Of a stretch of DNA of 64,000 nucleotides, positions 1 through 64,000 are shown piece after piece (position 1 is the stretch's first letter; each line of letters opens with the position of its first letter). The notes under the pieces were generated by a model that saw only the letters and a program-made list of their open reading frames with translations, had not been told where the DNA came from and searched no databases. Source of the DNA: Nocardia vinacea NBRC 16497 (GTDB lineage Bacteria; Actinomycetota; Actinomycetes; Mycobacteriales; Mycobacteriaceae); contig NZ_BAGN01000202.1 of the NCBI RefSeq assembly GCF_000308835.1, positions 62,001 through 126,000 on the forward strand, read 5' to 3'. A program made the position numbers and the translations under genes.

Positions 1-580
1 GGCCGTAACCGCCGGAGCCGAAACCGCTCGGCGGGGCCTGCGGGGTCGCGGGCTTGGGTGCGGGCGGGGTCAGGATGCCGGATTCGAAGAGCACAGCGAC
101 GATAGCGACGGCCGTCTGCACGAGCGCGAGGAATAGCAGCACGTAGGCGCCCCACTTCAGCTCGACGTTCAGATTGTCGGGCGTGGTGAAGGACAGGAAC
201 AGCGTGCCGAGGAAACCGGCGGCGGATGCCGCGGCCGCGGCGCCGGTCCAATTCTGCTTGGGCAGCAACGAAAGTCCGGCGAGCAGGCCGCCGAGCAGCA
301 GGATGGCCAGCAGTCCCGCCGCGCCGAAGTACTGGAAGAGGCTGAGCGTGTCATTCCCTTCGACCGTGACACCTCTCACTTCCCGCGGCTTCTGACCGAA
401 GAACGGAAGGAAGCCGAGCAGGAAGTTGATCACACCGAGCGCGGCGACGCCGACCACCAGGAAGTACGGCAGGCCCTTCGCGGTGGCCTCGGTGCCGGTA
501 CCAGCCGATTGGCCGGAGCTGGAAGGTACGGGTGGCGTCGCGGGTGCGTTGTACCCGGAGCCCCCGGTCGGGTATGACAT
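1..580 (-). CDS. DUF5336 membrane protein (Rv0954-like), 3' end cut by window edge
   Basis: About 193 residues are visible; the C-terminus lies beyond the left edge. The protein opens with a Gly/Pro/Ser/Thr-rich tail (MSYPTGGSGYNAPATPP), then has four hydrophobic segments at roughly residues 36-60, 82-106, 112-132 and 143-166, then a Pro/Ala-rich tail (LTPPAPKPATPQAPP). This is the layout of the actinobacterial DUF5336 family, which includes the M. tuberculosis 34 kDa antigenic protein homologue Rv0954. The start is fixed by an AGGAGA box at 589-594, eight bases before the ATG. The family's molecular function is not established. Its place near sucCD matches the mycobacterial gene order, which supports the assignment. 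Confidence 0.85.
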   Translation of the reverse strand, partial: MSYPTGGSGYNAPATPPVPSSSGQSAGTGTEATAKGLPYFLVVGVAALGVINFLLGFLPFFGQKPREVRGVTVEGNDTLSLFQYFGAAGLLAILLLGGLLAGLSLLPKQNWTGAAAAASAAGFLGTLFLSFTTPDNLNVELKWGAYVLLFLALVQTAVAIVAVLFESGILTPPAPKPATPQAPPSGFGSGGYG

Positions 581-772
581 GGTGGTCGTCTCCTAGGTCG
601 AGTCGTACGTCGTCTGAACGGCTGGATCTCTACTTGACGCTACTGCACTCGCTTGCCCAGGTCACCCTTAACCAACTGGCCGGGCGACCGAAAAACGGCG
701 TCTACGCTGGTCCTGTGTGAATCTGCGCCGACCGATAACAATTCGGCGCTACCACCTCCGATGGGAACGCAC

Positions 773-803
773 TTCGGCCCGGAGCAGACCGCTCCGGGCC
801 GAA
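773..803 (-). terminator. 13-bp perfect hairpin downstream of the small secreted protein gene
   Basis: TTCGGCCCGGAGC and GCTCCGGGCCGAA form a perfect 13-bp stem around a 5-base loop. It lies 25 bases past the stop of the 85-residue secreted protein gene. No T-run follows on the minus strand, so it may act as a GC-rich terminator or only protect the mRNA 3' end. Confidence 0.55.
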
Positions 804-828
804 TCCCCTCCGGTGCGCCCCGAATGAA

Positions 829-1086
829 CTAGCGGGGCACGACATACCAGGCGCCGTAGCTGCCGACGCAGTCGAAGTCCTGCCATTCGCCGGTCCGGAT
901 GCCCTCGTTGCCGCGGGCGAGGCACTGATGTTCGTATTCGAAAGGGCCGAGGTTGCCCGGCTGGGCCTGGGCCGATCCGGTGCCGAACGGCCCCGCGACG
1001 GCGGGGGCGATACCGCCGACGAAGCCGGCGACGGTGAGGGCGGCGATGGCCGCGATGCGGGCGGGGCGGATGCGATTGATGGTCAC
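829..1086 (-). CDS. small secreted hypothetical protein
   Basis: 85 residues from a GTG start. The N-terminus is a typical Sec signal peptide: basic start (NRIRPAR), hydrophobic core (IAAIAALTVAGFVGGIA) and a likely cleavage after PAVA near residue 31. The mature part is about 54 residues with two Cys (HQCLARG and DFDCVG), which could form one disulfide outside the cell, and ends in an aromatic tail (YGAWYVVPR). I do not recognise a domain. It lies between the DUF5336 gene and the large regulator, is transcribed the same way as both, and is followed by a strong hairpin at 773-803. Confidence 0.7.
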   Translation of the reverse strand: MTINRIRPARIAAIAALTVAGFVGGIAPAVAGPFGTGSAQAQPGNLGPFEYEHQCLARGNEGIRTGEWQDFDCVGSYGAWYVVPR

Positions 1087-1168
1087 TGTCTGCGCCTTTT
1101 CTCTGGTTGGTTCCTTTGGCGATGACCAGAGTCCCGTGCGGCCGTCTCAGCGCGATTTCATCCGCATT

Positions 1169-4100
1169 TCACGAGGTAGTGCCCGGTTTTTCGAGTCTGT
1201 TGAGGTAGCGCTGCCAGCCGAAACCACTGGTCCGGTAGACGGACCGGGTGCGCTCGACCAACTCGCCGTCCGGGTCGCCTTGGGCGTGCCGCAGCGCGAC
1301 TTCGATCGCGCGGGCCGCGAGTGCCGGGACGCCGCCGGGAGCGGCCGCGTCGTGCTCCGCGAGCAGTGCCGCGGCCTCGTCGAGTTCACCCTTGGCGATG
1401 AGGACGTCGGCGAGTTCGAGCCGGGCCAGACCGGCCTCCTCTTCGTGGGCGAGCGCGGCGCGGCAATAGGATTCGGCGGCGTCGAGTTGTCCGGCGGCCA
1501 ACGCGACCGCGGCACGGGTGAGGTCGTTGAGCGGCAGGATCTGTCGATCGTCGAGGCGGCGGGCGTAGCGGTCGGATTCGTCGACCATCGCGAGTGCGTC
1601 CTCGGCGCGGCCCAGATCGAGCAGTGCCTTGGCCTGATTGCTCAGGCCGCGGGAGAGGCCGTGCTCATCGTCATTGGCGCGGTCCACCTCGGTGGAGCGC
1701 TGGTAGGCGGCGAGAGCGCCTGCCGCGTCACCCGAATACAACAGCGCGGTGCCGAGTGCGTCGGCGAAGGATGAGGCCTGCGTGACACGCACCGCCAGCC
1801 GCTCCCCCTCGCGCAGGCGCTCGACCGCCGCCGGGAGTTCGGCCCGCTCGATATCGACGATGCCCTGGTAGTAGCGCACGGTCTGGGCGAGTTCGATGTC
1901 GTCCAGTGGCGCGGCGACTTCGCTTGCTCTGACCAATTGTGCTGCGGCGGAATCGAAATCGCCGGTCATCAGGGTGTGGAAGCCGTAATGACTCTGCGCC
2001 TGCGCCAATTCGGCCGGCGAAGTGTCGGCGGGCAGCGAGTCGATCAGTGCGCCGTAGTGGCGTCGCGCCTCGCGGAACCAGGCCCTGGCCAGCCAGGGGA
2101 CATGCATTGCGGTGGCGAGTCGTAAACCGGCGGCGGCTCTCGGTGTGCCGGGTGCGTTTTCGAGAGCGGCGAGGATATTCGGCCATTCGGCGAAGACCGC
2201 CGCCACGGATTCGGCCGTTGCGAAATCGTCGGGCTCGCCGATCTTTCGCACCAGATCGAGACACCAGTCCACGTGCCGGGCACGTAGGGGGTCGGTCTCG
2301 TGGGTTTGCGCCAGTTGTGCGAGTGCATAGTCGCGGACCGTCTCCAAGAGCACGAATCGCCTTGTCACACCGTAGTTCTGGACCGTCACCAAGCTTCGAT
2401 TCACCAGATCCGCGAGTGCGGGCGCGATATCGCCGCCTTCGAGATCCGCGCCGGGCGTGACAGCTTCGGCCGCCTCCAGCGTGCACCCGCCCGCGAATAC
2501 CCCGAGCCTGCGCAGTACCGTCCGCTCCCGTTCGGCCAGCAGTTCATAACTCCAATCCAGGGCCACCCGCAGACTCGTATGCCGTCCTCCCCCGGCATCC
2601 CGCGCCCCGCCGACCAACAGCCGGACCCGGTCGTCGATGCGCTGCGCGAGTTGCGAAATCGTAAGCGTCCGAGTGAGACCTGCGGCCAACTCGATCCCCA
2701 GTGGCAGCCAATCCACCGCCGCGCAGATCCGTACCAGTTCCGCTCGCTCATCGACAGTGACCAATCCGTGCAATCCGGCACGTTCGGTGAACAGCGCGAC
2801 GCCATTGCCACGTTCCAGCGGACCCAGCGGATAGACCGACTCGCCCGTTACTCCCAGTGCTCGTTGTGAAGTGATCAAGATACTGGAATCGGCTGCTGCA
2901 GTTGCCAATTCAGTAACGGGTTCGATCAGATGCTCGGCATTGTCGAGGATCAACAAGACTTGCTGTGCGTTGTCGCCGGTGTGGACCGAATTCGTCGATG
3001 CCACGAGGTCACGTTGCGCACTCGAGCCAGCTGGGATTTCCGAAGTACCCAACGCCGCAACAATTCCCGGCAAGACGTCATCGGGGTCGATCGGAATGTC
3101 TTCCGTCAGGCCATTCGTCTCGAGTACTGCGAGCACTGCGGGCAGCACGTCCTCGGCTCGGGCCAGGGGTGCCAGTTCGACGAAGGCGACCGGGCGGCCG
3201 GAGTTGGCGGCGGCACGGGCGAGTTCGGCTGCGAGGCGCGACTTTCCGCTGCCTGCGACGCCGACCAGGGTGGTCAGGCCGGGTTCGGCGAGGCGGGCAC
3301 CGAGCGTGTCGAATTCGCGGCCGCGGCCGATGAAACTGGTCGCCGGGGCCGAGACGACCGGGTCGGGGTGTGGTGCGGCGGTTGCTGGTTCGGTGGTGAC
3401 GGGCGTTGTGGGGATCGGCGCGGCATTCGCGGGACGCAGAATCGGATCGTGGTCGAGGATGCGCAGCTCCAGCGCGGCCGTCTCCGGTGCCGGGTCGACA
3501 CCGAGTTCCTCGGCGAGATTTCGGCGCAGGCGGGCGAGCCGGTCGAGTGCGTCCGCTTGTCGCCCAGTGCGATACAGCGCCAAGGCCAGCAGACCCGAGA
3601 GCGGTTCGTGCAGCGGATACCGCGCCACCAGGCCGGTCAGTTCGGTGACGACCTCCCCGGCCGCTCCCAATTCCAGATTGGCCTCCAGCCCTGCCACGGT
3701 CAGCGACAGCCGCCAATCGTCGAGTCGGTCCCCCTCGGCCGCCGCATACGGAACGCTGCGCAGATCGGCCAGCGCGGCTCCACGCCACCGCCCCAGCGCC
3801 TCTCGCGCGGCCGCCGCGACACCGGCATGGTCACCAGCCCGACGCGCGGCATACAGCCGCTGCGCCGCTGCCTCCGCGGTCACCAGATCCGCTGCCCTCG
3901 AGCTCGCGTGATATCCGGCAGGCGTCCGTCCGATGACCTCCGCATGCGCCCCGAGCGCCGCCCGGAGCCGCGAAACCACCACGCGCAGCCGCTGTACCGG
4001 TCGCTCGACATCCGCGCCCCACAGATCCTCGGCCAGCCGCCCATCCGGAACCGGCACACCGTTCGCCAATGCCAACCGCACCAGCACCGCACGCTCCAGT

Positions 4101-4180
4101 TGCCGATCGATGGCGACAACGTCTTCGCCTGCCCAAAACTGCACTGGGCCCAACACCAGCACATCCACGACACACAGCAT
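1169..4180 (-). CDS. BTAD / NB-ARC / TPR transcriptional regulator (SARP-like, AfsR type)
   Basis: About 1003 residues. In order: an OmpR-type winged-helix DNA-binding domain (residues 1-95, opening MLCVVDVLVLGPVQFW); a bacterial transcriptional activation domain (about 100-245); an NTPase module with Walker A GVAGSGKS near residue 305 and Walker B LLILDNAEH near 411; and a long TPR-like C-terminus with repeated Ala/Leu/Glu helices. Proteins of this build are STAND-class activators that gate transcription by nucleotide-driven assembly. The frame stays open to 4417, but the domain starts at the ATG at 4180, so I prefer that start. Target genes are unknown; uppP is divergent, about 290 bases away. 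Confidence 0.85.
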   Translation of the reverse strand: MLCVVDVLVLGPVQFWAGEDVVAIDRQLERAVLVRLALANGVPVPDGRLAEDLWGADVERPVQRLRVVVSRLRAALGAHAEVIGRTPAGYHASSRAADLVTAEAAAQRLYAARRAGDHAGVAAAAREALGRWRGAALADLRSVPYAAAEGDRLDDWRLSLTVAGLEANLELGAAGEVVTELTGLVARYPLHEPLSGLLALALYRTGRQADALDRLARLRRNLAEELGVDPAPETAALELRILDHDPILRPANAAPIPTTPVTTEPATAAPHPDPVVSAPATSFIGRGREFDTLGARLAEPGLTTLVGVAGSGKSRLAAELARAAANSGRPVAFVELAPLARAEDVLPAVLAVLETNGLTEDIPIDPDDVLPGIVAALGTSEIPAGSSAQRDLVASTNSVHTGDNAQQVLLILDNAEHLIEPVTELATAAADSSILITSQRALGVTGESVYPLGPLERGNGVALFTERAGLHGLVTVDERAELVRICAAVDWLPLGIELAAGLTRTLTISQLAQRIDDRVRLLVGGARDAGGGRHTSLRVALDWSYELLAERERTVLRRLGVFAGGCTLEAAEAVTPGADLEGGDIAPALADLVNRSLVTVQNYGVTRRFVLLETVRDYALAQLAQTHETDPLRARHVDWCLDLVRKIGEPDDFATAESVAAVFAEWPNILAALENAPGTPRAAAGLRLATAMHVPWLARAWFREARRHYGALIDSLPADTSPAELAQAQSHYGFHTLMTGDFDSAAAQLVRASEVAAPLDDIELAQTVRYYQGIVDIERAELPAAVERLREGERLAVRVTQASSFADALGTALLYSGDAAGALAAYQRSTEVDRANDDEHGLSRGLSNQAKALLDLGRAEDALAMVDESDRYARRLDDRQILPLNDLTRAAVALAAGQLDAAESYCRAALAHEEEAGLARLELADVLIAKGELDEAAALLAEHDAAAPGGVPALAARAIEVALRHAQGDPDGELVERTRSVYRTSGFGWQRYLNRLEKPGTTS

Positions 4181-4471
4181 GGCAGTGCCGCGGCGTCGCC
4201 GCCCAGCCGCCGCCCCGAACTGCGCAAACCACTGCACCGGGTACTGAATCCCCAAAAGTTCTCTACCCGTAGCGGCTTCAGCGTCAGGACTGCGCCGCGC
4301 TGTGCACAGCCAGATGGCCAGTTGCCGCCTGGCCGGGAGGTCTTCGCCGAAATCGACTGCAACGATCCCGACCACCGACTGAAACCCTAACGGCGACAAG
4401 CATTCCAAAACGGACACAGGTCTGTTTCAGGGCGGTGTCGTGGTGGGTTGGGCATGCCAAGCTGTCAGGCG

Positions 4472-5413
4472 ATGCTCACGTACACCCAAGCCGTTGTTAT
4501 CGGCGCACTTCAAGGCATAACCGAACTGTTCCCGATTTCCAGCCTGGGTCATTCCGTTTTGGTGCCCGCATGGCTGGGTGGGTCCTGGAGCGATCTGGTC
4601 ACCCAGGGCGATTCCGATTCCGGCACACCGTATCTCGCCTTCGTCGTCGGGCTGCATGTGGCGACGGCGATCGCGCTGCTGGTGTTCTATCGGCGCGACT
4701 GGGTCGAGATCGTGGTCGGCTTCCTCACCACACTGCGGACCCGCCGGATCGAGACCTCGACACAGCGCCTGGCCTGGCTGGTGGTCCTGGCGACCGTACC
4801 GGTCGGTGTTCTCGGGTTGCTGCTGGAACACCCGTTGCGCACCTTGTTCGCGAAACCTCTTGCGGCGGGCCTGTTTCTGACGTTGAACGGAGTTGTACTG
4901 GTCACCGGTGAGGCGATGCGTCGCCGCAGCCAGCCGACGCTGTCCGACTACGGCCGCCGCTTCGCCGAGTCCGAGGCACGGGCCAAGGCCATCGAAGAGG
5001 GATATTTCGTCGCGACGGCGGAGGAGCCGACCGGCCTCGGCGATCTGTCGGCCAAGGACGCGTTGATCATCGGTGCCTCGCAGGCAGGCGCATTGTTCGC
5101 GGGCATCAGCCGCTCCGGCATGACGATGGTCGGCGGCCTGCTGCGCGGTTTGGACCATGAGGACGCGGCGAAATTCGCCTTCCTGCTTGCCACTCCGGTC
5201 ATTCTGGCGGCGGGCGTGCTGAAGCTGCCGACGCTGGCCGGTCCACAGGGCGACGGCATCCTCGGTCAGGTGCTGGTCGGATCGATTGTCGCGGGCGGCG
5301 CGGCGTATCTGGCGGTCCGCTTCCTGGAGCGCTACTTCAAATCGAATTCACTGCTGCCGTTCGCGATATACAGCCTCGTCTTCGGAATCGCTTCGGTAGT
5401 CCATTTCTTCTGA
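4472..5413 (+). CDS. uppP: undecaprenyl-diphosphate phosphatase (BacA/UppP family)
   Basis: 313 residues. Membrane enzyme that removes a phosphate from undecaprenyl pyrophosphate to recycle the lipid carrier for peptidoglycan. The N-terminal catalytic motif is GITELFPISSLGHS, matching the family (E/Q)GxTEFLPxSSxGH. The second motif is GISRSGMTM near residue 220, where the usual Pro of PGxSRSG is Ala. There are at least six to seven hydrophobic segments. Between the two halves sits a charged insertion of about 40 residues (near residues 150-195), longer than in E. coli BacA. Starts at 4454 or 4448 are possible; 4472 places the first helix at the family-typical distance. Overexpression of this family gives bacitracin resistance. 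Confidence 0.88.
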   Translation: MLTYTQAVVIGALQGITELFPISSLGHSVLVPAWLGGSWSDLVTQGDSDSGTPYLAFVVGLHVATAIALLVFYRRDWVEIVVGFLTTLRTRRIETSTQRLAWLVVLATVPVGVLGLLLEHPLRTLFAKPLAAGLFLTLNGVVLVTGEAMRRRSQPTLSDYGRRFAESEARAKAIEEGYFVATAEEPTGLGDLSAKDALIIGASQAGALFAGISRSGMTMVGGLLRGLDHEDAAKFAFLLATPVILAAGVLKLPTLAGPQGDGILGQVLVGSIVAGGAAYLAVRFLERYFKSNSLLPFAIYSLVFGIASVVHFF

Positions 5414-5423
5414 TAGAACGCCG

Positions 5424-5455
5424 AAGGCCGCCACCCCGATCGGGATGGCGGCCTT
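5424..5455. terminator. bidirectional terminator hairpin between uppP and sucD
   Basis: AAGGCCGCCA and TGGCGGCCTT form a perfect 10-bp stem with a partly paired inner CCCCGATCGGGA. The arms begin AA and end TT, so it reads acceptably on both strands, as expected between two convergent genes. Confidence 0.75.
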
Positions 5456-5470
5456 CATTCGATCAGCGAA

Positions 5471-6385
5471 TCAGGCGGTGACGCTTGCCTTCTCCAGGAT
5501 CTCCCGCGCCAGCGCGGCGGTCTCGGACGGCGTCTTGCCGACCTTCACGCCGGCGGCCTCGAGCGCATCCTTCTTCGCCTGGGCGGTACCGGCCGAACCG
5601 GACACGATGGCGCCCGCGTGGCCCATGGTCTTGCCCTCGGGGGCGGTGAAGCCCGCGACGTAGCCGACGACCGGCTTGGTGACATTGGCCTTGATGTAGG
5701 CCGCGGCCCGCTCCTCGGCGTCGCCGCCGATCTCACCGATCATCACGATCAGCTTGGTCTCCGGGTCCTTCTCGAACGCCTCGATGGCGTCGATGTGGGT
5801 GGTGCCGATGACCGGGTCGCCGCCGATGCCGATGGCGGTGGAGAAGCCGAAGTCACGCAGCTCGTACATCATCTGATAGGTCAGGGTGCCGGACTTCGAC
5901 ACCAGGCCGACCGGGCCCTTGCCGGTGATGTTGGCCGGGGTGATGCCGACCAGCGCCTCGCCGGGGGTGATGATGCCGGGGCAGTTCGGACCGATGATCC
6001 GGGTCTTGTTGCCCTTCTCCACGTTGTAGGCCCACGCGTACGCGGTGTCCTGCACCGGAATGCCCTCGGTGATGACCACGAGCAGCGGGATCTCCGCGTC
6101 GATGGCCTCGATGATGGCGTCCTTCGAGAACTTCGGCGGCACGAACGCGATGGACACGTCGGCGCCGGTCGCCTTGATGGCCTCTTCGACGGTGCCGAAG
6201 ACCGGCAGCTCGACCGCGTTGCCGTCCTTGTCGGTGTGCGCGACGGTGGTGCCCGCCTTGCGCGCGTTGACGCCGCCCACGACCTGGGTGCCGGCCTTGA
6301 GCATCAGCGCGGTGTGCTTGGTGCCCTCACCGCCGGTGATGCCCTGGACGATGACCTTGGAATCCTTGTTGAGGAAGATAGACAT
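5471..6385 (-). CDS. sucD: succinyl-CoA synthetase (ADP-forming), alpha subunit
   Basis: 304 residues, full length. Catalyses the substrate-level phosphorylation step of the TCA cycle together with SucC. The N-terminal CoA-binding Rossmann fold contains [15 protein letters not shown]; the second half carries the active-site phosphohistidine loop [14 protein letters not shown] near residue 258. It starts 11 bases after the sucC stop, so the two form one sucCD operon, and it ends at the hairpin at 5424-5455. Confidence 0.97.
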
Positions 6386-6396
6386 TTCCGGTTTCC

Positions 6397-7563
6397 TTAC
6401 TTGGCCGCTGCCAGTTCGGCGGCCTTGTCGGCGCCTTCGTCCATTGTCTGCGCAAGTGTGATCAGCGGATGCGCGGCATCGACGAGAATCTTGCGACCCT
6501 CGTCCACCTTGTTGCCGTCGAGACGGACGACCAGCGGCTTGTTCGCCTCGGCGCCAAGGATCTCCAGCGCCTTCACGATGCCGTTGGCGACCGCGTCACA
6601 GGCGGTGATGCCACCGAAAACGTTGACGAACACGCTCTTGACCTGGGCATCACCCAGGATGACATCGAGGCCGGCGGCCATGACCTCGGCCGAGGCGCCA
6701 CCACCGATGTCGAGGAAGTTGGCGGGCTTGACGCCGTTGTGGTTCTCGCCCGCGTAGGCGACCACGTCGAGGGTGGACATGACCAGACCCGCACCGTTGC
6801 CGATGATGCCGACCTCGCCGTCGAGCTTGACGTAGTTGAGGTCGTTCTCCTTGGCCTTGAGCTCGAGGGGATCGGTCGCGTCCTTGTCCGCGAACGCCTC
6901 GTGCTCCGGGTGCCGGAACTCGGCGTTCTCGTCCAGGGTGACCTTGCCGTCGAGCGCGAGGATCTCGTTGTCGGGGGTGCGGACCAGCGGGTTGACCTCC
7001 ACCAGGGTGGCATCCTCGCCGATGAACACCTCCCAGAGCTTCTGGATGGTCACGGCCGCGGCGTCGAGCACGTCGGCGGGCAGGTGGCCCTGCTCGGCGA
7101 TCGAGCGGGCGAACGCGAGGTCGACACCCTTGACTGCGTCGACGGGCACCTTGGCGAGACGCTCGGGCTTGGTCGCGGCGACCTCTTCGATCTCCATACC
7201 GCCTTCGACCGAGCACATGGCCAGGTAGGTGCGGTTGGAGCGGTCCAGGAGGAAGGAGATGTAGTACTCCTCCGCGATGTCCTTGGCTTCGGCGACAAGG
7301 ATCTTCTTGGTGATGTGGCCCTTGATATCCAGGCCGATGATGTTCTGCGCGTGCGTGAACGCGTCGTCCGGGGTGGCGGCGAACTTGACGCCACCCGCCT
7401 TGCCGCGGCCACCGGCCTTCACCTGGGCCTTGATCATCACCGGCTTGCCGATTTCCGCCGCGATGGCGCGGGCGTCCTCGGCCGTGTCCGTGACGCGGCC
7501 CTCGGACGAAGGCACTCCGTGCTTAACGAAGAGCTCCTTCGCCTGATATTCGAAGAGATCCAT
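6397..7563 (-). CDS. sucC: succinyl-CoA synthetase (ADP-forming), beta subunit
   Basis: 388 residues, the family length. It has an ATP-grasp nucleotide-binding N-terminal half ([16 protein letters not shown], and [15 protein letters not shown]) and a CoA-ligase C-terminal half ([17 protein letters not shown]). The frame is open for 11 more codons upstream, but the family N-terminus MDLFEYQ sets the start at 7563. First gene of the sucCD operon; a CGTTGT-GATG-ACAACG palindrome lies 20 bases before the start. Confidence 0.97.
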
Positions 7564-7582
7564 GTACTCACCGTCTCGTCTG

Positions 7583-7598
7583 CGTTGTGATGACAACG
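7583..7598. promoter_or_regulatory. 16-bp palindrome in the sucC leader
   Basis: CGTTGT, spacer GATG, ACAACG: a perfect inverted repeat 20 bases upstream of the sucC ATG. It could be an operator or a small hairpin in the 5' untranslated region; no regulator is implied by the sequence. Confidence 0.35.
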
Positions 7599-7872
7599 TC
7601 TTTGTTGGCGGCCCGACGTCGGAAGCGGGTCGGGTCGGACTTTAACCAGTCACATGGAGGGCCAAACGGCCACGTTCATCCTAAGTGGCGCAGGTCACGG
7701 GGTGCTGCCCAGGGCGGGAAAACGCCTGGCCAAGGCTACTCGCCAGTAGGTTGCTGACGGCGCGCCAGGTAGAGCAGCCGAACCGGTCGACCGACGGCCT
7801 TCTACTACGGTTCGTCGTCGCTTTGCCTCACCCGCATGCCCCGATCACAGTGAGATATTCCGGTGCGTTACC

Positions 7873-7886
7873 GTGATCAATCTCAC
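7873..7886. promoter_or_regulatory. CRP/GlxR-type binding site
   Basis: GTGA-TCAATC-TCAC matches the GTGA-N6-TCAC consensus of actinobacterial CRP and GlxR regulators exactly. It lies about 100 bases before the first M23 leader ORF. CRP control of cell-wall-active genes such as rpfA is known in mycobacteria, so control of this endopeptidase is plausible. Confidence 0.6.
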
Positions 7887-7933
7887 ATGTTTGGATTGAT
7901 CGCACGTAGCGCTTGCGGACCCCGCAATCGTTT

Positions 7934-7942
7934 CGTTACCGT
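7934..7942. promoter_or_regulatory. CGTTACCGT element shared by both M23 leaders (copy 1)
   Basis: CGTTACCGT lies 57 bases before the leader start codon at 7991. A second copy at 9503-9511 sits 59 bases before the corresponding start in the second M23 leader, inside a longer similar stretch (TTCGTTACCGTC). A further CGTTACCGT overlaps the CRP-like site at 7866. GTTAC half-sites recall those described for the actinobacterial cell-envelope regulator MtrA, but this link is inference. Confidence 0.45.
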
Positions 7943-7990
7943 CATTGAGGTCGATGTCACAACACGGTCACGACTAGGAGGACGGCAAGC

Positions 7991-8095
7991 TTGACGCAGC
8001 ACAGCGCTCCGCAGACGGAGAGCCGTTCCTTAACGCCTCTGATCAGGCAATTCGACACCGTGATCTCTCGCTCGATGATGTGGCACCACCGATGA
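7991..8095 (+). CDS. short leader ORF coupled to the first M23 gene
   Basis: 34 residues from TTG, preceded by a strong AGGAGG box at 7976-7981 (9-base spacer). Its TGA stop overlaps the ATG of the M23 gene as ATGA (8092-8095). The M23 frame has no start codon between the upstream stop at 7975 and the GTG at 8080, and neither GTG 8080 nor ATG 8092 has a ribosome binding site of its own. This leader therefore probably loads ribosomes for the endopeptidase by translational coupling. The peptide (LTQHSAPQTESRS...) resembles nothing I know. The second M23 gene has the same arrangement. Confidence 0.5.
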   Translation: MTQHSAPQTESRSLTPLIRQFDTVISRSMMWHHR

Positions 8096-9384
8096 ACCAT
8101 CGCTCGACCTTCGCAACCGAAAATCGCGCTCGCTCCGGACATCGTTACCGGTCCGATGATGACGAGGGATTCGGTGGACATTCCAGTGCTGCGATAGATC
8201 CGTTCGGGACTTCGTCGCGGCGTGCCGGTGAGCATCGATATGCGACCGGCGGACACAAGGACAGCTCGTTGAGTGCGAACGATTCTTGGGCACGATCCGA
8301 TTCCGCTTGGGGACAATCGCGGGCCGATTCGTGGGCGCAGCCGCAGGCCGACTCGTCACCGCAGGTTGATTCGTGGGGGCAGTCGCAGGCTTGGACGCAA
8401 GGCGATTCCTGGGCCGATGGCGGCGCGTGGGCGTCCGAAGATTCTTGGACTCCCGAGGGCAACGAGACCTGGAACGCCGACTCCGAGGCGTCATGGACGC
8501 CGGAGGCGGACGGGTCGTGGGACGCCGACGAATCCTGGGATGGCGACGGATCAGGATCATGGGAAGACAGCGACTCCTCCTGGGAGTCCGAGGATCCGGA
8601 AGGCCCGGCGCGGCCCACTGTGTTCCCGGGCCGTCGGGCGAGCCGCGGTAATGGTGGCGCGCATCGGATGCCCGCGCCCCCCGCCTCGCTCAAGGGCCGC
8701 GCCGCGGTCGTCGCCGTCGCCGCGGGTGCGGTGGTCGCCGCCGGACAGGCCGCCTTCGCCTCGCCCGAACAGCCTTCGCAGGCCGTCGATTACGAGGCCG
8801 CCGGACAGATTCACGAAATCGCGGCGCAGTCGGTCAGTGTGGCCGATCCGAATACTTCGCCGGATTCGCCGCAGGTACTGAATGTTTCGGCGCCGACGAA
8901 TCTCGGTCAGTTCGGCGACATGCTGCAAAAGGGGCAGAAGTTCGCCGACGATATGGCGGCGCAGGAAGCCTCGAAACTCCGCCCGCTGTTCACCAAATTC
9001 GCGGCAGGCAATTTCACCTCCGGATTCGGCGCCCGCTGGGGCGTACAGCATCTCGGCGTCGATATCGCGGGCCCGATCGGCACTCCGATCTACGCCGTCG
9101 CCGACGCCACCGTGATCGAAGCAGGTCCGGCATCCGGATTCGGTATGTGGGTGCGACTGCTGCACGATGACGGCACCGTCACCATCTACGGTCATATCGA
9201 CACCGCAACGGTGTCCCAGGGTCAGCGCGTGCTGGCCGGTGATCAGATCGCCACCATCGGCAACCGTGGTTTCTCCACCGGCCCGCACTGCCATTTCGAG
9301 GTGTGGTTGAACGGTGTCGACAAGGTCGATCCGCTGCCGTGGTTGGCGACGCGCGGTATCAGCTTGGGTCAACAGCGCGACTGA
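8092..9384 (+). CDS. membrane-anchored M23 metallopeptidase with Trp-rich low-complexity N-terminus (Rv0950c-like)
   Basis: 430 residues. C-terminal LytM/M23 peptidase domain (about 305-425) with both zinc motifs, HLGVD and HCHFE, so it should cleave peptide cross-links in the cell wall. Before it is a single hydrophobic segment (AAVVAVAAGAVVAAGQ, about 203-222) preceded by the basic stretch GGAHRMPAPPASLKGR. Residues about 60-175 are acidic and low-complexity, with some 14 Trp in repeated D/S-S-W units. If the hydrophobic segment is an N-in anchor, this tail is cytoplasmic. A GTG start at 8080 is possible; I chose the ATG because it forms an ATGA overlap with the leader ORF. Confidence 0.85.
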   Translation: MNHRSTFATENRARSGHRYRSDDDEGFGGHSSAAIDPFGTSSRRAGEHRYATGGHKDSSLSANDSWARSDSAWGQSRADSWAQPQADSSPQVDSWGQSQAWTQGDSWADGGAWASEDSWTPEGNETWNADSEASWTPEADGSWDADESWDGDGSGSWEDSDSSWESEDPEGPARPTVFPGRRASRGNGGAHRMPAPPASLKGRAAVVAVAAGAVVAAGQAAFASPEQPSQAVDYEAAGQIHEIAAQSVSVADPNTSPDSPQVLNVSAPTNLGQFGDMLQKGQKFADDMAAQEASKLRPLFTKFAAGNFTSGFGARWGVQHLGVDIAGPIGTPIYAVADATVIEAGPASGFGMWVRLLHDDGTVTIYGHIDTATVSQGQRVLAGDQIATIGNRGFSTGPHCHFEVWLNGVDKVDPLPWLATRGISLGQQRD

Positions 9385-9502
9385 GTTGCTCGCCGGGTAA
9401 GCGACTTCCTTTGGAGTCGGTGTATCTCTGCGCGCTTGGAGCCGAATTCAAAGTACGGCAATAAGATTCATCGGACGACTGGTTGCGGTACCGCTATCGA
9501 TT

Positions 9503-9511
9503 CGTTACCGT
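9503..9511. promoter_or_regulatory. CGTTACCGT element shared by both M23 leaders (copy 2)
   Basis: CGTTACCGT, 59 bases before the ATG of the second leader ORF and about 43 bases before its AGAGGA box, almost the same geometry as copy 1. The similar flanks (TATCGATTCG here, AATCGTTTCG there) suggest that the control region was duplicated together with the gene. Confidence 0.45.
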
Positions 9512-9561
9512 CGATGGACCCGTTCCCCTTCCGTAGTTGTGACCAGAGGATGAAAATCTCG

Positions 9562-9681
9562 ATGCGCGTTGCGAACACTCTGAGCGCCGTCCACGACACT
9601 CGAAGACCAGGAACTTTCGAACTTTCCTCGCGTTCAGGACAATTCGGGCGAGCCAGTGGTGTGATGCGGTTAACGCGATGA
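9562..9681 (+). CDS. short leader ORF coupled to the second M23 gene
   Basis: 39 residues (MRVANTLSAVHDTRR...) from ATG, preceded by AGAGGATG at 9545-9552. Its stop TGA overlaps the M23 start as ATGA at 9678-9681. Upstream of ATG 9678 the M23 frame contains no ATG, GTG or TTG back to the stop at 9540, and there is no ribosome binding site next to 9678. The peptide is unrelated in sequence to the first leader, so the position and overlap are conserved rather than the product. Confidence 0.45.
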   Translation: MRVANTLSAVHDTRRPGTFELSSRSGQFGRASGVMRLTR

Positions 9682-11873
9682 CGCGAGAGTGGTTATCGGA
9701 CTCCAGTGGGCGAGGGGTGCCGGTTCAGCATTATCTAGATAATTCTTGGCAACATCCGGGGGATTTCAACGGGGGTGAATCCTGGAAGCTGAGTGATCCA
9801 TGGTCGCAAGCGGATTCATCGTTGGATAGTGGTATCCAGAGCTATGGCACTGGGCAGAATTATGGCGCTGATCAGGGCTACAGCGCAGGCCAGAGTTACG
9901 GCGGCAGTCAGGATTTCGGCACAAGTCAGTCCTACAGCACACGCTCCGATCAAGGCGCGAGCCGGATCTACGACGCAACCCACTATGACGGCGACAGCCT
10001 GATTTACAGCGCGGGCGATGGCGGCTGGCACCAACTCCGTGACGGGAATGAGAACGTGGACTGGAGCGGCGTCGCTATCCACGAATACGGCGCAAGCCAG
10101 CGCGATGGCACAGGGCCGAGCCACGACGCAGGCCAGAACTCCGACGCAAACCACGATTACGGCGACAGCCTGACTTACAGCGCGGGCGATGGCAGCTGGC
10201 ACAGCTTCGGCGACGGCCGCGATCGGAGCCTTGACTGGAACGGCGTCGCCATCCGGGATCACGCCGCAGGGCAGGACTACGACGCAGGTCTGGATTACCG
10301 CGATAGCCTGATCTACAGCACGGGGAATGCCGACTGGCACGGGTTCCCCGACGGCCGCCATCAAGGTCTGGACCGGTACGGCCGCGCCACTCAGAATCAC
10401 GGCACGAGTCAGAGCGAGGGCACAAGCCAGGCCTACGACGCAAGTCAGGATTACGGCCAGAGCCGGGACCAAAATGCGGGCAGCGGGCATGAGTTCGGCG
10501 ACGACCGGGATGAAAACCTGGAATGGAACGGCGTTGCTGTCCAGGATTACGACACAGGCCTGGGCTACAGCACAAGCCAAGACCACAGCGCACGCCAGGA
10601 TCACGGCGACAGTCTGGAATATGGCGACAGTCTGGAATATGACGCGCGCCCGAATTACGGCGCAAGCCTGGGGCACGGCATAAGCCAGACCTACGACGCA
10701 AGCCCGGATTACGGAAACAGCCTGGACCACGGCATGGGCGATAGCGGCTGGCGCCGGCTCCGCGGCGACCGCGATCAGAGCCTGGACTGGAACGGCCGCG
10801 TTATCCAGAGCCACGGTGAAAGCCAGAGCGAAGGTGTAAGCGACACAAGCCTGAGTGCCGGCGTGCGCCAAGAGCACAATGCACGCCAGAACGATGGCGT
10901 AGACCACGATTACGGCGACAGTCTGCGACACAGCGCGGGCAATGCCGACTGGCGCGGGTTCGATAATGGCCGTGATGAGGGCGTGGACTGGGAAGGGCTC
11001 CAGGATCGCGCTGTCACTCGGCGCGACGATGCTTTGCGGAATCACGGTGCGGCTCGGGGTGGTCGCGATTTCGAGGGTGTGGGCGGTGCTCGGAATGTCG
11101 GGGCGGAGACAGATCGGGTAGGTGATGCCGCCGATTCGGCGGGGCGGCGGAAGCGACGGGGTGGCGCGCATCGGGTGCCTGCGCCGCCGCGGGCGTTGAA
11201 GGGGCGGGCCGCGGTTATTGCGGTGGCGGCGGGGGCGATTGTGGCGGCGGGGCAGAATTTGGCGGCGGGTAGTGAAAAGTCGCCGCAGACAGCGGAATTG
11301 CAGGCTGTCGGGCAGCAGCAGGCGTTGGAGCCGGTGAGCGCTGACCTGCCGACGACACCGGAGTTGCTCGACACGGCGACACCGACGAGCCTCGGGCAGT
11401 TCTCCGATGTGCTGGAGAACGGCGATAAGTTCGCGCAGGATCTGGCGGCGGAGGTGGAGGCGAAGCTGCGGCCGCTGTTCACGAAGTTCGCTTCGGGCAG
11501 CTTCACCTCCGGGTACGGCGAGCGCTGGGGCGTGCTGCATCCTGGTGTCGACGTCGCCGCCCCCATCGGCACACCGATCTACGCGGTCGAGGACGGCACC
11601 GTTATCGATGCCGGCCCAGCCGCCGGTTTCGGCATGTGGGTACGGATGCGCGGCGACGACGGCACCGTCACGGTGTACGGCCACATCAACACCGCACTGG
11701 TCTCGGTAGGCCAGCACGTACTCGCGGGCGACGAGATCGCCACCGTCGGCAACCGCGGCGAATCCACCGGCCCCCACTGCCACTTCGAGGTCTGGCTCAA
11801 CGGCACCGACCGCATCGACCCCCTCCCCTGGCTCGCCACCCGCGGCATCAGCCTCGGGCCCGAACGCGACTAA
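9678..11873 (+). CDS. membrane-anchored M23 metallopeptidase with ~490-residue Tyr/Gly/Asp/Ser repeat region
   Basis: 731 residues, a paralog of the preceding gene. The C-terminal M23 domain (about 605-725) has HPGVD and HCHFE, and the hydrophobic segment (AAVIAVAAGAIVAAGQ, about 509-528) follows the shared GGAHRVPAPPRALKGR motif. Residues 1-490 are repetitive. About six degenerate units of the form GDSLxYSAGDGxW(H/R)xxxDGRDxxLDWNGVAI begin near residues 105, 161, 207, 272, 345 and 412, separated by short YG/SQ/DY tracts. This part should be disordered and, if the segment is an N-in anchor, cytoplasmic. The length is far above that of usual M23 proteins of this group. The DNA itself is repeat-rich, so copy number may vary. 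Confidence 0.85.
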   Translation: MTREWLSDSSGRGVPVQHYLDNSWQHPGDFNGGESWKLSDPWSQADSSLDSGIQSYGTGQNYGADQGYSAGQSYGGSQDFGTSQSYSTRSDQGASRIYDATHYDGDSLIYSAGDGGWHQLRDGNENVDWSGVAIHEYGASQRDGTGPSHDAGQNSDANHDYGDSLTYSAGDGSWHSFGDGRDRSLDWNGVAIRDHAAGQDYDAGLDYRDSLIYSTGNADWHGFPDGRHQGLDRYGRATQNHGTSQSEGTSQAYDASQDYGQSRDQNAGSGHEFGDDRDENLEWNGVAVQDYDTGLGYSTSQDHSARQDHGDSLEYGDSLEYDARPNYGASLGHGISQTYDASPDYGNSLDHGMGDSGWRRLRGDRDQSLDWNGRVIQSHGESQSEGVSDTSLSAGVRQEHNARQNDGVDHDYGDSLRHSAGNADWRGFDNGRDEGVDWEGLQDRAVTRRDDALRNHGAARGGRDFEGVGGARNVGAETDRVGDAADSAGRRKRRGGAHRVPAPPRALKGRAAVIAVAAGAIVAAGQNLAAGSEKSPQTAELQAVGQQQALEPVSADLPTTPELLDTATPTSLGQFSDVLENGDKFAQDLAAEVEAKLRPLFTKFASGSFTSGYGERWGVLHPGVDVAAPIGTPIYAVEDGTVIDAGPAAGFGMWVRMRGDDGTVTVYGHINTALVSVGQHVLAGDEIATVGNRGESTGPHCHFEVWLNGTDRIDPLPWLATRGISLGPERD

Positions 11874-11893
11874 CCCCCGCTGGCGCCCCACAA

Positions 11894-11957
11894 ATGTTCA
11901 CCATGCGCTGATGGCGGCATCGGTGAGAGGCCCACGCCACCAGCGCATCGTGAACAT
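11894..11957. repeat. 64-base imperfect palindrome after the second M23 gene
   Basis: ATGTTCACCATGCGCTG (11894-11910) pairs with CAGCGCATCGTGAACAT (11941-11957) with one mismatch. After a second mismatch the stem continues with TGGCG/CGCCA, giving about 23 bp around an 18-base loop. It starts 20 bases past the M23 stop and lacks a T-run. It may be a terminator or a REP/MITE-like unit. The remaining 165 bases up to 12122 show nothing else. Confidence 0.6.
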
Positions 11958-12122
11958 CTGATCAGCTGGTGGTCGCCCGGTTTCGACGATCCGGAGTTGT
12001 CCAGCCGAAGCCTGCGCATAGATGACGCCGACAGTGCCCCGCGTATATCTCCCAGCCGTACGGCCCGACCGGCGCTTACGTACCCGCTCCGACGCGGAAC
12101 GGTCCGGCACTGAAGCGCAGGG

Positions 12123-12548
12123 CTACGGCGCGGCGGCGATCGCCAGGCCTAGCAAGCTCACGACCTTGACTACCTCCAACCCCACATACCAATAGTGAGC
12201 GTGCGAGCGCGGTAACTCCGCGCCCGCGAGCACGCGGTCCGAGCGGCGGGTCAGCAGTGGCCGGACCGCGAGGAGTTGGATTGCGAGGATCGCGGCGGCG
12301 ACACCGAGCCAGATCCGAACCGCATCGCTGGGTGCGACAACCAGGGCCGCGACGATCAACAGGGCGGCGAGGACGGCCTCCACGATATTGAGCGCCCGGA
12401 ATACCAACCGTCCGATGCCGAGGCCGAGCGGCACGGTTATGCCCGGCGCCCGGAACTTCAGCGGCGCTTCCAGGAACGAGATGGCCAGCACCATGCCGAG
12501 CCACAGCATCGGAAGCAACCACAGCAGGTGTTGCGCGACGGTTTCCAT
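12123..12548 (-). CDS. small integral membrane protein, unknown function
   Basis: 141 residues with four hydrophobic segments, near residues 5-25, 42-70, 75-97 and 118-138. A polar loop between segments three and four carries TRRSDRVLAG and a His/Tyr-rich patch (SHAHYWYVGLE). I do not recognise a family with confidence. A GTG three codons upstream (12557) is an alternative start. It lies 52 bases downstream of the pcrA start-to-stop unit on the same strand, so it could be co-transcribed with the helicase gene. Confidence 0.65.
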   Translation of the reverse strand: METVAQHLLWLLPMLWLGMVLAISFLEAPLKFRAPGITVPLGLGIGRLVFRALNIVEAVLAALLIVAALVVAPSDAVRIWLGVAAAILAIQLLAVRPLLTRRSDRVLAGAELPRSHAHYWYVGLEVVKVVSLLGLAIAAAP

Positions 12549-12600
12549 GTCGCGCACGCTACCGACCGCATCGTCGATAGATCAGGGTCGAAGGCCCCTA

Positions 12601-15228
12601 TCAGAGCTTGATCAGGGTGCGGCTGTATTGCGGGATGAGGCGGATCTTGCCTGCGGTGCCGAAGTCGATCGTGACGGTCGCCAGGGGGCCGAAGCCTTCG
12701 GCTGCTACCACGCGGCCGAGGCCGTACTTGTCATCGCTGACTCGATCGCCAACAGCCAGTACGAGATTGGCATTGTTGCGGCTGGCGCCACCGGGTGCGG
12801 GGCGGCGTGGGGCGCGGTCGCTGACGCCCGGTCGCTGCTGATTCCAGCCGTCGCGAGTCCAGTCGTGTTCCAGACCGTCGTCGTCGCCGCGGCGGCGGAT
12901 GCTGCGGGTGAGTGGCGACCCTTTCGGCTCCAACCGCTTCCAGTCGACGAGGTGGGCCGGTATCTCTTGCAGGAATCGGGATTCCGGATTCGAGACCGGC
13001 TGCCCCCAGCCGGAACGCACCACAGCGCGGGTGACGTAGAGCCGTTGCCTCGCCCGGGTGATGCCGACGTAAGCGAGGCGGCGTTCCTCGGCCAGTTCGG
13101 TCGGATCGCCGAGTGCGCGCATGTGCGGGAACTGCCCGTCCTCCCAGCCGGTCACGAAAACCACCGGGAATTCCAGGCCCTTGGCCGTGTGCAGCGTCAT
13201 CATGGTGACCACGCCGGTGCCCTCCTCGGGCAGCTGATCGCTATCGGCCACCAGCGAGACGCGTTCGAGGAAGGCGGCGAGCGAGCCCGGGTCGGGTTCG
13301 CCCTCGGCCACCTCCGGCACCAGTCCCTCTTCCCGGGCGGCCTCGGCATTGTTGTAGGCCTCGGAGCTGAATTCCCGCGCGACGCTCACCAATTCGTTCA
13401 GGTTGTCGAGCCGGGCACCGTCCTGCGGATCGTCGGAGCCCTCCAACTCGGCTCGGTAGCCGGTGCGGTCGAGAACCGCCTCGACCATATTGCCGAGGTC
13501 GGGGAAGTCCTGATCCGCCTGCGCACCGGCCTCCCGCACCTCTTCGAGCAGGTCGAGGAATCCGGCGATCGCGCGCTGCGCCCGCGTATTGAGCAGTGCC
13601 ACTTTGCCATCGGCCGCATCGCGCAATGCCGCGGCGAAACCGATGCCGCGCTGTTCGGCATGCACCGCCACACAGGCCTCGGCCCGGTCGCCGATGCCGC
13701 GGCGCGGAGTGTTGAGGATGCGGCGCAGGCTCACCGTATCGTCCGGATTGTCGAGCACGCGCAGGTACGCGACGATATCGCGCACCTCCTTGCGCTCGTA
13801 GAAGCGCACGCCGCCGACCACCTTGTAGGGCAGTCCCATGCGAATGAAGATTTCTTCCAACGCGCGGGAATTGTTGTTGGTGCGGTAGAAGACCGCGACA
13901 TCGCTGTAGTTGGCATCACCCGCGTCCACCAGCCGGTCGATCTCGCGCGCCACGAACGAGGCCTCGTCGTGCTCGTTGTCGGCGACGTAGCCGGTGATCA
14001 GATCGCCCTCACCGGAGTCGGTCCACAGCCGCTTGTCCCTGCGCTTCTCATTGCGCGATATCACCGCGTTCGCGGCGGACAGAATGTTCTGGGTGGAGCG
14101 GTAGTTCTGTTCCAGCAGAATGGTTTCCGCATCCGGGAAGTCGCGCTCGAATTCCTCGATATTGCGGATGGTCGCGCCGCGGAACGCGTAGATGGACTGG
14201 TCCGCGTCACCGACGACGCACAGTTCGCTCGGCGCGACCGCGTCTTCGGTCTGCTCCGCCGCGTGATGCCCGACCAGCTCGCGGACCAGGATGTACTGGG
14301 CGTGGTTGGTGTCCTGGTACTCGTCGACCAGCACATGCCGGAACCGGCGACGGTAGTACTCGGCGACCTGCGGATGGTTCTGCAGCAGTGCCACCGTTTC
14401 GCCGATCAGATCGTCGAAGTCGAGTGCGTTCGCCGAACGCAACCGGCGCTGATATTCGGTGTAAACGCGGGCGACGAGTCCGGGCAGTTCGGTTTCGTCG
14501 GTTTCGGCATCGGCGGTGGCCTGCTCGGGCCCGATGAGCTCGTTCTTCAAATTCGAGATGGCGGTGGCCAGCAGCCGCGCCGAATATTTCTTGACGTCGA
14601 TATCGAAGTCGCGGCTGATCATGGTGAGCAACCGCCGGGAATCGTCGGCGTCGTAGATGGAGAAATTGGAATTCAGGCCGGGCAGCAGCGCCGCCTGCAT
14701 GCGCAGGATGCGGACGCAACTGGAGTGGAAGGTCGAGACCCACATGTTGTTCGCGCGCGGACCGACCAGCCCGCTCACCCGCTCGCGCATTTCGGCGGCG
14801 GCCTTATTGGTGAAGGTGATGGCCAGGACCTGACCAGGCGTTACTCCCCGAGCGGCCAGCAAATAGGCGATGCGCCGGGTGAGCACGGCGGTCTTGCCAG
14901 AACCCGCGCCCGCGACGATCAACAGCGGCGCACCGGTGTGTACGACCGCGGCGCGCTGCTGCGGGTTGAGGCCGTCGAGCAGTCGCTCGGCCTCCTCCGC
15001 GCGACGTTGCTCACGTTCGGCGCGGCGCTTTTCTTGTTCGACACGGTGCTTGTCGTCCACGACACGCCGCGACGCTGCATCGTCGGCCGGGTGCACTACC
15101 CCCGGCGCGGTGGGCACGGCAGGGTCGCCCATCTCCCCGGTGCGAGCAGCGTCGACCAGCGGTTTCTGCGCTGAATCCTGGTGCCGAGTCCGCCCGGCCT
15201 GCGTCTGGGGAGCCACCGTGATGTCCAT
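12601..15228 (-). CDS. pcrA: ATP-dependent DNA helicase PcrA/UvrD1
   Basis: 875 residues. Superfamily 1A 3'-5' helicase for nucleotide excision repair and for clearing recombination intermediates. Visible motifs are Q-motif LNPQQRAAV, Walker A AGAGSGKT (near 105), TFTNKAA, Walker B DEYQDTN (near 300), GDADQSIYAFRGA, LEQNYRST, and the late motif MTLHTAKGLEFPVVF. The C-terminus has the Tudor-like tail typical of actinobacterial UvrD1 (FGTAGKIRLIPQYS). An extra N-terminal stretch of about 85 residues contains a charged helical run (EQEKRRAEREQRRAEEAERL). It is divergent from the chorismate mutase gene, as in mycobacteria. Confidence 0.95.
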   Translation of the reverse strand: MDITVAPQTQAGRTRHQDSAQKPLVDAARTGEMGDPAVPTAPGVVHPADDAASRRVVDDKHRVEQEKRRAEREQRRAEEAERLLDGLNPQQRAAVVHTGAPLLIVAGAGSGKTAVLTRRIAYLLAARGVTPGQVLAITFTNKAAAEMRERVSGLVGPRANNMWVSTFHSSCVRILRMQAALLPGLNSNFSIYDADDSRRLLTMISRDFDIDVKKYSARLLATAISNLKNELIGPEQATADAETDETELPGLVARVYTEYQRRLRSANALDFDDLIGETVALLQNHPQVAEYYRRRFRHVLVDEYQDTNHAQYILVRELVGHHAAEQTEDAVAPSELCVVGDADQSIYAFRGATIRNIEEFERDFPDAETILLEQNYRSTQNILSAANAVISRNEKRRDKRLWTDSGEGDLITGYVADNEHDEASFVAREIDRLVDAGDANYSDVAVFYRTNNNSRALEEIFIRMGLPYKVVGGVRFYERKEVRDIVAYLRVLDNPDDTVSLRRILNTPRRGIGDRAEACVAVHAEQRGIGFAAALRDAADGKVALLNTRAQRAIAGFLDLLEEVREAGAQADQDFPDLGNMVEAVLDRTGYRAELEGSDDPQDGARLDNLNELVSVAREFSSEAYNNAEAAREEGLVPEVAEGEPDPGSLAAFLERVSLVADSDQLPEEGTGVVTMMTLHTAKGLEFPVVFVTGWEDGQFPHMRALGDPTELAEERRLAYVGITRARQRLYVTRAVVRSGWGQPVSNPESRFLQEIPAHLVDWKRLEPKGSPLTRSIRRRGDDDGLEHDWTRDGWNQQRPGVSDRAPRRPAPGGASRNNANLVLAVGDRVSDDKYGLGRVVAAEGFGPLATVTIDFGTAGKIRLIPQYSRTLIKL

Positions 15229-15604
15229 CGTCCATCCACGCTACCGGCGGGCACCGACAGAGATGAAGTCTCGGTCGACATCGGTGTCCATTCCGCGAAC
15301 AGCAGGTGAACCGCCCCGGGTCGACAGGGACGTCGGAACGTGCAAGCCTTCTCAGGAGATTCACAAAATGAAGCGTTTTGCATTGCTTCGGCCCCGTGGC
15401 AGACTGGCCCATATGACCTGCGCGACCGCCGCGAAGTATCCGATTCGGCTAACGGCCGGATATCGTGATCGCGGACTTTGTACCTGAGCGCGCTGCCTGG
15501 GGGGAGGATTGCAAGACCTACCAGGTTTGTTTTGCACGGTGAAAGAACCGATCGGTAACGAGCTCGGCTCACCGGCCGATCCATGTTCTGACACGAGGAG
15601 ATGA
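15229..15604. other. intergenic region between pcrA and chorismate mutase genes
   Basis: About 375 bases holding the divergent promoters. One possible tiny ORF is visible at 15368-15487: 39 residues, starting MKRFALLRPRGRLAH, behind an AGGAG box at 15354-15358. It could be a leader peptide, but its codon use gives no strong support. An AGGAG box at 15596-15600 serves the chorismate mutase gene. I see nothing else. Confidence 0.4.
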
Positions 15605-15901
15605 ATGATGAGCACCCCCGCCACGACGACCGGGTCCGATTCGGCTCTGCCCCACACCGAGGCCGAGATCGACAAGCTCCGCAAGGAGATCGACCAGCTC
15701 GACGCGGAAATTCTGGCCGCCATCAAGCGCCGCACCGAGGTCTCGCGGATCATCGGCCGCACGCGTATGGCCTCCGGCGGCCCCCGCCTCGTACACAGTC
15801 GTGAGATGAAGGTGCTCGAGCGCTTCAGCGAACTCGGCCAGGAGGGCCACACCCTCGCCATGCTGCTGCTGCGCCTCGGTCGCGGCCGACTGGGCCACTG
15901 A
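15605..15901 (+). CDS. chorismate mutase, AroQ-delta type (Rv0948c-like)
   Basis: 98 residues. Converts chorismate to prephenate for Phe and Tyr synthesis. The helical AroQ fold shows IDKLRKEIDQLDAEILAAIKRR and the diagnostic actinobacterial block RLVHSREMKVLERF, then LAMLLLRLGRGRLGH at the C-terminus. In mycobacteria this subclass is weakly active alone and is boosted by binding DAHP synthase AroG, with the C-terminal LGRGRLGH tail taking part. Start codons overlap (ATG at 15605 and 15608); the AGGAG box at 15596-15600 favours 15608. Confidence 0.93.
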   Translation: MMSTPATTTGSDSALPHTEAEIDKLRKEIDQLDAEILAAIKRRTEVSRIIGRTRMASGGPRLVHSREMKVLERFSELGQEGHTLAMLLLRLGRGRLGH

Positions 15902-15970
15902 CCGTCTCCGGCCGCCACTAGCGGACCGATCGAACCACGCGACGTTCGCAAGATCGCCGCCTTCCACAAG

Positions 15971-16003
15971 GCCGCCCCGGGTGTATTTCACCCCGGGGCG
16001 GTC
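15971..16003. terminator. hairpin terminator between chorismate mutase and SSADH genes
   Basis: CCGCCCCGGGTG and CACCCCGGGGCGG pair around TATTT with one bulged G. On the plus strand TCGTTTCAT follows. It lies between two convergent genes, so it may serve both. Confidence 0.7.
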
Positions 16004-16019
16004 GTTTCATGTCTGCGGG

Positions 16020-17474
16020 TCAGGTCAGGGCGATGTACTTCGTGGACAAGTACTCCTCGATGCCCTCGATACCGCCTTCGCGGCCGAAGCCCGAGGCCTT
16101 GACGCCGCCGAAAGGTGCTGCGGGATCGGAAATTACGCCGCGGTTGATGCCGACCATGCCGGATTCGAGGCCCTCGGCGATGCGCAGGGCGCGGTCGAGA
16201 TCGCGGGTGTAGACGTAGCTCACCAGGCCGAATTCGGTGTTATTGGCGGCGGCGAGACCCTCTTCCTCGGTTTCGAAGCCGACGATGGGGGCGACGGGGC
16301 CGAAGACCTCCTCGCGCAGGATCCGAGCATTCGCGGGGACCTCGCTGAGGATGGTCGCGGGATAGAACCAGCCGGGGCCGCCGGGAGCCTTGCCGCCGAG
16401 GCGGACCTGCGCACCGACTGCCACCGCGTCATCGACCAGTTCGCTGACGGTATCGAGCTGCTCCTCGTTGATGAGCGGGCCGAGCGTGGTGTTCGGATCG
16501 GTACCTGGTCCGAGGGTGACCGTATTCGACATCGCCTCGACGAGTTTGGTGGTGAACTCCTCGAGCACGCCGTTCTGCACGTGGAAGCGGTTGGCCGCGG
16601 TACACGCCTCACCGCCGTTGCGCAGTTTGGCCAGCATCGCGCCCTGTACGGCGGCGTCGATATCGGCATCGTCGAAGACCACGAACGGTGCGTTGCCGCC
16701 GAGCTCCATCGAGGTGCGCAGCAGTCCGTTCGCCGACTTCTCCACCAGCTTCTTGCCGACCTCGGTGGATCCGGTGAAGGTGAGTTTGCGCAGGCGCGGA
16801 TCGTCGAGCAGCGGCTGGGTGACGGCGCCGGAACGGCTGGAGGTGATCACCGAGAGCACCCCGTCCGGCAGCCCCGCTGCACTGCACAGCTTCGCCAGCG
16901 CCAACATGGTCAGCGGTGTAGCCGATGCGGGCTTGACGATCATCGTGCACCCCGCGGCCAGCGCGGGTCCGATCTTCCGGGTGCCCATGGCGAGCGGGAA
17001 GTTCCACGGCGTGATGGCCAGACACGGCCCGACCGGCTGTTTGTGCACCATGATCCGCCCGGTACCGGACGGCGCGTGCAGGTAGCGTCCGTGCGCCCGC
17101 ACCGCCTCCTCGCTGAACCAGCGGAAGAATTCGGCGCCGTAGCGCACCTCGTTGCGGCTTTCCGGCAGCGCTTTGCCCATCTCCAGCGTCATCAGCAGCG
17201 CGAATTCCTCGGCGCGCGCGGTCAGCTGATCGAAGACCCGGCGCAGGATCTCGCCGCGCTCCCGCGACGGTGTCGCCGCCCATTCGGCCTGCACCGCGGC
17301 GGCCGCGTCGAGCGCCCGCACGGCATCTTCCGGCGTGGCGTCGGCGACCTCGGCCAGCACCTGCCCGTCGGCCGGATTGTGCACGGGGAAGGTGCCGCCC
17401 CCGGTGGCGTCGACGGGACCGCCGATCCACAGCTGCGTCGGCACGGATTGGAGTACTTCGCGTTCGGACACCAT
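16020..17474 (-). CDS. gabD: NAD-dependent succinate-semialdehyde dehydrogenase
   Basis: 484 residues, aldehyde dehydrogenase superfamily. It should oxidise succinate semialdehyde to succinate, feeding the TCA cycle. The catalytic Glu lies in MELGGNAPF (near 254), the catalytic Cys in [11 protein letters not shown] (near 290), and the cofactor-binding PWNFPL and [10 protein letters not shown] stretches are present. The family is broad, so another small aldehyde remains possible. It is inserted between the chorismate mutase and pgi genes relative to the M. tuberculosis order, and is convergent with the former. Confidence 0.85.
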
Positions 17475-17670
17475 GCACCCCAGCCTAAGCCGCGCGCTCG
17501 CGCATCACCCCCGACTCATCGATCCGAAATTCGCCGACCTATTCGAGCGGGATGCGTCCCGGTCCGAGCGACACGCGAATGATCGCCACGGGGTAGCCGT
17601 CAGGACAACATCGGCGAAAGTATGCGGTCCTTCCCTGCGCGCCCGATCGAGTGCTTGTAACCTCGCGGAC

Positions 17671-19344
17671 GTGAGCAGCGACATCACCGCATCGGCGGCC
17701 TGGCGGAAACTGCACGAGCACCATGTCGCCGTCGCCGGACGACACCTGCGTGAATTCTTCGCCGAGGATCCCGACCGCGGCCGCGAGCTGATCGTCGGGG
17801 TCGGGGACCTGCACATCGACTACAGCAAGCACCGCGTCACCCGGGAAACCCTGCATCTGCTGGTCGAATTGGCGCATGAGGCCGGGGTGGCCGAACGACG
17901 CGACGCGATGTACCGCGGCGACCACATCAACACCTCGGAGGACCGCGCGGTCGAACATATCGCGCTGCGCCTGCCCGAGGGCGAGTCGGTCATCGTGGAC
18001 GGCGCGGATGCGGGTGCCGAGGTGCACGAGGTGCTGCGGCGGATGGGCGAATTCACCGACGCGGTGCGCTCCGGTACATGGCGCGGCGCGACCGGCGAAC
18101 GCATCAAGACCGTGGTGAATATCGGTATCGGCGGTTCGGATCTCGGCCCGGATATGGTGCACCGCGCGCTGCGGCACTATGCCGATGCCGGAATCGGCGC
18201 CCGATTCGTCTCGAATGTCGACCCGGCCGATCTGCTCGCGGAACTCGACGGGCTCGACCCGGCAACCACGCTGTTCATTGTTGCCTCCAAGACGTTTTCG
18301 ACGCTGGAGACGCTCACCAATGCCACCGCCGCCCGACGCTGGCTGGTCGCCGCGCTCGGCGAGGACGCCGTCGCCAAGCATTTCGTGGCCGTCTCGACGA
18401 ATGCCGAGCGAGTCGCCGAATTCGGCATCGACACCGCGAATATGTTCGGCTTCTGGGATTGGGTCGGGGGTCGCTATTCGGTGGATTCGGCCATCGGCCT
18501 TTCGGTGATGGCGACCATCGGCAAGGAGCGCTTCGCCGAATTCCTGGCCGGAATGCACACCGTCGACCGGCATTTCGCGACCGAGCCGCTGGATCGCAAC
18601 GGTCCGGTACTGCTCGGCTTGCTCGGCATCTGGTACTCGAACTTCTTCGGCGCGGAATCGCGTGCGGTGCTGCCTTATTCGAACGATCTGTCGCGCTTTC
18701 CGGCCTATCTGCAGCAGCTGACCATGGAGTCCAACGGCAAATCGGTGCGCGCCGACGGCACCCCGGTGACCACCTCGACCGGCGAAATCTTCTGGGGCGA
18801 ACCGGGAACCAACGGCCAGCACGCCTTCTACCAGCTGCTGCACCAGGGCACCCGGCTGATCCCGGCCGATTTCATCGGATTCGCCCAGCCCACCGCCGAT
18901 CTGCCCACCATCGACGGCACCGGCAGCATGCACGACATCCTGATGAGCAACCTGTTCGCGCAGACCAAGGTGCTCGCCTTCGGCAAGACTGCCGAGGAGA
19001 TCGCTGATCCTTTCGAGCGACCCGCAAGCGATCGCTACGGTGACGAGGGCACCGACCCGAAAGTGGTGCCGCACAAGGTGATGCCGGGCAATCGGCCGAG
19101 CACCACCATCCTCGCGCCGCAGCTCACCCCCTCGGTGGTCGGCCAGTTGATCGCGCTCTACGAACACCAGGTATTCGTCGAGGGCACCATCTGGGGCATC
19201 GATAGCTTCGACCAGTGGGGCGTGGAACTCGGTAAGCAGCAGGCGCTCGCGCTCGCCCCCTTGCTGACGTCTCCAGAAGAGCCGCAGCCGCAAGGGGACT
19301 CGTCCACCGACGCCCTGATCGGCTGGTACCGCGACAACCGCTGA
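17671..19344 (+). CDS. pgi: glucose-6-phosphate isomerase
   Basis: 557 residues from GTG. Interconverts glucose-6-phosphate and fructose-6-phosphate. Family signatures are clear: [12 protein letters not shown], the P_GLUCOSE_ISOMERASE pattern around [16 protein letters not shown], and [14 protein letters not shown] with the catalytic Glu. The frame is open far upstream, but homology begins at [10 protein letters not shown], which fixes the start at 17671. Its stop is three bases from the stop of the convergent SRPBCC gene, leaving no room for a separate terminator. Confidence 0.97.
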
Positions 19345-19347
19345 GCC

Positions 19348-19770
19348 TCAGCCCAGCGCTTGCGCCGTCTTGATCAGGGCGGCGACGACATCCGGGAAGT
19401 CGGCGGTGATCTCCGGACCGATTTCGGGGCCGACGGTATCGGCGGCGTCGCCGATGATCTCGGTCCGATAGACGACGCGGGTCCAGCCCTCGCCCGCCGG
19501 CTCCAGACGGTGCTCGGTGACGACGGTGAAATCGCCGCCGTCCATTTCATCGGTGAACAGTTCGCCGGGTTCGATCTCCACCAGGCGCATGCGCACGGTA
19601 TCGCCGCCGGGGAGCGTCATGGTGAACGAAGTGCCAACCTCGAACGGGCCGTCGATTTCGATCTCGTCGAGCCCTTCGTTCCATTCGGGCCAGGACTCCA
19701 CATCCGACCAGCACCGCCACAGCGCCTCCGGTGCGACCGCAGTCTCCGCGCTGTATTCGTACTCCCACAT
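19348..19770 (-). CDS. SRPBCC (START/Bet v1-like) family protein
   Basis: 140 residues. The N-terminus EYSAETAVAPEALWRCW followed by VESWPEWNEGLDEI is typical of polyketide cyclase/dehydrase-like SRPBCC proteins, which form a small helix-grip pocket for hydrophobic ligands. The middle is acidic and beta-rich and the C-terminus is one long helix. No ligand can be inferred. It is convergent with pgi and possibly shares a transcript with the kinase gene upstream (82 bases away). Confidence 0.8.
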   Translation of the reverse strand: MWEYEYSAETAVAPEALWRCWSDVESWPEWNEGLDEIEIDGPFEVGTSFTMTLPGGDTVRMRLVEIEPGELFTDEMDGGDFTVVTEHRLEPAGEGWTRVVYRTEIIGDAADTVGPEIGPEITADFPDVVAALIKTAQALG

Positions 19771-19852
19771 CCCGCTTGCTCCCGGCTACCTCGACACGAT
19801 TTGTCGAGCGAGATCATGTCACCTCCAGCGTGATTCGGCGACGCGGCGCATA

Positions 19853-20533
19853 TCACCCCTCGGCGGCGTAGTAGCGGCCGCCGCGCTGACGCAGAACGAG
19901 GTCGGCACCGTGCCGGGTATCGGCGATCAGATCGGCATTGGGTAGATCACTGTCGTACACCTTGATTTTCGCGGCGTCAGGGGTACGGCCGCCGCGAAGG
20001 TGGCGGCGCAGCAGGCGTTGTTCGAGCACCTCGCGGGCCACGTCCAGGTACCAGACCTCGTCGAGGAATTCGCGCGCGCCCGACCAGGCACCGTCGGACA
20101 GCAGCAGGTAGTTGCCCTCGGTAATGGCGATCTCCTGCCGATCGAAGACGACACCGGCCGGGGTCGGTTCCTCGATGGCGCGGTCGAAGGTCGGCCACGG
20201 CACCGGCTCGCCGAGTGGGGTATCGCGTAGGCGCCGCAGGGTTTCCACGAAGGCCGCCGCGTCGAAGGTGTGCGGTTCGCCCTTGTGCTCCAGATTCGCC
20301 GTGGCGCGCAGTACGGCGTTGGGCAGGTGGAAGCCATCCATCGGTGCGATCTCGGCGATCCGGGCACCGGCTCGGTTGTTCATATCGTCGCGAATGGCCT
20401 TGGAGAGCGTGGATTTACCCGCACCCGGCGGACCGGCGATGCCGAGCACGTACCGTCGGGCGCACCCCGCCGCCCGGATCCGCAGGTGCTCGACCAGCGA
20501 GCGCAACGGCATTTCGACGGAAGTCCGTGTCAT
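19853..20533 (-). CDS. nucleoside/nucleotide kinase family protein (uridine kinase / PanK-like P-loop kinase)
   Basis: 226 residues. Walker A GPPGAGKST near residue 34, a MDGFHLPN motif like those of uridine kinase and pantothenate kinase, and a substrate lid with basic residues (RLLRRHLRGGRTPDAAK) near 165. The family phosphorylates small alcohols such as nucleosides, pantothenate or sugars; the substrate here cannot be read. ATGs at 20554 and 20512 are alternative starts; none has a clear ribosome binding site. Confidence 0.75.
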   Translation of the reverse strand: MTRTSVEMPLRSLVEHLRIRAAGCARRYVLGIAGPPGAGKSTLSKAIRDDMNNRAGARIAEIAPMDGFHLPNAVLRATANLEHKGEPHTFDAAAFVETLRRLRDTPLGEPVPWPTFDRAIEEPTPAGVVFDRQEIAITEGNYLLLSDGAWSGAREFLDEVWYLDVAREVLEQRLLRRHLRGGRTPDAAKIKVYDSDLPNADLIADTRHGADLVLRQRGGRYYAAEG

Positions 20534-20598
20534 CGAAATCACAGTACTCAGCATGAGTCGGTCCGCTGCGAATTTGGGCGCGTGGCTATATAGGTCGG

Positions 20599-21501
20599 CT
20601 ATCGAAGTCGCTGGCGGACTTCGGTGGCGAGGTCGGCGGCGGCGTCGCGCAGTGCCTCGATGAAGATCTGTCTCGGGGAGTCGCCTCTTCGATAGACGAC
20701 GCACGTCGTGCGAACCGCTGCGGGATGGTCGATGCGGACCAGCGCGATGCCCGACGGCAGGACCGGCACCGCGATTCCGGGTACGACGGTGCTGCCCATA
20801 CCCGCCGCGACCAGCCCGAGCTTGGCGAACCAGTCACGGGCGACAAAGGCGATCTCCGGTTCCCAGGTGGCGTCGCGCCATGCGCCGAGCAGGGTGCTGC
20901 TCACCTCGGTGCTGCCCGCGATCCAGCGTTCCCCGCGCAGCTGCGCCGGCGCGACGCTGGCGTGGCCTGCGAGCGCATGGTCCGGTGGGACCGCGATGAG
21001 CAGCGGGTCGTCCAGGAGTGGCTCGATCTCGGTATCCGCGGGCAGATTTCGTGTCTCGGTCACCACCGCCAGATCCAGCCGCCCGCGCGCGACGGCGGAT
21101 ACCAACCGTGGACTGGTTCCTTCGCGTAGCGGTACTCGCGCGAGTCGCGGCGCGGTGGCGGCGATGGCCCTCGGCACCAGTGCGGCCATGGCGGTCGAGA
21201 ATGCGCCGACGCGGAGTGTGGCGGGCGGGCGCGCGGTCAGTTCGTCGAGTTCTTGCCGCGCGGAACCGAGTCCACCGAGCACCGTTTCGGCATGGCGCAG
21301 CACGATCCGGCCCGCATCGGTGGTCTGCACGCCGCGCGCATGCCGTTCGAACAATGCCCGGCCCGCCGCCTGCTCCATCAGGGCGATCTGCCGGGATACC
21401 GCCGACTGCGTGTAGCCCAGATTCTCCGCTGCGGTCGAGAACGACCCGCTCCGTGCGGCCTCCCGGACCACTCGCAATCCTACGATCGTGAACTCACCCA
21501 T
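20599..21501 (-). CDS. LysR family transcriptional regulator
   Basis: 300 residues. N-terminal winged helix (LRVVREAARSGSFSTAAENLGYTQ, SAVSRQIALMEQ) followed by a two-lobed LysR substrate-binding domain (about 88-290). It is divergent from a SnoaL-like gene with 71 bases between start codons, and a palindrome at 21521-21546 fits a LysR operator. The likely role is control of that neighbour in response to an unknown small molecule. Confidence 0.88.
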   Translation of the reverse strand: MGEFTIVGLRVVREAARSGSFSTAAENLGYTQSAVSRQIALMEQAAGRALFERHARGVQTTDAGRIVLRHAETVLGGLGSARQELDELTARPPATLRVGAFSTAMAALVPRAIAATAPRLARVPLREGTSPRLVSAVARGRLDLAVVTETRNLPADTEIEPLLDDPLLIAVPPDHALAGHASVAPAQLRGERWIAGSTEVSSTLLGAWRDATWEPEIAFVARDWFAKLGLVAAGMGSTVVPGIAVPVLPSGIALVRIDHPAAVRTTCVVYRRGDSPRQIFIEALRDAAADLATEVRQRLR

Positions 21502-21520
21502 GCTGTCTACTCATACCAAG

Positions 21521-21546
21521 TATGCGAGAGTCTCGCTTGTCGCATA
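21521..21546. promoter_or_regulatory. LysR operator candidate
   Basis: TATGCGA (21521-21527) and TCGCATA (21540-21546) form an inverted repeat with a 12-base spacer, which contains part of a second perfect palindrome, GCGAGA-G-TCTCGC (21524-21536). It sits between the divergent LysR and SnoaL-like genes. Confidence 0.6.
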
Positions 21547-21572
21547 TCTCGGCGCTCCCTAGCGTCGAATGT

Positions 21573-21974
21573 ATGAGTGCAGCAGCGAACAAGAAACTGA
21601 TCGAGGACATCTTCGACCAGATGTCCCAGGGCAATACCCGTGCGATGGGCGAGGCCATGGCCGAGGACTTCCGGTGGATCTTTCCGGGGAACTGGTCGTG
21701 GTCGCGCACCTGGGAACCGAAAACGGTTGTGCTGAACGAACTTCTGCGGCCGCTGATGACTCAGTTCACCGAGTACCGCAGCGCGGCCGAGTTCGTGCTT
21801 GCCGAAGACGACCGCGTCGTCGCCCAGGTCCGCGGCCACGGCATCACCACCGGCGGCGAGCCTTACGAACAGACCTACTGTTTCATTTTCCGGATCGCAC
21901 GTGGTCAGCTCACCGAGGTGATCGAGCATTGCGATACGGCACTGGTCGAGCGGGTGCTACAGCGCGTTGGCTAG
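21573..21974 (+). CDS. SnoaL-like / NTF2-fold protein
   Basis: 133 residues. The layout is that of the nuclear transport factor 2-like superfamily: N-terminal helix (KKLIEDIFDQMSQGN), MAEDFRWIFPG, and a curved sheet ending in IARGQLTEVIEHCDT. Members are small cyclases, isomerases or ligand-binding proteins. It is divergent from the LysR gene and probably regulated by it. The frame is open upstream to 21522, but that would run through the operator, so I use the ATG at 21573. Its stop overlaps the stop of the convergent methyltransferase gene. Confidence 0.8.
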   Translation: MSAAANKKLIEDIFDQMSQGNTRAMGEAMAEDFRWIFPGNWSWSRTWEPKTVVLNELLRPLMTQFTEYRSAAEFVLAEDDRVVAQVRGHGITTGGEPYEQTYCFIFRIARGQLTEVIEHCDTALVERVLQRVG

Positions 21975-22657
21975 TTCGGGCGGGTGCCGCGGTAGAAGGT
22001 GACGCGACCAAGGCGACGGTGGCGCTGGGAAGCGACCACGGTGCAGTCGAAGCCGACGGTGCGCAGGAGTTGGGGGATGCCGTCGCCGAGGTTGTCGTGG
22101 GCATGATGGTTGTGCAGCAGCAGCCGGGCCATCAGGCCGTCGTCCGGGGTCACCTCGCCGCCGATATCGAGGATGTGCAGGTTACCGCCGGGGCGCAGGA
22201 CGCGCAGCGCCTCGGCCAGTGCTGCGGTTTTGATGTCGGTCTCGAGGTGATGCAGCATCATCGATGACAGGACCCGGTCGAATTCTTTATCCGGATAGGG
22301 CAGTTCCTGGGCGTAGGCGCGTTCGAAACGGATTCCGTTCAGGCCGTTCGCCTTTCGCTCGGCGCGGGCGAGTGCGAGCGGGTCGGGATCGGAGCCGATC
22401 ACCTCCGCCGCAGGTTGGGTTCTTTTGGCCTTCAGGGTGAGATTGCCGGTGCCACAGCCGATTTCCAGTACCTGATGACCGGGTGTGAGTTCGGCCTGCG
22501 CGACGAGGGCTTCGTGGAGTTTGTACATGCCGAGCAGGCGGGTGAGCAGATCGTAGGTGGGCAGCAGTGCGTCGCGACCCGCTGCGGGCAGGTAGTCGTG
22601 CCGGTTGCCCATGGCTTTGAGTACCGAATGTGGATGATCTTTGGTCATGATTCTCAT
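21971..22657 (-). CDS. class I SAM-dependent methyltransferase (UbiE-like)
   Basis: 228 residues. Motif I VLEIGCGTGNLTL and acidic loop GSDPDPLALARA bind S-adenosylmethionine; post-motif FDRVLSSMMLHHLE and LRVLRPGGNLHI are typical of methyltransferase domain 11/25 proteins. The substrate is unknown. It is divergent from an AraC regulator with a palindrome between them, so it is a probable target. An ATG at 22648 is an alternative start. Confidence 0.85.
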   Translation of the reverse strand: MRIMTKDHPHSVLKAMGNRHDYLPAAGRDALLPTYDLLTRLLGMYKLHEALVAQAELTPGHQVLEIGCGTGNLTLKAKRTQPAAEVIGSDPDPLALARAERKANGLNGIRFERAYAQELPYPDKEFDRVLSSMMLHHLETDIKTAALAEALRVLRPGGNLHILDIGGEVTPDDGLMARLLLHNHHAHDNLGDGIPQLLRTVGFDCTVVASQRHRRLGRVTFYRGTRPN

Positions 22658-22677
22658 GGTGCTCGCAGATCCAGCTT

Positions 22678-22695
22678 GATAATTGGGCGATTATC
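22678..22695. promoter_or_regulatory. operator candidate between methyltransferase and AraC genes
   Basis: GATAAT-TGGGCG-ATTATC is a perfect 6+6 inverted repeat, AT-rich against a GC-rich background, centred between the two divergent start codons. Confidence 0.5.
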
Positions 22696-22722
22696 GGCCG
22701 AATTTGGACTATTTTCGGTGTC

Positions 22723-23589
22723 ATGACCGAGGCTACCCGGGTGGTGCGGCACCGCCGTGGTGTACCGGTGTACGACTACCGGAGTGATCAGGTCACGCCG
22801 CCGGTGTCGCTGCTGCGCTTCGATCGTCATGCCGAGCTCGGCCACCGCCCGCATATTCACGACTTTCCGGTATTGCTCTACGTCCGGTCCGTCGGTGTGG
22901 TGTACGTCGTCGCGGCAGGTCAGGTGATCGAGGCGGCCCCGCCGCACGAGTTCGAAGGCGCGGTCGGGGTGTTCTTCGATCCCGCGGCGCTCGGCGATGC
23001 CGGACGTGCGCCCTGGCCCGCGTGGCGGGCGCATCCGTTGCTGTTTCCATTCCTGCACGAGCATTCGGGCGGGGTGCTGGAGTTGGCGGTTCCGATGGAA
23101 CGAAGACCGTTGTGGGACAGTGCGATTGCCGCCATCGATACCGAGCTGGCACAGCGGCAGGAGGGATATCGGCAGGCGGCATCGGCACATCTGACACTGC
23201 TGCTGATCGAACTCGCACGGTTGGCCGCCGATGTGGTGGGCGATCTGCGGCGCAGCGGCGAACCGCTGCTCGCCGAGGTGTTCGATGTGATCGACCAGCG
23301 GCACACCGCACCGCTGTCGCTGCGCGATGTGGCGGATGCGGTCGGCATGACGCCGGGGCATCTCACCACCGTGGTGCGCCGACGCACCGGGCGCACGGTG
23401 CAGGCGTGGATCACCGAGCGGCGGATGACCGAGGCCCGCCGGTTGTTGGCCGAAACGGATCTGCCGGTCGGTGAGGTTGCCCGGCGGGTCGGGATTCCGG
23501 ACGCGGGCTACTTCACGCGCTTGTTCCGGCGCAACAACGATCTTTCACCTCGGCAATGGCGCGCCCAGCCTGCTTCCCTCGCGCGCTGA
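22723..23589 (+). CDS. AraC family transcriptional regulator
   Basis: 288 residues. An N-terminal cupin-type AraC ligand-binding domain (HRPHIHDFPVLLYV-type region, about 25-110) and a C-terminal double HTH (about 190-285), with LRDVADAVGMTPGHL and the second helix pair ending VARRVGIPDAGYFTRLFRR. It is divergent from the methyltransferase gene and likely controls it. The inducer is unknown. Confidence 0.88.
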   Translation: MTEATRVVRHRRGVPVYDYRSDQVTPPVSLLRFDRHAELGHRPHIHDFPVLLYVRSVGVVYVVAAGQVIEAAPPHEFEGAVGVFFDPAALGDAGRAPWPAWRAHPLLFPFLHEHSGGVLELAVPMERRPLWDSAIAAIDTELAQRQEGYRQAASAHLTLLLIELARLAADVVGDLRRSGEPLLAEVFDVIDQRHTAPLSLRDVADAVGMTPGHLTTVVRRRTGRTVQAWITERRMTEARRLLAETDLPVGEVARRVGIPDAGYFTRLFRRNNDLSPRQWRAQPASLAR

Positions 23590-23604
23590 CGCGAGCGACC
23601 CGGG

Positions 23605-25224
23605 TCAGGTGAGGGCGCGGGCGATGATGTCGGTGGTGTTCACGCCGGTGGGGAGGGTGCCGAAGGCGATGGCCCAGTCGTCGCCGAGGCGGGTGGCGCA
23701 GAAGGCGTCGGCGACTGCGGGGTGGCCGTGGCGGACGAGTTGCGCGCCCTGTAGGACCAGGGCCATGAGTTCGACGATGCGGCGGGCGCGGTATTCGATT
23801 TCGTCGAGGTCGGACAGTTCCTTGCCGAGGCGGCCGATGGCATCGTCGAGGCGGGGGTCGGCACCGGCGGCGAGGGAGACTTCGTTGAAGAAGGCCTCCA
23901 CGGTTTCGGGCTGACGGCCCATGGCGCGCAAGGCGTCCAGCGCCGCGACATTGCCGGAGCCTTCCCAGATCGACATGAGCGGGGCCTCGCGGTACAGCCG
24001 GGGCATACCGGATTCCTCGGCATAACCATTGCCGCCGAAGCATTCCAGAGCCTCGGCCGCATGCGCGGGAGCACGCTTGCAGACCCAATACTTGGTGACC
24101 GCCAAGGCGATTCGGCGCAGCGCGGCCTCGGCGGGATCGGTCCCCGCGCGGTCGGTCGCACCGGCCAGGCGCATCATGACCGTGGTGGCGGCGTCGGATT
24201 CGATCACCAGGTCGGCGAGCACATTGCGCATCGCGGGTTGGTCGATCAGCTTGGCCCCGAACGCTTCTCGGTGCCGCGCGTGGTGCGCTGCGTAGACGGC
24301 GCCGACGCGCATGCCGGTGGCGGAGCCGATGACGCAGTCCAGGCGGGTCATATTGACCATTTCGATGATGGTCTTGACGCCGGCACCCTCCGCGCCGACC
24401 AGCCAGCCGGTGGCGTTCTCGTATTCGATCTCCGAGGAGGCGTTCGACTTGTTGCCGAGCTTGTCCTTGAGGCGTTGGATCCGAATGGGATTGCGGGTGT
24501 CGTCCGGGAGGACGCGCGGCAGCAGGAAGCAGGACAGACCGCCTGGCGCCTGGGCCAGGGTGAGGAACATATCCGACATGGGCGCCGAGGTGAACCACTT
24601 GTGGCCGACGATGCGGTAACTGCCATCGGGCTGCGGTGTGGCGGTGGTGGTGTTGGCGCGGACGTCGGAGCCGCCCTGCTTCTCGGTCATCGACATGCCC
24701 GCGATGAGACCGGCCTTGGTCGACGGTTCCCGCAGACCGAAATCGTAAGTACGGGAACCGAGTAGCGGTTCGTACTTGGCCGCGAGTTCCGGATTGTGGC
24801 GCAACGCGGGCACGACGGCGTAGGTCATCGAGATCGGACACATATGCCCGGCATCCGCGACACCCCAGGTGTAGAACTTGGCCGCGCGGGCGGTATGGGT
24901 GCCCGGCCGGTCGTCGAGCCAGGGTGAGCCGTGGAGTCCGTGCGCGACAGCGACTTTCATCAACTCGTGCCAGTACGGATGGAATTCGACCTCATCGATG
25001 CGGTTGCCGTAGCGGTCGTGGGTATGCAGGACGGGCGGGTATTCGTTGGCGAGGCGGCCCCACTCCTGCGCTTCGAATCCGCCTGCGAGCCTGCCGAGTT
25101 CGCGCACTTCGGGTTCAGCCCAGCCGGCGCCTTCGCGGTGCAGTCCCTCGAGCAGGGCCGGGTTCTGCGCGACATCGAAGGGCACGATATCGGGAACCTG
25201 GTTGAAGACTTCATGCGTCGGCAT
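23605..25224 (-). CDS. AidB-like acyl-CoA dehydrogenase family protein
   Basis: 539 residues, matching the length of E. coli AidB (541) rather than ordinary acyl-CoA dehydrogenases (about 380). Typical AidB stretches are MTEKQGGSDVRANTT, GHKWFTSAPMSDMF, and CFGGNGYAEESGMPRLYREA near the C-terminus. AidB binds FAD and DNA and is part of the adaptive response to alkylation in E. coli; the actinobacterial members may act as dehydrogenases. The start at 25224 has an AGGAG box and lies within the end of the upstream TetR gene (14-base overlap), so the two are translationally coupled. Confidence 0.85.
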   Translation of the reverse strand: MPTHEVFNQVPDIVPFDVAQNPALLEGLHREGAGWAEPEVRELGRLAGGFEAQEWGRLANEYPPVLHTHDRYGNRIDEVEFHPYWHELMKVAVAHGLHGSPWLDDRPGTHTARAAKFYTWGVADAGHMCPISMTYAVVPALRHNPELAAKYEPLLGSRTYDFGLREPSTKAGLIAGMSMTEKQGGSDVRANTTTATPQPDGSYRIVGHKWFTSAPMSDMFLTLAQAPGGLSCFLLPRVLPDDTRNPIRIQRLKDKLGNKSNASSEIEYENATGWLVGAEGAGVKTIIEMVNMTRLDCVIGSATGMRVGAVYAAHHARHREAFGAKLIDQPAMRNVLADLVIESDAATTVMMRLAGATDRAGTDPAEAALRRIALAVTKYWVCKRAPAHAAEALECFGGNGYAEESGMPRLYREAPLMSIWEGSGNVAALDALRAMGRQPETVEAFFNEVSLAAGADPRLDDAIGRLGKELSDLDEIEYRARRIVELMALVLQGAQLVRHGHPAVADAFCATRLGDDWAIAFGTLPTGVNTTDIIARALT

Positions 25225-25840
25225 CGGACACTCCTGAGTCGGATTCATCGCGCACACCAAGTGCGCGTAACGCGAAACTGATGAGTTCGGGCACAACGGA
25301 TTCGCTGTGCGGGGCATCGGCCAGCGGGCCGACCAAGACCTCGCCGATCGCGCCGACGAGCGCGGCCGCGCTGGTCTTGGCATCCTGCGCGGGCAATTCA
25401 CCACGCGAAACCCCTTCCGCGACAGCGGATTCGAAGGCTTCGGCGAAGGCACGGCGGAAGCGCAGACGCTCGGCATCGACCACGGTATCGACGGGTTCGA
25501 CGAGCAGGACGTAGGCGAGTTTCGGATTCTTCAGCGCCCGGCCAGCGAAGGTTTCCACCGCCGCGGTCACCCGCTCGACGGCCGTTCCCGAGGCGCTTGC
25601 GGTTACCACTGCGGCCACTTCGTGCGCGACCACCTTCCGGAATACCGCGCTCACCAGGTCGGCCTTACCGCTGAAGTTCTTGTAGACCGTTCCGGTGGCC
25701 ACGCCCGCCTCGGCGGCGACGGCCGCCATGGACAGTCCGGCATAGCCCGCGCGGGACAGCACCTTGGTCGCCGCCTGCACGATCAGGCCCGCCTGGGCAT
25801 CGAGGCGGGCCTGCACGGCAGGAGTTCTGCGGTAGGCCAT
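25211..25840 (-). CDS. TetR family transcriptional regulator, coupled to aidB-like gene
   Basis: 209 residues. N-terminal HTH with YAGLSMAAVAAEAGVATGTVYKNFSGKADL (in two parts: AGLSMAAVAAEAGVATG and TVYKNFSGKADL), followed by an all-helical ligand domain. Its end overlaps the start of the AidB-like gene by 14 bases, so the regulator and enzyme form one operon. The frame is open further upstream (to 26014), but an inverted repeat at 25845-25867 and the family N-terminus favour the ATG at 25840. Confidence 0.85.
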   Translation of the reverse strand: MAYRRTPAVQARLDAQAGLIVQAATKVLSRAGYAGLSMAAVAAEAGVATGTVYKNFSGKADLVSAVFRKVVAHEVAAVVTASASGTAVERVTAAVETFAGRALKNPKLAYVLLVEPVDTVVDAERLRFRRAFAEAFESAVAEGVSRGELPAQDAKTSAAALVGAIGEVLVGPLADAPHSESVVPELISFALRALGVRDESDSGVSDADA

Positions 25841-25844
25841 ACAA

Positions 25845-25867
25845 GAAGTGAACCACAAATTCATTTC
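25845..25867. promoter_or_regulatory. TetR operator candidate
   Basis: GAAGTGAA and TTCATTTC, seven of eight positions complementary, with a 7-base spacer, between the divergent TetR and crotonase genes. It could control both directions. Confidence 0.45.
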
Positions 25868-25893
25868 TTCACACAAGGTATTTCTGACGGCGT

Positions 25894-26667
25894 ATGGTCG
25901 TGCTCGTGACTGTGCGAATCGAACGCAACGGGCCCGTGACCACCGTGATCCTGCACCGCCCCGAGGCACGCAATGCCGTCGACGGTCCGACCGCCGCGGC
26001 CCTGGTCGACGCATTCCGCGAATTCGATGCCGATCCGGATGCGGCGGCCGCCGTGCTGTGGGGTGATGGCGGCACCTTCTGCGCGGGCGCGGATCTGAAG
26101 GCGCTCGGCACCGAGCGCTCCAATCGGGTCACCGAGGACGGTGACGGTCCGATGGGACCGACCCGAATGCGGCTGTCCAAACCGGTGATCGCCGCGGTCT
26201 CCGGATACGCGGTGGCAGGCGGGCTCGAGCTTGCCCTGTGGTGCGATATGCGAGTTGCCGAGCAGGACAGCACCTTTGGCGTGTTCTGTCGCCGCTGGGG
26301 TGTACCGCTCATCGATGGCGGCACGATTCGGTTGCCCCGCATTATCGGCACCGGGCGCGCGATGGACATGGTGCTCACCGGGCGCGCCGTCGCCGCCACG
26401 GAGGCATTGCAGATCGGGCTGATCAATCGCGTGGTGCCGAATGGCGAATCCCGCAGCGCCGCCGAACAACTCGCCGCCGAACTGGCCGCACTGCCGCAGA
26501 CCTGCCTGCGCTCGGACCGCATGTCGCTGCTGGAGCAGGACGGTATGGACGAGGAGACAGCGCTGCTCAATGAATACCGACACGGCCTGAAGGCCCTGGC
26601 CGACGGAGCCTTGGACGGCGCGCAACGGTTCGCCGCCGGTGCGGGCCGTCACGGTGCGCGTACCTGA
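25894..26667 (+). CDS. enoyl-CoA hydratase/isomerase family protein (crotonase fold)
   Basis: 257 residues. Crotonase fold with the CoA-binding and oxyanion-hole stretch GGTFCAGADLKAL (near 65) and GYAVAGGLELALWCD (near 105-120), which keeps the first catalytic Glu. The second catalytic Glu of true hydratases is not present in the matching segment (FGVFCRRWGVPLIDGGT), so the reaction may be an isomerisation or something else. It is divergent from the TetR-aidB operon and two bases upstream of the acyltransferase gene, which is probably co-transcribed. Confidence 0.85.
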   Translation: MVVLVTVRIERNGPVTTVILHRPEARNAVDGPTAAALVDAFREFDADPDAAAAVLWGDGGTFCAGADLKALGTERSNRVTEDGDGPMGPTRMRLSKPVIAAVSGYAVAGGLELALWCDMRVAEQDSTFGVFCRRWGVPLIDGGTIRLPRIIGTGRAMDMVLTGRAVAATEALQIGLINRVVPNGESRSAAEQLAAELAALPQTCLRSDRMSLLEQDGMDEETALLNEYRHGLKALADGALDGAQRFAAGAGRHGART

Positions 26668-26669
26668 CA

Positions 26670-28076
26670 ATGGCTGCTGCCCAACGCTCGAGCGTCGTCG
26701 ACGAGATCTTCCTGCGCACACATCGCGGGCTCGGGACCCCGATCGCGCTCCAGGGTTTGTGGCGCACGGCCGATCGCGTCGATCCTGAGTTACTGCGGCA
26801 GGTGCACGCGGCACTGCGCGTTGGACCATTGGGGCGCAGAGTGATTCGGCCTTCGGTCCCCGGTGCGCGTCGCAGTTGGCGGGCGAACACTCGGGCGTAT
26901 CCGCTCGAGTTCACCGACGGCACTATCGCTACCGGGGCCCTGCTCGAGTGGGCCGATGAGCGGGGCTCGAACCTCGATCCCGAATACGGCCCGGGTTGGC
27001 GCTTGTCGACCGCCGCCTTGGAGGACGGCGGATCGATTGTGTCGCTGACCTGTTCGCATGCGCTCGCCGACGGAAGAGCGCTGGTGCTCGCGGTAGATGA
27101 TGCGCTGGGCGGCCCGAGCCTGACCACTTCGTCGGTGCAGGCGATGCGTTCCCCGGATACCGGGTCAGGCACGAGGTCGGCACCGTCGACGATTGCAGGG
27201 GAACCAGACCGGTCCGAAGCGCGAGTAAATGCCGCGCTGGGCCGGGAAACCCGAGCTCCGGCATCGGATTGGTCCGATGCTTGGCGGCAGTGGGCGATCG
27301 TTGTGCGCGGTACTTTCCGCGCACTCCGTCACGGGATTCCCGCACGTCCCACCCGGACGGCATCGACTCGCGCAGGCGGGTTATCGGCCCGTGAACGCGG
27401 GTCGATCGCTGGCGGCGTAGGGGTCGACCGCGCGCCGACCCCCGGCGTCGTACTGCAGTGTCCCGCAGCCGACTGGGAGTCGGCGGCTGCGGCGCACGGT
27501 GGTACGGCCAACAGCTTGTTCATCGCCCTGATTGCGAAGATGTTGTGGGCCAGTGGATTTCCTGGTGCGACGATCGATGCCAGCCTTCCGGTCGACACCC
27601 GCGACGAGCCGCGCGTCGACAATGACCTCGCGATGACCGAGATCACCATCGAGCGCAGCGATACTCCGGCCACCATTCGTGAGAAAGCCCGAATCGCCTA
27701 CGAGCGGCGCATGTCCAGCCCCGGCGGGATGCCGGAGGAACTGCTGCAGGTGATTCCGGATCGCTGGGCCTACGCCTTGTCCAAGGGTGCCGGTGAACGA
27801 GACATCCTGTGCTCCAACATCGGTACGCTTCCCGATTCCCTGCGCACCCTCGGCCCACACCGCTGCACCGGCGTCGCCGCCCGCGCCATCCACCCCGGCC
27901 TCACCGCGGACCGCCTCCCCCGCACCCGGCTATCCGGCTATCTCAGCCGCATCGCGGATACCTACACCCTCGCGGTCGTCAGCCTCGACCCCGCCCACAT
28001 CGACACCCCCGAAGCCCTTCGCGCCTCGGCACACGAATCCGCAACCCTCCTCGGCCTACCGATCACCCTCTGGTGA
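26670..28076 (+). CDS. condensation / wax-ester-synthase-like acyltransferase
   Basis: 468 residues. The catalytic-type motif SHALADGRAL (near 130) fits the (H)HxxxDG motif of CoA-dependent acyltransferases of the condensation, PapA and WS/DGAT families, with the first His replaced by Ser. A second typical stretch is DILCSNIGTLPDSL near 382, where the family has an N-[IV]-G motif. The donor and acceptor are unknown. It starts two bases after the crotonase stop, so the pair suggests lipid or acyl-ester metabolism. Its 3' end overlaps the convergent monooxygenase gene by 21 bases. Confidence 0.7.
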   Translation: MAAAQRSSVVDEIFLRTHRGLGTPIALQGLWRTADRVDPELLRQVHAALRVGPLGRRVIRPSVPGARRSWRANTRAYPLEFTDGTIATGALLEWADERGSNLDPEYGPGWRLSTAALEDGGSIVSLTCSHALADGRALVLAVDDALGGPSLTTSSVQAMRSPDTGSGTRSAPSTIAGEPDRSEARVNAALGRETRAPASDWSDAWRQWAIVVRGTFRALRHGIPARPTRTASTRAGGLSARERGSIAGGVGVDRAPTPGVVLQCPAADWESAAAAHGGTANSLFIALIAKMLWASGFPGATIDASLPVDTRDEPRVDNDLAMTEITIERSDTPATIREKARIAYERRMSSPGGMPEELLQVIPDRWAYALSKGAGERDILCSNIGTLPDSLRTLGPHRCTGVAARAIHPGLTADRLPRTRLSGYLSRIADTYTLAVVSLDPAHIDTPEALRASAHESATLLGLPITLW

Positions 28077-29336
28077 CCGCCCGAGCCCGCCGCCGGAGTT
28101 GCCCGCGCTGCCAACCCGGCTTCCTGATGCGGCGGGCGACGGTGGGTAGTCCTCGACGGTCATCGAGTTGTAGAGGCGCGCGCTCTTGGTGGTGAGGCGG
28201 ACGAAGGCGCGACTGGGCCCCGCGGGCAGGGCGGAAATCAGGCGGCTGCCCTGGACCAGTCCCGACACGCCGAGGCGCGAGGTGGGGATCAGGGTCTTCG
28301 CCGCGCTCAGTGCGACCGCGTGGCTGCCGCGTACGTGCTGCGCCATCGCGCGCTCGTAGGCGGGAAAGGCGCGCTCGTGGTCGCCGCCCGCCCGCGCCAG
28401 CTCCCCGGCGAGGACATATGCGCCGACGACGGCCAGGCTGGTGCTGCCGCCGACGGCCGGGCCGGGGCAGTAGCCCGCGTCGCCGACGAGCGTGACCCGC
28501 CCCCGTGACCAGGTGTCCATGCGGAGCTGGGTGATCGAGTCGAAGTAGAACGCCGGGGTGCGGTCGAGCTCGTCGAGCCAGCGGTCCACGTCGGCGTGCA
28601 TGCCGCCGAACGCATTGCGCAGCAAGTCCTTCTGCCGGGGCACGTCATGGTGGTGGTAGTCGAGCTCGCGCTCGCTCCGGAACAGGAACAAGGCCCGCGC
28701 GTCACCGAGGTGCCGCGCGCCGTACATGCCGGCAGTGCGGCCGACGCCGACGTGGATGCGGACCTCGCCGTCGAGATCGAAGCCGTTGGGCAGGGTCAGC
28801 ACCCCTAGGTACGCCCCGATGAAGGCGCTGAAGCGGGACTCGTCGCCGAAGACGAGGCGGCGCACGTTCGAGTGCAGCCCGTCCGCGCCGACGATGAGGT
28901 CGAAGCGGCGCGGCGCGGCGTTCTCGAACCGCACCTCGCCGTCGGGTGAGATCGCGGTGATCGAGTCGCCGAATACGTACTCGACATCGTCGCGCGTCGC
29001 GTCGTAGTAGATCTCGCCGAGGTCGTCACGCATGATCTCGGCGTGCCGGTCGGAGGTGGCGCCGAAGATCTTGGAGAGGTCCACCCGGACGGGACGCCGT
29101 GCTCCCTCCCGGTAGAGGGTCATCCGCTTCGTGCCGGTGGCCCGCTCCTCGACGCGTCGGAGCACGCCCATCTTCTCCGAGATGTCCATCGCGGGCTGGA
29201 ACAAGTCGACCGCGTGCCCGCCCGTCTTGCGTAGCACGGGGGCCCGTTCCACGACGGTGACCTCGAAGCCGTATCTCGTGAGCCAGTAGGCCAGCACCGG
29301 ACCGGCGACGCTGGCGCCGGAGACGAGAATCCGCAT
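28056..29336 (-). CDS. FAD-dependent aromatic-ring monooxygenase family protein
   Basis: 426 residues. Group A flavoprotein hydroxylase: the N-terminal dinucleotide fold reads GASVAGPVLAYWL (a GxSxxG variant), the DG motif is VGADGLHSNVRRLVFG, and the FAD ribityl motif is GDAGYCPGPAVGGSTSL. Related enzymes hydroxylate aromatic or polyketide substrates or inactivate tetracyclines and rifamycins; the substrate cannot be read here. It is divergent from a TetR gene with two palindromic operators between them, so induction by a ligand of that TetR is likely. Confidence 0.88.
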   Translation of the reverse strand: MRILVSGASVAGPVLAYWLTRYGFEVTVVERAPVLRKTGGHAVDLFQPAMDISEKMGVLRRVEERATGTKRMTLYREGARRPVRVDLSKIFGATSDRHAEIMRDDLGEIYYDATRDDVEYVFGDSITAISPDGEVRFENAAPRRFDLIVGADGLHSNVRRLVFGDESRFSAFIGAYLGVLTLPNGFDLDGEVRIHVGVGRTAGMYGARHLGDARALFLFRSERELDYHHHDVPRQKDLLRNAFGGMHADVDRWLDELDRTPAFYFDSITQLRMDTWSRGRVTLVGDAGYCPGPAVGGSTSLAVVGAYVLAGELARAGGDHERAFPAYERAMAQHVRGSHAVALSAAKTLIPTSRLGVSGLVQGSRLISALPAGPSRAFVRLTTKSARLYNSMTVEDYPPSPAASGSRVGSAGNSGGGLGRSPEGDR

Positions 29337-29346
29337 TAGCAGTCTC

Positions 29347-29399
29347 CTTACTTAACGATAAGTAAGCGTAGCACGGTAACTTACCTATCGTTAAGTAAG
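29347..29399. promoter_or_regulatory. paired TetR operators between monooxygenase and TetR genes
   Basis: Site 1 is CTTACTTA-ACGA-TAAGTAAG (29347-29366), a perfect palindrome. Site 2 is CTTACCTA-TCGT-TAAGTAAG (29380-29399), with one mismatch. Their centres are 33 bases apart, about three helical turns, so two dimers would sit on the same DNA face and cover both divergent promoters. Confidence 0.8.
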
Positions 29400-29412
29400 A
29401 TAGGCTGGCGAC

Positions 29413-29964
29413 ATGCCTCGCCCCTCCGACACCAAGCAGCGGATCCAAGAGGTCGCGCGCGAGCTCTTCGCACAGCAGGGTGTGCATCGGACCGGCCTGC
29501 AGGAGATCGCCGACCGGCTGGGCATCACCAAACCGGCGCTCTACTACCACTTCTCCTCACGCGAGGAACTGGTCCGCAGCATCGTGCAGCCGATCATCGA
29601 CGAGGAAGAGGCGTTCCTCGAGGGGCAGGAGGCGCTGAGCGAGGTCGAGCCCCGCGCCCTGCTGGAGGGCTACTTCGACTTCCACTACCGCCACCGCAAA
29701 GACATCGTGCTCATGCTCGCCGAGCTGACCACCCTCGCCGACCTGGGCCTGATCGACCTCGTATTGGCCTGGCGTGGGCGGCTGGTGAAGCTGCTGTGCG
29801 GCGCCGAACCCACACTGGAGCAGGCCACCCGGGCCGTGATCGCCTTCGGCGGACTCCAGGACTGCACGATTCAGTTCGCCGACGTGCCGAAGGACGAGCT
29901 CCGCCGGGCTGCCGTGGACGGCGCCTGCGCGGCCCTGGGCATGGACCCGCGGCGCGAAGCCTGA
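29413..29964 (+). CDS. TetR family transcriptional regulator of the monooxygenase gene
   Basis: 183 residues. Classic TetR HTH near residues 8-52 (ARELFAQQGVHRTGLQ, LGITKPALYYHFSSREEL), then a small all-helical ligand domain (about 60-180). The start is 13 bases from operator site 2, so autoregulation is likely. It presumably represses the divergent FAD monooxygenase until its ligand binds. The stop is immediately next to the stop of the convergent PNPOx-like gene. Confidence 0.9.
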   Translation: MPRPSDTKQRIQEVARELFAQQGVHRTGLQEIADRLGITKPALYYHFSSREELVRSIVQPIIDEEEAFLEGQEALSEVEPRALLEGYFDFHYRHRKDIVLMLAELTTLADLGLIDLVLAWRGRLVKLLCGAEPTLEQATRAVIAFGGLQDCTIQFADVPKDELRRAAVDGACAALGMDPRREA

Positions 29965-30645
29965 CTACTGGCCCTCGAGGGCCATATCGGTTCGATCGAG
30001 TACGTCCTGCGGTACCTCGATGCCCGGCTCCAGATCGTCCGACGAAATCGGGGCGTCCCAGACCTGACGGAGCGGCAGGACGCCTGCCCAGACGCCGCCG
30101 GTTTCGATATCGGCGGCGTCGTCCTTGGGGCCGCCGGTTCGGACCTTCACCGATGCCTCGGTCAGGTCGAGGGCCAGGACCATGGTGGCGGCCATTTCCT
30201 TTTTGTTCGGCTGCCGCACGCGATCCCACGCACCTGGCGCGGAGTGTTCGACGATGACCCGCAGCGCGTGCATGCGTTCATCGGGGTCGACGAGTTCGAC
30301 GGCGCGGCCGCGCACCACGGCCGAGCGGAAGTTGGCGGAGAAGTGCATTGCCGAACGGGCGTAGACGACGCCGTCGACCAAGGTGACGGCGATGGAGATA
30401 TCGCCGGTCAACGCCGCCCGCAGGTTTCCGGCTCCGGTCGAACCGTGCAGGTACAGCGTGTCGCCGTCGCGGCCGTAGACCGTCGGGAGCACCACCGGAC
30501 TGCCGCCGAGCAGCACGCCCAGGTGGCAGACCAGGCCCGCGTCGAGGACCGCATCCAGTTCGGCCCGGTCGGTCCGGCCGCGCTCCTTGGAACGTGTCAG
30601 GGTGGTACGTGGGGTAGGCGAAAGCGGCGGCCGAGAGTTCGTCAT
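29965..30645 (-). CDS. pyridoxamine 5'-phosphate oxidase family protein (FMN split barrel)
   Basis: 226 residues. FMN-binding split-barrel fold: VCHLGVLLGGSPVVLPTVYGRDGD, TLYLHGSTGAGNLRA, and FRSAVVRGRAVELVD are typical of the PNPOx-like / nitroimidazole-resistance group. Cofactor should be FMN, possibly F420; the substrate is unknown. The ATG at 30645 has an AGAGGT box. It is divergent from a MocR regulator, a common pairing, which suggests vitamin B6-linked or stress-linked control. Confidence 0.85.
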   Translation of the reverse strand: MTNSRPPLSPTPRTTLTRSKERGRTDRAELDAVLDAGLVCHLGVLLGGSPVVLPTVYGRDGDTLYLHGSTGAGNLRAALTGDISIAVTLVDGVVYARSAMHFSANFRSAVVRGRAVELVDPDERMHALRVIVEHSAPGAWDRVRQPNKKEMAATMVLALDLTEASVKVRTGGPKDDAADIETGGVWAGVLPLRQVWDAPISSDDLEPGIEVPQDVLDRTDMALEGQ

Positions 30646-30683
30646 ACCTCTAGCGTGGAGCCGAAAGTGGCATTCTGAAATAG

Positions 30684-30714
30684 CCAATTCATGGAAATTT
30701 GAACAGTCCAATTC
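30684..30714. promoter_or_regulatory. direct repeats between PNPOx-like and MocR genes
   Basis: CCAATTC occurs at 30684-30690 and 30708-30714, 24 bases apart start to start, just upstream of the MocR ribosome binding site (GGGAGG). Direct repeats are typical of MocR/PdxR operators. Confidence 0.5.
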
Positions 30715-30726
30715 GGGAGGTGCGCG

Positions 30727-32124
30727 ATGCTGGATGAAATTCCGCTCGTCCTCGACCGCGAGGCTGAGCAGCCGTTATCGGTTCAGGTCGCGGAAGGGCT
30801 GCGCGCCGCGGCGAGCAACGGACTCCTGCGCGCGGACGATCGACTCCCCTCGTCGCGAGCGCTGGCCCAGCGCCTCGGCGTGAGCCGCACGGTGGTCGCC
30901 GCGGCCTACGACCAACTGCACGCCGAGGGCTGGATCGCGGGCCGCCGGGGCTCGGGCACCTACTTGACCACCGCCCCCGCCGAACCGCCCGCACGATCGA
31001 GCACACACAGCACCGCCGAGCACGCGCCGAACCTGCTCGATCTCGGCCCCGGCGCGCCCTGCATCGAGGCCCTCGACCAGGCAGCCTGGCGACGTGCCTG
31101 GCGCGCGGCCGCCGACGACTCCCCCGTCATCCGCAAGAATCGCGGCGGCGAACCGGAATACCGCGCGGCGGTCGCCGAACACCTGCTGCGCCACCGCGGC
31201 CTCGGTGCGGGCAGCAAGTCCGTGGTGCTCGCGACGGCCGGAACCAGTTCGGCCGTAGGCGAACTCGCGGCCGCCCTGCTGCGGCCCGGCGACGCCATTG
31301 CCATGGAAGATCCGGGCTATCAGCGTGCCGCGGGCGCATTCGTCGCGGCCGGAGTCCGGGTACTACCGGTGCCGATCGATGCCGACGGCCTGCGAGTCGA
31401 TCGACTACCCAACGGCATCAAGGCCGTGTATTGCACTCCAGCACACCAATTTCCACTGGGCACTCGCATGCAGGCGGCGCGACGTGTACAACTCGTCGAA
31501 TTCGCCAGGCGTGCCGGCCTACTCATCATCGAGGACGATTACGACGGCGAATTGCGTTACGACACCGCCCCTTTGCCGCTGCTGGCCGCGATGGCTCCGG
31601 ACGTCGTCATCCATCTCGGCACCACGAGCAAGATCCTCTCGCCGACCTTGGGTATCGGCTGGCTCGTCGCCGCCCCCGATATCACCGAAGCCGTTGTCGC
31701 GCACCGCGAACGAACCGGTACGGGCCCGAGCCCCGCCGGCCAGGGAGTGCTCACCGCATTCGCCGACCACGGCGATCTCGCCAGACACCTGCGCCGACTG
31801 CGCCGCGCGGTGCCCCCGCGCCGAGGCCTGGTCGTGGACGAACTGCGCCGCCGCGGACTCGAAGTACTCGGCGACGATGCCGGTTCACACGTGGTGGTGC
31901 CACTGGATTCGGCCGAAGCCGAACAGCGTGCCGTGGCAGTGGGCCGAACGCGTGGCGTGGCGCTCGACGGACTGTCCCGCCATCACCTTGTGGCACAACA
32001 ACATCCACTCGCGGCGGCAGTTGGTCCGCATACCTTCGGCATCGCCCTCGGCTACACCGCACTGAGCTGGACCGAGCTGCGTACCGCGATTCCGATTGCC
32101 GGAGAATGCCTTACGCAGCCATAG
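30727..32124 (+). CDS. MocR/PdxR family regulator (GntR HTH fused to aminotransferase-like domain)
   Basis: 465 residues. N-terminal GntR winged helix (residues 15-80, LPSSRALAQRLGVSRTVVAAAY) fused to a fold-type I aminotransferase domain. The latter keeps IEDDYDGELRY and the PLP lysine in GTTSKILSPTLGIGW, so it should bind pyridoxal phosphate as an effector. Family members usually control vitamin B6, GABA or related metabolism. The divergent PNPOx-like gene is the likely target. Confidence 0.9.
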   Translation: MLDEIPLVLDREAEQPLSVQVAEGLRAAASNGLLRADDRLPSSRALAQRLGVSRTVVAAAYDQLHAEGWIAGRRGSGTYLTTAPAEPPARSSTHSTAEHAPNLLDLGPGAPCIEALDQAAWRRAWRAAADDSPVIRKNRGGEPEYRAAVAEHLLRHRGLGAGSKSVVLATAGTSSAVGELAAALLRPGDAIAMEDPGYQRAAGAFVAAGVRVLPVPIDADGLRVDRLPNGIKAVYCTPAHQFPLGTRMQAARRVQLVEFARRAGLLIIEDDYDGELRYDTAPLPLLAAMAPDVVIHLGTTSKILSPTLGIGWLVAAPDITEAVVAHRERTGTGPSPAGQGVLTAFADHGDLARHLRRLRRAVPPRRGLVVDELRRRGLEVLGDDAGSHVVVPLDSAEAEQRAVAVGRTRGVALDGLSRHHLVAQQHPLAAAVGPHTFGIALGYTALSWTELRTAIPIAGECLTQP

Positions 32125-32724
32125 CGCCTTGCCCCAATGTCGCATACCTGGCCATCCGGTCATGGGCCCTCCCCGGCTCCGACGACGAGCCCTACGCCGG
32201 ACTGCGCCCGCTCGCATCTGCCACTGGATCCGCTGGCAACCCAGCTCTTGGGAAGGGCATCGGCAGAAGGGTGCGCGGCGCCGAGAGGATCGCCGCCTGC
32301 GCCGGCGCGTGCTGGTGCACTGCGCGGCGGGCAAGGAACGCACCAGGTGGACAGCTCTGCCACGATGTCGGCATGCCTGTGGGCTGCCAGGTACGCGGGC
32401 GTCGGTTGGAAGCCAGCGCCCAGCAGGAACTGGCTGGGCGCTCGAGGTCCCTGCTGCGCGCGGCTACTTTCCCCGTAGTCGTCGCGCTATCCGTCTCCGT
32501 CGATCGCAAGCACGCTGCCGTCGAATGGACGCCCGCACCGGAGGCGTTCCGACGGCGAGTTCGACCGCGCGTAATCCCGCGAGAACAAGGCATCAGGCCC
32601 GGTCCGCACCGTTCGGATCGGGCCTTTTATCGTGCCCGCGGACCCAGCCGCTCCGGAGCCCGGCGGCCCGGGGCCGATTCCCGAAGGGCCGTCACGGCGC
32701 CAACGCGGTCGTAGCATGGTCCCC
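32125..32724. other. ~600-base stretch without a convincing gene
   Basis: No frame here has both a start with a ribosome binding site and recognisable protein sequence. Two things stand out. A short frame at 32309-32350 reads VLVHCAAGKERTRW, which resembles the HCxxGKxRT loop of protein tyrosine phosphatases. A strong terminator lies at 32595-32629. The stretch may be decayed coding DNA or the long 3' region of the MocR transcript. Confidence 0.4.
32595..32629 (+). terminator. Rho-independent terminator
   Basis: AGGCCCGGTCCG pairs with CGGATCGGGCCT (one mismatch) around a 7-base loop, followed by TTTTAT, 470 bases past the MocR stop. It implies a plus-strand transcript that extends across the apparently empty stretch. 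Confidence 0.8.
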
Positions 32725-32970
32725 ATGACCGAACAGGACATACTGGCGCGTATCAAGAACTTGGTCGATCGCGAGCATGATTTGCGATCCAAGGCGACGG
32801 CCGGTGCGGTCGATCCGGTAACCGAGCGGCAGCAGCTCGCCGCACTCGAAGTAATGCTCGATCAGGCCTGGGATCTGCTTCGGCAACGCCGGGCGCGCAT
32901 CGACGCCGGGGCCACGCCTGAGGATGCGCAGGAGAACCCGGCCCGTCAGGTCGAGGGTTATCTACAGTGA
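32725..32970 (+). CDS. DUF2630 family protein
   Basis: 81 residues, almost entirely helical and charged: MTEQDILARIKNLVDREHDL then ERQQLAALEVMLDQAWDLLRQRR. This is the pattern of the small actinobacterial DUF2630 family of unknown function. Its TGA overlaps the GTG start of the next gene (GTGA), so it is translationally coupled to the flavoprotein and may work with it. Confidence 0.82.
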   Translation: MTEQDILARIKNLVDREHDLRSKATAGAVDPVTERQQLAALEVMLDQAWDLLRQRRARIDAGATPEDAQENPARQVEGYLQ

Positions 32971-34397
32971 CCTCCGATTCCACCGCCGAATACGACGTCA
33001 TCGTGATCGGTGGTGGGCCTGCGGGCGAGAACGCCGCCGCCTATGCCATCGCGGACAGCGAGCGAACCGCCGTGATCGTGGAACGGGAACTGGTCGGCGG
33101 TGAATGTTCGTATTGGGCATGCATGCCGAGTAAGGCGCTGCTGCGACCGGCCCATGTGCTGTCCGGCGCGAAGGCGATGGCCGGAATCACCGCGAGCGGG
33201 CTCGATGTCGACGCGGTCTTGAAGCGGCGCGACGCCTTCACACATAAGCACGACGACAGCTCGCAGGTCGACTGGGCCAACGACAATCGCATCGAGGTGG
33301 TCCGCGGGACCGGACGGCTCGCGGGCGAGCGACTCGTCGAGGTCGGCGACCGACAGCTGCGGGCACGTCACGCGGTGGTGCTGGCCACCGGCACCAAGGC
33401 CGCGGTTCCCGATGTACCCGGATTGCGCGATGCGCTGCCGTGGATTTCCCGGGATGTGACCAATCTGCACGAGGTTCCGCGCCGGGTGGTGATCATCGGC
33501 GGCGGTGTTGTCGCGTGTGAGGCGGCTACCTGGCTCGCCGCGCTCGGCGCGAGTGAGATCACCATGCTGGTCCGCGGCAATGCGTTGTTGGGCAATGCCG
33601 AACCGTTCGCGGGGGAACGTGTGGCCGCGGCGCTGTCCGACGCCGGTGTTCGGGTTCTATTCGGCACCCGGCCCACTCGGGTGGTGCGCGCCGATGCGAA
33701 GGATTCTGGCGAGGGCTGGATTCATGGCGGTGTGGTGACCGTCCAGATCGGCGACAGCGAAGTCGAGGCCGACGAGATCGTGGTCGCCGCCGGGCGCGGA
33801 CCGGCGACGGCGGAACTCGGCCTGGGCTCGATCGGGCTGGCGGATGGCTATGTCGAGGTGGACGACCGGTTGACGGTGCGCGGCATCGACGGCGACTGGC
33901 TGTATGCGGTCGGCGATGTGAATCACCGTGCGGCGCTTACACATATGGGCAAGTACCACGCCCGGGTGTGCGGTGATGTCATTGCCGCGCGGGCCGAGGG
34001 GCGCGCGCTGGCGGATGCGCGATACGCGGCGACGGCCGATCACGGGCAGGTGCCGCAGGTGGTGTTCACCGCGCCGGAAGTCGCGTCCGTCGGGCAGACC
34101 GAGGCGGCGGCGCGTAAAGCGGGCTATGCGGTGGAAACCGTGGAGCTCGATATCGCGGTCGCCGGATCGGCGCTGGCCCGCGACGATTACGCGGGGCGGG
34201 CGAAGATCGTCATCGATACCGCGACCGACACGCTGCTCGGGGCCACTTTTGTCGGACCGGAGGTCGGTGAGTTGATCCACGCGGCGACCGTTGCCGTGGT
34301 CGGCAAGGTGCCGCTGGCGACGCTGTGGCACGCAGTGCCAGCCTATCCGACGGTGAGCGAGCTCTGGTTGCGTCTGTTGGAGGCCCGCCGCTCGTAG
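32967..34397 (+). CDS. NAD(P)/FAD-dependent oxidoreductase, pyridine nucleotide-disulfide family
   Basis: 476 residues. FAD-binding GGGPAGENAAAY, redox pair ECSYWACMPSK (CxxxxC), second dinucleotide fold VVIIGGGVVACEAATWL, and late FAD motif YAVGDVN. The C-terminal dimer domain ends HAVPAYPTVSE. In dihydrolipoamide dehydrogenase and glutathione reductase this place reads HPTxSE, and the His is the catalytic base; here it is Tyr, as in mercuric reductase and soluble transhydrogenase. So it is unlikely to be a standard Lpd, and the substrate is unclear. It is coupled to the DUF2630 gene by a 4-base overlap. Confidence 0.85.
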   Translation: MTSDSTAEYDVIVIGGGPAGENAAAYAIADSERTAVIVERELVGGECSYWACMPSKALLRPAHVLSGAKAMAGITASGLDVDAVLKRRDAFTHKHDDSSQVDWANDNRIEVVRGTGRLAGERLVEVGDRQLRARHAVVLATGTKAAVPDVPGLRDALPWISRDVTNLHEVPRRVVIIGGGVVACEAATWLAALGASEITMLVRGNALLGNAEPFAGERVAAALSDAGVRVLFGTRPTRVVRADAKDSGEGWIHGGVVTVQIGDSEVEADEIVVAAGRGPATAELGLGSIGLADGYVEVDDRLTVRGIDGDWLYAVGDVNHRAALTHMGKYHARVCGDVIAARAEGRALADARYAATADHGQVPQVVFTAPEVASVGQTEAAARKAGYAVETVELDIAVAGSALARDDYAGRAKIVIDTATDTLLGATFVGPEVGELIHAATVAVVGKVPLATLWHAVPAYPTVSELWLRLLEARRS

Positions 34398-34411
34398 TTA
34401 CCATCGGAAGG

Positions 34412-35917
34412 ATGTCCGATATCACGACCGCCGACGGAGTTGTCCGCGGTTACCGCGGCCGTCGCGTCCTGCGCTGGCGCTCCCTGCCCTATGCCGCCCC
34501 ACCGGTCGGCGACCTGCGATTTCGCGCGCCGCAACCGGTGGCGCCGTGGACCGGTGTCCGCGAGGCCACCGCATTCGGGTTCGCCGCGATGCAGCATCGG
34601 TCCGGTGCCAGGATCGGGCCGCGCCGGTATCAGCCGACCAGTGAAGACGCCCTGACACTCAATGTCGTCGCGCCGATCGAACCTTCGTCGACACCACGGC
34701 CGGTGCTGGTATTCATTCACGGCGGCGGATATCTGATCGGCACCTCGGCGCTCGGTCTGTATTCCGGTGCGCGACTGGTGGTCGGCGGCGACGTGATCGT
34801 GGTGTCGCTGAACTACCGGCTCGGCGCCTTCGGCTATGTCGATTTCGGTGAATTCAGCACGCCTGAGCGAGCTTTCGACAGCAACCTCGGACTGCGCGAT
34901 CAGGTCGCGGCGCTGGAGTGGGTGCAGCGCAATATCGCAGCGTTCGGCGGAGATCCCGGCAATGTCACGATTTTCGGCGAATCCGCCGGTGCCCATGCGG
35001 TGCTCTCCCTACTGGCCACGCCCGCGGCGAAGGGACTGTTCCATCGCGGCATCGCACAGAGTCCGCCCGCCGATTGGGGTATGAGCGCCGAGGATGGTCG
35101 CGCTTTCGCCCGCCGGTGTATAGACGCACTCGGAGCCACACCCGATACCGCAGCCAAAGCGCTGATCACATCCGGTGCCAACGACATTCGGCGCGCGGTC
35201 GACAAGACCAGCGACAAGGTGTTGCGGGAGCGTCCCGGACTGTTCCCGATCGCGCCGGTCGTGGACGGCGAATATCTGCCGCAGTCCCCGATCGATGCGA
35301 TCACCGGCGGTGCCGCACATCAGATTCCACTCATCATCGGCACCAATCGCGATGAGGGCACATTGTTCGCGAAGTTCGGTGATGAACTGCCGACCACCCC
35401 GGATCGCCTGCATGCCCTGCTCACCCGTGCCGGTGGTGCGGAACTCGAATCCCGGGTCATCGCAGCCTATCCCGGCTATCCGGATGCGAAGGCGGCCGTT
35501 CGTGCCGGTGGAGACTACGTGTTCTGGCGGCCGTCTGTCACCGTCGCGGCGGGTCACAGTCGCTACGCACCGACCTATGCCTACCGCTACGACTTCGCCC
35601 CGCGCGCACTGCGTCTCGCGAGAATCGGCGCGACTCATGCCACGGAGCTGATCCCCGTTTTCGGTGCGGCCAATTCACCGATCGGCCGGGCCTTCACGGC
35701 GGCGGGCGGGCGGCGTGGGCTGCAGTCGGTCACCCGGCAGTTCCAGGACAATTGGCTCGCATTCGCGCGGACCGGACGACCACTCCCCTCGTGGCCCGCC
35801 TATACCGAGGACCGGCGCACGACGCTGATCATCGACGAGATCACCCGGTTGGAAAACGATCCGGACGAGGCCAAACGTATTGCCTGGCAAGGCATCCGGG
35901 TGCCGACGTTGATCTGA
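34412..35917 (+). CDS. type-B carboxylesterase / lipase
   Basis: 501 residues. Alpha/beta hydrolase with the type-B pattern: oxyanion-hole FIHGGGYLIG (near 104), nucleophile in FGESAGAHAVLS (near 190), an acidic residue in GTNRDEGTLF and His in GATHATELIPVFG. It should hydrolyse carboxylic esters in the cytoplasm, as no signal peptide is seen. The frame is open upstream, but the family N-terminus begins at MSDITTADGVVRGYRG (34412). Downstream of the flavoprotein by 14 bases, so co-transcription is likely. Confidence 0.88.
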   Translation: MSDITTADGVVRGYRGRRVLRWRSLPYAAPPVGDLRFRAPQPVAPWTGVREATAFGFAAMQHRSGARIGPRRYQPTSEDALTLNVVAPIEPSSTPRPVLVFIHGGGYLIGTSALGLYSGARLVVGGDVIVVSLNYRLGAFGYVDFGEFSTPERAFDSNLGLRDQVAALEWVQRNIAAFGGDPGNVTIFGESAGAHAVLSLLATPAAKGLFHRGIAQSPPADWGMSAEDGRAFARRCIDALGATPDTAAKALITSGANDIRRAVDKTSDKVLRERPGLFPIAPVVDGEYLPQSPIDAITGGAAHQIPLIIGTNRDEGTLFAKFGDELPTTPDRLHALLTRAGGAELESRVIAAYPGYPDAKAAVRAGGDYVFWRPSVTVAAGHSRYAPTYAYRYDFAPRALRLARIGATHATELIPVFGAANSPIGRAFTAAGGRRGLQSVTRQFQDNWLAFARTGRPLPSWPAYTEDRRTTLIIDEITRLENDPDEAKRIAWQGIRVPTLI

Positions 35918-35918
35918 C

Positions 35919-36788
35919 CTACTTCAGTAGGCGCGACATACGACGGTCCGCGAGTACCTTACCGCCGGTCTGGCAGGTCGGGCAGTACTGGAACGAGCGC
36001 TCGGCGTAGGAGACCTCGCGGACGGTGTCGCCGCAGACCGGGCAGGGCAGGCCGGTGCGGGCGTGTACTCGCATGCCGGAACGCTTTTCGCCTTTGAGGC
36101 GGGCGGCGTCCTGGCCGACCGAGCGCTGTACGGCGTCGGTGAGCACCGAGCGCATTGCCTCGTACAGCACCGAAATGGTCTCCGCCGACATGGTTTTGGT
36201 GTTGGCGAAGGGTGAGATCTTGGCGGTGTGCAGAATTTCGTCGGAGTAGGCATTGCCGACTCCGGCGAGCAGGGACTGGTCGACGATCGCGGTCTTGATG
36301 CGTTGTGATGCGCCGTGCATGATCTCGCCGAATTGCTCCTCGGTCACCTCGAGTGCGTCCGGGCCGAGGCGCGAGATGCCGGGCACGAGTTTCGGATCGT
36401 CGACGATGTACACCGCGAGCCGTTTCTTGGTGCCCGCCTCGGTCAGGTCGAATGCAGGAGTCATGCCCTCGGGGGTGAAGAAGTGCACCCGCAGTGCGAG
36501 CGGGCTCTTGCCGCCTGGTTTGGGTGGCGTCTGGCTCGGCTCATCGATCCACCGCAACCATCCGCCGCGCGACAGGTGGGTGATCAACCAGAGCCCGTCG
36601 CACTCCATCCCGAGAAATTTGCCCCACCGGCCCGCCCCGGTCACATCACGCCCGGACAACGCCGTAACCGGCGGATCGAACGTCTTGACCGCACTCAAGG
36701 CGGCCACATCGACACGCCCCACCACAGCGCCGACCGCGTGCTCCCGCAGGAACTGCGCCAACGCCTCCACTTCCGGTAGCTCAGGCAC
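35919..36788 (-). CDS. Fpg/Nei family DNA glycosylase
   Basis: 289 residues. The N-terminus after the initiator reads PELPEVEA: Pro-1 is the catalytic nucleophile and the next Glu is essential, so the GTG at 36788 must be the true start even though the frame extends to 36818. The conserved Lys is in GRWGKFLGME, the H2TH motif is SLLAGVGNAYSDEILH, and the C-terminal zinc finger has CPVCG and CPTCQ. It removes oxidised bases and nicks the strand. Fpg and Nei subgroups cannot be separated by eye. Convergent with the esterase. Confidence 0.92.
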   Translation of the reverse strand: MPELPEVEALAQFLREHAVGAVVGRVDVAALSAVKTFDPPVTALSGRDVTGAGRWGKFLGMECDGLWLITHLSRGGWLRWIDEPSQTPPKPGGKSPLALRVHFFTPEGMTPAFDLTEAGTKKRLAVYIVDDPKLVPGISRLGPDALEVTEEQFGEIMHGASQRIKTAIVDQSLLAGVGNAYSDEILHTAKISPFANTKTMSAETISVLYEAMRSVLTDAVQRSVGQDAARLKGEKRSGMRVHARTGLPCPVCGDTVREVSYAERSFQYCPTCQTGGKVLADRRMSRLLK

Positions 36789-36825
36789 GCCCCTCACGCT
36801 ACCCGGCCCCACCGACACACGGACG

Positions 36826-36898
36826 GATCAAGATCAGGTGGACATGGTGGCGGGGGCTTCTCGGGCGATGCCGCCATGGATTCCACCTGATCTTGATC
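36826..36898. repeat. 73-base palindrome with perfect 17-bp outer arms
   Basis: GATCAAGATCAGGTGGA (36826-36842) and TCCACCTGATCTTGATC (36882-36898) are perfect inverted repeats. Just inside, CATGGTGGCGG and CCGCCATG extend the stem with bulges. It lies between the 3' end of the NmrA-like gene and the start of the glycosylase gene. It may act as a terminator, but its length and symmetry also fit a small mobile or REP-like unit. Confidence 0.7.
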
Positions 36899-36913
36899 GC
36901 CGGGCGCTCGGCG

Positions 36914-37777
36914 TTAGGCGGCGGCGGGGGGAGCGAAGTGGGGGCGGTGGTTTTCGGCCCAGGTGCGGAAAGGGCGGGGTGGGGTTCCGGTGATGCGCTC
37001 GACGGTGGGGTGTACTACCGAGGTGAACGCTTCCAGGGCGGTGGCGCGTAGGGCCATGATCGCGTCGGCCATTTCGTCGGGGACGCCGTGGTCGATGATC
37101 GACTGGCGGGCGGCGGCGGGTTCCACTTCGACGTAGCGCAGTGGGCGGTCCAGTACGTCGGCGAGGATGTCGGTCTGCTCGCCGGGGGACAACGGCTGCG
37201 GGCCGCTGAGTGTGTAGATCTCGCCCTCGTGGCCGTCGGTGGTGAGTGCTGTCGTGGCGACCGCGGCGATGTCGTGCGGGTCGACGACGGCGATTCGGCC
37301 CTGGCCGAATGGTGCGTAGACCGCTCCGTGATCGCGAATCGAACCGGCCCAGTGCAGCGCATTGGCCATGAATCCCAAGGGGCGCACCATCGTCCACGGG
37401 ACTCCGCTGTCGCGGACCGCCTGTTCCCCGGCGCGGTGCCAGGTCGGGATCGGATCGGTCGCGGTGTCGTCGCCGGTGCGGCCGGATGACAGCTTGACGA
37501 TGTGTTCGACCCGCGCGCGGGCCGCCGCCTGCGCGAGATTTGCGTCGTGAGTGGGGATTTCGGGGCCGCTGGACAACAGGAACACCCGATCGACGCCGCG
37601 GATCGCATCGATGAGGCTGTCCGGATCGCCCAGGTCCGCGCGCACCACCTCGATGCCGTCGGGCAGTCCGGCGAGTTCGGGTCGCCGCGTCAGCGCTCGC
37701 ATCGGAACATCCTGCGCCAGCAACTGGCCGACCAACTCGCGGCCTACGGTCCCGGTCGCTCCGGTCACCAGAATCAT
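36914..37777 (-). CDS. NmrA-like NAD(P)-binding protein (atypical SDR)
   Basis: 287 residues. N-terminal Rossmann motif VTGATGTVGRELV and a sugar epimerase/NmrA-like body (RALTRRPELAGL, VRADLGDPDSL, HIVKLSSGRTG). The usual YxxxK catalytic pair is not evident, as in NmrA and HSCARG proteins, so it may be a redox sensor or an NAD(P)H:quinone reductase. It is divergent from an AsnC-type regulator with 124 bases between them. Confidence 0.83.
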   Translation of the reverse strand: MILVTGATGTVGRELVGQLLAQDVPMRALTRRPELAGLPDGIEVVRADLGDPDSLIDAIRGVDRVFLLSSGPEIPTHDANLAQAAARARVEHIVKLSSGRTGDDTATDPIPTWHRAGEQAVRDSGVPWTMVRPLGFMANALHWAGSIRDHGAVYAPFGQGRIAVVDPHDIAAVATTALTTDGHEGEIYTLSGPQPLSPGEQTDILADVLDRPLRYVEVEPAAARQSIIDHGVPDEMADAIMALRATALEAFTSVVHPTVERITGTPPRPFRTWAENHRPHFAPPAAA

Positions 37778-37880
37778 CTACTTCTCCTTCGTCGAGCTGC
37801 CGGGCCGAGCGCCCGCGACAAAGTCCACCTTCGGCAGGCGTGCCGAAATGCACCATCAACCGTTCGAAGATCAGCAGATA

Positions 37881-37908
37881 CTTTCCATATCCAGCGCGAA
37901 TATGAAAG
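37881..37908. promoter_or_regulatory. operator candidate upstream of AsnC-type gene
   Basis: CTTTCCATAT (37881-37890) and ATATGAAAG (37900-37908) are inverted repeats with one extra C in the left arm, overlapping the AsnC start codon. This suggests autoregulation and possible control of the divergent NmrA-like gene. Confidence 0.4.
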
Positions 37909-38885
37909 ATATTTCCATGCTCGACGACGTAGACCGCCGCTTGATCCACGCCCTGCACATCGACGGCCGCGCACCGTTCAGCAAGATCGCGGCGGTCCTG
38001 GACGTATCGACCCAGACCGTCACCCGTCGCTACCAACGTCTGCGCGCCACCGCCGGACTGCGCGTGGCCGGCCTCGCCGATCCGAGCCGCACCGGAAACA
38101 CCCAGTGGCTGGTGCGCCTCACCACCACGACGGCCAGCGGCCAGAACCTCGCGAATTCGCTGGCTCGCCGCCCAGACACGTCATGGGTCAAACTCACCTC
38201 CGGCGGCACGGAAATCCTTCTGGTAGTGACTATTCCGCGCGGTGACCCATCCCGCTCGATATTACTGCGGGACCTCCCCCGAGCCGCGGGCATTACCGCC
38301 GTCTCCGCGCACTACGTTCTGCACACCTACCTCGGCGGACCGACCGCATGGCGCGGCCACATCACCGCGCTGACCGAACAGCAACGAAAACAACTCGAGC
38401 CGAACCGATCCGGGCCAACACCCAGGCGTGGCCTCGCAGACACCGATGCCGCGCTACTGAACGCCCTGCAACAAGACGGCCGAGCGACCCTGTCCCAACT
38501 CGCCACGGCGACCGGCTGGTCCCAAGCCACCGTCACCCGACGACTCACGGAACTACAAGCGGCACAGGCGATCTTCTTCGATGTCGAACTCGACGATGCC
38601 CGCTTCGGCGCCACAACCCAAGCGCTGCTGTGGATGTCGGTGGCACCGTCGCAGCTCGATCGCGTCGCAACCGCACTGGCCGAGCACGAAGAATTGGCCT
38701 TCGTCGCCGCCACGACCGGCCCGACAAACCTTGTCGCCCAAGCCATGTGCTCGGACCCCGAGGCTTTACACCACTACCTCACCCAGCGCCTCGGCGCATT
38801 CGAGGCCATTCACACCTTGGAGACCACGCCCGTCCTCGCGACCGTGAAGGCCGTCTCGCATCAGGAGCCCGGACGCAGGAGGTAG
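37902..38885 (+). CDS. Lrp/AsnC family regulator with two fused AsnC units
   Basis: 327 residues, about twice a normal Lrp/AsnC protein. Unit 1 has an HTH at DDVDRRLIHALHIDGRAPF and STQTVTRRYQRL; unit 2 has another at DTDAALLNALQQDGRATLS and SQATVTRRLTEL near 185-235, each followed by a RAM-like effector domain. So the protein is an internal duplication, known in actinobacteria. An ATG at 37917 is an alternative start. The 3' end overlaps cobF by 25 bases. Confidence 0.85.
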   Translation: MKDISMLDDVDRRLIHALHIDGRAPFSKIAAVLDVSTQTVTRRYQRLRATAGLRVAGLADPSRTGNTQWLVRLTTTTASGQNLANSLARRPDTSWVKLTSGGTEILLVVTIPRGDPSRSILLRDLPRAAGITAVSAHYVLHTYLGGPTAWRGHITALTEQQRKQLEPNRSGPTPRRGLADTDAALLNALQQDGRATLSQLATATGWSQATVTRRLTELQAAQAIFFDVELDDARFGATTQALLWMSVAPSQLDRVATALAEHEELAFVAATTGPTNLVAQAMCSDPEALHHYLTQRLGAFEAIHTLETTPVLATVKAVSHQEPGRRR

Positions 38886-39601
38886 ACGTCCATGATCCAC
38901 CCCTTTTCGGCGCGTAACCGAGTGCGCCGCTCGACGATCTCCTGCTCGACCGCACGCAGCCGGCCCTCGATCAACGTCTCGTCGGGCATCCCCAGATACG
39001 CGCCCCACCAGATGTGCACGTCCTCGCCGGGCACCGCTGTGAACGAACAGTCACCGTCCAGCATCACCACGGTCGAGCCGCTGAGTCCTTCCTCGCGCAG
39101 CCGACGCCCGGTGGTGATGTGCACCGGCTCGCCGATGCGATGCAACACCATCCGATGCCGAGCGGCCAAGGCCTGCACGCTGGTGACGCCAGGAATCACC
39201 TCGTAATCGAAGCTCTGGGCACCGCGATCGAGCACCCTTTCGATCATGCGCAGCGTGCTGTCGTAGAGCGACGGGTCACCCCATACGAGGATGCCGCCAA
39301 CACCGTCGACCTGCGCGAACTCATTCTCCAGCAGCGCCGAACGGCGATCGTGCCAATCCTCGACAACGCCCCGATAATCGGCGGGATCTCGGTCGCGCGG
39401 CGGATCGGCGAGCTCCACGATGCGGTACGGGTGATCGAGGTGTTCGGTCAGGATCGACGTGCGCACGTCGACCAGTTCCTGTTTCTCGGCCCCCTTGCCG
39501 ATCACGAAGAACACCTCGACCTGCCGCATTGCCTTGATCGCCTGGACCGTCACCTGGTCCGGATCCCCGGCACCGATGCCGATCACGTAGAGCTTGCGCA
39601 T
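38861..39601 (-). CDS. cobF: precorrin-6A synthase (deacetylating)
   Basis: 246 residues. SAM-dependent tetrapyrrole methylase of the aerobic cobalamin pathway: it methylates C-1 of precorrin-5 with loss of acetate. The N-terminus [19 protein letters not shown] and the [10 protein letters not shown] motif are those of the family, and [18 protein letters not shown] is the CobF-type third block. It is separated from the other cob genes, which are not in this window. It is divergent from thyA, 42 bases between starts. Confidence 0.92.
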
Positions 39602-39607
39602 GGCTTG

Positions 39608-39646
39608 AGCTTGCCAGGCACGACATGGGTAAGCTCGCCAGGCGTG
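39608..39646. repeat. direct repeats in the cobF-thyA intergenic region
   Basis: AGCTTGCCAGGCACG (39608-39622) and AGCTCGCCAGGCGTG (39632-39646) match at 12 of 15 positions and are 24 bases apart. The second ends on the thyA GTG start. They could bind a regulator, or reflect a local duplication of the translation start region. Confidence 0.4.
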
Positions 39647-40450
39647 GCCAACAATGCTGATACCCAGTACGAGGACCTGCTGCGCTTGGTCCTGGAGTCC
39701 GGCACCCCGAAGGCGGATCGCACCGGCACCGGCACCCGCAGCGTCTTCGGCCATCAGCTGCGCTACGACCTCGCCGCGGGCTTTCCGCTGATCACCACCA
39801 AAAAGGTGCATCTGAAGTCGATCATCTACGAATTGCTGTGGTTCCTGCGCGGCGATTCGAATGTGGCCTGGCTGCACGAACACGGCGTCACCATCTGGGA
39901 CGAATGGGCCGATCGCCACGGCGAACTCGGCCCGGTCTACGGCGTGCAGTGGCGATCATGGCCCACCCCCAACGGCACCCATATCGACCAGATCGCCGAA
40001 GTACTCCACACCCTGCGCACCAATCCGGATTCCCGGCGCATCATCGTCTCGGCCTGGAATGTGGCCGACCTCGACAAGATGGCATTGGCGCCGTGCCACG
40101 CGTTCTTCCAGTTCTATGTCGCCGACGGCAAGCTGTCCTGCCAGCTCTACCAGCGCAGCGCGGACCTGTTCCTCGGCGTGCCGTTCAATATCGCCAGCTA
40201 TGCCCTGCTCACGCACATGGTCGCGCAACAGACCGAGCTGGAACCCGGTGATTTCATCTGGACCGGCGGCGATTGCCATATCTACGACAACCATGTCGAG
40301 CAGGTCACCGAGCAGCTGACCAGGCAGCCTTACCCGTTCCCGACATTGAACCTGCGGCCCGCGCCGACGCTGTTCGATTACGTCTACGAAGATGTGGAAG
40401 TGGTCGGCTACCAACACCATCCGGCGATCAAGGCGCCGGTTGCGGTATGA
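39644..40450 (+). CDS. thyA: thymidylate synthase
   Basis: 268 residues from GTG. Methylates dUMP to dTMP using methylene-tetrahydrofolate. Family motifs are clear: [26 protein letters not shown], the catalytic Cys in [12 protein letters not shown], and [19 protein letters not shown]. The frame is open far upstream, but the E. coli-type N-terminus begins at [12 protein letters not shown]. Its TGA overlaps the dfrA ATG (ATGA), giving a thyA-dfrA operon: the second enzyme regenerates the folate that this one oxidises. Confidence 0.97.
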
Positions 40451-40995
40451 ATACAGCATCGCGTAGCGATTCGGTGCGGGGTGGTGGTCGGGCGACGGGA
40501 GGGCGTGACCGCACCATAGGTCTGATCTGGGCGCAGACTCCGGACGGGGTGATCGGCTTCGAGAACACGATCCCCTGGCGTGTGCCCGAGGATATGGCGA
40601 ATTTCAAGGCCGTCACCATGGGGCATCCGGTCATCATGGGCCGGCGCACGTGGGATTCCCTGCCGCCCAGATTCCGCCCGCTCGACGGTCGCCGCAATAT
40701 CGTGGTGACCCGGCAGCCCGACTGGTCGAGTGCGGGTGCCGAACGCGCCGCGTCGCTGTCCGATGCACTCGCCGCGAGCGCACCGGAGGACGTCTGGATC
40801 ATGGGCGGCGGCGAAATCTACCGGGCCGCCATGGATTTCGCGACCGACCTGCTCGTCACCGAGGTGGACACCGCCGTCGATGGTGACGCCTACGCCCCCG
40901 TCATCGGCCCCGAATGGCACGCCGGGGACACCGAGCCGTGGCACGAGTCGAAGACCGGCCTGCGCTTCCGGATTCGTCGCTACACCCGCAAGTAA
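40447..40995 (+). CDS. dfrA: dihydrofolate reductase
   Basis: 182 residues. Reduces dihydrofolate with NADPH. Visible features are [26 protein letters not shown] (in parts: substrate-site [13 protein letters not shown] with its Asp-equivalent region), [15 protein letters not shown] and NADPH-binding [13 protein letters not shown]. The first 22 residues are an extra basic, Gly-rich N-terminus. Alternatively translation could begin further in, but the ATGA overlap with thyA supports 40447. Target of trimethoprim-type inhibitors. Confidence 0.95.
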
Positions 40996-41194
40996 GCCGA
41001 CCAGTCGGCAAACCTTCCGCATAACGCATTCGGGAGCGCGCAATACGGTTCGAGCACCGATTGGCGGTGAACACGCCGCACACCGCCACGGCGTCCAAAC
41101 CGGACACACGTCACCCGTCGGTCGGGCATACTCCTGGATATCAGCCCGTGTCACCAGCCCTGATCCGGCTGATTGCATCTGCGGAAGGTGGTCC

Positions 41195-41521
41195 ATGGAC
41201 AAGAAATCGCTGACTGCGGTCGCGCGCCAACAGCTCAAGTTGGCCAGCACCGCCACGAGCGGGCGCAGTTCGCAAACCATCTACGGCGGTCATGCCAATG
41301 CGCTGCGGCAGACTGTGGTCGGTCTGTCGGCGGGCCAGAGCCTGGCCGAACACGACAATGCAGGCGAGTCCACACTGCTGGTGCTCAGCGGCACACTGAC
41401 CTTGATCAGCGGCACCAACGAGTGGAAGGGGTCGGCCGGAGACCTGCTGGTCGTCCCCAAGGCACGGCACAGCGTCAAGGCTGTGGACGATGTCGCATTC
41501 CTGCTGACAGTCGCCAAGTAG
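41195..41521 (+). CDS. small cupin-domain protein
   Basis: 108 residues forming one cupin barrel: LRQTVVGLSAGQSLAEHDN with the single His/Glu-type metal motif region, ESTLLVLSGTLTLISG, and GDLLVVPKARHSVKAVDDV. Metal ligands of motif 1 are partly altered (AEHDN), so metal binding is uncertain. The start has GGAAGG nearby. It lies 60 bases before the DyP-encapsulin pair, in the same direction, and may be part of the same stress-related unit. Confidence 0.78.
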   Translation: MDKKSLTAVARQQLKLASTATSGRSSQTIYGGHANALRQTVVGLSAGQSLAEHDNAGESTLLVLSGTLTLISGTNEWKGSAGDLLVVPKARHSVKAVDDVAFLLTVAK

Positions 41522-41581
41522 GGGCCGGCGGGGCCGCACCGCGTGGCCGGTTTGTCGGTGCCGCCCTCTAGGGTGGAGCGC

Positions 41582-42610
41582 ATGGGTGAGCCGCAGCCGA
41601 TCCTCGAACCGCTCACACCGGCCGCCATCTTCCTCGTCGCCACAATCGACGAGGGCGGCGAAGCGGCGGTGCGCGACCTGCTCGCCGATCTCCCCGGGTT
41701 GCGTCGTTCGGTCGGTTTCCGGCTGCCCGGCGCCGGGCTCACCTGCGTCGCATCGATCGGGTCCGACGCGTGGGATCGCCTCTTCGCGGGCGCGCGACCG
41801 GCCGAACTGCATGTGCTGCCCGAATTCGTCGGCGAGCACCACAGTGCCCCGACCACGCCGGGCGATCTGCTCTTCCACATCAAATCCGAATCCCAGGACG
41901 CCTGCTTCGAATTGGCGATGACGATCGGTGACCGGCTCGACGGCGCGGTCACCATCGTCGATCAGACCGTCGGGTTCCGGTATTTCGAGCAGCGCGATCT
42001 GCTCGGATTCGTGGACGGCACGGAGAATCCGGAAGGCTCTGCGGCCTTCAGCGCGGCCTTCGTCGGCGACGAGGATCCGGACTTCGCGGGCGGCAGTTAT
42101 GTCATCGTGCAGAAGTATCTGCACACCATGGCGCAGTGGCGGGCGTTGTCGGTCGAGGAGCAGGAACGGGTGATCGGGCGTACCAAACTCGACGATTTCG
42201 AGCTCTCGGATGCGGATAAGCCCGCGAATTCGCATGTCGCGGTCAACACCGTCACCGACGACGACGGCACCGAGCGAAAGATCCTGCGCGCCAATATGCC
42301 CTTCGGCAGCGTCAAGGACGGCGAGTTCGGTACCTATTACGTCGCCTACGCGGCCACGCCGAGCATCACCGAAACCATGCTCACCCGGATGTTCATCGGC
42401 ACCGAGGAGGCGGCCTATGACCGGATCCTGGACTTCTCCATCGCGGTGACCGGCACGCTGTTCTTCGCACCGCCCCTCGACTTCTTCGACGACCTCCCCG
42501 ACGCACCCGAGGTCGCCGCGACAGCGCTCGAGGAATCTTTATCGCCGAATCGTGTTGGCAGTAACGGTTCTCTGGGTATCGGCACGTTGAAAAGGAGCAT
42601 GCAATCATGA
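41582..42610 (+). CDS. DyP-type peroxidase with encapsulin targeting peptide
   Basis: 342 residues. Heme peroxidase of DyP class B: catalytic Asp in GFVDGTENPEG (near 150), proximal heme His in NSHVAVNTV (near 219) and distal Arg in ILRANMPFG. After the domain, the tail ends GSLGIGTLKRSMQS, which matches the encapsulin cargo-loading peptide (SLxIGxLK). The TGA overlaps the encapsulin ATG, so the cargo and shell are translated together. Such pairs package the peroxidase in a protein nanocompartment and act in oxidative stress. Confidence 0.95.
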   Translation: MGEPQPILEPLTPAAIFLVATIDEGGEAAVRDLLADLPGLRRSVGFRLPGAGLTCVASIGSDAWDRLFAGARPAELHVLPEFVGEHHSAPTTPGDLLFHIKSESQDACFELAMTIGDRLDGAVTIVDQTVGFRYFEQRDLLGFVDGTENPEGSAAFSAAFVGDEDPDFAGGSYVIVQKYLHTMAQWRALSVEEQERVIGRTKLDDFELSDADKPANSHVAVNTVTDDDGTERKILRANMPFGSVKDGEFGTYYVAYAATPSITETMLTRMFIGTEEAAYDRILDFSIAVTGTLFFAPPLDFFDDLPDAPEVAATALEESLSPNRVGSNGSLGIGTLKRSMQS

Positions 42611-43407
42611 ACAACCTCCATCGCGAACTCGCGCCGATCACCGCCGAGGCATGGACAGCCATCGAGCAAGAGGCGACGCGCACCTTCAAGCGTCATATCG
42701 CCGGTCGTCGGGTGGTCGACCTGTCCGGGCCGCACGGCACCGACTACTCCGCGGTCGGCCTCGGCCGCACCACCGTCATCACCGCACCGGATGAGGGGGT
42801 GCAGGCCCGGCAGCGGGTGGTCGCGCCGCTGGTCGAGTTGCGGGTGCCGTTCACGTTGTCGCGCGAGGAGCTCGACGATGTCGAGCGCGGTGCGCAGGAC
42901 ACCGATCTGGATGCGGTGAAAGAGGCCGCGCGCAAGATCGCGTTCGCCGAGGACCGGGCGATCTTCGAGGGTTATCAGGCCGCGAATATCACCGGTATTC
43001 GGGCGAGTTCGTCCAATTCGCCGATCACCCTGCCCAGCGATCCGCGACTGGTGCCGGAGGCCGTCGCCCAGGCGCTGAGCGCACTGCGTTTGGCGGGCGT
43101 CGACGGTCCGTATTCGGTGCTGTTGAGCGCTGACCTGTACACGGCGGTCAGCGAGACCTCCGATCACGGCCACCCGATCCGCACCCATATCGAACGCCTC
43201 ATCCCGGAGGGCGAGATCATCTGGGCCCCGGCCATCGACGGTGCGTTCGTGCTGACCACGCGCGGCGGCGATTTCGATCTGCAGCTCGGCCAGGACCTGT
43301 CGATCGGCTACCAGACCCATGACGCGCAATCGGTGCAGCTCTACTTCCAGCAGAGTCTGCAATTCCTCGTCTACACCGGCGAGGCGGCCGTCGCGCTGGC
43401 ATCCTGA
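42607..43407 (+). CDS. enc: encapsulin shell protein (linocin M18 / CFP29 family)
   Basis: 266 residues, the size of family 1 encapsulins with an HK97 phage-capsid fold that assemble into 60-subunit shells about 24 nm wide. N-terminus NNLHRELAPITAEAWTAIE and the middle LAGVDGPYSVLLSADLY are typical. It is translationally coupled to the DyP cargo gene by ATGA, which makes the function clear. The same pair in M. tuberculosis is Cfp29/DyP (Rv0798c-Rv0799c). Confidence 0.96.
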   Translation: MNNLHRELAPITAEAWTAIEQEATRTFKRHIAGRRVVDLSGPHGTDYSAVGLGRTTVITAPDEGVQARQRVVAPLVELRVPFTLSREELDDVERGAQDTDLDAVKEAARKIAFAEDRAIFEGYQAANITGIRASSSNSPITLPSDPRLVPEAVAQALSALRLAGVDGPYSVLLSADLYTAVSETSDHGHPIRTHIERLIPEGEIIWAPAIDGAFVLTTRGGDFDLQLGQDLSIGYQTHDAQSVQLYFQQSLQFLVYTGEAAVALAS

Positions 43408-43482
43408 CATTGACCCGCCCGCATCGGGAAGCCAGCAGTGAACCGACCGACTAGGTTGAGGTGCGGTATGCAGGAGGTCGAG

Positions 43483-44013
43483 ATGACGATGGTGCGCGCG
43501 GGTGTGGTTCCGACCGGGCGGGCAATGCTGTACGGGATGCTCGGGATCGCGGTTACCGTGCTGGTCTGCGGTGCGATCGTCACCGGATTCGGAGTCAACC
43601 GGATCTTCACCGGTCTGCTGGCCGGTGCGGTCGCCGGAATCGCGCTGCTGGTCGCACTGTTCGGGCGCGATGTCGTCGTGCTCACCGAAGGGGCGATCTA
43701 CCAGCGCACGCCGTGGCGGGAATCCAGTATCGACTGGGAGCGCGTGGTGGCCGGACGGTTCGCACTCGACGAGCGGGCCCGCTGGTCGCTGGCGCTGGAT
43801 CTGGTCGGCGGTGACGAGCGGCACGGTGAACTCGTACTGCTGTCCATCCCGCCGGTGCGGCGGCCCGTCGCCGGGGCGTACGACATGCGCAAACGCGAGC
43901 AGGTCAACGAGATTCGGGCCATGTTGCGGCGCAAGCGGGTACCGGTCACGGTGCTGCCGGAGATCGCCGGTGCGCTGCAACAACATTGGCAGATCGCGCC
44001 GCCCACCCGCTGA
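43483..44013 (+). CDS. PH-domain membrane protein
   Basis: 176 residues. Two hydrophobic segments (AMLYGMLGIAVTVLVCGAIV and the following LLAGAVAGIALLVALF), then a soluble bacterial PH-like domain (about 65-150, VLTEGAIYQRTPWRESS, IDWERVVAG) and a helical tail. Function unknown; such proteins sit at the cytoplasmic face. GTG 43438 and ATG 43468 are possible earlier starts, but an AGGAGG box at 43472-43477 points to the ATG at 43483. Confidence 0.75.
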   Translation: MTMVRAGVVPTGRAMLYGMLGIAVTVLVCGAIVTGFGVNRIFTGLLAGAVAGIALLVALFGRDVVVLTEGAIYQRTPWRESSIDWERVVAGRFALDERARWSLALDLVGGDERHGELVLLSIPPVRRPVAGAYDMRKREQVNEIRAMLRRKRVPVTVLPEIAGALQQHWQIAPPTR

Positions 44014-44071
44014 CAGCTGGGGCCCGCAGTGATCGAGACAGGGCGCACCCAGGTCGTATACCTTGGCAGAT

Positions 44072-45649
44072 GTGTCGATGATGAAGGGCGCCAACGTTGC
44101 GGTGCCGATATCTTCGGTCCGCGTCGAGCTGGGGTGGCAGTCAGGTCCAGGGGTTCCGGATGCGGATGCCTCCGCACTGTTACTCGTCTCCGGGAAGGTG
44201 CGGTCGGATAACGACTTCGTCTTCTACAACCAGCCGAATCATCCGTCCGGCGCGGTGCGACACGAAGGTAAGCGCCCGGGACCGACAGTCATCGACACGT
44301 TGTCGGTGAATCTGGCGCAGGTCGAATCGCAGATCGACACGATTGTGATCGCGGCATCCGCGGATGGTGGCACATTCGGGCAGTTCCAAGGGCTTTATGT
44401 GCGGGTGCTCGATGCGGTGAGCGGGGCGGAGGCCGCGCGGTTCGACAGTACGGGGGCGAGTACCGAGACGGCGTTCGTACTCGGGGAGTTGTATCGACGG
44501 CAAGGGGCGTGGAAGTTCCGGGCGGTTGGACAAGGGTATGCGACCGGGTTGGCCGGGCTGGCTACCGATTTCGGGATTTCGGTTGATGATCCGGGGGCTG
44601 GGCAGACGCCGGCGGCTCAGCCGCATGCGCAACCGGCTTATCCGCCGCCTCCGACGCAGCCGTACACGCCACAGCAGCAGTACACGCCGCCGCCCGCGCA
44701 GCCGCCTACGCCGCAGCAGCACACGCCGCCCGCGGCACAGCAGTTCGGGGCACCGCCCGCGCCGCAGCAGTTCACGCCGCCCATTGCGCCGCAGCAGTTC
44801 GGGGCACCTGCGCAGTATCCGCCCGTAGCACCGCCCGGGTATCCGCCGAATCCGGCGCAGCCGTATCCGGCGAGCCCGACGGCGCAGCACCCTTATCCAC
44901 CGAACCAATCGCCGCAGCCCTATGCACCGCCGAATCAACCGCCGCAGCCTTATGCACCGCCGACCGCGGCCAACCAATTCGCCCCGCCTGCTGCCGCTTC
45001 CGGCGCGCCGGTCAACCTCAGCAAGGTTTCGCTGACGAAGGAAGCGCCGACGGTCTCGCTGACCAAGCACGGTGCGACCTCGGGCACCATGCGGGTCAAC
45101 CTGAATTGGGTCACCGCGCAGACCGGCGGCGGTGGTCTGTTCGGCCGCAAGCGCGCCAACGCCCTCGACCTCGATCTCTGCTGCTTCTTCGAACTGGCCG
45201 ACGGCCGGATCGGATCCGTTCGTGCCCTGGACCGTGCGTTCGGCGCGCTGGATCGCCCGCCGTTCATCCGGCTCGACCAGGACGACCGGACCGGCAGCAG
45301 CACGACCGGTGAGAATCTCGATATCAATCTCGACTACACCGCGCAGTTCCGCCGGATTCTGGTCTTCGCCTCGATCTACGACGGTGCGAACAACTTCCAG
45401 GGCGTGCAGTCCACCGCCACGCTGTATCCGCTGAACTCGCCGCCGATCGAAATGATCATCAGCGGCTGCCAGGACAATTCGCGCGATGTGATCCTCGCGC
45501 ATATCGAGAATGTCAACGGCGAGTTGATCGTTCGTCGCGACGGCACATTCGTCCGGCCGCCCTCGGGGCATCCCGGTGGCGGAGTCCGCGAAATCGCGCG
45601 CATGTACAACTGGGGCTTCGAGTTCAAAGCCACACGCGGCAAAGGTTAG
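44072..45649 (+). CDS. TerD-family protein with two TerD domains and a Pro/Gln-rich linker
   Basis: 525 residues. The first TerD (calcium-binding, tellurite-resistance) domain covers about 1-170, with [27 protein letters not shown] and [17 protein letters not shown] linker of about 130 residues follows, almost all Pro, Gln, Tyr, Ala and Thr. The second TerD domain (about 315-520) contains [22 protein letters not shown] and [16 protein letters not shown]. Family members respond to envelope stress and phage. The start at GTG 44072 gives the family N-terminus; a TTG at 44063 is possible. Confidence 0.88.
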
Positions 45650-45779
45650 CGTCGCCATCCAACGTCTTGGGTGTTCGAGCTGATGTGTTGTTCATCAGCG
45701 TTTGTCGGTCTTTTTGTGGTCATTGGCGATGGTGGGCGGGGATGCGGTCCACCGGATGTTGTCGGTGCCAGGCCGTAGT

Positions 45780-45984
45780 CGGGTTGGCGGCACGCCAGTG
45801 TTTCTCTAATGCCGGTGCGGTCTGCGGGGCTTGCAGACGGATCCACCGTGGGCTGGTCCTCGGTGACCGCACCTGGGAATGTCCCGGCAGCAGGGTGGTC
45901 CACGATCGTGACCACAACGCCGCCAGGAACCTGCTGACCGCGATGCTGACCAATCTGGCAGCTGACGTCGACGGAAAGTCCTGA
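45780..45984 (+). pseudogene. remnant of an IS200/IS605-family TnpB gene (C-terminal zinc-finger end)
   Basis: The segment ending at 45984 reads VCGACRRIHRGLVLGDRTWECPGSRVVHDRDHNAARNLL in short pieces: CGAC, then WECPGSRVVHDRDHNAARNLL. This is the C-terminal zinc ribbon and final catalytic HDRDxNAARNLL of TnpB. The fourth ligand (CPxC) has become Ser, and everything upstream of about residue 30 is gone or out of frame. No inverted or subterminal repeats are evident, so it is a fossil. Confidence 0.75.
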
Positions 45985-45996
45985 CGCGCAGGCGGT

Positions 45997-46650
45997 TCAG
46001 GCCAAACGCTGCAGGAGTCCGGTGGCATCGGCGCGGAGGCCGTCCAGATCGCCGCGCCAGCCGAGCATGCGCATGATCGCGTCGGGAATGGCGCGTTCGG
46101 CGTGGGCGGGTGCGCCGCCCTCGTCCGAGCGGATGTTGATCACCGTCTCCACGAGCCGGAACGGCAGGGCCTCGGCCCCTGGCACGCCTGCCTCGGCAGC
46201 GACCGCCGCCGCCAAAGTTTCGTAGTGCCTGCGCAATTCGTCGCGGCGTAATCGAAAGGCGGCGAAGCGTTCGGTGCGCAATTCCGGAAGTAGGTAGAGC
46301 GCACCGAGATTCCAATGCGACGCGCACAGCTGGCGCACGTCGAACCAGGCCAGCGCGTACAACCGGGTGTGCACAGGCTCCGGCACCTCGTGTAGGCGTT
46401 CGGCGAGATCCAAGGGGCCGGCGATGGTTTCGGCGAGCAGTGCGTCGAGGATGTCGTCCTTGGACGCGAAGTGGTGGTAGAGCGAGGCCTGCCGGATACC
46501 GACCGCATCCGCGACCGCACGCGTCGAGGTATTGGCATAGCCATTGGTGGTGAACAGTTCTCCGGCGGCGTCGAGGATCTCGGCGCGTGGCGTCCGACCA
46601 CGCCGGGGGCGCTGGTCGAGACGGGGACGGCCGGGACCGAGATTTGCCAC
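45997..46650 (-). CDS. TetR family transcriptional regulator, divergent from permease operon
   Basis: 217 residues. N-terminal basic tail, then an HTH (TRAEILDAAGELFTTNGY-type region, STRAVADAVGIRQASLYHHF) and a helical ligand domain of AcrR type. It is divergent from the APC permease gene with a perfect palindrome at 46699-46714, so it likely controls the permease-UAAP-carboxyltransferase operon. Confidence 0.88.
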   Translation of the reverse strand: MANLGPGRPRLDQRPRRGRTPRAEILDAAGELFTTNGYANTSTRAVADAVGIRQASLYHHFASKDDILDALLAETIAGPLDLAERLHEVPEPVHTRLYALAWFDVRQLCASHWNLGALYLLPELRTERFAAFRLRRDELRRHYETLAAAVAAEAGVPGAEALPFRLVETVINIRSDEGGAPAHAERAIPDAIMRMLGWRGDLDGLRADATGLLQRLA

Positions 46651-46698
46651 GCCGTCATTCTGACACCGCGTCCGATACGGCCGACCGCCGCCATAGCG

Positions 46699-46714
46699 AT
46701 CAGACCGGTCTGAT
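46699..46714. promoter_or_regulatory. perfect 16-bp palindrome, TetR operator candidate
   Basis: ATCAGACCGGTCTGAT is fully symmetric. It lies 49 bases upstream of the TetR start and about 170 bases upstream of the permease start. Such symmetry and length are typical of TetR operators. No guanidine-I riboswitch core is seen in the rest of this interval. Confidence 0.7.
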
Positions 46715-46882
46715 GTTTCCAGCTCGATTGCCCAGGTGTGAGGTTTCTGTCACTCGATAGAAATCCAGGCAACGCAGAAGTTACCGGCGTTCCCGGAAGC
46801 GATACACGAGGGACACCGAAAGCGCGATCACGAACGCAAAACTGTCATGCGATAGGTATTGGCCGCTCGCGAAGGAAACCCC

Positions 46883-48418
46883 ATGGCCACCAGAGTCGAT
46901 TCCCCCGCCCCCGTCCTCCCACCGCCCGCCAACCAGGACAATGCCGACCTGGCCGGCTTCGGCTATCAGCCGGTGCTACACCGGAAACTCGGCCGCTATG
47001 CCTCATTCGCGGCCGGATTCTCCTTCGTCTCGATCCTCACCACGATCTTCCAGTTCTTCGGCTTCGGCTATTCGTTCGGCGGGGCCGCATTCTTCTGGAC
47101 CTGGCCGATCGTGTTCGTCGGACAGTTCCTGGTCGCGCTGAACTTCGCCGAACTGGCCGCGCGCTACCCGATTTCGGGCTGTATCTACCAGTGGTCGCGA
47201 CGGCTCGGCGGCGAGGTCGTCGGCTGGTTCGCCGGATGGATGATGGTCATTGCACAGATCGTCACGGCCGCCGCTGCGGCAATCGCGCTACAGGTGGTGC
47301 TGCCATCGATCTGGGGCGGATTCCAGATCGTCGGCGACGACACCGCGCTCACCTCGACCTCCGGCGCCACAAATGCGGTGCTGCTCGGCAGCATCCTGCT
47401 GGTGTTCACCACGGTGATCAATGTGATCGGCATTGATCTGATGGCGCGGATCAATTCAATCGGTGTCACCGTGGAGATCATCGGCGTGCTGGCGATCATC
47501 GCGCTGTTCTTCACCCACACCGAGCGTGGTCCGGGCGTGGTGCTGCAAACCGATCAGGCCGCACCCGGGCCGTATTGGGCGGCATTCCTCGTCTCCGGTC
47601 TGATGGCCGCGTATGTGATGGTCGGATTCGACTCCGCCGGAGAGCTTTCCGAGGAAACCAAGAATCCGCGCCGGGTCGCGCCACGCACGATTCTGACCGC
47701 GCTGTCGGTCTCCGCGCTCGGCGGTGGACTGCTGCTGCTCGGTGCGTTGATGGCGGCGCCGAGTCTGGATGATGGTTCGTTGGGCACCGAGGGCCTCGCC
47801 TATGTGCTCACCTCGAAGCTGGACAGCCCGGCCGGCAAGGTACTACTCGGATGCGTCGCGGTGGCGATTACGGTGTGCACCTTGGCAATTCAGACCGCGG
47901 GGTCACGGCTGATGTTCTCGATGGCGCGAGACGGCAAGTTGCCCTTCGCCCGTCGCCTGGCCGTGGTGCATCCACGCTTCGGCACACCGGTGCTGCCCGC
48001 GGTGATCATCGGTGTGCTCGGTATCGGTCTGCTGGTGCTCAATCTCGGCAATGCGGCGATCTTCGCCACCCTGGCCAGTGTCTGCATCGTGACGCTCTAT
48101 CTGGCGTATCTGCTGGTCACAGTGCCGCTGCTGATACGGCGGATCAGGGGTTGGGACAGTGGCGCTGTCGGGCTGTTCAGCCTGGGGCGCTTCGGCATTC
48201 CGATCAACGCACTCGCCGTCGTCTGGGGCGTCGCGATGGCGGTGAATCTGGCCTGGCCGCGTGCCGAGGTCTACACGCCGAATGGCGGTGGCTGGTGGAT
48301 GCTCTGGGCCGCACCGCTTTTCGTGGTGATCGTGGTCGCTGTCGGAGTTGTCGTGCATCGCATCGTCAATGCCGGTCCGAGTACCGAAAGTCTCGAACCC
48401 GCTGCCCAGCCGGCCTGA
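46883..48418 (+). CDS. APC-family amino acid / amine permease
   Basis: 511 residues with about 12 membrane segments. The N-terminus (GFGYQPVLHRKLGRYASFAAGF) and the segment AAYVMVGFDSAGELSEETKNPRR are typical of the amino acid-polyamine-organocation superfamily, choline/amino acid permease group. It is the first gene of a unit with UAAP1, UAAP2 and a urea-carboxylase-like protein, so its substrate is probably a small nitrogen compound such as urea, guanidine or an amine. The start at 46883 is set by the family N-terminus. Confidence 0.85.
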   Translation: MATRVDSPAPVLPPPANQDNADLAGFGYQPVLHRKLGRYASFAAGFSFVSILTTIFQFFGFGYSFGGAAFFWTWPIVFVGQFLVALNFAELAARYPISGCIYQWSRRLGGEVVGWFAGWMMVIAQIVTAAAAAIALQVVLPSIWGGFQIVGDDTALTSTSGATNAVLLGSILLVFTTVINVIGIDLMARINSIGVTVEIIGVLAIIALFFTHTERGPGVVLQTDQAAPGPYWAAFLVSGLMAAYVMVGFDSAGELSEETKNPRRVAPRTILTALSVSALGGGLLLLGALMAAPSLDDGSLGTEGLAYVLTSKLDSPAGKVLLGCVAVAITVCTLAIQTAGSRLMFSMARDGKLPFARRLAVVHPRFGTPVLPAVIIGVLGIGLLVLNLGNAAIFATLASVCIVTLYLAYLLVTVPLLIRRIRGWDSGAVGLFSLGRFGIPINALAVVWGVAMAVNLAWPRAEVYTPNGGGWWMLWAAPLFVVIVVAVGVVVHRIVNAGPSTESLEPAAQPA

Positions 48419-48597
48419 CCGGGTGCGCGGTGGCGGCCTCGACGACCGCCACCGCGCGGCATCCGACCGAGTGGCACATACGGACTCGCCCGAACAGCAG
48501 CTGATCGCGCCGAACCGGTCCCCGAAACGTGTCGAGCACTCGCGGAGCACTTTTCGCGGCACAAGAGTTGCACGAACGCACCCGCATCGAAAGGACA

Positions 48598-49350
48598 ATG
48601 ATGACCAGCACAGCCTCCACTACCGGAGCGCGCGCGCATGCGAGGTCGCAAGCGGCCGCAGCAACCATCTCGGGGCCGCAATTACCGGACGATGTCGCTG
48701 CATCGAAAATCACTTACGCCCAACGTATTCCGGCCGGTGGATATGCGAGTGTCGTACTCGGTCGCGGAACCAGGCTGCGCTTGCGGGACCTCGCCGGTGC
48801 CGCATGCGCGCACGTGTTGTTGCTGCGGGCCGACGCACTGTGGGAGCGGCTCAATGTCGCCGATACCGTGAAGGTGCCGTGGCAGGCGTATCTAGGTACC
48901 GGACATCCTCTGCTCTCGGATCAGGGGCGGGTGCTGGCCACCGTTGTCGCCGACACCTCCGGTCGGCACGACACCCTGTGCGGCCCGACGCCCGAAGGCC
49001 GTGCGCTGCTGCGGCTCGCGGGCGCAAAGCAGGGGCTGCAACCACGGGATATCGGGCCGACCGTGTCGTTCTTCCGCGGCGTCCGCGTCGAATCCGATGG
49101 TGCGCTGACCGGCACCGGCAGCGCGGGCGCGGGTTCCTCGGTCGACCTGCTCATCCATCTGCCGGTGGTGCTGCTCGTAACCGACACCGCACACCCGCTC
49201 GATGACCGGCCCGCGACGGATCTCGACATCGTTGCCTGGTCGGCGCCGGAAGAGCTTGCCGTGCAGCATAATTCCGATCCGGAGTATCTGCGGGCCGTGG
49301 AAAACACCGAACAGGCCTGGACGGCCGCGACTCTGGAGGTAGGGGCATGA
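48598..49350 (+). CDS. urea amidolyase-associated protein UAAP1 (DUF1989; CgdA/CgdB-like)
   Basis: 250 residues. DUF1989 protein: QRIPAGGYASVVLGRGTRLRLRDL in parts, DTSGRHDTLCGPTP with the conserved His-Asp-Cys, and NSDPEYLRAVENTEQA at the end. The two DUF1989 proteins of this gene order have been described as carboxyguanidine deiminase, which works after a guanidine carboxylase. The stop overlaps the UAAP2 start as ATGA. Start 48598 or 48601, after an AAGG box. Confidence 0.88.
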   Translation: MMTSTASTTGARAHARSQAAAATISGPQLPDDVAASKITYAQRIPAGGYASVVLGRGTRLRLRDLAGAACAHVLLLRADALWERLNVADTVKVPWQAYLGTGHPLLSDQGRVLATVVADTSGRHDTLCGPTPEGRALLRLAGAKQGLQPRDIGPTVSFFRGVRVESDGALTGTGSAGAGSSVDLLIHLPVVLLVTDTAHPLDDRPATDLDIVAWSAPEELAVQHNSDPEYLRAVENTEQAWTAATLEVGA

Positions 49351-49967
49351 TCTCGGCACCGACCCGCATCATTGTGCTCGACGAAACCGTGCCGGCGTGC
49401 GCGCCATGGTCGACCGTGGTCCGCGCGGGCGACCAGCTCGAAATCATCGACCTGCACGGCAATCAGGCGGTGGACTGCCTGTTGTACTCGGCCGCCGACC
49501 ACACCGACCGCTACAGCGCGCAAGCCACCATTACCGCACAGCGCAATATCTTCCTCGGCACGGGAAGTGTGCTGCGCACCGATGCGGGCACCGCGCTCAT
49601 GACCGTGCTCGCCGACGAGGTCGGCAACCACGACACCATCGCGGGCGCCTGCTCCCAGGAGTCGAATACGCTGCGCTACGGCCATCACACCCGCCACCAG
49701 CACGCCTGTGTGGAGAACTTCCTCACCGAGGCGCTGAAATGGGGCCTGGGCAAACGTGATCTGGTGTCGAATATCAACTGGTTCATGAATGTCCCGGTCG
49801 AGGCCGACGGCACCCTCGGCATTGTCGACGGATTGTCGGCTCCGGGAAAGAAGGTCACGCTGCGCGCCGAGATCGACACGTTGGTGCTGGTGTCGAATTG
49901 CCCGCAGATCAATAACCCCTGCAACGGCTTCGATCCCACTCCCGTGCGCATGGTGGTGACCCGATGA
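49347..49967 (+). CDS. urea amidolyase-associated protein UAAP2 (DUF1989; CgdA/CgdB-like)
   Basis: 206 residues. DUF1989 fold with WSTVVRAGDQLEIIDLHGNQAVDCLLY, NHDTIAGACSQESNTLRYGH (in parts: NHDTIAGACS) and FMNVPVEADGTLGIVDG. The probable metal-binding His, Asp and Cys residues are kept. It forms a pair with UAAP1, overlapping by four bases on each side (ATGA at 49347 and 49964), so all three genes should be made in fixed ratio. As a pair they are expected to deiminate a carboxylated nitrogen compound. Confidence 0.9.
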   Translation: MISAPTRIIVLDETVPACAPWSTVVRAGDQLEIIDLHGNQAVDCLLYSAADHTDRYSAQATITAQRNIFLGTGSVLRTDAGTALMTVLADEVGNHDTIAGACSQESNTLRYGHHTRHQHACVENFLTEALKWGLGKRDLVSNINWFMNVPVEADGTLGIVDGLSAPGKKVTLRAEIDTLVLVSNCPQINNPCNGFDPTPVRMVVTR

Positions 49968-52183
49968 TCGCGACCGGCTTGTCCGCGACCAGTGCTGCGA
50001 AGCCGGCCGGGTCGTCGACCCTGCCGATCGACGAGCATTCGATCGTCGCGGATGGCACCCCTGGACAGTTCCGGGCGAACATCAGCGTCGACACGGCGGA
50101 AGCGACTGAAGTCACTTCCGCCGCTATGGGATCCGCCGAGCACAACACGAACGGCAGGCTGGAATCGGCCGATTCGGTCGGCGGGAACGACCTCGAAGTT
50201 ATCGGCGACACCGAGTCGCGGATCGAAGTGCTGCGGCCGGGAATGCTGACGACCGTGCAGGATTGGCCGGGCCGGATCGGATATTGGCACGTCGGCGTTC
50301 CGCCATCGGGACCGATGGATGATCTGTCGTTCCGGCTCGGCAACCGCGTACTCGGCAATCCGGAGGCCGCGGCGGGCCTCGAGTGCACACTCGGCGGTCC
50401 CGCGCTGAAGTTTTCCGCGCCGACGTGGGTGTGCGTCACCGGTGCGCCGACCGATGTCACCGTGAACGGTATCCGGGTACAGCAGTGGCGAACGGTGTTG
50501 GTTCCGGCGGACGGAACGCTCGATATCGGTCCGGTACGCGGGCCGGGCATGCGCTGTTATGTGCTGATCGCAGGCGGTATTCAACTGCCCGAATATCTCG
50601 GCAGCACAGCCACATTCACGCTCGGCAAATTCGGTGGCAGCGCGGGCAGTGCGCTGTGTGCCGGTGAAATGCTGCCGCTGGGCACGCATCAGGGCCGGGT
50701 GGCGGCGGCGGTGCCGATGGAGGAGCAGCCCGTCCTCACTCGGCGGTGGGAATTGGCCGTCACCGAAGGTCCGCACGGCGCACCGGAGTTCTTCACCCGC
50801 AATGACTTCGACACGATTGTCGGCACCGACTACGAGGTGCATTTCAATTCCGATCGCACCGGAGTGCGATTGATCGGCCCGAAACCCGAATGGGCCAGGA
50901 CCGATGGCGGCGAAGCAGGACTGCACCCGTCCAATATCCACGACACTCCGTATTCGGTTGGGGCGCTGGACTTCACCGGCGATACGCCGATCCTGCTCGG
51001 CCCCGACGGACCCAGCCTCGGCGGCTTCGTCTGCCCGGTGACGGTGGTCGCCGCCGACCGATGGAAACTGGGTCAGCTCGCCCCCGGCGATGCCGTGCGC
51101 TTCGTCCCGATCCGCAGCGATCGCGCCGCCTCGGTTCGCGAACTCGGTCCGGCCCGGCGCGCCGCATGGCCGACGGTGCTCTCCCCCGGCGGCGACGGCG
51201 ATGACGGTGTACTGCGCCGCACCGATGTCGACAACGAGACCGGGGTGACCTACCGCCGTCAGGGAGATGACGGCGTACTCGTCGAATACGGCGCCATGAC
51301 ACTGGATCTCGGGCTACGCGCCCGCGTGCACGCCTTGCACCAGCACCTGCTCGAGGTCGGTGTGCGCGGCGTGACGGAGCTGACGCCGGGTATCCGTTCG
51401 CTGCAGATCCGAGTCGATACGACGGTCATGCCGGTCCGCGCGCTACTCGATCTGCTCACCGAGGCCGAACACCGCATCCCCGCCTCCGACCAGCTCGTGG
51501 TGCCGAGCCGCACCGTGCACCTACCGCTGTCCTGGGACGATCCAGCCACGAGGGAGGCGATCACCCGCTATATGCACGGTGTGCGCGCGGACGCGCCTTG
51601 GTGCCCATGGAATATCGAATTCATCCGGCGCATGAACGGATTGGCTTCGGTACAGGACGTCTACGACACCGTCTTCGGGGCCGAATACCTGGTCCTCGGG
51701 CTCGGCGACGTCTATCTCGGCGCACCGGTCGCCACCCCGACCGACCCACGCCACCGGCTTGTCACCACCAAGTACAACCCGGCCCGCACCTGGACTCCCG
51801 AGAATGCCGTCGGGATCGGCGGCGCGTACCTGTGCATCTACGGGATGGAAGGTCCCGGCGGCTACCAATTCGTCGGCCGCACAACCCAAGTCTGGAACCA
51901 CCGTCACCCCGGCAATGCGAGCGACGAATCCCCCTGGTTGTTGCGCTATTTCGATCGAATCCACTGGTATCCGGTCGAGGCCGATGAACTCCTCGACCTG
52001 CGCGCCGATTTCGCGGCGGGCAATGTCCAGGTGCGAGCCGAGGACGGCGAGTTCGCGCTCGCCGACTATCGGAAGTTCCTGTCCGATAATGCCGAATCCA
52101 TCGACGAATTCCGCGCGGTACAGGCCGAAGCCTTTGCCGCCGAACGCGACTCCTGGCGGCAGACCGGTGAACTCACCGCTTGA
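49964..52183 (+). CDS. urea/guanidine carboxylase-like carboxyltransferase lacking biotin carboxylase and biotinyl domains
   Basis: 739 residues. Residues 1-85 are low-complexity and unlike any known domain. Then follow a KipA/allophanate hydrolase subunit 2-like domain (about 86-385: VLRPGMLTTVQDWPGR, GVPPSGPMDDLSF) and a KipI/subunit 1-like domain (about 430-650: GDDGVLVEYGAMTLDLGLR), then a family-typical helical tail ending near QAEAFAAERDSW. Full urea/guanidine carboxylases are about 1,200 residues, with a biotin carboxylase before and a biotinyl domain (EAMKME) after this part; both are absent. It may act with separate biotin subunits or as a 5-oxoprolinase (PxpBC)-like enzyme. Confidence 0.85.
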   Translation: MIATGLSATSAAKPAGSSTLPIDEHSIVADGTPGQFRANISVDTAEATEVTSAAMGSAEHNTNGRLESADSVGGNDLEVIGDTESRIEVLRPGMLTTVQDWPGRIGYWHVGVPPSGPMDDLSFRLGNRVLGNPEAAAGLECTLGGPALKFSAPTWVCVTGAPTDVTVNGIRVQQWRTVLVPADGTLDIGPVRGPGMRCYVLIAGGIQLPEYLGSTATFTLGKFGGSAGSALCAGEMLPLGTHQGRVAAAVPMEEQPVLTRRWELAVTEGPHGAPEFFTRNDFDTIVGTDYEVHFNSDRTGVRLIGPKPEWARTDGGEAGLHPSNIHDTPYSVGALDFTGDTPILLGPDGPSLGGFVCPVTVVAADRWKLGQLAPGDAVRFVPIRSDRAASVRELGPARRAAWPTVLSPGGDGDDGVLRRTDVDNETGVTYRRQGDDGVLVEYGAMTLDLGLRARVHALHQHLLEVGVRGVTELTPGIRSLQIRVDTTVMPVRALLDLLTEAEHRIPASDQLVVPSRTVHLPLSWDDPATREAITRYMHGVRADAPWCPWNIEFIRRMNGLASVQDVYDTVFGAEYLVLGLGDVYLGAPVATPTDPRHRLVTTKYNPARTWTPENAVGIGGAYLCIYGMEGPGGYQFVGRTTQVWNHRHPGNASDESPWLLRYFDRIHWYPVEADELLDLRADFAAGNVQVRAEDGEFALADYRKFLSDNAESIDEFRAVQAEAFAAERDSWRQTGELTA

Positions 52184-52190
52184 TCCCGCA

Positions 52191-52343
52191 TTACCAGCCG
52201 AAGAGCTCCGCCGTATCGATGGACTCGTCATCCCAGAGTTCCTCGATATGGCGTCGTTCGGCCTCCGGCAGACCCGGTGACCAGCCGCAGCGCCGCCAGA
52301 ACTCTTCCCGATGTTGCTGAGTAATCCGTCTCGGCTCACTCAT
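52191..52343 (-). CDS. 50-residue hypothetical protein
   Basis: 50 residues, MSEPRRITQQHREEFWRRCG at the start, rich in Arg, Glu and Trp, with an acidic end (LWDDESIDTAELFGW). It has a very good ribosome binding site (GAGGTGAG just before the ATG), which makes it a real gene in my view. No family recognised; probably one or two helices. It lies 86 bases downstream of the epoxide hydrolase on the same strand. Confidence 0.6.
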   Translation of the reverse strand: MSEPRRITQQHREEFWRRCGWSPGLPEAERRHIEELWDDESIDTAELFGW

Positions 52344-52429
52344 GGCGCTCACCTCTGCATTGCCACCGTCCCGCTGCCATTGATTGTGAGCCTGCTCCGG
52401 CCGCGACATGCCGGAACAGGCCCATGTTT

Positions 52430-53584
52430 TCAGCGCAGGTCGCGGAAGAATTCGCGGATATCGTCGGTCAGCAGCACCGGTTCCTCCAGGGCCGCGAAGT
52501 GTCCGCCGCGATCCACATCGGTCCAGCGGGTGATGGTGTTCTGGGTCTCGCAATACCGGCGAATAACGACATCGTGGGCGAAGACCAGGGACGCGGTGGG
52601 CACACCGGAGTTCGACTTGGTCACGCCCCAGGTGGCGCGCTGTGCATAACCGACGTAGGCGGCCGAACCCGCGGTGCCGTTGAGCCAGTACAGCATCACA
52701 TTCGTCAGCAGCCGGTCCCGGTCGATGATCTTGTCCGGGTCCACATTTCGCGGATAGGTCCATTCGCGGAACTTGTCCATGATCCAGGCGAGCTGGCCGA
52801 TCGGCGAATCCACCAATCCGTACGCCAAGGTTTGCGGGCGGGTGGACTGGATGGCGATATAGCCGAACTCCTCCCGCATGAACGCCTCGATGCGTCGGAT
52901 CCGGTCCCGTTCGAGATCGGTCAGGCTCGCCAGTTCGTCCTCGGACAGTTGCTGCGTAGGGATCGGGTCGGGACCACCGTTGGTGTGTATGCCGACAACA
53001 TGCTTCGGCGCGGCGCGACCCACCTCGGGGCCGACCGCCGCACCGATATCGCCGCCCTGGGTGCCAAAGCGTTCGTAGCCGAGCCTGCGCATGAGTTCCG
53101 CCCATGCCGCGCCGATCCGCGCGGTGGTCCAGCCGCTATCGGCGACCGGACCGGAGAAGCCGAATCCCGGCAGCGACGGAATGACCAGGTGGAAGGCGTC
53201 GGCGGGATCGCCGCCGTGGGCGCGCGGGTCGGTGAGCGGTCCGATCACGTCGAGGAATTCGACGACCGAACCGGGCCAGCCGTGCGTCATCAGCAGCGGC
53301 AGGGCACCGGGCTCGGGCGAGCGGACGTGCAGGAAGTGGATGCGCTGTCCGTCGATCTCCGTGGTGAATTGCGGATAGGTGTTGAGCTGGGCCTCGGCGG
53401 CGCGCCAGTCGTAGCCGCTGCGCCAGTAGTCGACCAGTTCGCGCAGCCAGGTGGTCGGCACGCCGATATCCCAGCCGTCGCCGGGCAACGGTGCGGGCCA
53501 GCGCGCATTGTCGAGACGATTGCGCAGGTCATCCAGCTGCTGCTGGGGGATTTCGATGCGGAACGGGGTGATTTCTGTGCTCAT
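52430..53584 (-). CDS. epoxide hydrolase (EHN-type alpha/beta hydrolase)
   Basis: 384 residues. N-terminal EHN domain ([22 protein letters not shown] in parts, residues 6-110) then an alpha/beta hydrolase fold. [10 protein letters not shown] gives the oxyanion hole, [12 protein letters not shown] carries the nucleophilic Asp (GGDxG), and [10 protein letters not shown] carries the catalytic His. Opens epoxides to diols; substrate unknown. The ATG at 53584 is preferred over the codon at 53593. It is divergent from a WYL regulator, 63 bases between starts. Confidence 0.9.
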
Positions 53585-53647
53585 GAGAACCACACTATGA
53601 GCCGCCTAGGACAGTTTCGGCCCTAGGTTTGCGGCAGACTTTCAGCC

Positions 53648-54598
53648 ATGTTGGAAACCTCCGCGCGCCTGCTGCGATTGCTGTCGCTATTGCAGACGCC
53701 TCGCGACTGGACCGGCACCGACCTCGCCGAACGCCTCGGGGTCGATGTGCGCACAGTGCGTCGCGATATCGATAAGTTGCGTAATCTCGGCTATCCGGTC
53801 GACGCGACCGCCGGTGTCGCGGGATACCGTCTCGGGGCGGGTGCGAAACTGCCGCCGCTGCTGCTCGACGACGATGAGGCGGTGGCCGTTGCCGTCGGGC
53901 TGCGCACCGCGGCCGGCGGCACCATCGCGGGCATCGCGGACAGTTCGTTGCGCGCGCTCACCAAACTCGAGCAGGTACTGCCGTCGAGGCTGCGGCATCG
54001 GGTCAGCCTGCTCCAATCGGTCACCGTCACAGTGCCTTCCGCGGGTCCCACCGTCGATCCCGATGTGCTGACCGCCGTCGCCGGTGCCATCCGCGACAAT
54101 CACCGCCTGCGCTTCGACTACCGAACACACAGCGGCACAACATCATTGCGCACCACCGAACCGCATCGCCTGGTGCACACCGGCCGGCACTGGTACCTCA
54201 TCGGCTGGGATATCGACCGCGCGGACTGGCGCACCTATCGCGTCGACCGCCTGCGCCCCCGCATCCCCACCGGCCCGTGCTTCACCCCGCGCGAGCCACC
54301 CGAAACCGACCTCGCCCACTACATCACCAGTGGCACAACGACTTCCCCCTATCGCTATGCCGCCCGCGTCACCCTGTATGTACCCGCCCAGGTCGCCGCA
54401 GAACGCATTGCCCCGACCGTCGGCGTCATCGAGGCCATCGACGATCGGACCTGCCTGCTCCGCACCGGTGCCAACTCCTTGGACGAACTCGCCATCTACA
54501 TAGCGACTTTCGGCTTCGACTGCCGAATTCACGAACCCCCCGAGCTGATCGCTCACGTACGCGAACTCACCAATCGCCTCACCGCGGCGATCGACTAG
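53648..54598 (+). CDS. YafY-type transcriptional regulator with WYL domain
   Basis: 316 residues. N-terminal HTH_11 (SARLLRLLSLLQTPRDWTG, ERLGVDVRTVRRDIDKLR) and a WYL domain (about 140-215) with the signature RHWYLIGWDIDRADWRTY, then a C-terminal WCX domain. WYL proteins sense nucleotides or small ligands and often control DNA-damage or defence genes; here the divergent epoxide hydrolase is the likely target. Confidence 0.9.
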   Translation: MLETSARLLRLLSLLQTPRDWTGTDLAERLGVDVRTVRRDIDKLRNLGYPVDATAGVAGYRLGAGAKLPPLLLDDDEAVAVAVGLRTAAGGTIAGIADSSLRALTKLEQVLPSRLRHRVSLLQSVTVTVPSAGPTVDPDVLTAVAGAIRDNHRLRFDYRTHSGTTSLRTTEPHRLVHTGRHWYLIGWDIDRADWRTYRVDRLRPRIPTGPCFTPREPPETDLAHYITSGTTTSPYRYAARVTLYVPAQVAAERIAPTVGVIEAIDDRTCLLRTGANSLDELAIYIATFGFDCRIHEPPELIAHVRELTNRLTAAID

Positions 54599-54601
54599 CG
54601 G

Positions 54602-54760
54602 TCACGCCGGAAGGGCGGCGACAGCCTCGATCTCGACAACCGCGCCTGGCACGGCGAGTCCGGCCACCTCGGCGACGGTGATGACAGGCGGATTCGGCCG
54701 TCGACCCTGCACTTCACCGAATGCCGGGAATCCGTCCTGGAGGAGCTGGCCCTGAGGTGC
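54602..54760 (-). pseudogene. C-terminal fragment of a RidA family protein, in frame after the MarR stop
   Basis: 52 codons that begin directly after the MarR TGA, in the same frame. They read GQLLQDGFPAFGEVQGRRPN and then VAGLAVPGAVVEIEAVAALP before a stop, which is the end of a RidA (YjgF/Rid enamine deaminase) protein of about 130 residues. The N-terminal 80 or so residues and any start codon are missing. A deletion that joined the 3' end of the MarR gene to a RidA gene explains this best. Confidence 0.75.
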
Positions 54761-55234
54761 TCAGTCGGCTTCGCGGGCGGTGGCTTCCGGACTCACCTGA
54801 TCGCGAATGGTGCGCAGACCGGCGACGAAGGCGTTGAGCTGGTCGGGGGGCAGCAGACCGGTGAACCAGCGCTCTATGACCTCGAGGTAGTCCGGGAGTA
54901 CGCGAGCCAGGCGGGTCGCTCCGGCGGCGGTGAGGACCGCGTAGGAGCTGCGGCGGTCGACCGAGTCGAGCTCGCGGCGCACGAAACCATTGCGCTGCAG
55001 GCGGTCGACCAGTCGGGTGACGCCGCTGGTGGACAGGTTGGTCTGGGCGGCGAGATCGGTCATGCGCAGGCGACGCTCCGGTGAGCGGCTCAGGCGCATC
55101 AGTGCGTTGACATCGAGGCCGGACAGACCGTGCTTCTTCCAGGTCGGTTCCAACTTGCGGGTCAGACCGTCGTACGCCTCGTAGAGCAGGCCCATGGTGG
55201 TGAGCCTTGGATCGTCGAAGAGTTCTGCGTCCAC
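54761..55234 (-). CDS. MarR family transcriptional regulator
   Basis: 157 residues. Winged helix with SGLDVNALMRLSRSPERR, LRMTDLAAQTNLSTSGVTRLVDRLQ and the wing LDSVDRRSSYAVLT, typical of MarR. The frame is open upstream to a GTG at 55279, but that stretch contains direct repeats and the probable divergent promoter, so I use GTG 55234. No clear ribosome binding site is seen at either. It probably regulates itself and the divergent SGNH hydrolase gene. Confidence 0.85.
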   Translation of the reverse strand: MDAELFDDPRLTTMGLLYEAYDGLTRKLEPTWKKHGLSGLDVNALMRLSRSPERRLRMTDLAAQTNLSTSGVTRLVDRLQRNGFVRRELDSVDRRSSYAVLTAAGATRLARVLPDYLEVIERWFTGLLPPDQLNAFVAGLRTIRDQVSPEATAREAD

Positions 55235-55252
55235 GGTGCCGAGCTTAGCCGA

Positions 55253-55300
55253 GATAGTTGCGACGGGGATAGTTGACACGAGGAATAGATGCGCTAGATT
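55253..55300. promoter_or_regulatory. MarR direct repeats and sigma-70-type promoter for the SGNH hydrolase gene
   Basis: GATAGTTG occurs at 55253-55260 and 55268-55275. TTGACA (55273-55278) overlaps the second repeat and is followed, after 16 bases, by TAGATT (55295-55300), giving a plausible -35/-10 pair on the plus strand. A MarR dimer on the repeats would block this promoter. Confidence 0.55.
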
Positions 55301-55344
55301 GTTGTCATCGCAATATTCCTCACCGCAACTAAATGGAGATTCCG

Positions 55345-56472
55345 ATGACTACCTCTTCGCGCTGGGTCGCGGGCTTCCGTTCCACACTGGTCGACCCCAC
55401 CGAGCGGATTCGATTGGCCGAGCCGCGCAGTTTCGCCGATGAGACGGTGCGCCAGGTGCTGCACATGGTCGGGGGCGGCGAGCAGCTGCGAGTGCGGCTG
55501 ACGAACCGCTATGGTTCGACGCCGGTGACCATCGGCGCGGCCCGGATCGCGGTGCGCAAGTCCGGGGCCGAGATCGTCGCGGAGACCGATACCGAGCTGC
55601 GTTTCGACGGCCAGGCGCAAGTGATCATTCCGGCAGGGGCCGATATCGTCAGTGACCCGGTCGATTTCGCGACAACGGCGGGTACGGATCTGGCGCTCAG
55701 CGTATACCTGCCGAAAGAGACCGGCCTGGCGCCCTTCTCGCATCTGCCGATGGAGTCCAGTTTCGTGGCCGCCGGTGATCAGGTCGCCGCGATCGCGCTA
55801 TCCGAAGCCGAGGAGACCACCTCGCGCTTCTATGTGACCGGTGTCGACGTGCTCACCTCGACGAGTGGCCCGATCGTTGTCGCGTTCGGCGACTCCTGGT
55901 TCGAAGGCGTCGGGTCCACACCCGGCGCGAACCATCGTTCCGTCGACATCCTCAACGAACGTCTCACCAGCGGTTGGGTTCTCAATCAGGGCATCGGTGG
56001 GACCCGCTTGCTGACCGACCAGATCGGCGAACACGGGCTGGCCCGGTTCGACCGCGATGTGCTCGGAGTTCCCGGCGTGACCCATGTCGTCCTGAACTTC
56101 GGTATCAACGATCTGATCCTCGACAACAGCACGTCATCGGCCGAGGCGCTCATTGCCGGTTTCACAGAATTGGCCGGACGCGCCCGTGCGGCGGGACTTG
56201 CGGTGTACGCCAACACCATCGGCCCCTTCGCCGGTGTCATCTATCCGGACCTGAATGTCGCCGAGGGCCGGGTGGTTCGCCGTGATGCCAACGAATGGCT
56301 GCGCACCGCAACCATTTTCGATGCCGTGTTCGACGTGGCTGCGGCGGTCGAGGATCCGAATGATCCCGACTTCATCCGACCCGATCTGGACAGCGGCGAC
56401 GGTCTGCATTTGAACGATGCGGGTCACCGCATCATGGGTGAGACCATGACGATCCCGGGGCTTACCGACTAG
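55345..56472 (+). CDS. SGNH/GDSL-type esterase
   Basis: 375 residues. Residues 1-165 form a beta-rich N-terminal domain; the SGNH hydrolase domain follows, with block I VAFGDSWFEGVG (near 182), block II NQGIGGTRLL, block III FGINDLI and block V DGLHLNDAGH. All four catalytic residues are present. No signal peptide, so cytoplasmic. A GGAG box precedes the ATG at 55345. It is divergent from the MarR gene and ends four bases into the convergent TetR gene. Confidence 0.9.
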   Translation: MTTSSRWVAGFRSTLVDPTERIRLAEPRSFADETVRQVLHMVGGGEQLRVRLTNRYGSTPVTIGAARIAVRKSGAEIVAETDTELRFDGQAQVIIPAGADIVSDPVDFATTAGTDLALSVYLPKETGLAPFSHLPMESSFVAAGDQVAAIALSEAEETTSRFYVTGVDVLTSTSGPIVVAFGDSWFEGVGSTPGANHRSVDILNERLTSGWVLNQGIGGTRLLTDQIGEHGLARFDRDVLGVPGVTHVVLNFGINDLILDNSTSSAEALIAGFTELAGRARAAGLAVYANTIGPFAGVIYPDLNVAEGRVVRRDANEWLRTATIFDAVFDVAAAVEDPNDPDFIRPDLDSGDGLHLNDAGHRIMGETMTIPGLTD

Positions 56473-57083
56473 TTACGGGCCAGGCCGCGCAGGACGATTT
56501 CGATGCCGAGGCGGAATTCCGTCTCGGCATCGACATTTCGGGCGTCGGTGGCGGTCTCGACGAGTACCGGGTAGTCGGCCGGGGCGAGTCGGGTCATCGC
56601 GGCGGTGCCCGCGCCGGAGAGTGGGCCGTAGTGCTCGTTCTCGAGGTGGCCGAGCAGGAAGGCCATCAGGGTGCGCTGGGCAAGGACTCGGCCGATTCCG
56701 GTGAAGCCCGCATCGGTGAGGACGGTCAGCATCGCTTCGATCCAGCGCAGGCTGTTGGGGGCGGACTGACGGTGGCGCACGACAAGCGGGACCGTGGCCG
56801 GGTGGGTGGATACCGTCGTGCGCATGCGGTCGAGTAGGGCCGCGATGCGGTCGCACCAGTCCGGGTCGGTCGGTGGCGTGAGGTCGATATCGGCCAGGAG
56901 ATGGTCGACGACCAGCAGCTCGAGTTCGTCGCGGTCGGCGACGTAGCGGTAGAGGCCCATGGTGGCTATACGGAGTTCCTTCGCGACCGCGCGCATGGTG
57001 AGGCCGGACAGACCGTCGCGGTCCAGTACCGCAATGGCGGCGGCCGCGATGGCGGGGCCGGTCAGCGATCGAGGGCGGGGCAC
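56469..57083 (-). CDS. TetR family regulator of the peroxiredoxin-like gene
   Basis: 204 residues from GTG. N-terminal HTH (AIAVLDRDGLSGLTMRAV, KELRIATMGLYRYVADRDEL) and a TetR_C-type helical domain. The start is set by the VPRPRSLTGPAI N-terminus; the frame is open to 57137, which would cross the operators. Two palindromes (57093-57107 and 57125-57135) lie between it and the divergent peroxiredoxin-like gene. Confidence 0.87.
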   Translation of the reverse strand: MPRPRSLTGPAIAAAAIAVLDRDGLSGLTMRAVAKELRIATMGLYRYVADRDELELLVVDHLLADIDLTPPTDPDWCDRIAALLDRMRTTVSTHPATVPLVVRHRQSAPNSLRWIEAMLTVLTDAGFTGIGRVLAQRTLMAFLLGHLENEHYGPLSGAGTAAMTRLAPADYPVLVETATDARNVDAETEFRLGIEIVLRGLARN

Positions 57084-57092
57084 GGGTTGACA

Positions 57093-57135
57093 GCGTACAA
57101 GGTACGCGCATACTTGTTGTAGGCGTACGTCGTAC
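57093..57135. promoter_or_regulatory. two palindromic operators between TetR and peroxiredoxin-like genes
   Basis: GCGTAC-AAG-GTACGC (57093-57107) and GTACG-T-CGTAC (57125-57135) share the GTACG half-site. Their centres are 30 bases apart, about three turns, as in other TetR double sites. Confidence 0.7.
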
Positions 57136-57154
57136 ACCTACGAAGGGAGTTTCC

Positions 57155-57715
57155 ATGCCATTGCCGACCACGGTGCCCACCCGAGAACTGGTCACCATCG
57201 CCGACAGCACAATTCGGATTCCGGACCAGGATTGCCTGATCCACCTGCAATTCCGCCGCTTCGCCGGCTGCCCGATCTGCAACCTGCACCTACGCTCGTT
57301 CGCGGTCCGGCACACCGAAATCCTCGCCGCCGATATCCGCGAGGTCGTCGTATTCCATTCCAGCGCAGCCGAATTGCGCACATACGAAGGCGACCTCCCC
57401 TTCGACCTGATCGCCGACCCATCCCGAACCCTCTACCGCGAATTCGGCATCGAAGCCAAACCCCGCGCCCTCCTCGACCCCCGCACCTGGCCAACCATCA
57501 TCCGCGGTGTCACCACCGCGACCATGGCCGTGCTTCGCAAGGAAAAGCCCGCTCCCCCATCGAAACCCGAAGGCGGGCGGCTAGGGCTCCCCGGCGACTT
57601 CCTCATCGCGCCCGGCGGGCGCGTCGTTGCCAGCAAACTGGGCAGACATGCCGATGATCAATGGTCGGTCGACGAGCTGCTCGCGCTCGTACCTGCCCCT
57701 GAGCTGCGGCCTTGA
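57155..57715 (+). CDS. peroxiredoxin-like (AhpC/TSA fold) protein
   Basis: 186 residues. Thioredoxin-fold protein with a CxxC active site, GCPICNLHLRSF (near 38-49), in place of the single TxxC of true peroxiredoxins; later VVFHSSAAEL and PSRTLYREFGIE are typical of the AhpC/TSA_2 group. It should reduce disulfides or peroxides. A very good GAAGGGAG box precedes the ATG. Divergent from its likely TetR repressor. Confidence 0.85.
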   Translation: MPLPTTVPTRELVTIADSTIRIPDQDCLIHLQFRRFAGCPICNLHLRSFAVRHTEILAADIREVVVFHSSAAELRTYEGDLPFDLIADPSRTLYREFGIEAKPRALLDPRTWPTIIRGVTTATMAVLRKEKPAPPSKPEGGRLGLPGDFLIAPGGRVVASKLGRHADDQWSVDELLALVPAPELRP

Positions 57716-57773
57716 CCACCCGCCAGAGAACGAGCGATTCAGACACACAATCGCGCCGAACAGTAAGTCCGGC

Positions 57774-58349
57774 TCATGGCATCAGCGACGCCGGATCCAC
57801 GGTGAATTCGAAGGGACTGCGCAGGGTGACGGTGTCTCCGGCCGCCACCCGGTGCGTCCGTTCGTAGGTGTCTTCCGGCCCAAGGGCGTGCGCGAACAGG
57901 ACCGGCAACTTTTCGTCGGTTAGCTGGCCTTTGAACGGGTTGATCTCGACGCGCCAATAGTTGGGGATTTTAGCGGCGGCATAGAGCACGGGCTTGACCA
58001 TGCGGTCCTGCATCGTCGTCGATTTCGAGACAACTTCGACTACCAATTTCACCTGTTCGGCAGGGACCCCGCGGTCGTCCCAGTCGATCGGGCCGACCGC
58101 CACCATCAGGTCGGGAATGGGCTCGTCGTCGCCGATCAGCACGCCCACGCCTTCCAGCACGACGTATCCAGGAGGCAGTACGTCGTCCAGAGCGCGCGTC
58201 AGCCATTTGATCAGCCACTGATGCCGCGGCTTGGGAGCAGCGTTCACGACGAGCTGGCCATTCAGCACCTCGTACCGTAATCCGTCTTCGGGGATGTGAT
58301 CGAGGTCCGCGGCCGTCCAATGGTCGGACCGAGGAGCGGGCATTGCCAT
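57774..58349 (-). CDS. Uma2 family (DUF820) nuclease-fold protein
   Basis: 191 residues. DUF820/Uma2: WTAADLDHIPEDGLRYEVLNGQL in parts, the catalytic PD-(D/E)xK-like PIPDLMVAVG ... VKLVVEVVSKST, and a C-terminal beta domain (FTVDP). Actinobacteria carry many Uma2 genes; their role is unknown, possibly mobile or defence-linked. A GGAGGTGG box fixes the start at 58349 rather than 58370. Confidence 0.88.
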   Translation of the reverse strand: MAMPAPRSDHWTAADLDHIPEDGLRYEVLNGQLVVNAAPKPRHQWLIKWLTRALDDVLPPGYVVLEGVGVLIGDDEPIPDLMVAVGPIDWDDRGVPAEQVKLVVEVVSKSTTMQDRMVKPVLYAAAKIPNYWRVEINPFKGQLTDEKLPVLFAHALGPEDTYERTHRVAAGDTVTLRSPFEFTVDPASLMP

Positions 58350-58518
58350 TGGAACCACCTCCAACCTCATCGAACGGGAGCGAACGATGTCCGCTCAGTC
58401 CGTCGAGTCTAGCCCGCGCAGCTCATGTCAGTGGCGTGTCAGCGGGGGTGGGCATGGTTCTGGCAGGCCGCACAGGGGACCTCCCTGAGGTGGCAGGCAG
58501 GACGGAAAGGGTTGGACG

Positions 58519-59904
58519 ATGTCTGAGGTTGCGCTGGGGGAATTCGTGGCGGAGATGGCTGCGAAGTTCGGGGTACCGGGGGCTGCGGTCGGGGTGTGGG
58601 TTGATGGGCGGGAGGTTTTCGCCGCGCATGGGGTGACGAGTATCGAGAGTCCGGTGCCGGTGGATCGGGACACGATGTTCGTGCTGGGGTCGGTGAGTAA
58701 GACGTTCACCGCGACGGCGTTGATGCGGCTCGTCGCGGAGGGCAAGATCGAGTTGGCTGCGCCGGTGCGGCGGTATGTGCCGGAGCTGGTGCTGCGCGAT
58801 GAGGCGGCCGCGGTGGAGATGACCGTGTTCAATCTGCTCAATCACACTGCGGGGCTGGGGATTCGGCTGATTGTCGAGACCGGGGACGGGGACGACGCGC
58901 TGGCCGGGTATGTGGCGCGACTGGACGAGTTGGATCTGATCGGGCCGGTCGGTGCTCGCGCGTCCTATTCGCAGGCGGGGTACAACCTGCTCGGGCGGGT
59001 CATCGAGAAGGTCACCGGGCTGACCTTCGAGAAGGCGGTCGCGCAACTGCTGCTCGATCCGATCGGGCTGTCGCACAGTCGTTATCTGCCGAGCGAGATC
59101 ATGACTCGGCGCTTCGCGGTCGGACACAATCGCGGCGCGGATGGCGCACTGACAGTCGCACGCGAATGGAAGGACACACGCGCCAACAATCCGGGCGGCG
59201 GCATCGTATCCTCGGTGGCCGACCAGTTGCGTTGGGCGCGTTTCCAACTCGGTGACGGCCGGGCCGAAAGCGGTGAACGGGTATTGCCCGCCGAGGTGCT
59301 GGTGCGAATGAAGGAGCAGACCGTCGAGTTGCAGGGCAGCTCGCTCGGCGATGCCTTCGGCATCTGCTGGTTCCTACGCGATGTGGACGGTGTGCGAATC
59401 GTGAGCCACGGCGGTTCCTCGAACGGCCAATTCGCCGAACTCATTACGGTGCCGGAGCGGAATTTCGCCATTACCGTCATGTCCAACGCAGGCCCCGACG
59501 ACGGCATCCAGTTCAACCAGGCCGTCGTGCGATGGGCGCTGGAGCACTATCTCGGGTTGATCGACAAGGATCCCGAACCCCTGCCCTTCGATCCGGCACG
59601 CGCCGAGGAGATCGTCGGCGACTATGAAATCGACGCCATGACCCTCACCATCGGCACCGATGAGACCGGCCTGACAGTTGCCTGCGGAATCAAACCCGAG
59701 GTCCGCGCCGCATCCGAAACCGAACTTCCCCCGGACCTTCCGGCGGCCGGTCTCGGCCTGCTGCCCGGCAACCGCGACGAATACATCGTCACCAGTGGCG
59801 GTCTACAAGGTCAGCGCGGTTTCTTCACCCGCGACGAACGCGGCCGAATCGTTGGCGCCGATATGGCCGGACGGATGTTCAACCGGGTCTCGACCACGGC
59901 CTGA
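58519..59904 (+). CDS. serine hydrolase of the class C beta-lactamase / EstB family
   Basis: 461 residues. Penicillin-binding fold with SxxK nucleophile motif GSVSKTFTA (near 55), second motif YSQAGYNLLG (near 152, the Tyr-x-Asn region), and third motif SHGGSSNGQFAEL. The C-terminal 90 residues form a separate lipocalin-like beta domain. Without a signal peptide it is likely cytoplasmic and more probably an esterase or peptidase than a beta-lactamase. It is divergent from the Uma2 gene. Confidence 0.88.
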   Translation: MSEVALGEFVAEMAAKFGVPGAAVGVWVDGREVFAAHGVTSIESPVPVDRDTMFVLGSVSKTFTATALMRLVAEGKIELAAPVRRYVPELVLRDEAAAVEMTVFNLLNHTAGLGIRLIVETGDGDDALAGYVARLDELDLIGPVGARASYSQAGYNLLGRVIEKVTGLTFEKAVAQLLLDPIGLSHSRYLPSEIMTRRFAVGHNRGADGALTVAREWKDTRANNPGGGIVSSVADQLRWARFQLGDGRAESGERVLPAEVLVRMKEQTVELQGSSLGDAFGICWFLRDVDGVRIVSHGGSSNGQFAELITVPERNFAITVMSNAGPDDGIQFNQAVVRWALEHYLGLIDKDPEPLPFDPARAEEIVGDYEIDAMTLTIGTDETGLTVACGIKPEVRAASETELPPDLPAAGLGLLPGNRDEYIVTSGGLQGQRGFFTRDERGRIVGADMAGRMFNRVSTTA

Positions 59905-60026
59905 TGCGTAAACGAGTGATAGCCGGGCTTAACGGCCCACCCTCACTCGATACGGGCCACGCACTCACACCAGGCGGGACGGGGTAGGTGCGCCAAGCTG
60001 GATCGGCCGTAAAGTCCGTCAGACGG

Positions 60027-60863
60027 CTATCTAGCCCGCCTTTCGAGCGCCTTCCGGATGAGTTCCCGCGCTGCCTCACCTGTAACCGATTGACCGGCAA
60101 GCACATCGAACGCCCGACCGTAGATCGCAACCTCTCGCGGTTGCGTAATCGTCAGCTCCGCTGTGATGCCTTCAACCGTGACCATGCGCGAGTCGAATAT
60201 TACGAAGTTCGTCGTTTGCATCGGCGGACCAGCTGGCGCCGGAATGATTCCAAGCCGAACCCGGGAAAGGCCGATCACGGCCATGAGCCGGTCTAGCTGC
60301 CCGATCATTACGGCGTCGGTGCCGACCGAGGTATACAAAGCTTGCTCGGCAATCAGGATATGAAAGCGCCGTTCACCCCTGTAGAGATATTGCTGACGTT
60401 CGAGCCGCTTAGATACGGCTTCGTCTATGTCGTCGGGAAGTCGGTAGAAATCGACTGAATGCCTCAATATGGCTTCGGCGTAGTCGGCAGTCTGAAGAAT
60501 TCCGGGAATAACGACCGGCTGATAGATCCTCATCAGTTTCGAGCGCTCAGCGAGCCTGACCGACTTCTGCTGTCCCCGTTTGAGCCCTGCTGCGTGCTGT
60601 CGCCGGTACTCCATGTAGGCGGCATCTATGTTGTGGACTGTCGCTAGCAGATCTTCGAGTTGATCACCTGCGCCGGTGTGAGCGCAGTAGGCACGAATAT
60701 CCGCGTCGGACGGCTTGACCCTGCCGTACTCGATCTTGGAGACCTTCGTTTCGTGCCAGCCAGACAGGCGCGCAAGCTCACGGCCTGAGATTCCCGACCT
60801 TCGCCGGATCTCCCGAAGCCGCTGCCCGAGCGCCTGCTGGGCCTCATGAACGCCGTTGCTCAC
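60027..60863 (-). CDS. XRE family regulator with DUF5753 domain (WhiJ-like)
   Basis: 278 residues. HTH_31/XRE domain at about 6-70 (LGQRLREIRRRSGISGREL, LSGWHETKVSKIEYGRVKPS), then the DUF5753 effector domain (about 85-275) with IYQPVVIPGILQTADYAEAI in parts. These are streptomycete WhiJ-type regulators, which act with small partners. The GTG start overlaps the stop of the upstream DUF6879 gene (GTGA), so they are coupled. Confidence 0.9.
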   Translation of the reverse strand: MSNGVHEAQQALGQRLREIRRRSGISGRELARLSGWHETKVSKIEYGRVKPSDADIRAYCAHTGAGDQLEDLLATVHNIDAAYMEYRRQHAAGLKRGQQKSVRLAERSKLMRIYQPVVIPGILQTADYAEAILRHSVDFYRLPDDIDEAVSKRLERQQYLYRGERRFHILIAEQALYTSVGTDAVMIGQLDRLMAVIGLSRVRLGIIPAPAGPPMQTTNFVIFDSRMVTVEGITAELTITQPREVAIYGRAFDVLAGQSVTGEAARELIRKALERRAR

Positions 60864-61384
60864 CTCCGGATGTCTACCGCGTACTCGGTGTACGGCGTAG
60901 CTAGCTGCCACAAGCGCTCTTTCACCTGTCGGCACTGGTCGGCAATCCGCGGGTCTGTGGTCAGAGCTGACGCCCCGGCCGCACGTCCGTTCTCGTCGAC
61001 GAGGTTGAACACCACCCGTTCGTCATCCAACAGCCAGAAATCGTCGGCGGGCACGTCTCCGGCGAGATGCCGGGGAAGGTACCGGATCTCTTCACCCGCT
61101 TCGGTATTCAGCGCCGTCAGCGCTAGCAACCAACGCTGGTAGTCCACGTGAGGCACTGTGACAACCCGGACACGGGTCACACGCACACCCCGGCCGGTTG
61201 TTGCCCGTACAAGCTGCCCCCACGGTTCGAACCATGCGTTGTCGTCCGGCTCACCGTTCAGGAACCGCCGCAACGGTTCTGACTCGTTCGGCACTGCGTA
61301 GGTGTCACCGACTTCGAGGTGGAACGCTTCCCGTTGGCACTGCCCGAACAGGTCAGGCCACGGATTACTGCGAAGCAGTTGCAC
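60860..61384 (-). CDS. DUF6879 family protein
   Basis: 174 residues, mixed alpha/beta, with FGQCQREAFHLEVGDTY, ATTGRGVRVTRVRVVT, PADDFWLLDDERVVFNL. Such proteins are commonly found next to DUF5753 XRE regulators in actinobacteria; no activity is established. It overlaps the genes on both sides (by 20 and 4 bases), so the three form one operon. The start at 61384 lies inside the upstream gene. Confidence 0.85.
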   Translation of the reverse strand: MQLLRSNPWPDLFGQCQREAFHLEVGDTYAVPNESEPLRRFLNGEPDDNAWFEPWGQLVRATTGRGVRVTRVRVVTVPHVDYQRWLLALTALNTEAGEEIRYLPRHLAGDVPADDFWLLDDERVVFNLVDENGRAAGASALTTDPRIADQCRQVKERLWQLATPYTEYAVDIRR

Positions 61385-61694
61385 CGTAGAACGTCCTTTC
61401 TGCCTTTGGAACCTCGATAGCGGTTTCGTAGATCTCCATCGTCATCTGGCCCAGCGTCGCACGGTCCGTGATCGGGCTACCGGACACAAGGAACGTGCCT
61501 CGGCCCGAATCGGTCATGGTCGCATTGATGAACGTGTCCGGCTCGAGGAATCCCAACAGCAGGTGCGGAATCTCAACCGTCTCCGGCCGATCGGTAACCC
61601 ATCCAATGATCGCGTAACTGCCCTGGTCAGTGGCGTAGAGGGTCGGGCAATCGTTGGTTCCCGAACCACCCTTACCGAGGAAATGCAAGAGCAT
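61365..61694 (-). CDS. hypothetical protein, first gene of the XRE-DUF6879 operon
   Basis: 109 residues. LLHFLGKGGSGTNDCPTLYATD at the start (in parts) and TVEIPHLLLGFLEPDTFI in the middle; a short beta-rich protein with one Cys. I know similar small proteins beside WhiJ-like regulators but no function. It overlaps the DUF6879 gene by 20 bases. The promoter should lie in 61695-61790, an AT-richer stretch than the rest of the window. Confidence 0.75.
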   Translation of the reverse strand: MLLHFLGKGGSGTNDCPTLYATDQGSYAIIGWVTDRPETVEIPHLLLGFLEPDTFINATMTDSGRGTFLVSGSPITDRATLGQMTMEIYETAIEVPKAERTFYGATASQ

Positions 61695-61914
61695 GATCTA
61701 GCTCCGTGTCCACTTGTATGCACGGACTTTCCGTGCTGATTTCGATGATCTCTCGAACTAGCTGACTTAGCTAGCTGATCGTTAAATATGAGCAAGTTTT
61801 ATCAAACTCGTGGACCTGCCTGATTGCCGGTTCGTAGCGTCTGAGCTGGCCCCCGTGACATGTGACGCCAACCGGTCACGGGGTGCCTACCAACATCGGA
61901 CTACAGGAGTCGAG

Positions 61915-62148
61915 ATGGACAGGCGCACAAGACTGTTCGTGTTCCCAGGCGGGTTGTTGGAGGTCGCCGACTACGGCGACGATGACGACGGTCCGGGGGT
62001 GTACCTGGAGTTGCGGACTCCAGCCGATCGTGTGCTACCGCAGCGGGTTCCGGGTGCAGCCGCCGTGGATCACCGCGTCAGCCCTGTCGAACCTGCCGAC
62101 GCCAAGACGTGCGCCATGGTGCTGCGACTCCTCCAGGACCTGGCGTGA
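61915..62148 (+). CDS. hypothetical protein
   Basis: 77 residues. MDRRTRLFVFPGGLLEVADY at the start, then an acidic turn (DDDDG), and a helical end (MVLRLLQDLA). An AGGAG box lies six bases before the ATG, which fixes the start inside a longer open frame. No family recognised. Its TGA overlaps the next gene's GTG (GTGA). It is divergent from the XRE-DUF6879 operon. Confidence 0.65.
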   Translation: MDRRTRLFVFPGGLLEVADYGDDDDGPGVYLELRTPADRVLPQRVPGAAAVDHRVSPVEPADAKTCAMVLRLLQDLA

Positions 62149-62315
62149 TCGCGCTCGGCTGGGTTGTCGCGATCGGGCTACCGCTGGCGGTGACGGTCGC
62201 AGTGATCGTGTGGCCGGAACGGATTCCGAAGGAGCGCACCGTCAGGGAGATCCGCGAACGGATCGAACGCGGGGGCACGGGCGGGATGAAGTCCGATGCG
62301 TCACGTGAGTACTGA
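62145..62315 (+). CDS. 56-residue single-pass membrane protein
   Basis: 56 residues from GTG. One hydrophobic segment (ALGWVVAIGLPLAVTVAVIV) followed by a basic and acidic tail (PERIPKERTVREIRERIER), so probably N-out or N-in single pass with a cytoplasmic tail. It is coupled to the preceding gene by GTGA. Function unknown. Confidence 0.6.
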   Translation: MIALGWVVAIGLPLAVTVAVIVWPERIPKERTVREIRERIERGGTGGMKSDASREY

Positions 62316-62400
62316 TCGCCTCCCGACTGGTCAGGCTATGCGAAATGGGGGAATTTATTGCGTAACAACATTTCTCGGCACGGCCGGATAGGATGCGGCC

Positions 62401-62691
62401 ATGGCGATGACCTGGGAGCTCGGGGAACCCATCGCGACCCGCGAACTCCGCAAGGGCGACGATCCCGTGGTCGTCACGTTCGGGAAGCCAGAGCCGTCCG
62501 GGGGCGGTTCCTACTCATGCCCCGTTCGGATCGAAGGCATGGAGGCGGAGCCGTTGACACGGGCTATCTTCGGTGTGGATGCGGTACAGGCCCTTATCGA
62601 GGCAATGACCTTCGCCGGTCGTCTGCTCGAAGCCAACGAAGGCGAGTACACGTTCCTCGGGGAATCCGACCTCGGATTTCCTCGAAGCTGA
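62401..62691 (+). CDS. DUF6968-like small protein
   Basis: 96 residues, globular and acidic: LGEPIATRELRKGDDPVVVTFGKP in parts, YSCPVRIEGME, and FGVDAVQALIEAMTFAGRLLE. The order matches the DUF6968 family as I recall it, with moderate certainty. Unknown function. It is followed by the strong hairpin at 62702-62750. Confidence 0.7.
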   Translation: MAMTWELGEPIATRELRKGDDPVVVTFGKPEPSGGGSYSCPVRIEGMEAEPLTRAIFGVDAVQALIEAMTFAGRLLEANEGEYTFLGESDLGFPRS

Positions 62692-62701
62692 CACTCGGAA
62701 A

Positions 62702-62750
62702 GGCAAGAGCCCCGTACCTCATCTTCTCGACGAGGTGCGGGGCTCTTGCC
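62702..62750. terminator. long hairpin terminator between DUF6968-like and NRPS genes
   Basis: GGCAAGAGCCCCG (62702-62714) pairs perfectly with CGGGGCTCTTGCC (62738-62750), and ACCTC/GAGGT extends the stem after one mismatch. The loop is about 11 bases. It lies between convergent genes and should stop transcripts from both sides. Confidence 0.8.
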
Positions 62751-62777
62751 TGCATGTACCGCGCAGGGCGGTCTCGG

Positions 62778-64000
62778 CTATTCGACGATCACGATTCGCA
62801 CGTCTTCGTCCGCCGCATCGGTCGGCTCGTCGACGGTGACGAACCAGTGGGTGACTTCGCCGTCGGCTAGGTCATCCGCGATGTCGTCCGCACCCGGCAG
62901 GACCGAGAGGGCGCCGGCGGTGGCTGCGGACAGGAACTCGAGCAGCGCGGGGCGGCCCGAGACGGCGGTGGTGAAGGTTGTGGATTCGTAATCGATTTCG
63001 TATTCCGAGCGGAACTGCTCGGCCTGTTCGAGGGCCTCGGTCTGGCTGAAGGCGCGTACGGTGCCGTCGGCCGTGAGGACCACGAAGGCCGGGTGCTCTT
63101 CGGCGAGCGGGCGGACCCGATCGGCGTAGGAGACCGGGTGCGACGGGGCGGCTGCCAGTTCGGCCTGTACCGCCGGATCGCTCGGCACCAACCAGTTGAT
63201 CGGACCGTCGGTCGGCTCCAGCGTGATACCGAAAACGGCTCCGGCGGTAGCCATTTCGGCGGCGGACAGATCACCGGCGAACAGGCAGGCGGCACCGGCC
63301 TTCTGGATTGCCCAGACCGCGACCACCGCATCCACCGAACGCGGCAGCGCCAGGGCCACCACATCGCCGGGTCCGGCACCGTGCGCGATGAGTACCCGGG
63401 CCAGTTGCGAGGAACGGCGATCCAGGACGTGGTAGGCGATTTCGTCGCCGTCCACGAGCAGCGCGGGCGCCTCCGGATCCGCCTCGACCACCTCGGCGAG
63501 CACCCTCGACACCGTGCGCGCACCGACCCGGCCCACCGGTTCCGGTGCGGCCGCGGTTGCCGCGATACCGGATTCGACGAGCAGGCGGGCCCGCTCACCG
63601 GCATCGAGGATATCGATATCGCCGACCAGTCCGGCGGAATCGCCGAGCAGTGCGTCCAGTACCCGGATCAGCCTGGTGGACAAGGTTTCCACCTCTTCGG
63701 CGGTGAACCGGCTGAGCAGGTACTCGAAGGTGAATTCGAGGGTGGACTCCGCGGTCACCTGCAGCGTGAGCGGGTAGTGCGTCGCACTTTCCATGCCGAC
63801 ACCGGTCACCGACATGCCGTCGATCGAACTCGCCGCTGCGATCGCCTCCCGATCGATCGGGTACGACTCGAACACCAGCAGGGTGTCGAAGTGCGAGGCG
63901 ATTCCGGCGGCCCGCTGGATATCGGATAGGCCGACGTAGTGGTGGTCGAGCAGCTCGGTCTGGTCGCGCTGCAACCGCTCGAGCTGATCGTCGATGGTCG
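62778..64000 (-). CDS. C-terminal end of a non-ribosomal peptide synthetase (condensation tail plus truncated adenylation-like domain)
   Basis: About 407 residues are visible; the gene runs off the right edge. Residues up to about 150 are the end of a condensation-type domain (LQRDQTELLDHHYVGLSDIQ, HYPLTLQVT, FTAEEVETL). Next comes an AMP-binding-like N-terminus (VADPEAPALLVDGDEIAYHVLD-type, AGPGDVVALALPRS). The ATP-binding core A3, usually TSGSTGxPKG, reads FVVLTADGTVRAFSQTEAL, and the protein ends about 250 residues into the domain, with no carrier or thioesterase domain. So the last module looks inactive or non-standard. Confidence 0.85.
   Translation of the reverse strand, partial: TIDDQLERLQRDQTELLDHHYVGLSDIQRAAGIASHFDTLLVFESYPIDREAIAAASSIDGMSVTGVGMESATHYPLTLQVTAESTLEFTFEYLLSRFTAEEVETLSTRLIRVLDALLGDSAGLVGDIDILDAGERARLLVESGIAATAAAPEPVGRVGARTVSRVLAEVVEADPEAPALLVDGDEIAYHVLDRRSSQLARVLIAHGAGPGDVVALALPRSVDAVVAVWAIQKAGAACLFAGDLSAAEMATAGAVFGITLEPTDGPINWLVPSDPAVQAELAAAPSHPVSYADRVRPLAEEHPAFVVLTADGTVRAFSQTEALEQAEQFRSEYEIDYESTTFTTAVSGRPALLEFLSAATAGALSVLPGADDIADDLADGEVTHWFVTVDEPTDAADEDVRIVIVE

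Follow-up and report, generated by a model that had tools for sequence, protein, structure and literature searches.

How does a giant nonribosomal peptide synthetase (NRPS) come to end halfway through an adenylation (A) domain, and what becomes of its peptide chain? The question is raised by the window analyzed here, a stretch of 64,000 nucleotides from Nocardia vinacea NBRC 16497 that comprises bases 62001-126000 of a contig of 143,405 bases. The C-terminal 406 residues of the giant NRPS are encoded on the minus strand (62778..63998), with the stop codon at 62778-62780, and the gene continues past the window edge. The frame is open up to that edge and onward to the contig end, 17.4 kb further, for a total of 6,208 residues; this copy is therefore cut at its 5' end. 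Of the last condensation (C) domain, the C-terminal part lies within the window (63579..63998, minus strand; Pfam PF00668, residues 3-140 of the 406), and its HHVLIDG active site (motif ITTHHVLIDGWSM) is found beyond the window edge, within the contig. What follows is a tail of 249 residues (62781..63527, minus strand), hereafter half-A, which corresponds to the front half of an adenylation fold, stops short of A5, and matches the Pfam AMP-binding profile only at positions 3-82 of 384. The domain reading of the window's giant shows no T, TE or other domain after this tail. The original prediction of an NRPS that terminates, after a C domain, in a truncated A-like domain with neither carrier nor release domain is confirmed by this 249-residue stub and the stop behind it. 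A hairpin terminator had also been proposed. The hairpin itself is strong and lies between convergent gene ends (62701..62751; -44.8 kcal/mol, z -9.2), and it is likely a terminator shared by both genes, though no clear T run was seen after it by eye on either strand.

Adenylation domains are described by core motifs that include A3, A4 and A5 (YGPTE) to A10. When aligned with full A domains, half-A corresponds to the domain front, from which the A3 loop has been lost by deletion and substitution: at 63042..63086 (minus strand) it reads FVVLTADGTVRAFSQ where full A domains have YTSGSTGxPKG, in agreement with the missing A3 core noted originally. Among the features of a functional A domain, the A3 P-loop TSGSTGxPKG is thus absent from the tail, as is A4 FDxS, and A5 (YGPTE) to A10 and Asub are lacking altogether. 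Since A3 and A4 are lost and the protein ends before A5, half-A, judged by its sequence, cannot be an adenylating enzyme. Modeled alone, the tail of N. anaemiae, which is among the nearest relatives, gave a confident prediction (pLDDT 94.9, pTM 0.93) that compares well with 8www (Z 29.2, rmsd 2.2, 247 residues aligned) and with residues 36-302 of GrsA 1amu (Z 25.3). The predicted fold of the tail is accordingly that of the N-terminal part of Acore, the front of an A domain. In a model of C-halfA (749 residues) both parts are mostly confident but their mutual arrangement is not (pTM 0.56), and alignment across both parts with solved C-A didomains gives an rmsd of about 20; given these values, a normal C-A platform is not supported by this model.

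The half-A end is a property of the genus. With the 249-residue tail as query, 134 of 150 same-genus genomes gave a match at E<=8.1e-58, whereas in the remaining 16 matches reached only E ~1e-28 to 1e-38, which is what other A-like stretches score. A comparison with other Nocardia synthetases had been suggested as a check; all 30 loci read (the best 30) have the stop at the identical place. A scan of named genomes led to 80 loci, all titled Nocardia; a stop closes the frame after the tail in 80/80, and the A3 motif ([TS]SG[ST]TG) occurs in the tail of none of them. The tail is present in N. farcinica NCTC11134 as well. The tail evolves with a dN/dS of 0.10-0.22 (six pairs). The conservation in 134/150 genomes, the common stop and the low dN/dS rule out a frameshift, a sequencing error or a decayed pseudogene as the cause of the half-A end, and bear out the earlier statement that the sequence is not decayed. 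A pseudo-domain with a structural role, one of two functions first proposed for the tail, is supported by its conservation, the purifying selection, the confident predicted fold and the lack of adenylation motifs.

Complete tail-bearing genes from six genomes encode proteins of 12,327-17,321 residues, built as 10 to 14 C-A-T repeats with two to four E domains, followed by E-C-halfA or C-halfA. The giants of G142, G121 and G018 have 12 repeats (about 14,600 residues), those of G003 and G034 have 10 (about 12,400 residues), and that of G144 has 14 (17,321 residues); in the 150-genome search, tail-bearing stop-to-stop frames reached 18,118 residues. A precorrin-4 methyltransferase-like gene, recognized by eye, borders the giant's locus in G142 (C1, 5959403-5960167) and in G034 (C2, 590479-591222), and the synthetase block beside it is inverted between these two genomes. 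Among the Nocardia clusters listed by Komaki 2014 (PMC4035055), #35 has 12 modules, is credited with 'Ser-rich 12 aa peptides' and occurs in seven strains, while #4 is given as 4+7 aa. The former is probably the giant, and the latter probably represents the two-gene clusters of the half-beta/startI type described below, both matched by module counts and not by accession. In the accessible part of that paper the product is taken to be complete where the gene ends, and neither the half-A end nor a split between C and A (C//A) is mentioned.

Several NRPS per genome end in C-halfA, and in several an A domain comes first, preceded by an arginine-rich leader (A-start proteins). On phylogenetic trees the Nocardia tails split into two classes, half-alpha, to which the window's tail belongs, and half-beta; the A-start domains likewise divide into startI and startII. 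The 12 half-beta genes parsed encode two-module proteins of about 2,450 residues, one protein of 3,023 residues, as well as the giants of G116 and G134. The next gene is a same-strand A-start NRPS within 309 bases in 11 of the 12, the exception being G126c. For half-alpha, an NRPS adjoins the tail in four loci (G003, G034 and two of G009), and by trees and best matches it is a startII A-start protein in all four. In G034, two such proteins stand in a row after the tail, one TE-ended and the other reductase-ended. Beside the giant, no A-start neighbor was found in any of the 80 named loci, 74 of which offer 5 kb or more of 3' flank, nor in G142, G121, G018 and G144, nor in the window.

A family search covering 301 genomes returned strong half-A matches in other genera, from the strongest of which 17 genomes were fetched, partly because two matches lay close together; this sample is therefore not random. 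It contains 26 closed C-halfA genes, and in 24 of these a same-strand A-start NRPS comes next (at up to 463 bases in 23 cases and at 3,259 in the other), whereas the other two (G174, and G224 at 5829) precede a gene on the opposite strand. Three-protein chains, in which a protein ending in ...E-C-halfA is followed by A-T-C-A-T-C-halfA and then by A-T-...-TE, are present in G259, G291, G344, G352 and G415, and also in G331 as far as it was read. In none of the parsed loci does a C-halfA gene precede an NRPS that starts with C. As a control, A-start genes were also found after TE-ended genes in the same loci (9/9 with a same-strand NRPS next). The clusters are rich in A-start genes, so the neighborhood alone is not specific; the weight rests on the complementarity of a C without A-T and an A-T without C, on the absence of C-start followers, and on the match of classes. 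One candidate from outside Nocardia was discarded: the match on pRHL1 of Rhodococcus jostii RHA1, first taken for a named half-A, is actually C-A-T-C, a stand-alone synthetase of 1,486 residues that ends in C (L299, 10621-15081) and whose record carries no annotation.

In the giant and its homologs, then, the upstream protein ends in a C domain without A-T. In the relatives, the gene that comes next usually opens with a complete A domain preceded by an arginine-rich leader. The tail thus probably marks a module divided between C and A over two proteins, and the last C most likely condenses the chain with the residue carried by the protein that supplies the missing A-T. The stub is kept in most Nocardia and sits at the seam of two proteins in its relatives, and is therefore probably a part for coupling rather than the mark of a broken gene. 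We consider it probable that half-A is a pseudo-adenylation half-domain at a C//A subunit boundary, scaffolding and docking a split module whose second part is, here, provided in trans. Docking, scaffolding, the trans partner and the product are all elements that we infer.

It had also been proposed that the terminal C domain may release the product. The chain would then be joined to a free amine, to water or to itself, and half-A would only steady the C domain. The catalytic motif of the last C would allow this: HHxxxDG is present in 79/80 named Nocardia loci, and in the exception, L290 (N. altamirensis), the domain was read only from profile position 188. The giant, moreover, has no TE and in most Nocardia no NRPS beside it. 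A precedent exists in glidonin biosynthesis, where a terminal C adjacent to a non-functional partial A domain adds putrescine (PMC10587159). As described in the accessible text of that report, however, the glidonin C-A*-T-TE end retains the other half of the domain, the C-terminal Asub, and continues into T-TE, whereas alignment of the giant shows the N-terminal half, after which the protein ends. Together with the A-start proteins that lie next to homologous C-halfA ends, in 24/26 cases outside the genus and in 11/12 of half-beta, where the following protein begins with just the A-T that is missing, this makes release by the C domain an unlikely reading. The X domain of glycopeptide synthetases has a degenerate HHxxxDG; the intact motif sets the last C of the giant apart from it.

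On the trees, the half-A tails form a group apart from the A-start and internal A domains (27 rows, SH-aLRT 99; G116o, a record-start artifact, is a stray row in this tree and was left out of the larger tree and the charge counts). In the larger tree the half-A group comprises 45 rows plus one A-start row on a long branch, and this tree carries a warning of long branches. By adjacency, half-beta pairs with startI (11 cases) and half-alpha with startII (4 cases); the Fisher p of 0.0007 is a description and not a test, because the loci share ancestry. Eleven A-start domains from other genera join the Nocardia startII on the tree (31 rows, SH-aLRT 99). Ten of these come immediately after a C-halfA gene; in the remaining case (G164) a half-A match lies just beyond the stretch fetched. 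In five three-protein chains (G259, G291, G344, G352, G415) the second subunit is nearest to startII and the third nearest to startI by best matches. The tails themselves sort poorly outside Nocardia, where several from first subunits lie about equally close to half-alpha and to A-start domains or half-beta.

These relationships bear on whether startII proteins are the acceptors of the giant's chain. Canonical NRPS initiation modules begin with A-T, and the startII proteins could likewise be ordinary Nocardia initiators; the tail would then still dock, but onto some other partner (an isolated A-T, another NRPS or a tailoring enzyme). In line with this, a startII-type best match (E<=5.9e-58) is found in 16/16 genomes without a half-alpha tail. 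StartII can therefore exist without a half-alpha donor, and in these genomes it must be fed otherwise or initiate. The 'ARREGR' leader is present in the same 16 genomes and so is not exclusive to the giant's tail. On the other side, startII is the next protein in 4/4 half-alpha loci with an adjoining NRPS, and its relatives in other genera follow C-halfA genes, which makes them second (once third) subunits there and not initiators. We regard this alternative, with startII proteins as ordinary initiators in Nocardia, as unlikely. Two A-start NRPS with an E-type end and a TE-like stretch before it (G000:C390 28521-39245; G142:C1 7926424-7937106) directly follow a TE-ended gene, and no partner was seen for them there.

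The 16 tail-less genomes also allow the opposite derivation to be considered, namely that half-A is what is left of a lost A-T-TE end and that the giant makes little or nothing. Homologs with a full A-T-TE end had been named as the finding that would point to a frameshift in this copy, and in 9 of the 16 tail-less loci read the nearest E-C does run on into A-T-TE. In G134, the one of these in which the whole locus was parsed, that A-T-TE nevertheless ends a different A-start protein and the giant still ends in C-halfA. Neither a frameshift nor a sequencing error is involved. The giants of both G116:C1 and G134:C117 (loci L149-L158; 17,344 and 13,481+ residues) end in half-beta and are followed by an A-start (startI) NRPS with TE. 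An end point common across the genus, the low dN/dS, open frames of 12,000-18,000 residues and homologous stubs at active-looking junctions in other genera all argue against a leftover, which we consider highly improbable. After its last E, the G134 giant reads C-A-T-C-A-T-C-halfA, the order expected if a giant and a middle subunit were joined; as proof of a fusion this is unsupported, as the A domain concerned falls outside startII on the tree.

The charges at the facing protein ends suggest how a split module of the proposed kind might be held together. Half-A tails carry a net charge of -16 to -32 (median -25, n 45); in 179 internal A domains, the initial 250 residues have a median of -11 (range -23 to +3). 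In a count over the named loci, one row of 81, at +2, probably stems from something other than a giant tail. The leaders before the A domain of A-start proteins, delimited by putative start codons, are positive in 60/61 (median +6), and the 40 residues before internal A domains have a median charge of -4. The single negative leader, in G158, follows a gene that ends in a plain C according to the parse. This junction (G158:C1, about 443,700; locus L213, 3-3791), where a plain-C-ended gene precedes an A-start NRPS with an acidic leader, is perhaps another kind of C//A junction. In the window, the last 40 residues of the giant (62781..62900, minus strand) are acidic by charge count and form a candidate contact for the arginine-rich leader of a partner.

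In the split-module mechanism that we favor, the giant would build its chain over its modules up to a last, apparently intact C domain that lacks an A-T. This A-T would be the N-terminus of another NRPS, an A-start protein with an arginine-rich leader. Half-A, folded as an A-domain front, would give the C domain the neighbor it normally has, and its acidic character would let it dock the basic leader of the partner; the C domain could then couple the chain to the amino acid loaded on the partner's T domain. Because the partner does not lie beside the giant in most Nocardia, the hand-over would there occur in trans, to one or more startII proteins encoded elsewhere in the genome. A single half-alpha tail is present in the source genome, together with four startII proteins (contigs 390, 392, 268 and 226); these four A-start synthetases are the likely partners of the window's giant. 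In each of six genomes counted there are one half-alpha and two to four startII proteins, a ratio that allows one donor to feed several acceptors. Somewhat speculatively, the giant might thus serve across the genus as a naturally combinatorial NRPS, its chain being passed in trans to any of several alternative terminator synthetases that share a leader code. The alternative acceptors would be TE- or reductase-ended, or would act as relays to a third protein; the two A-start proteins in a row in G034 would be one such pair.

Junctions with a related logic have been described for other megasynthases. A 'split module', with docking elements at the facing protein ends, is described for trans-AT PKS in the accessible text of PMC9113145. 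C-halfA resembles it in that a module is spread over two proteins with elements at their facing ends, and differs in that an NRPS is cut between C and A and that the element is half an A domain (about 250-285 residues) and not a short helix or tag. Known classes of NRPS docking domain include the COM helix-hand and betaHD/SLiM; the giant's tail is itself half of an A domain. In the syringomycin (SyrE/SyrB1), albicidin, ramoplanin and enduracidin systems a missing or dead A domain is similarly supplied by another protein (PMC8949500); as far as that source describes them, a separate A-T there feeds a module that keeps its own T, whereas here the acceptor A-T heads a multimodular NRPS. A search of the open-access literature returned no description of a half-A end or of such a C//A junction.

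If the proposed reading is right, the products of conserved giant synthetases have been predicted too short, as the gene end was taken for the chain end. The half-A and arginine leader, in two matched classes, would also constitute a natural, orthogonal-looking junction for joining NRPS parts between C and A. A shared-donor assembly line would be testable in Nocardia, whose conserved large peptides lack an assigned role in the literature found. Two further observations concern the window itself. The end of the last C domain (63609-63973) shares 77% DNA identity with a C domain at G000:C268 36962-37326, which belongs to a TD-ended startII synthetase, a hint of exchange between the two genes. 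Elsewhere in the window, a frame of 461 residues on the plus strand (58519-59904) resembles, by eye, a hydrolase of the serine beta-lactamase type.
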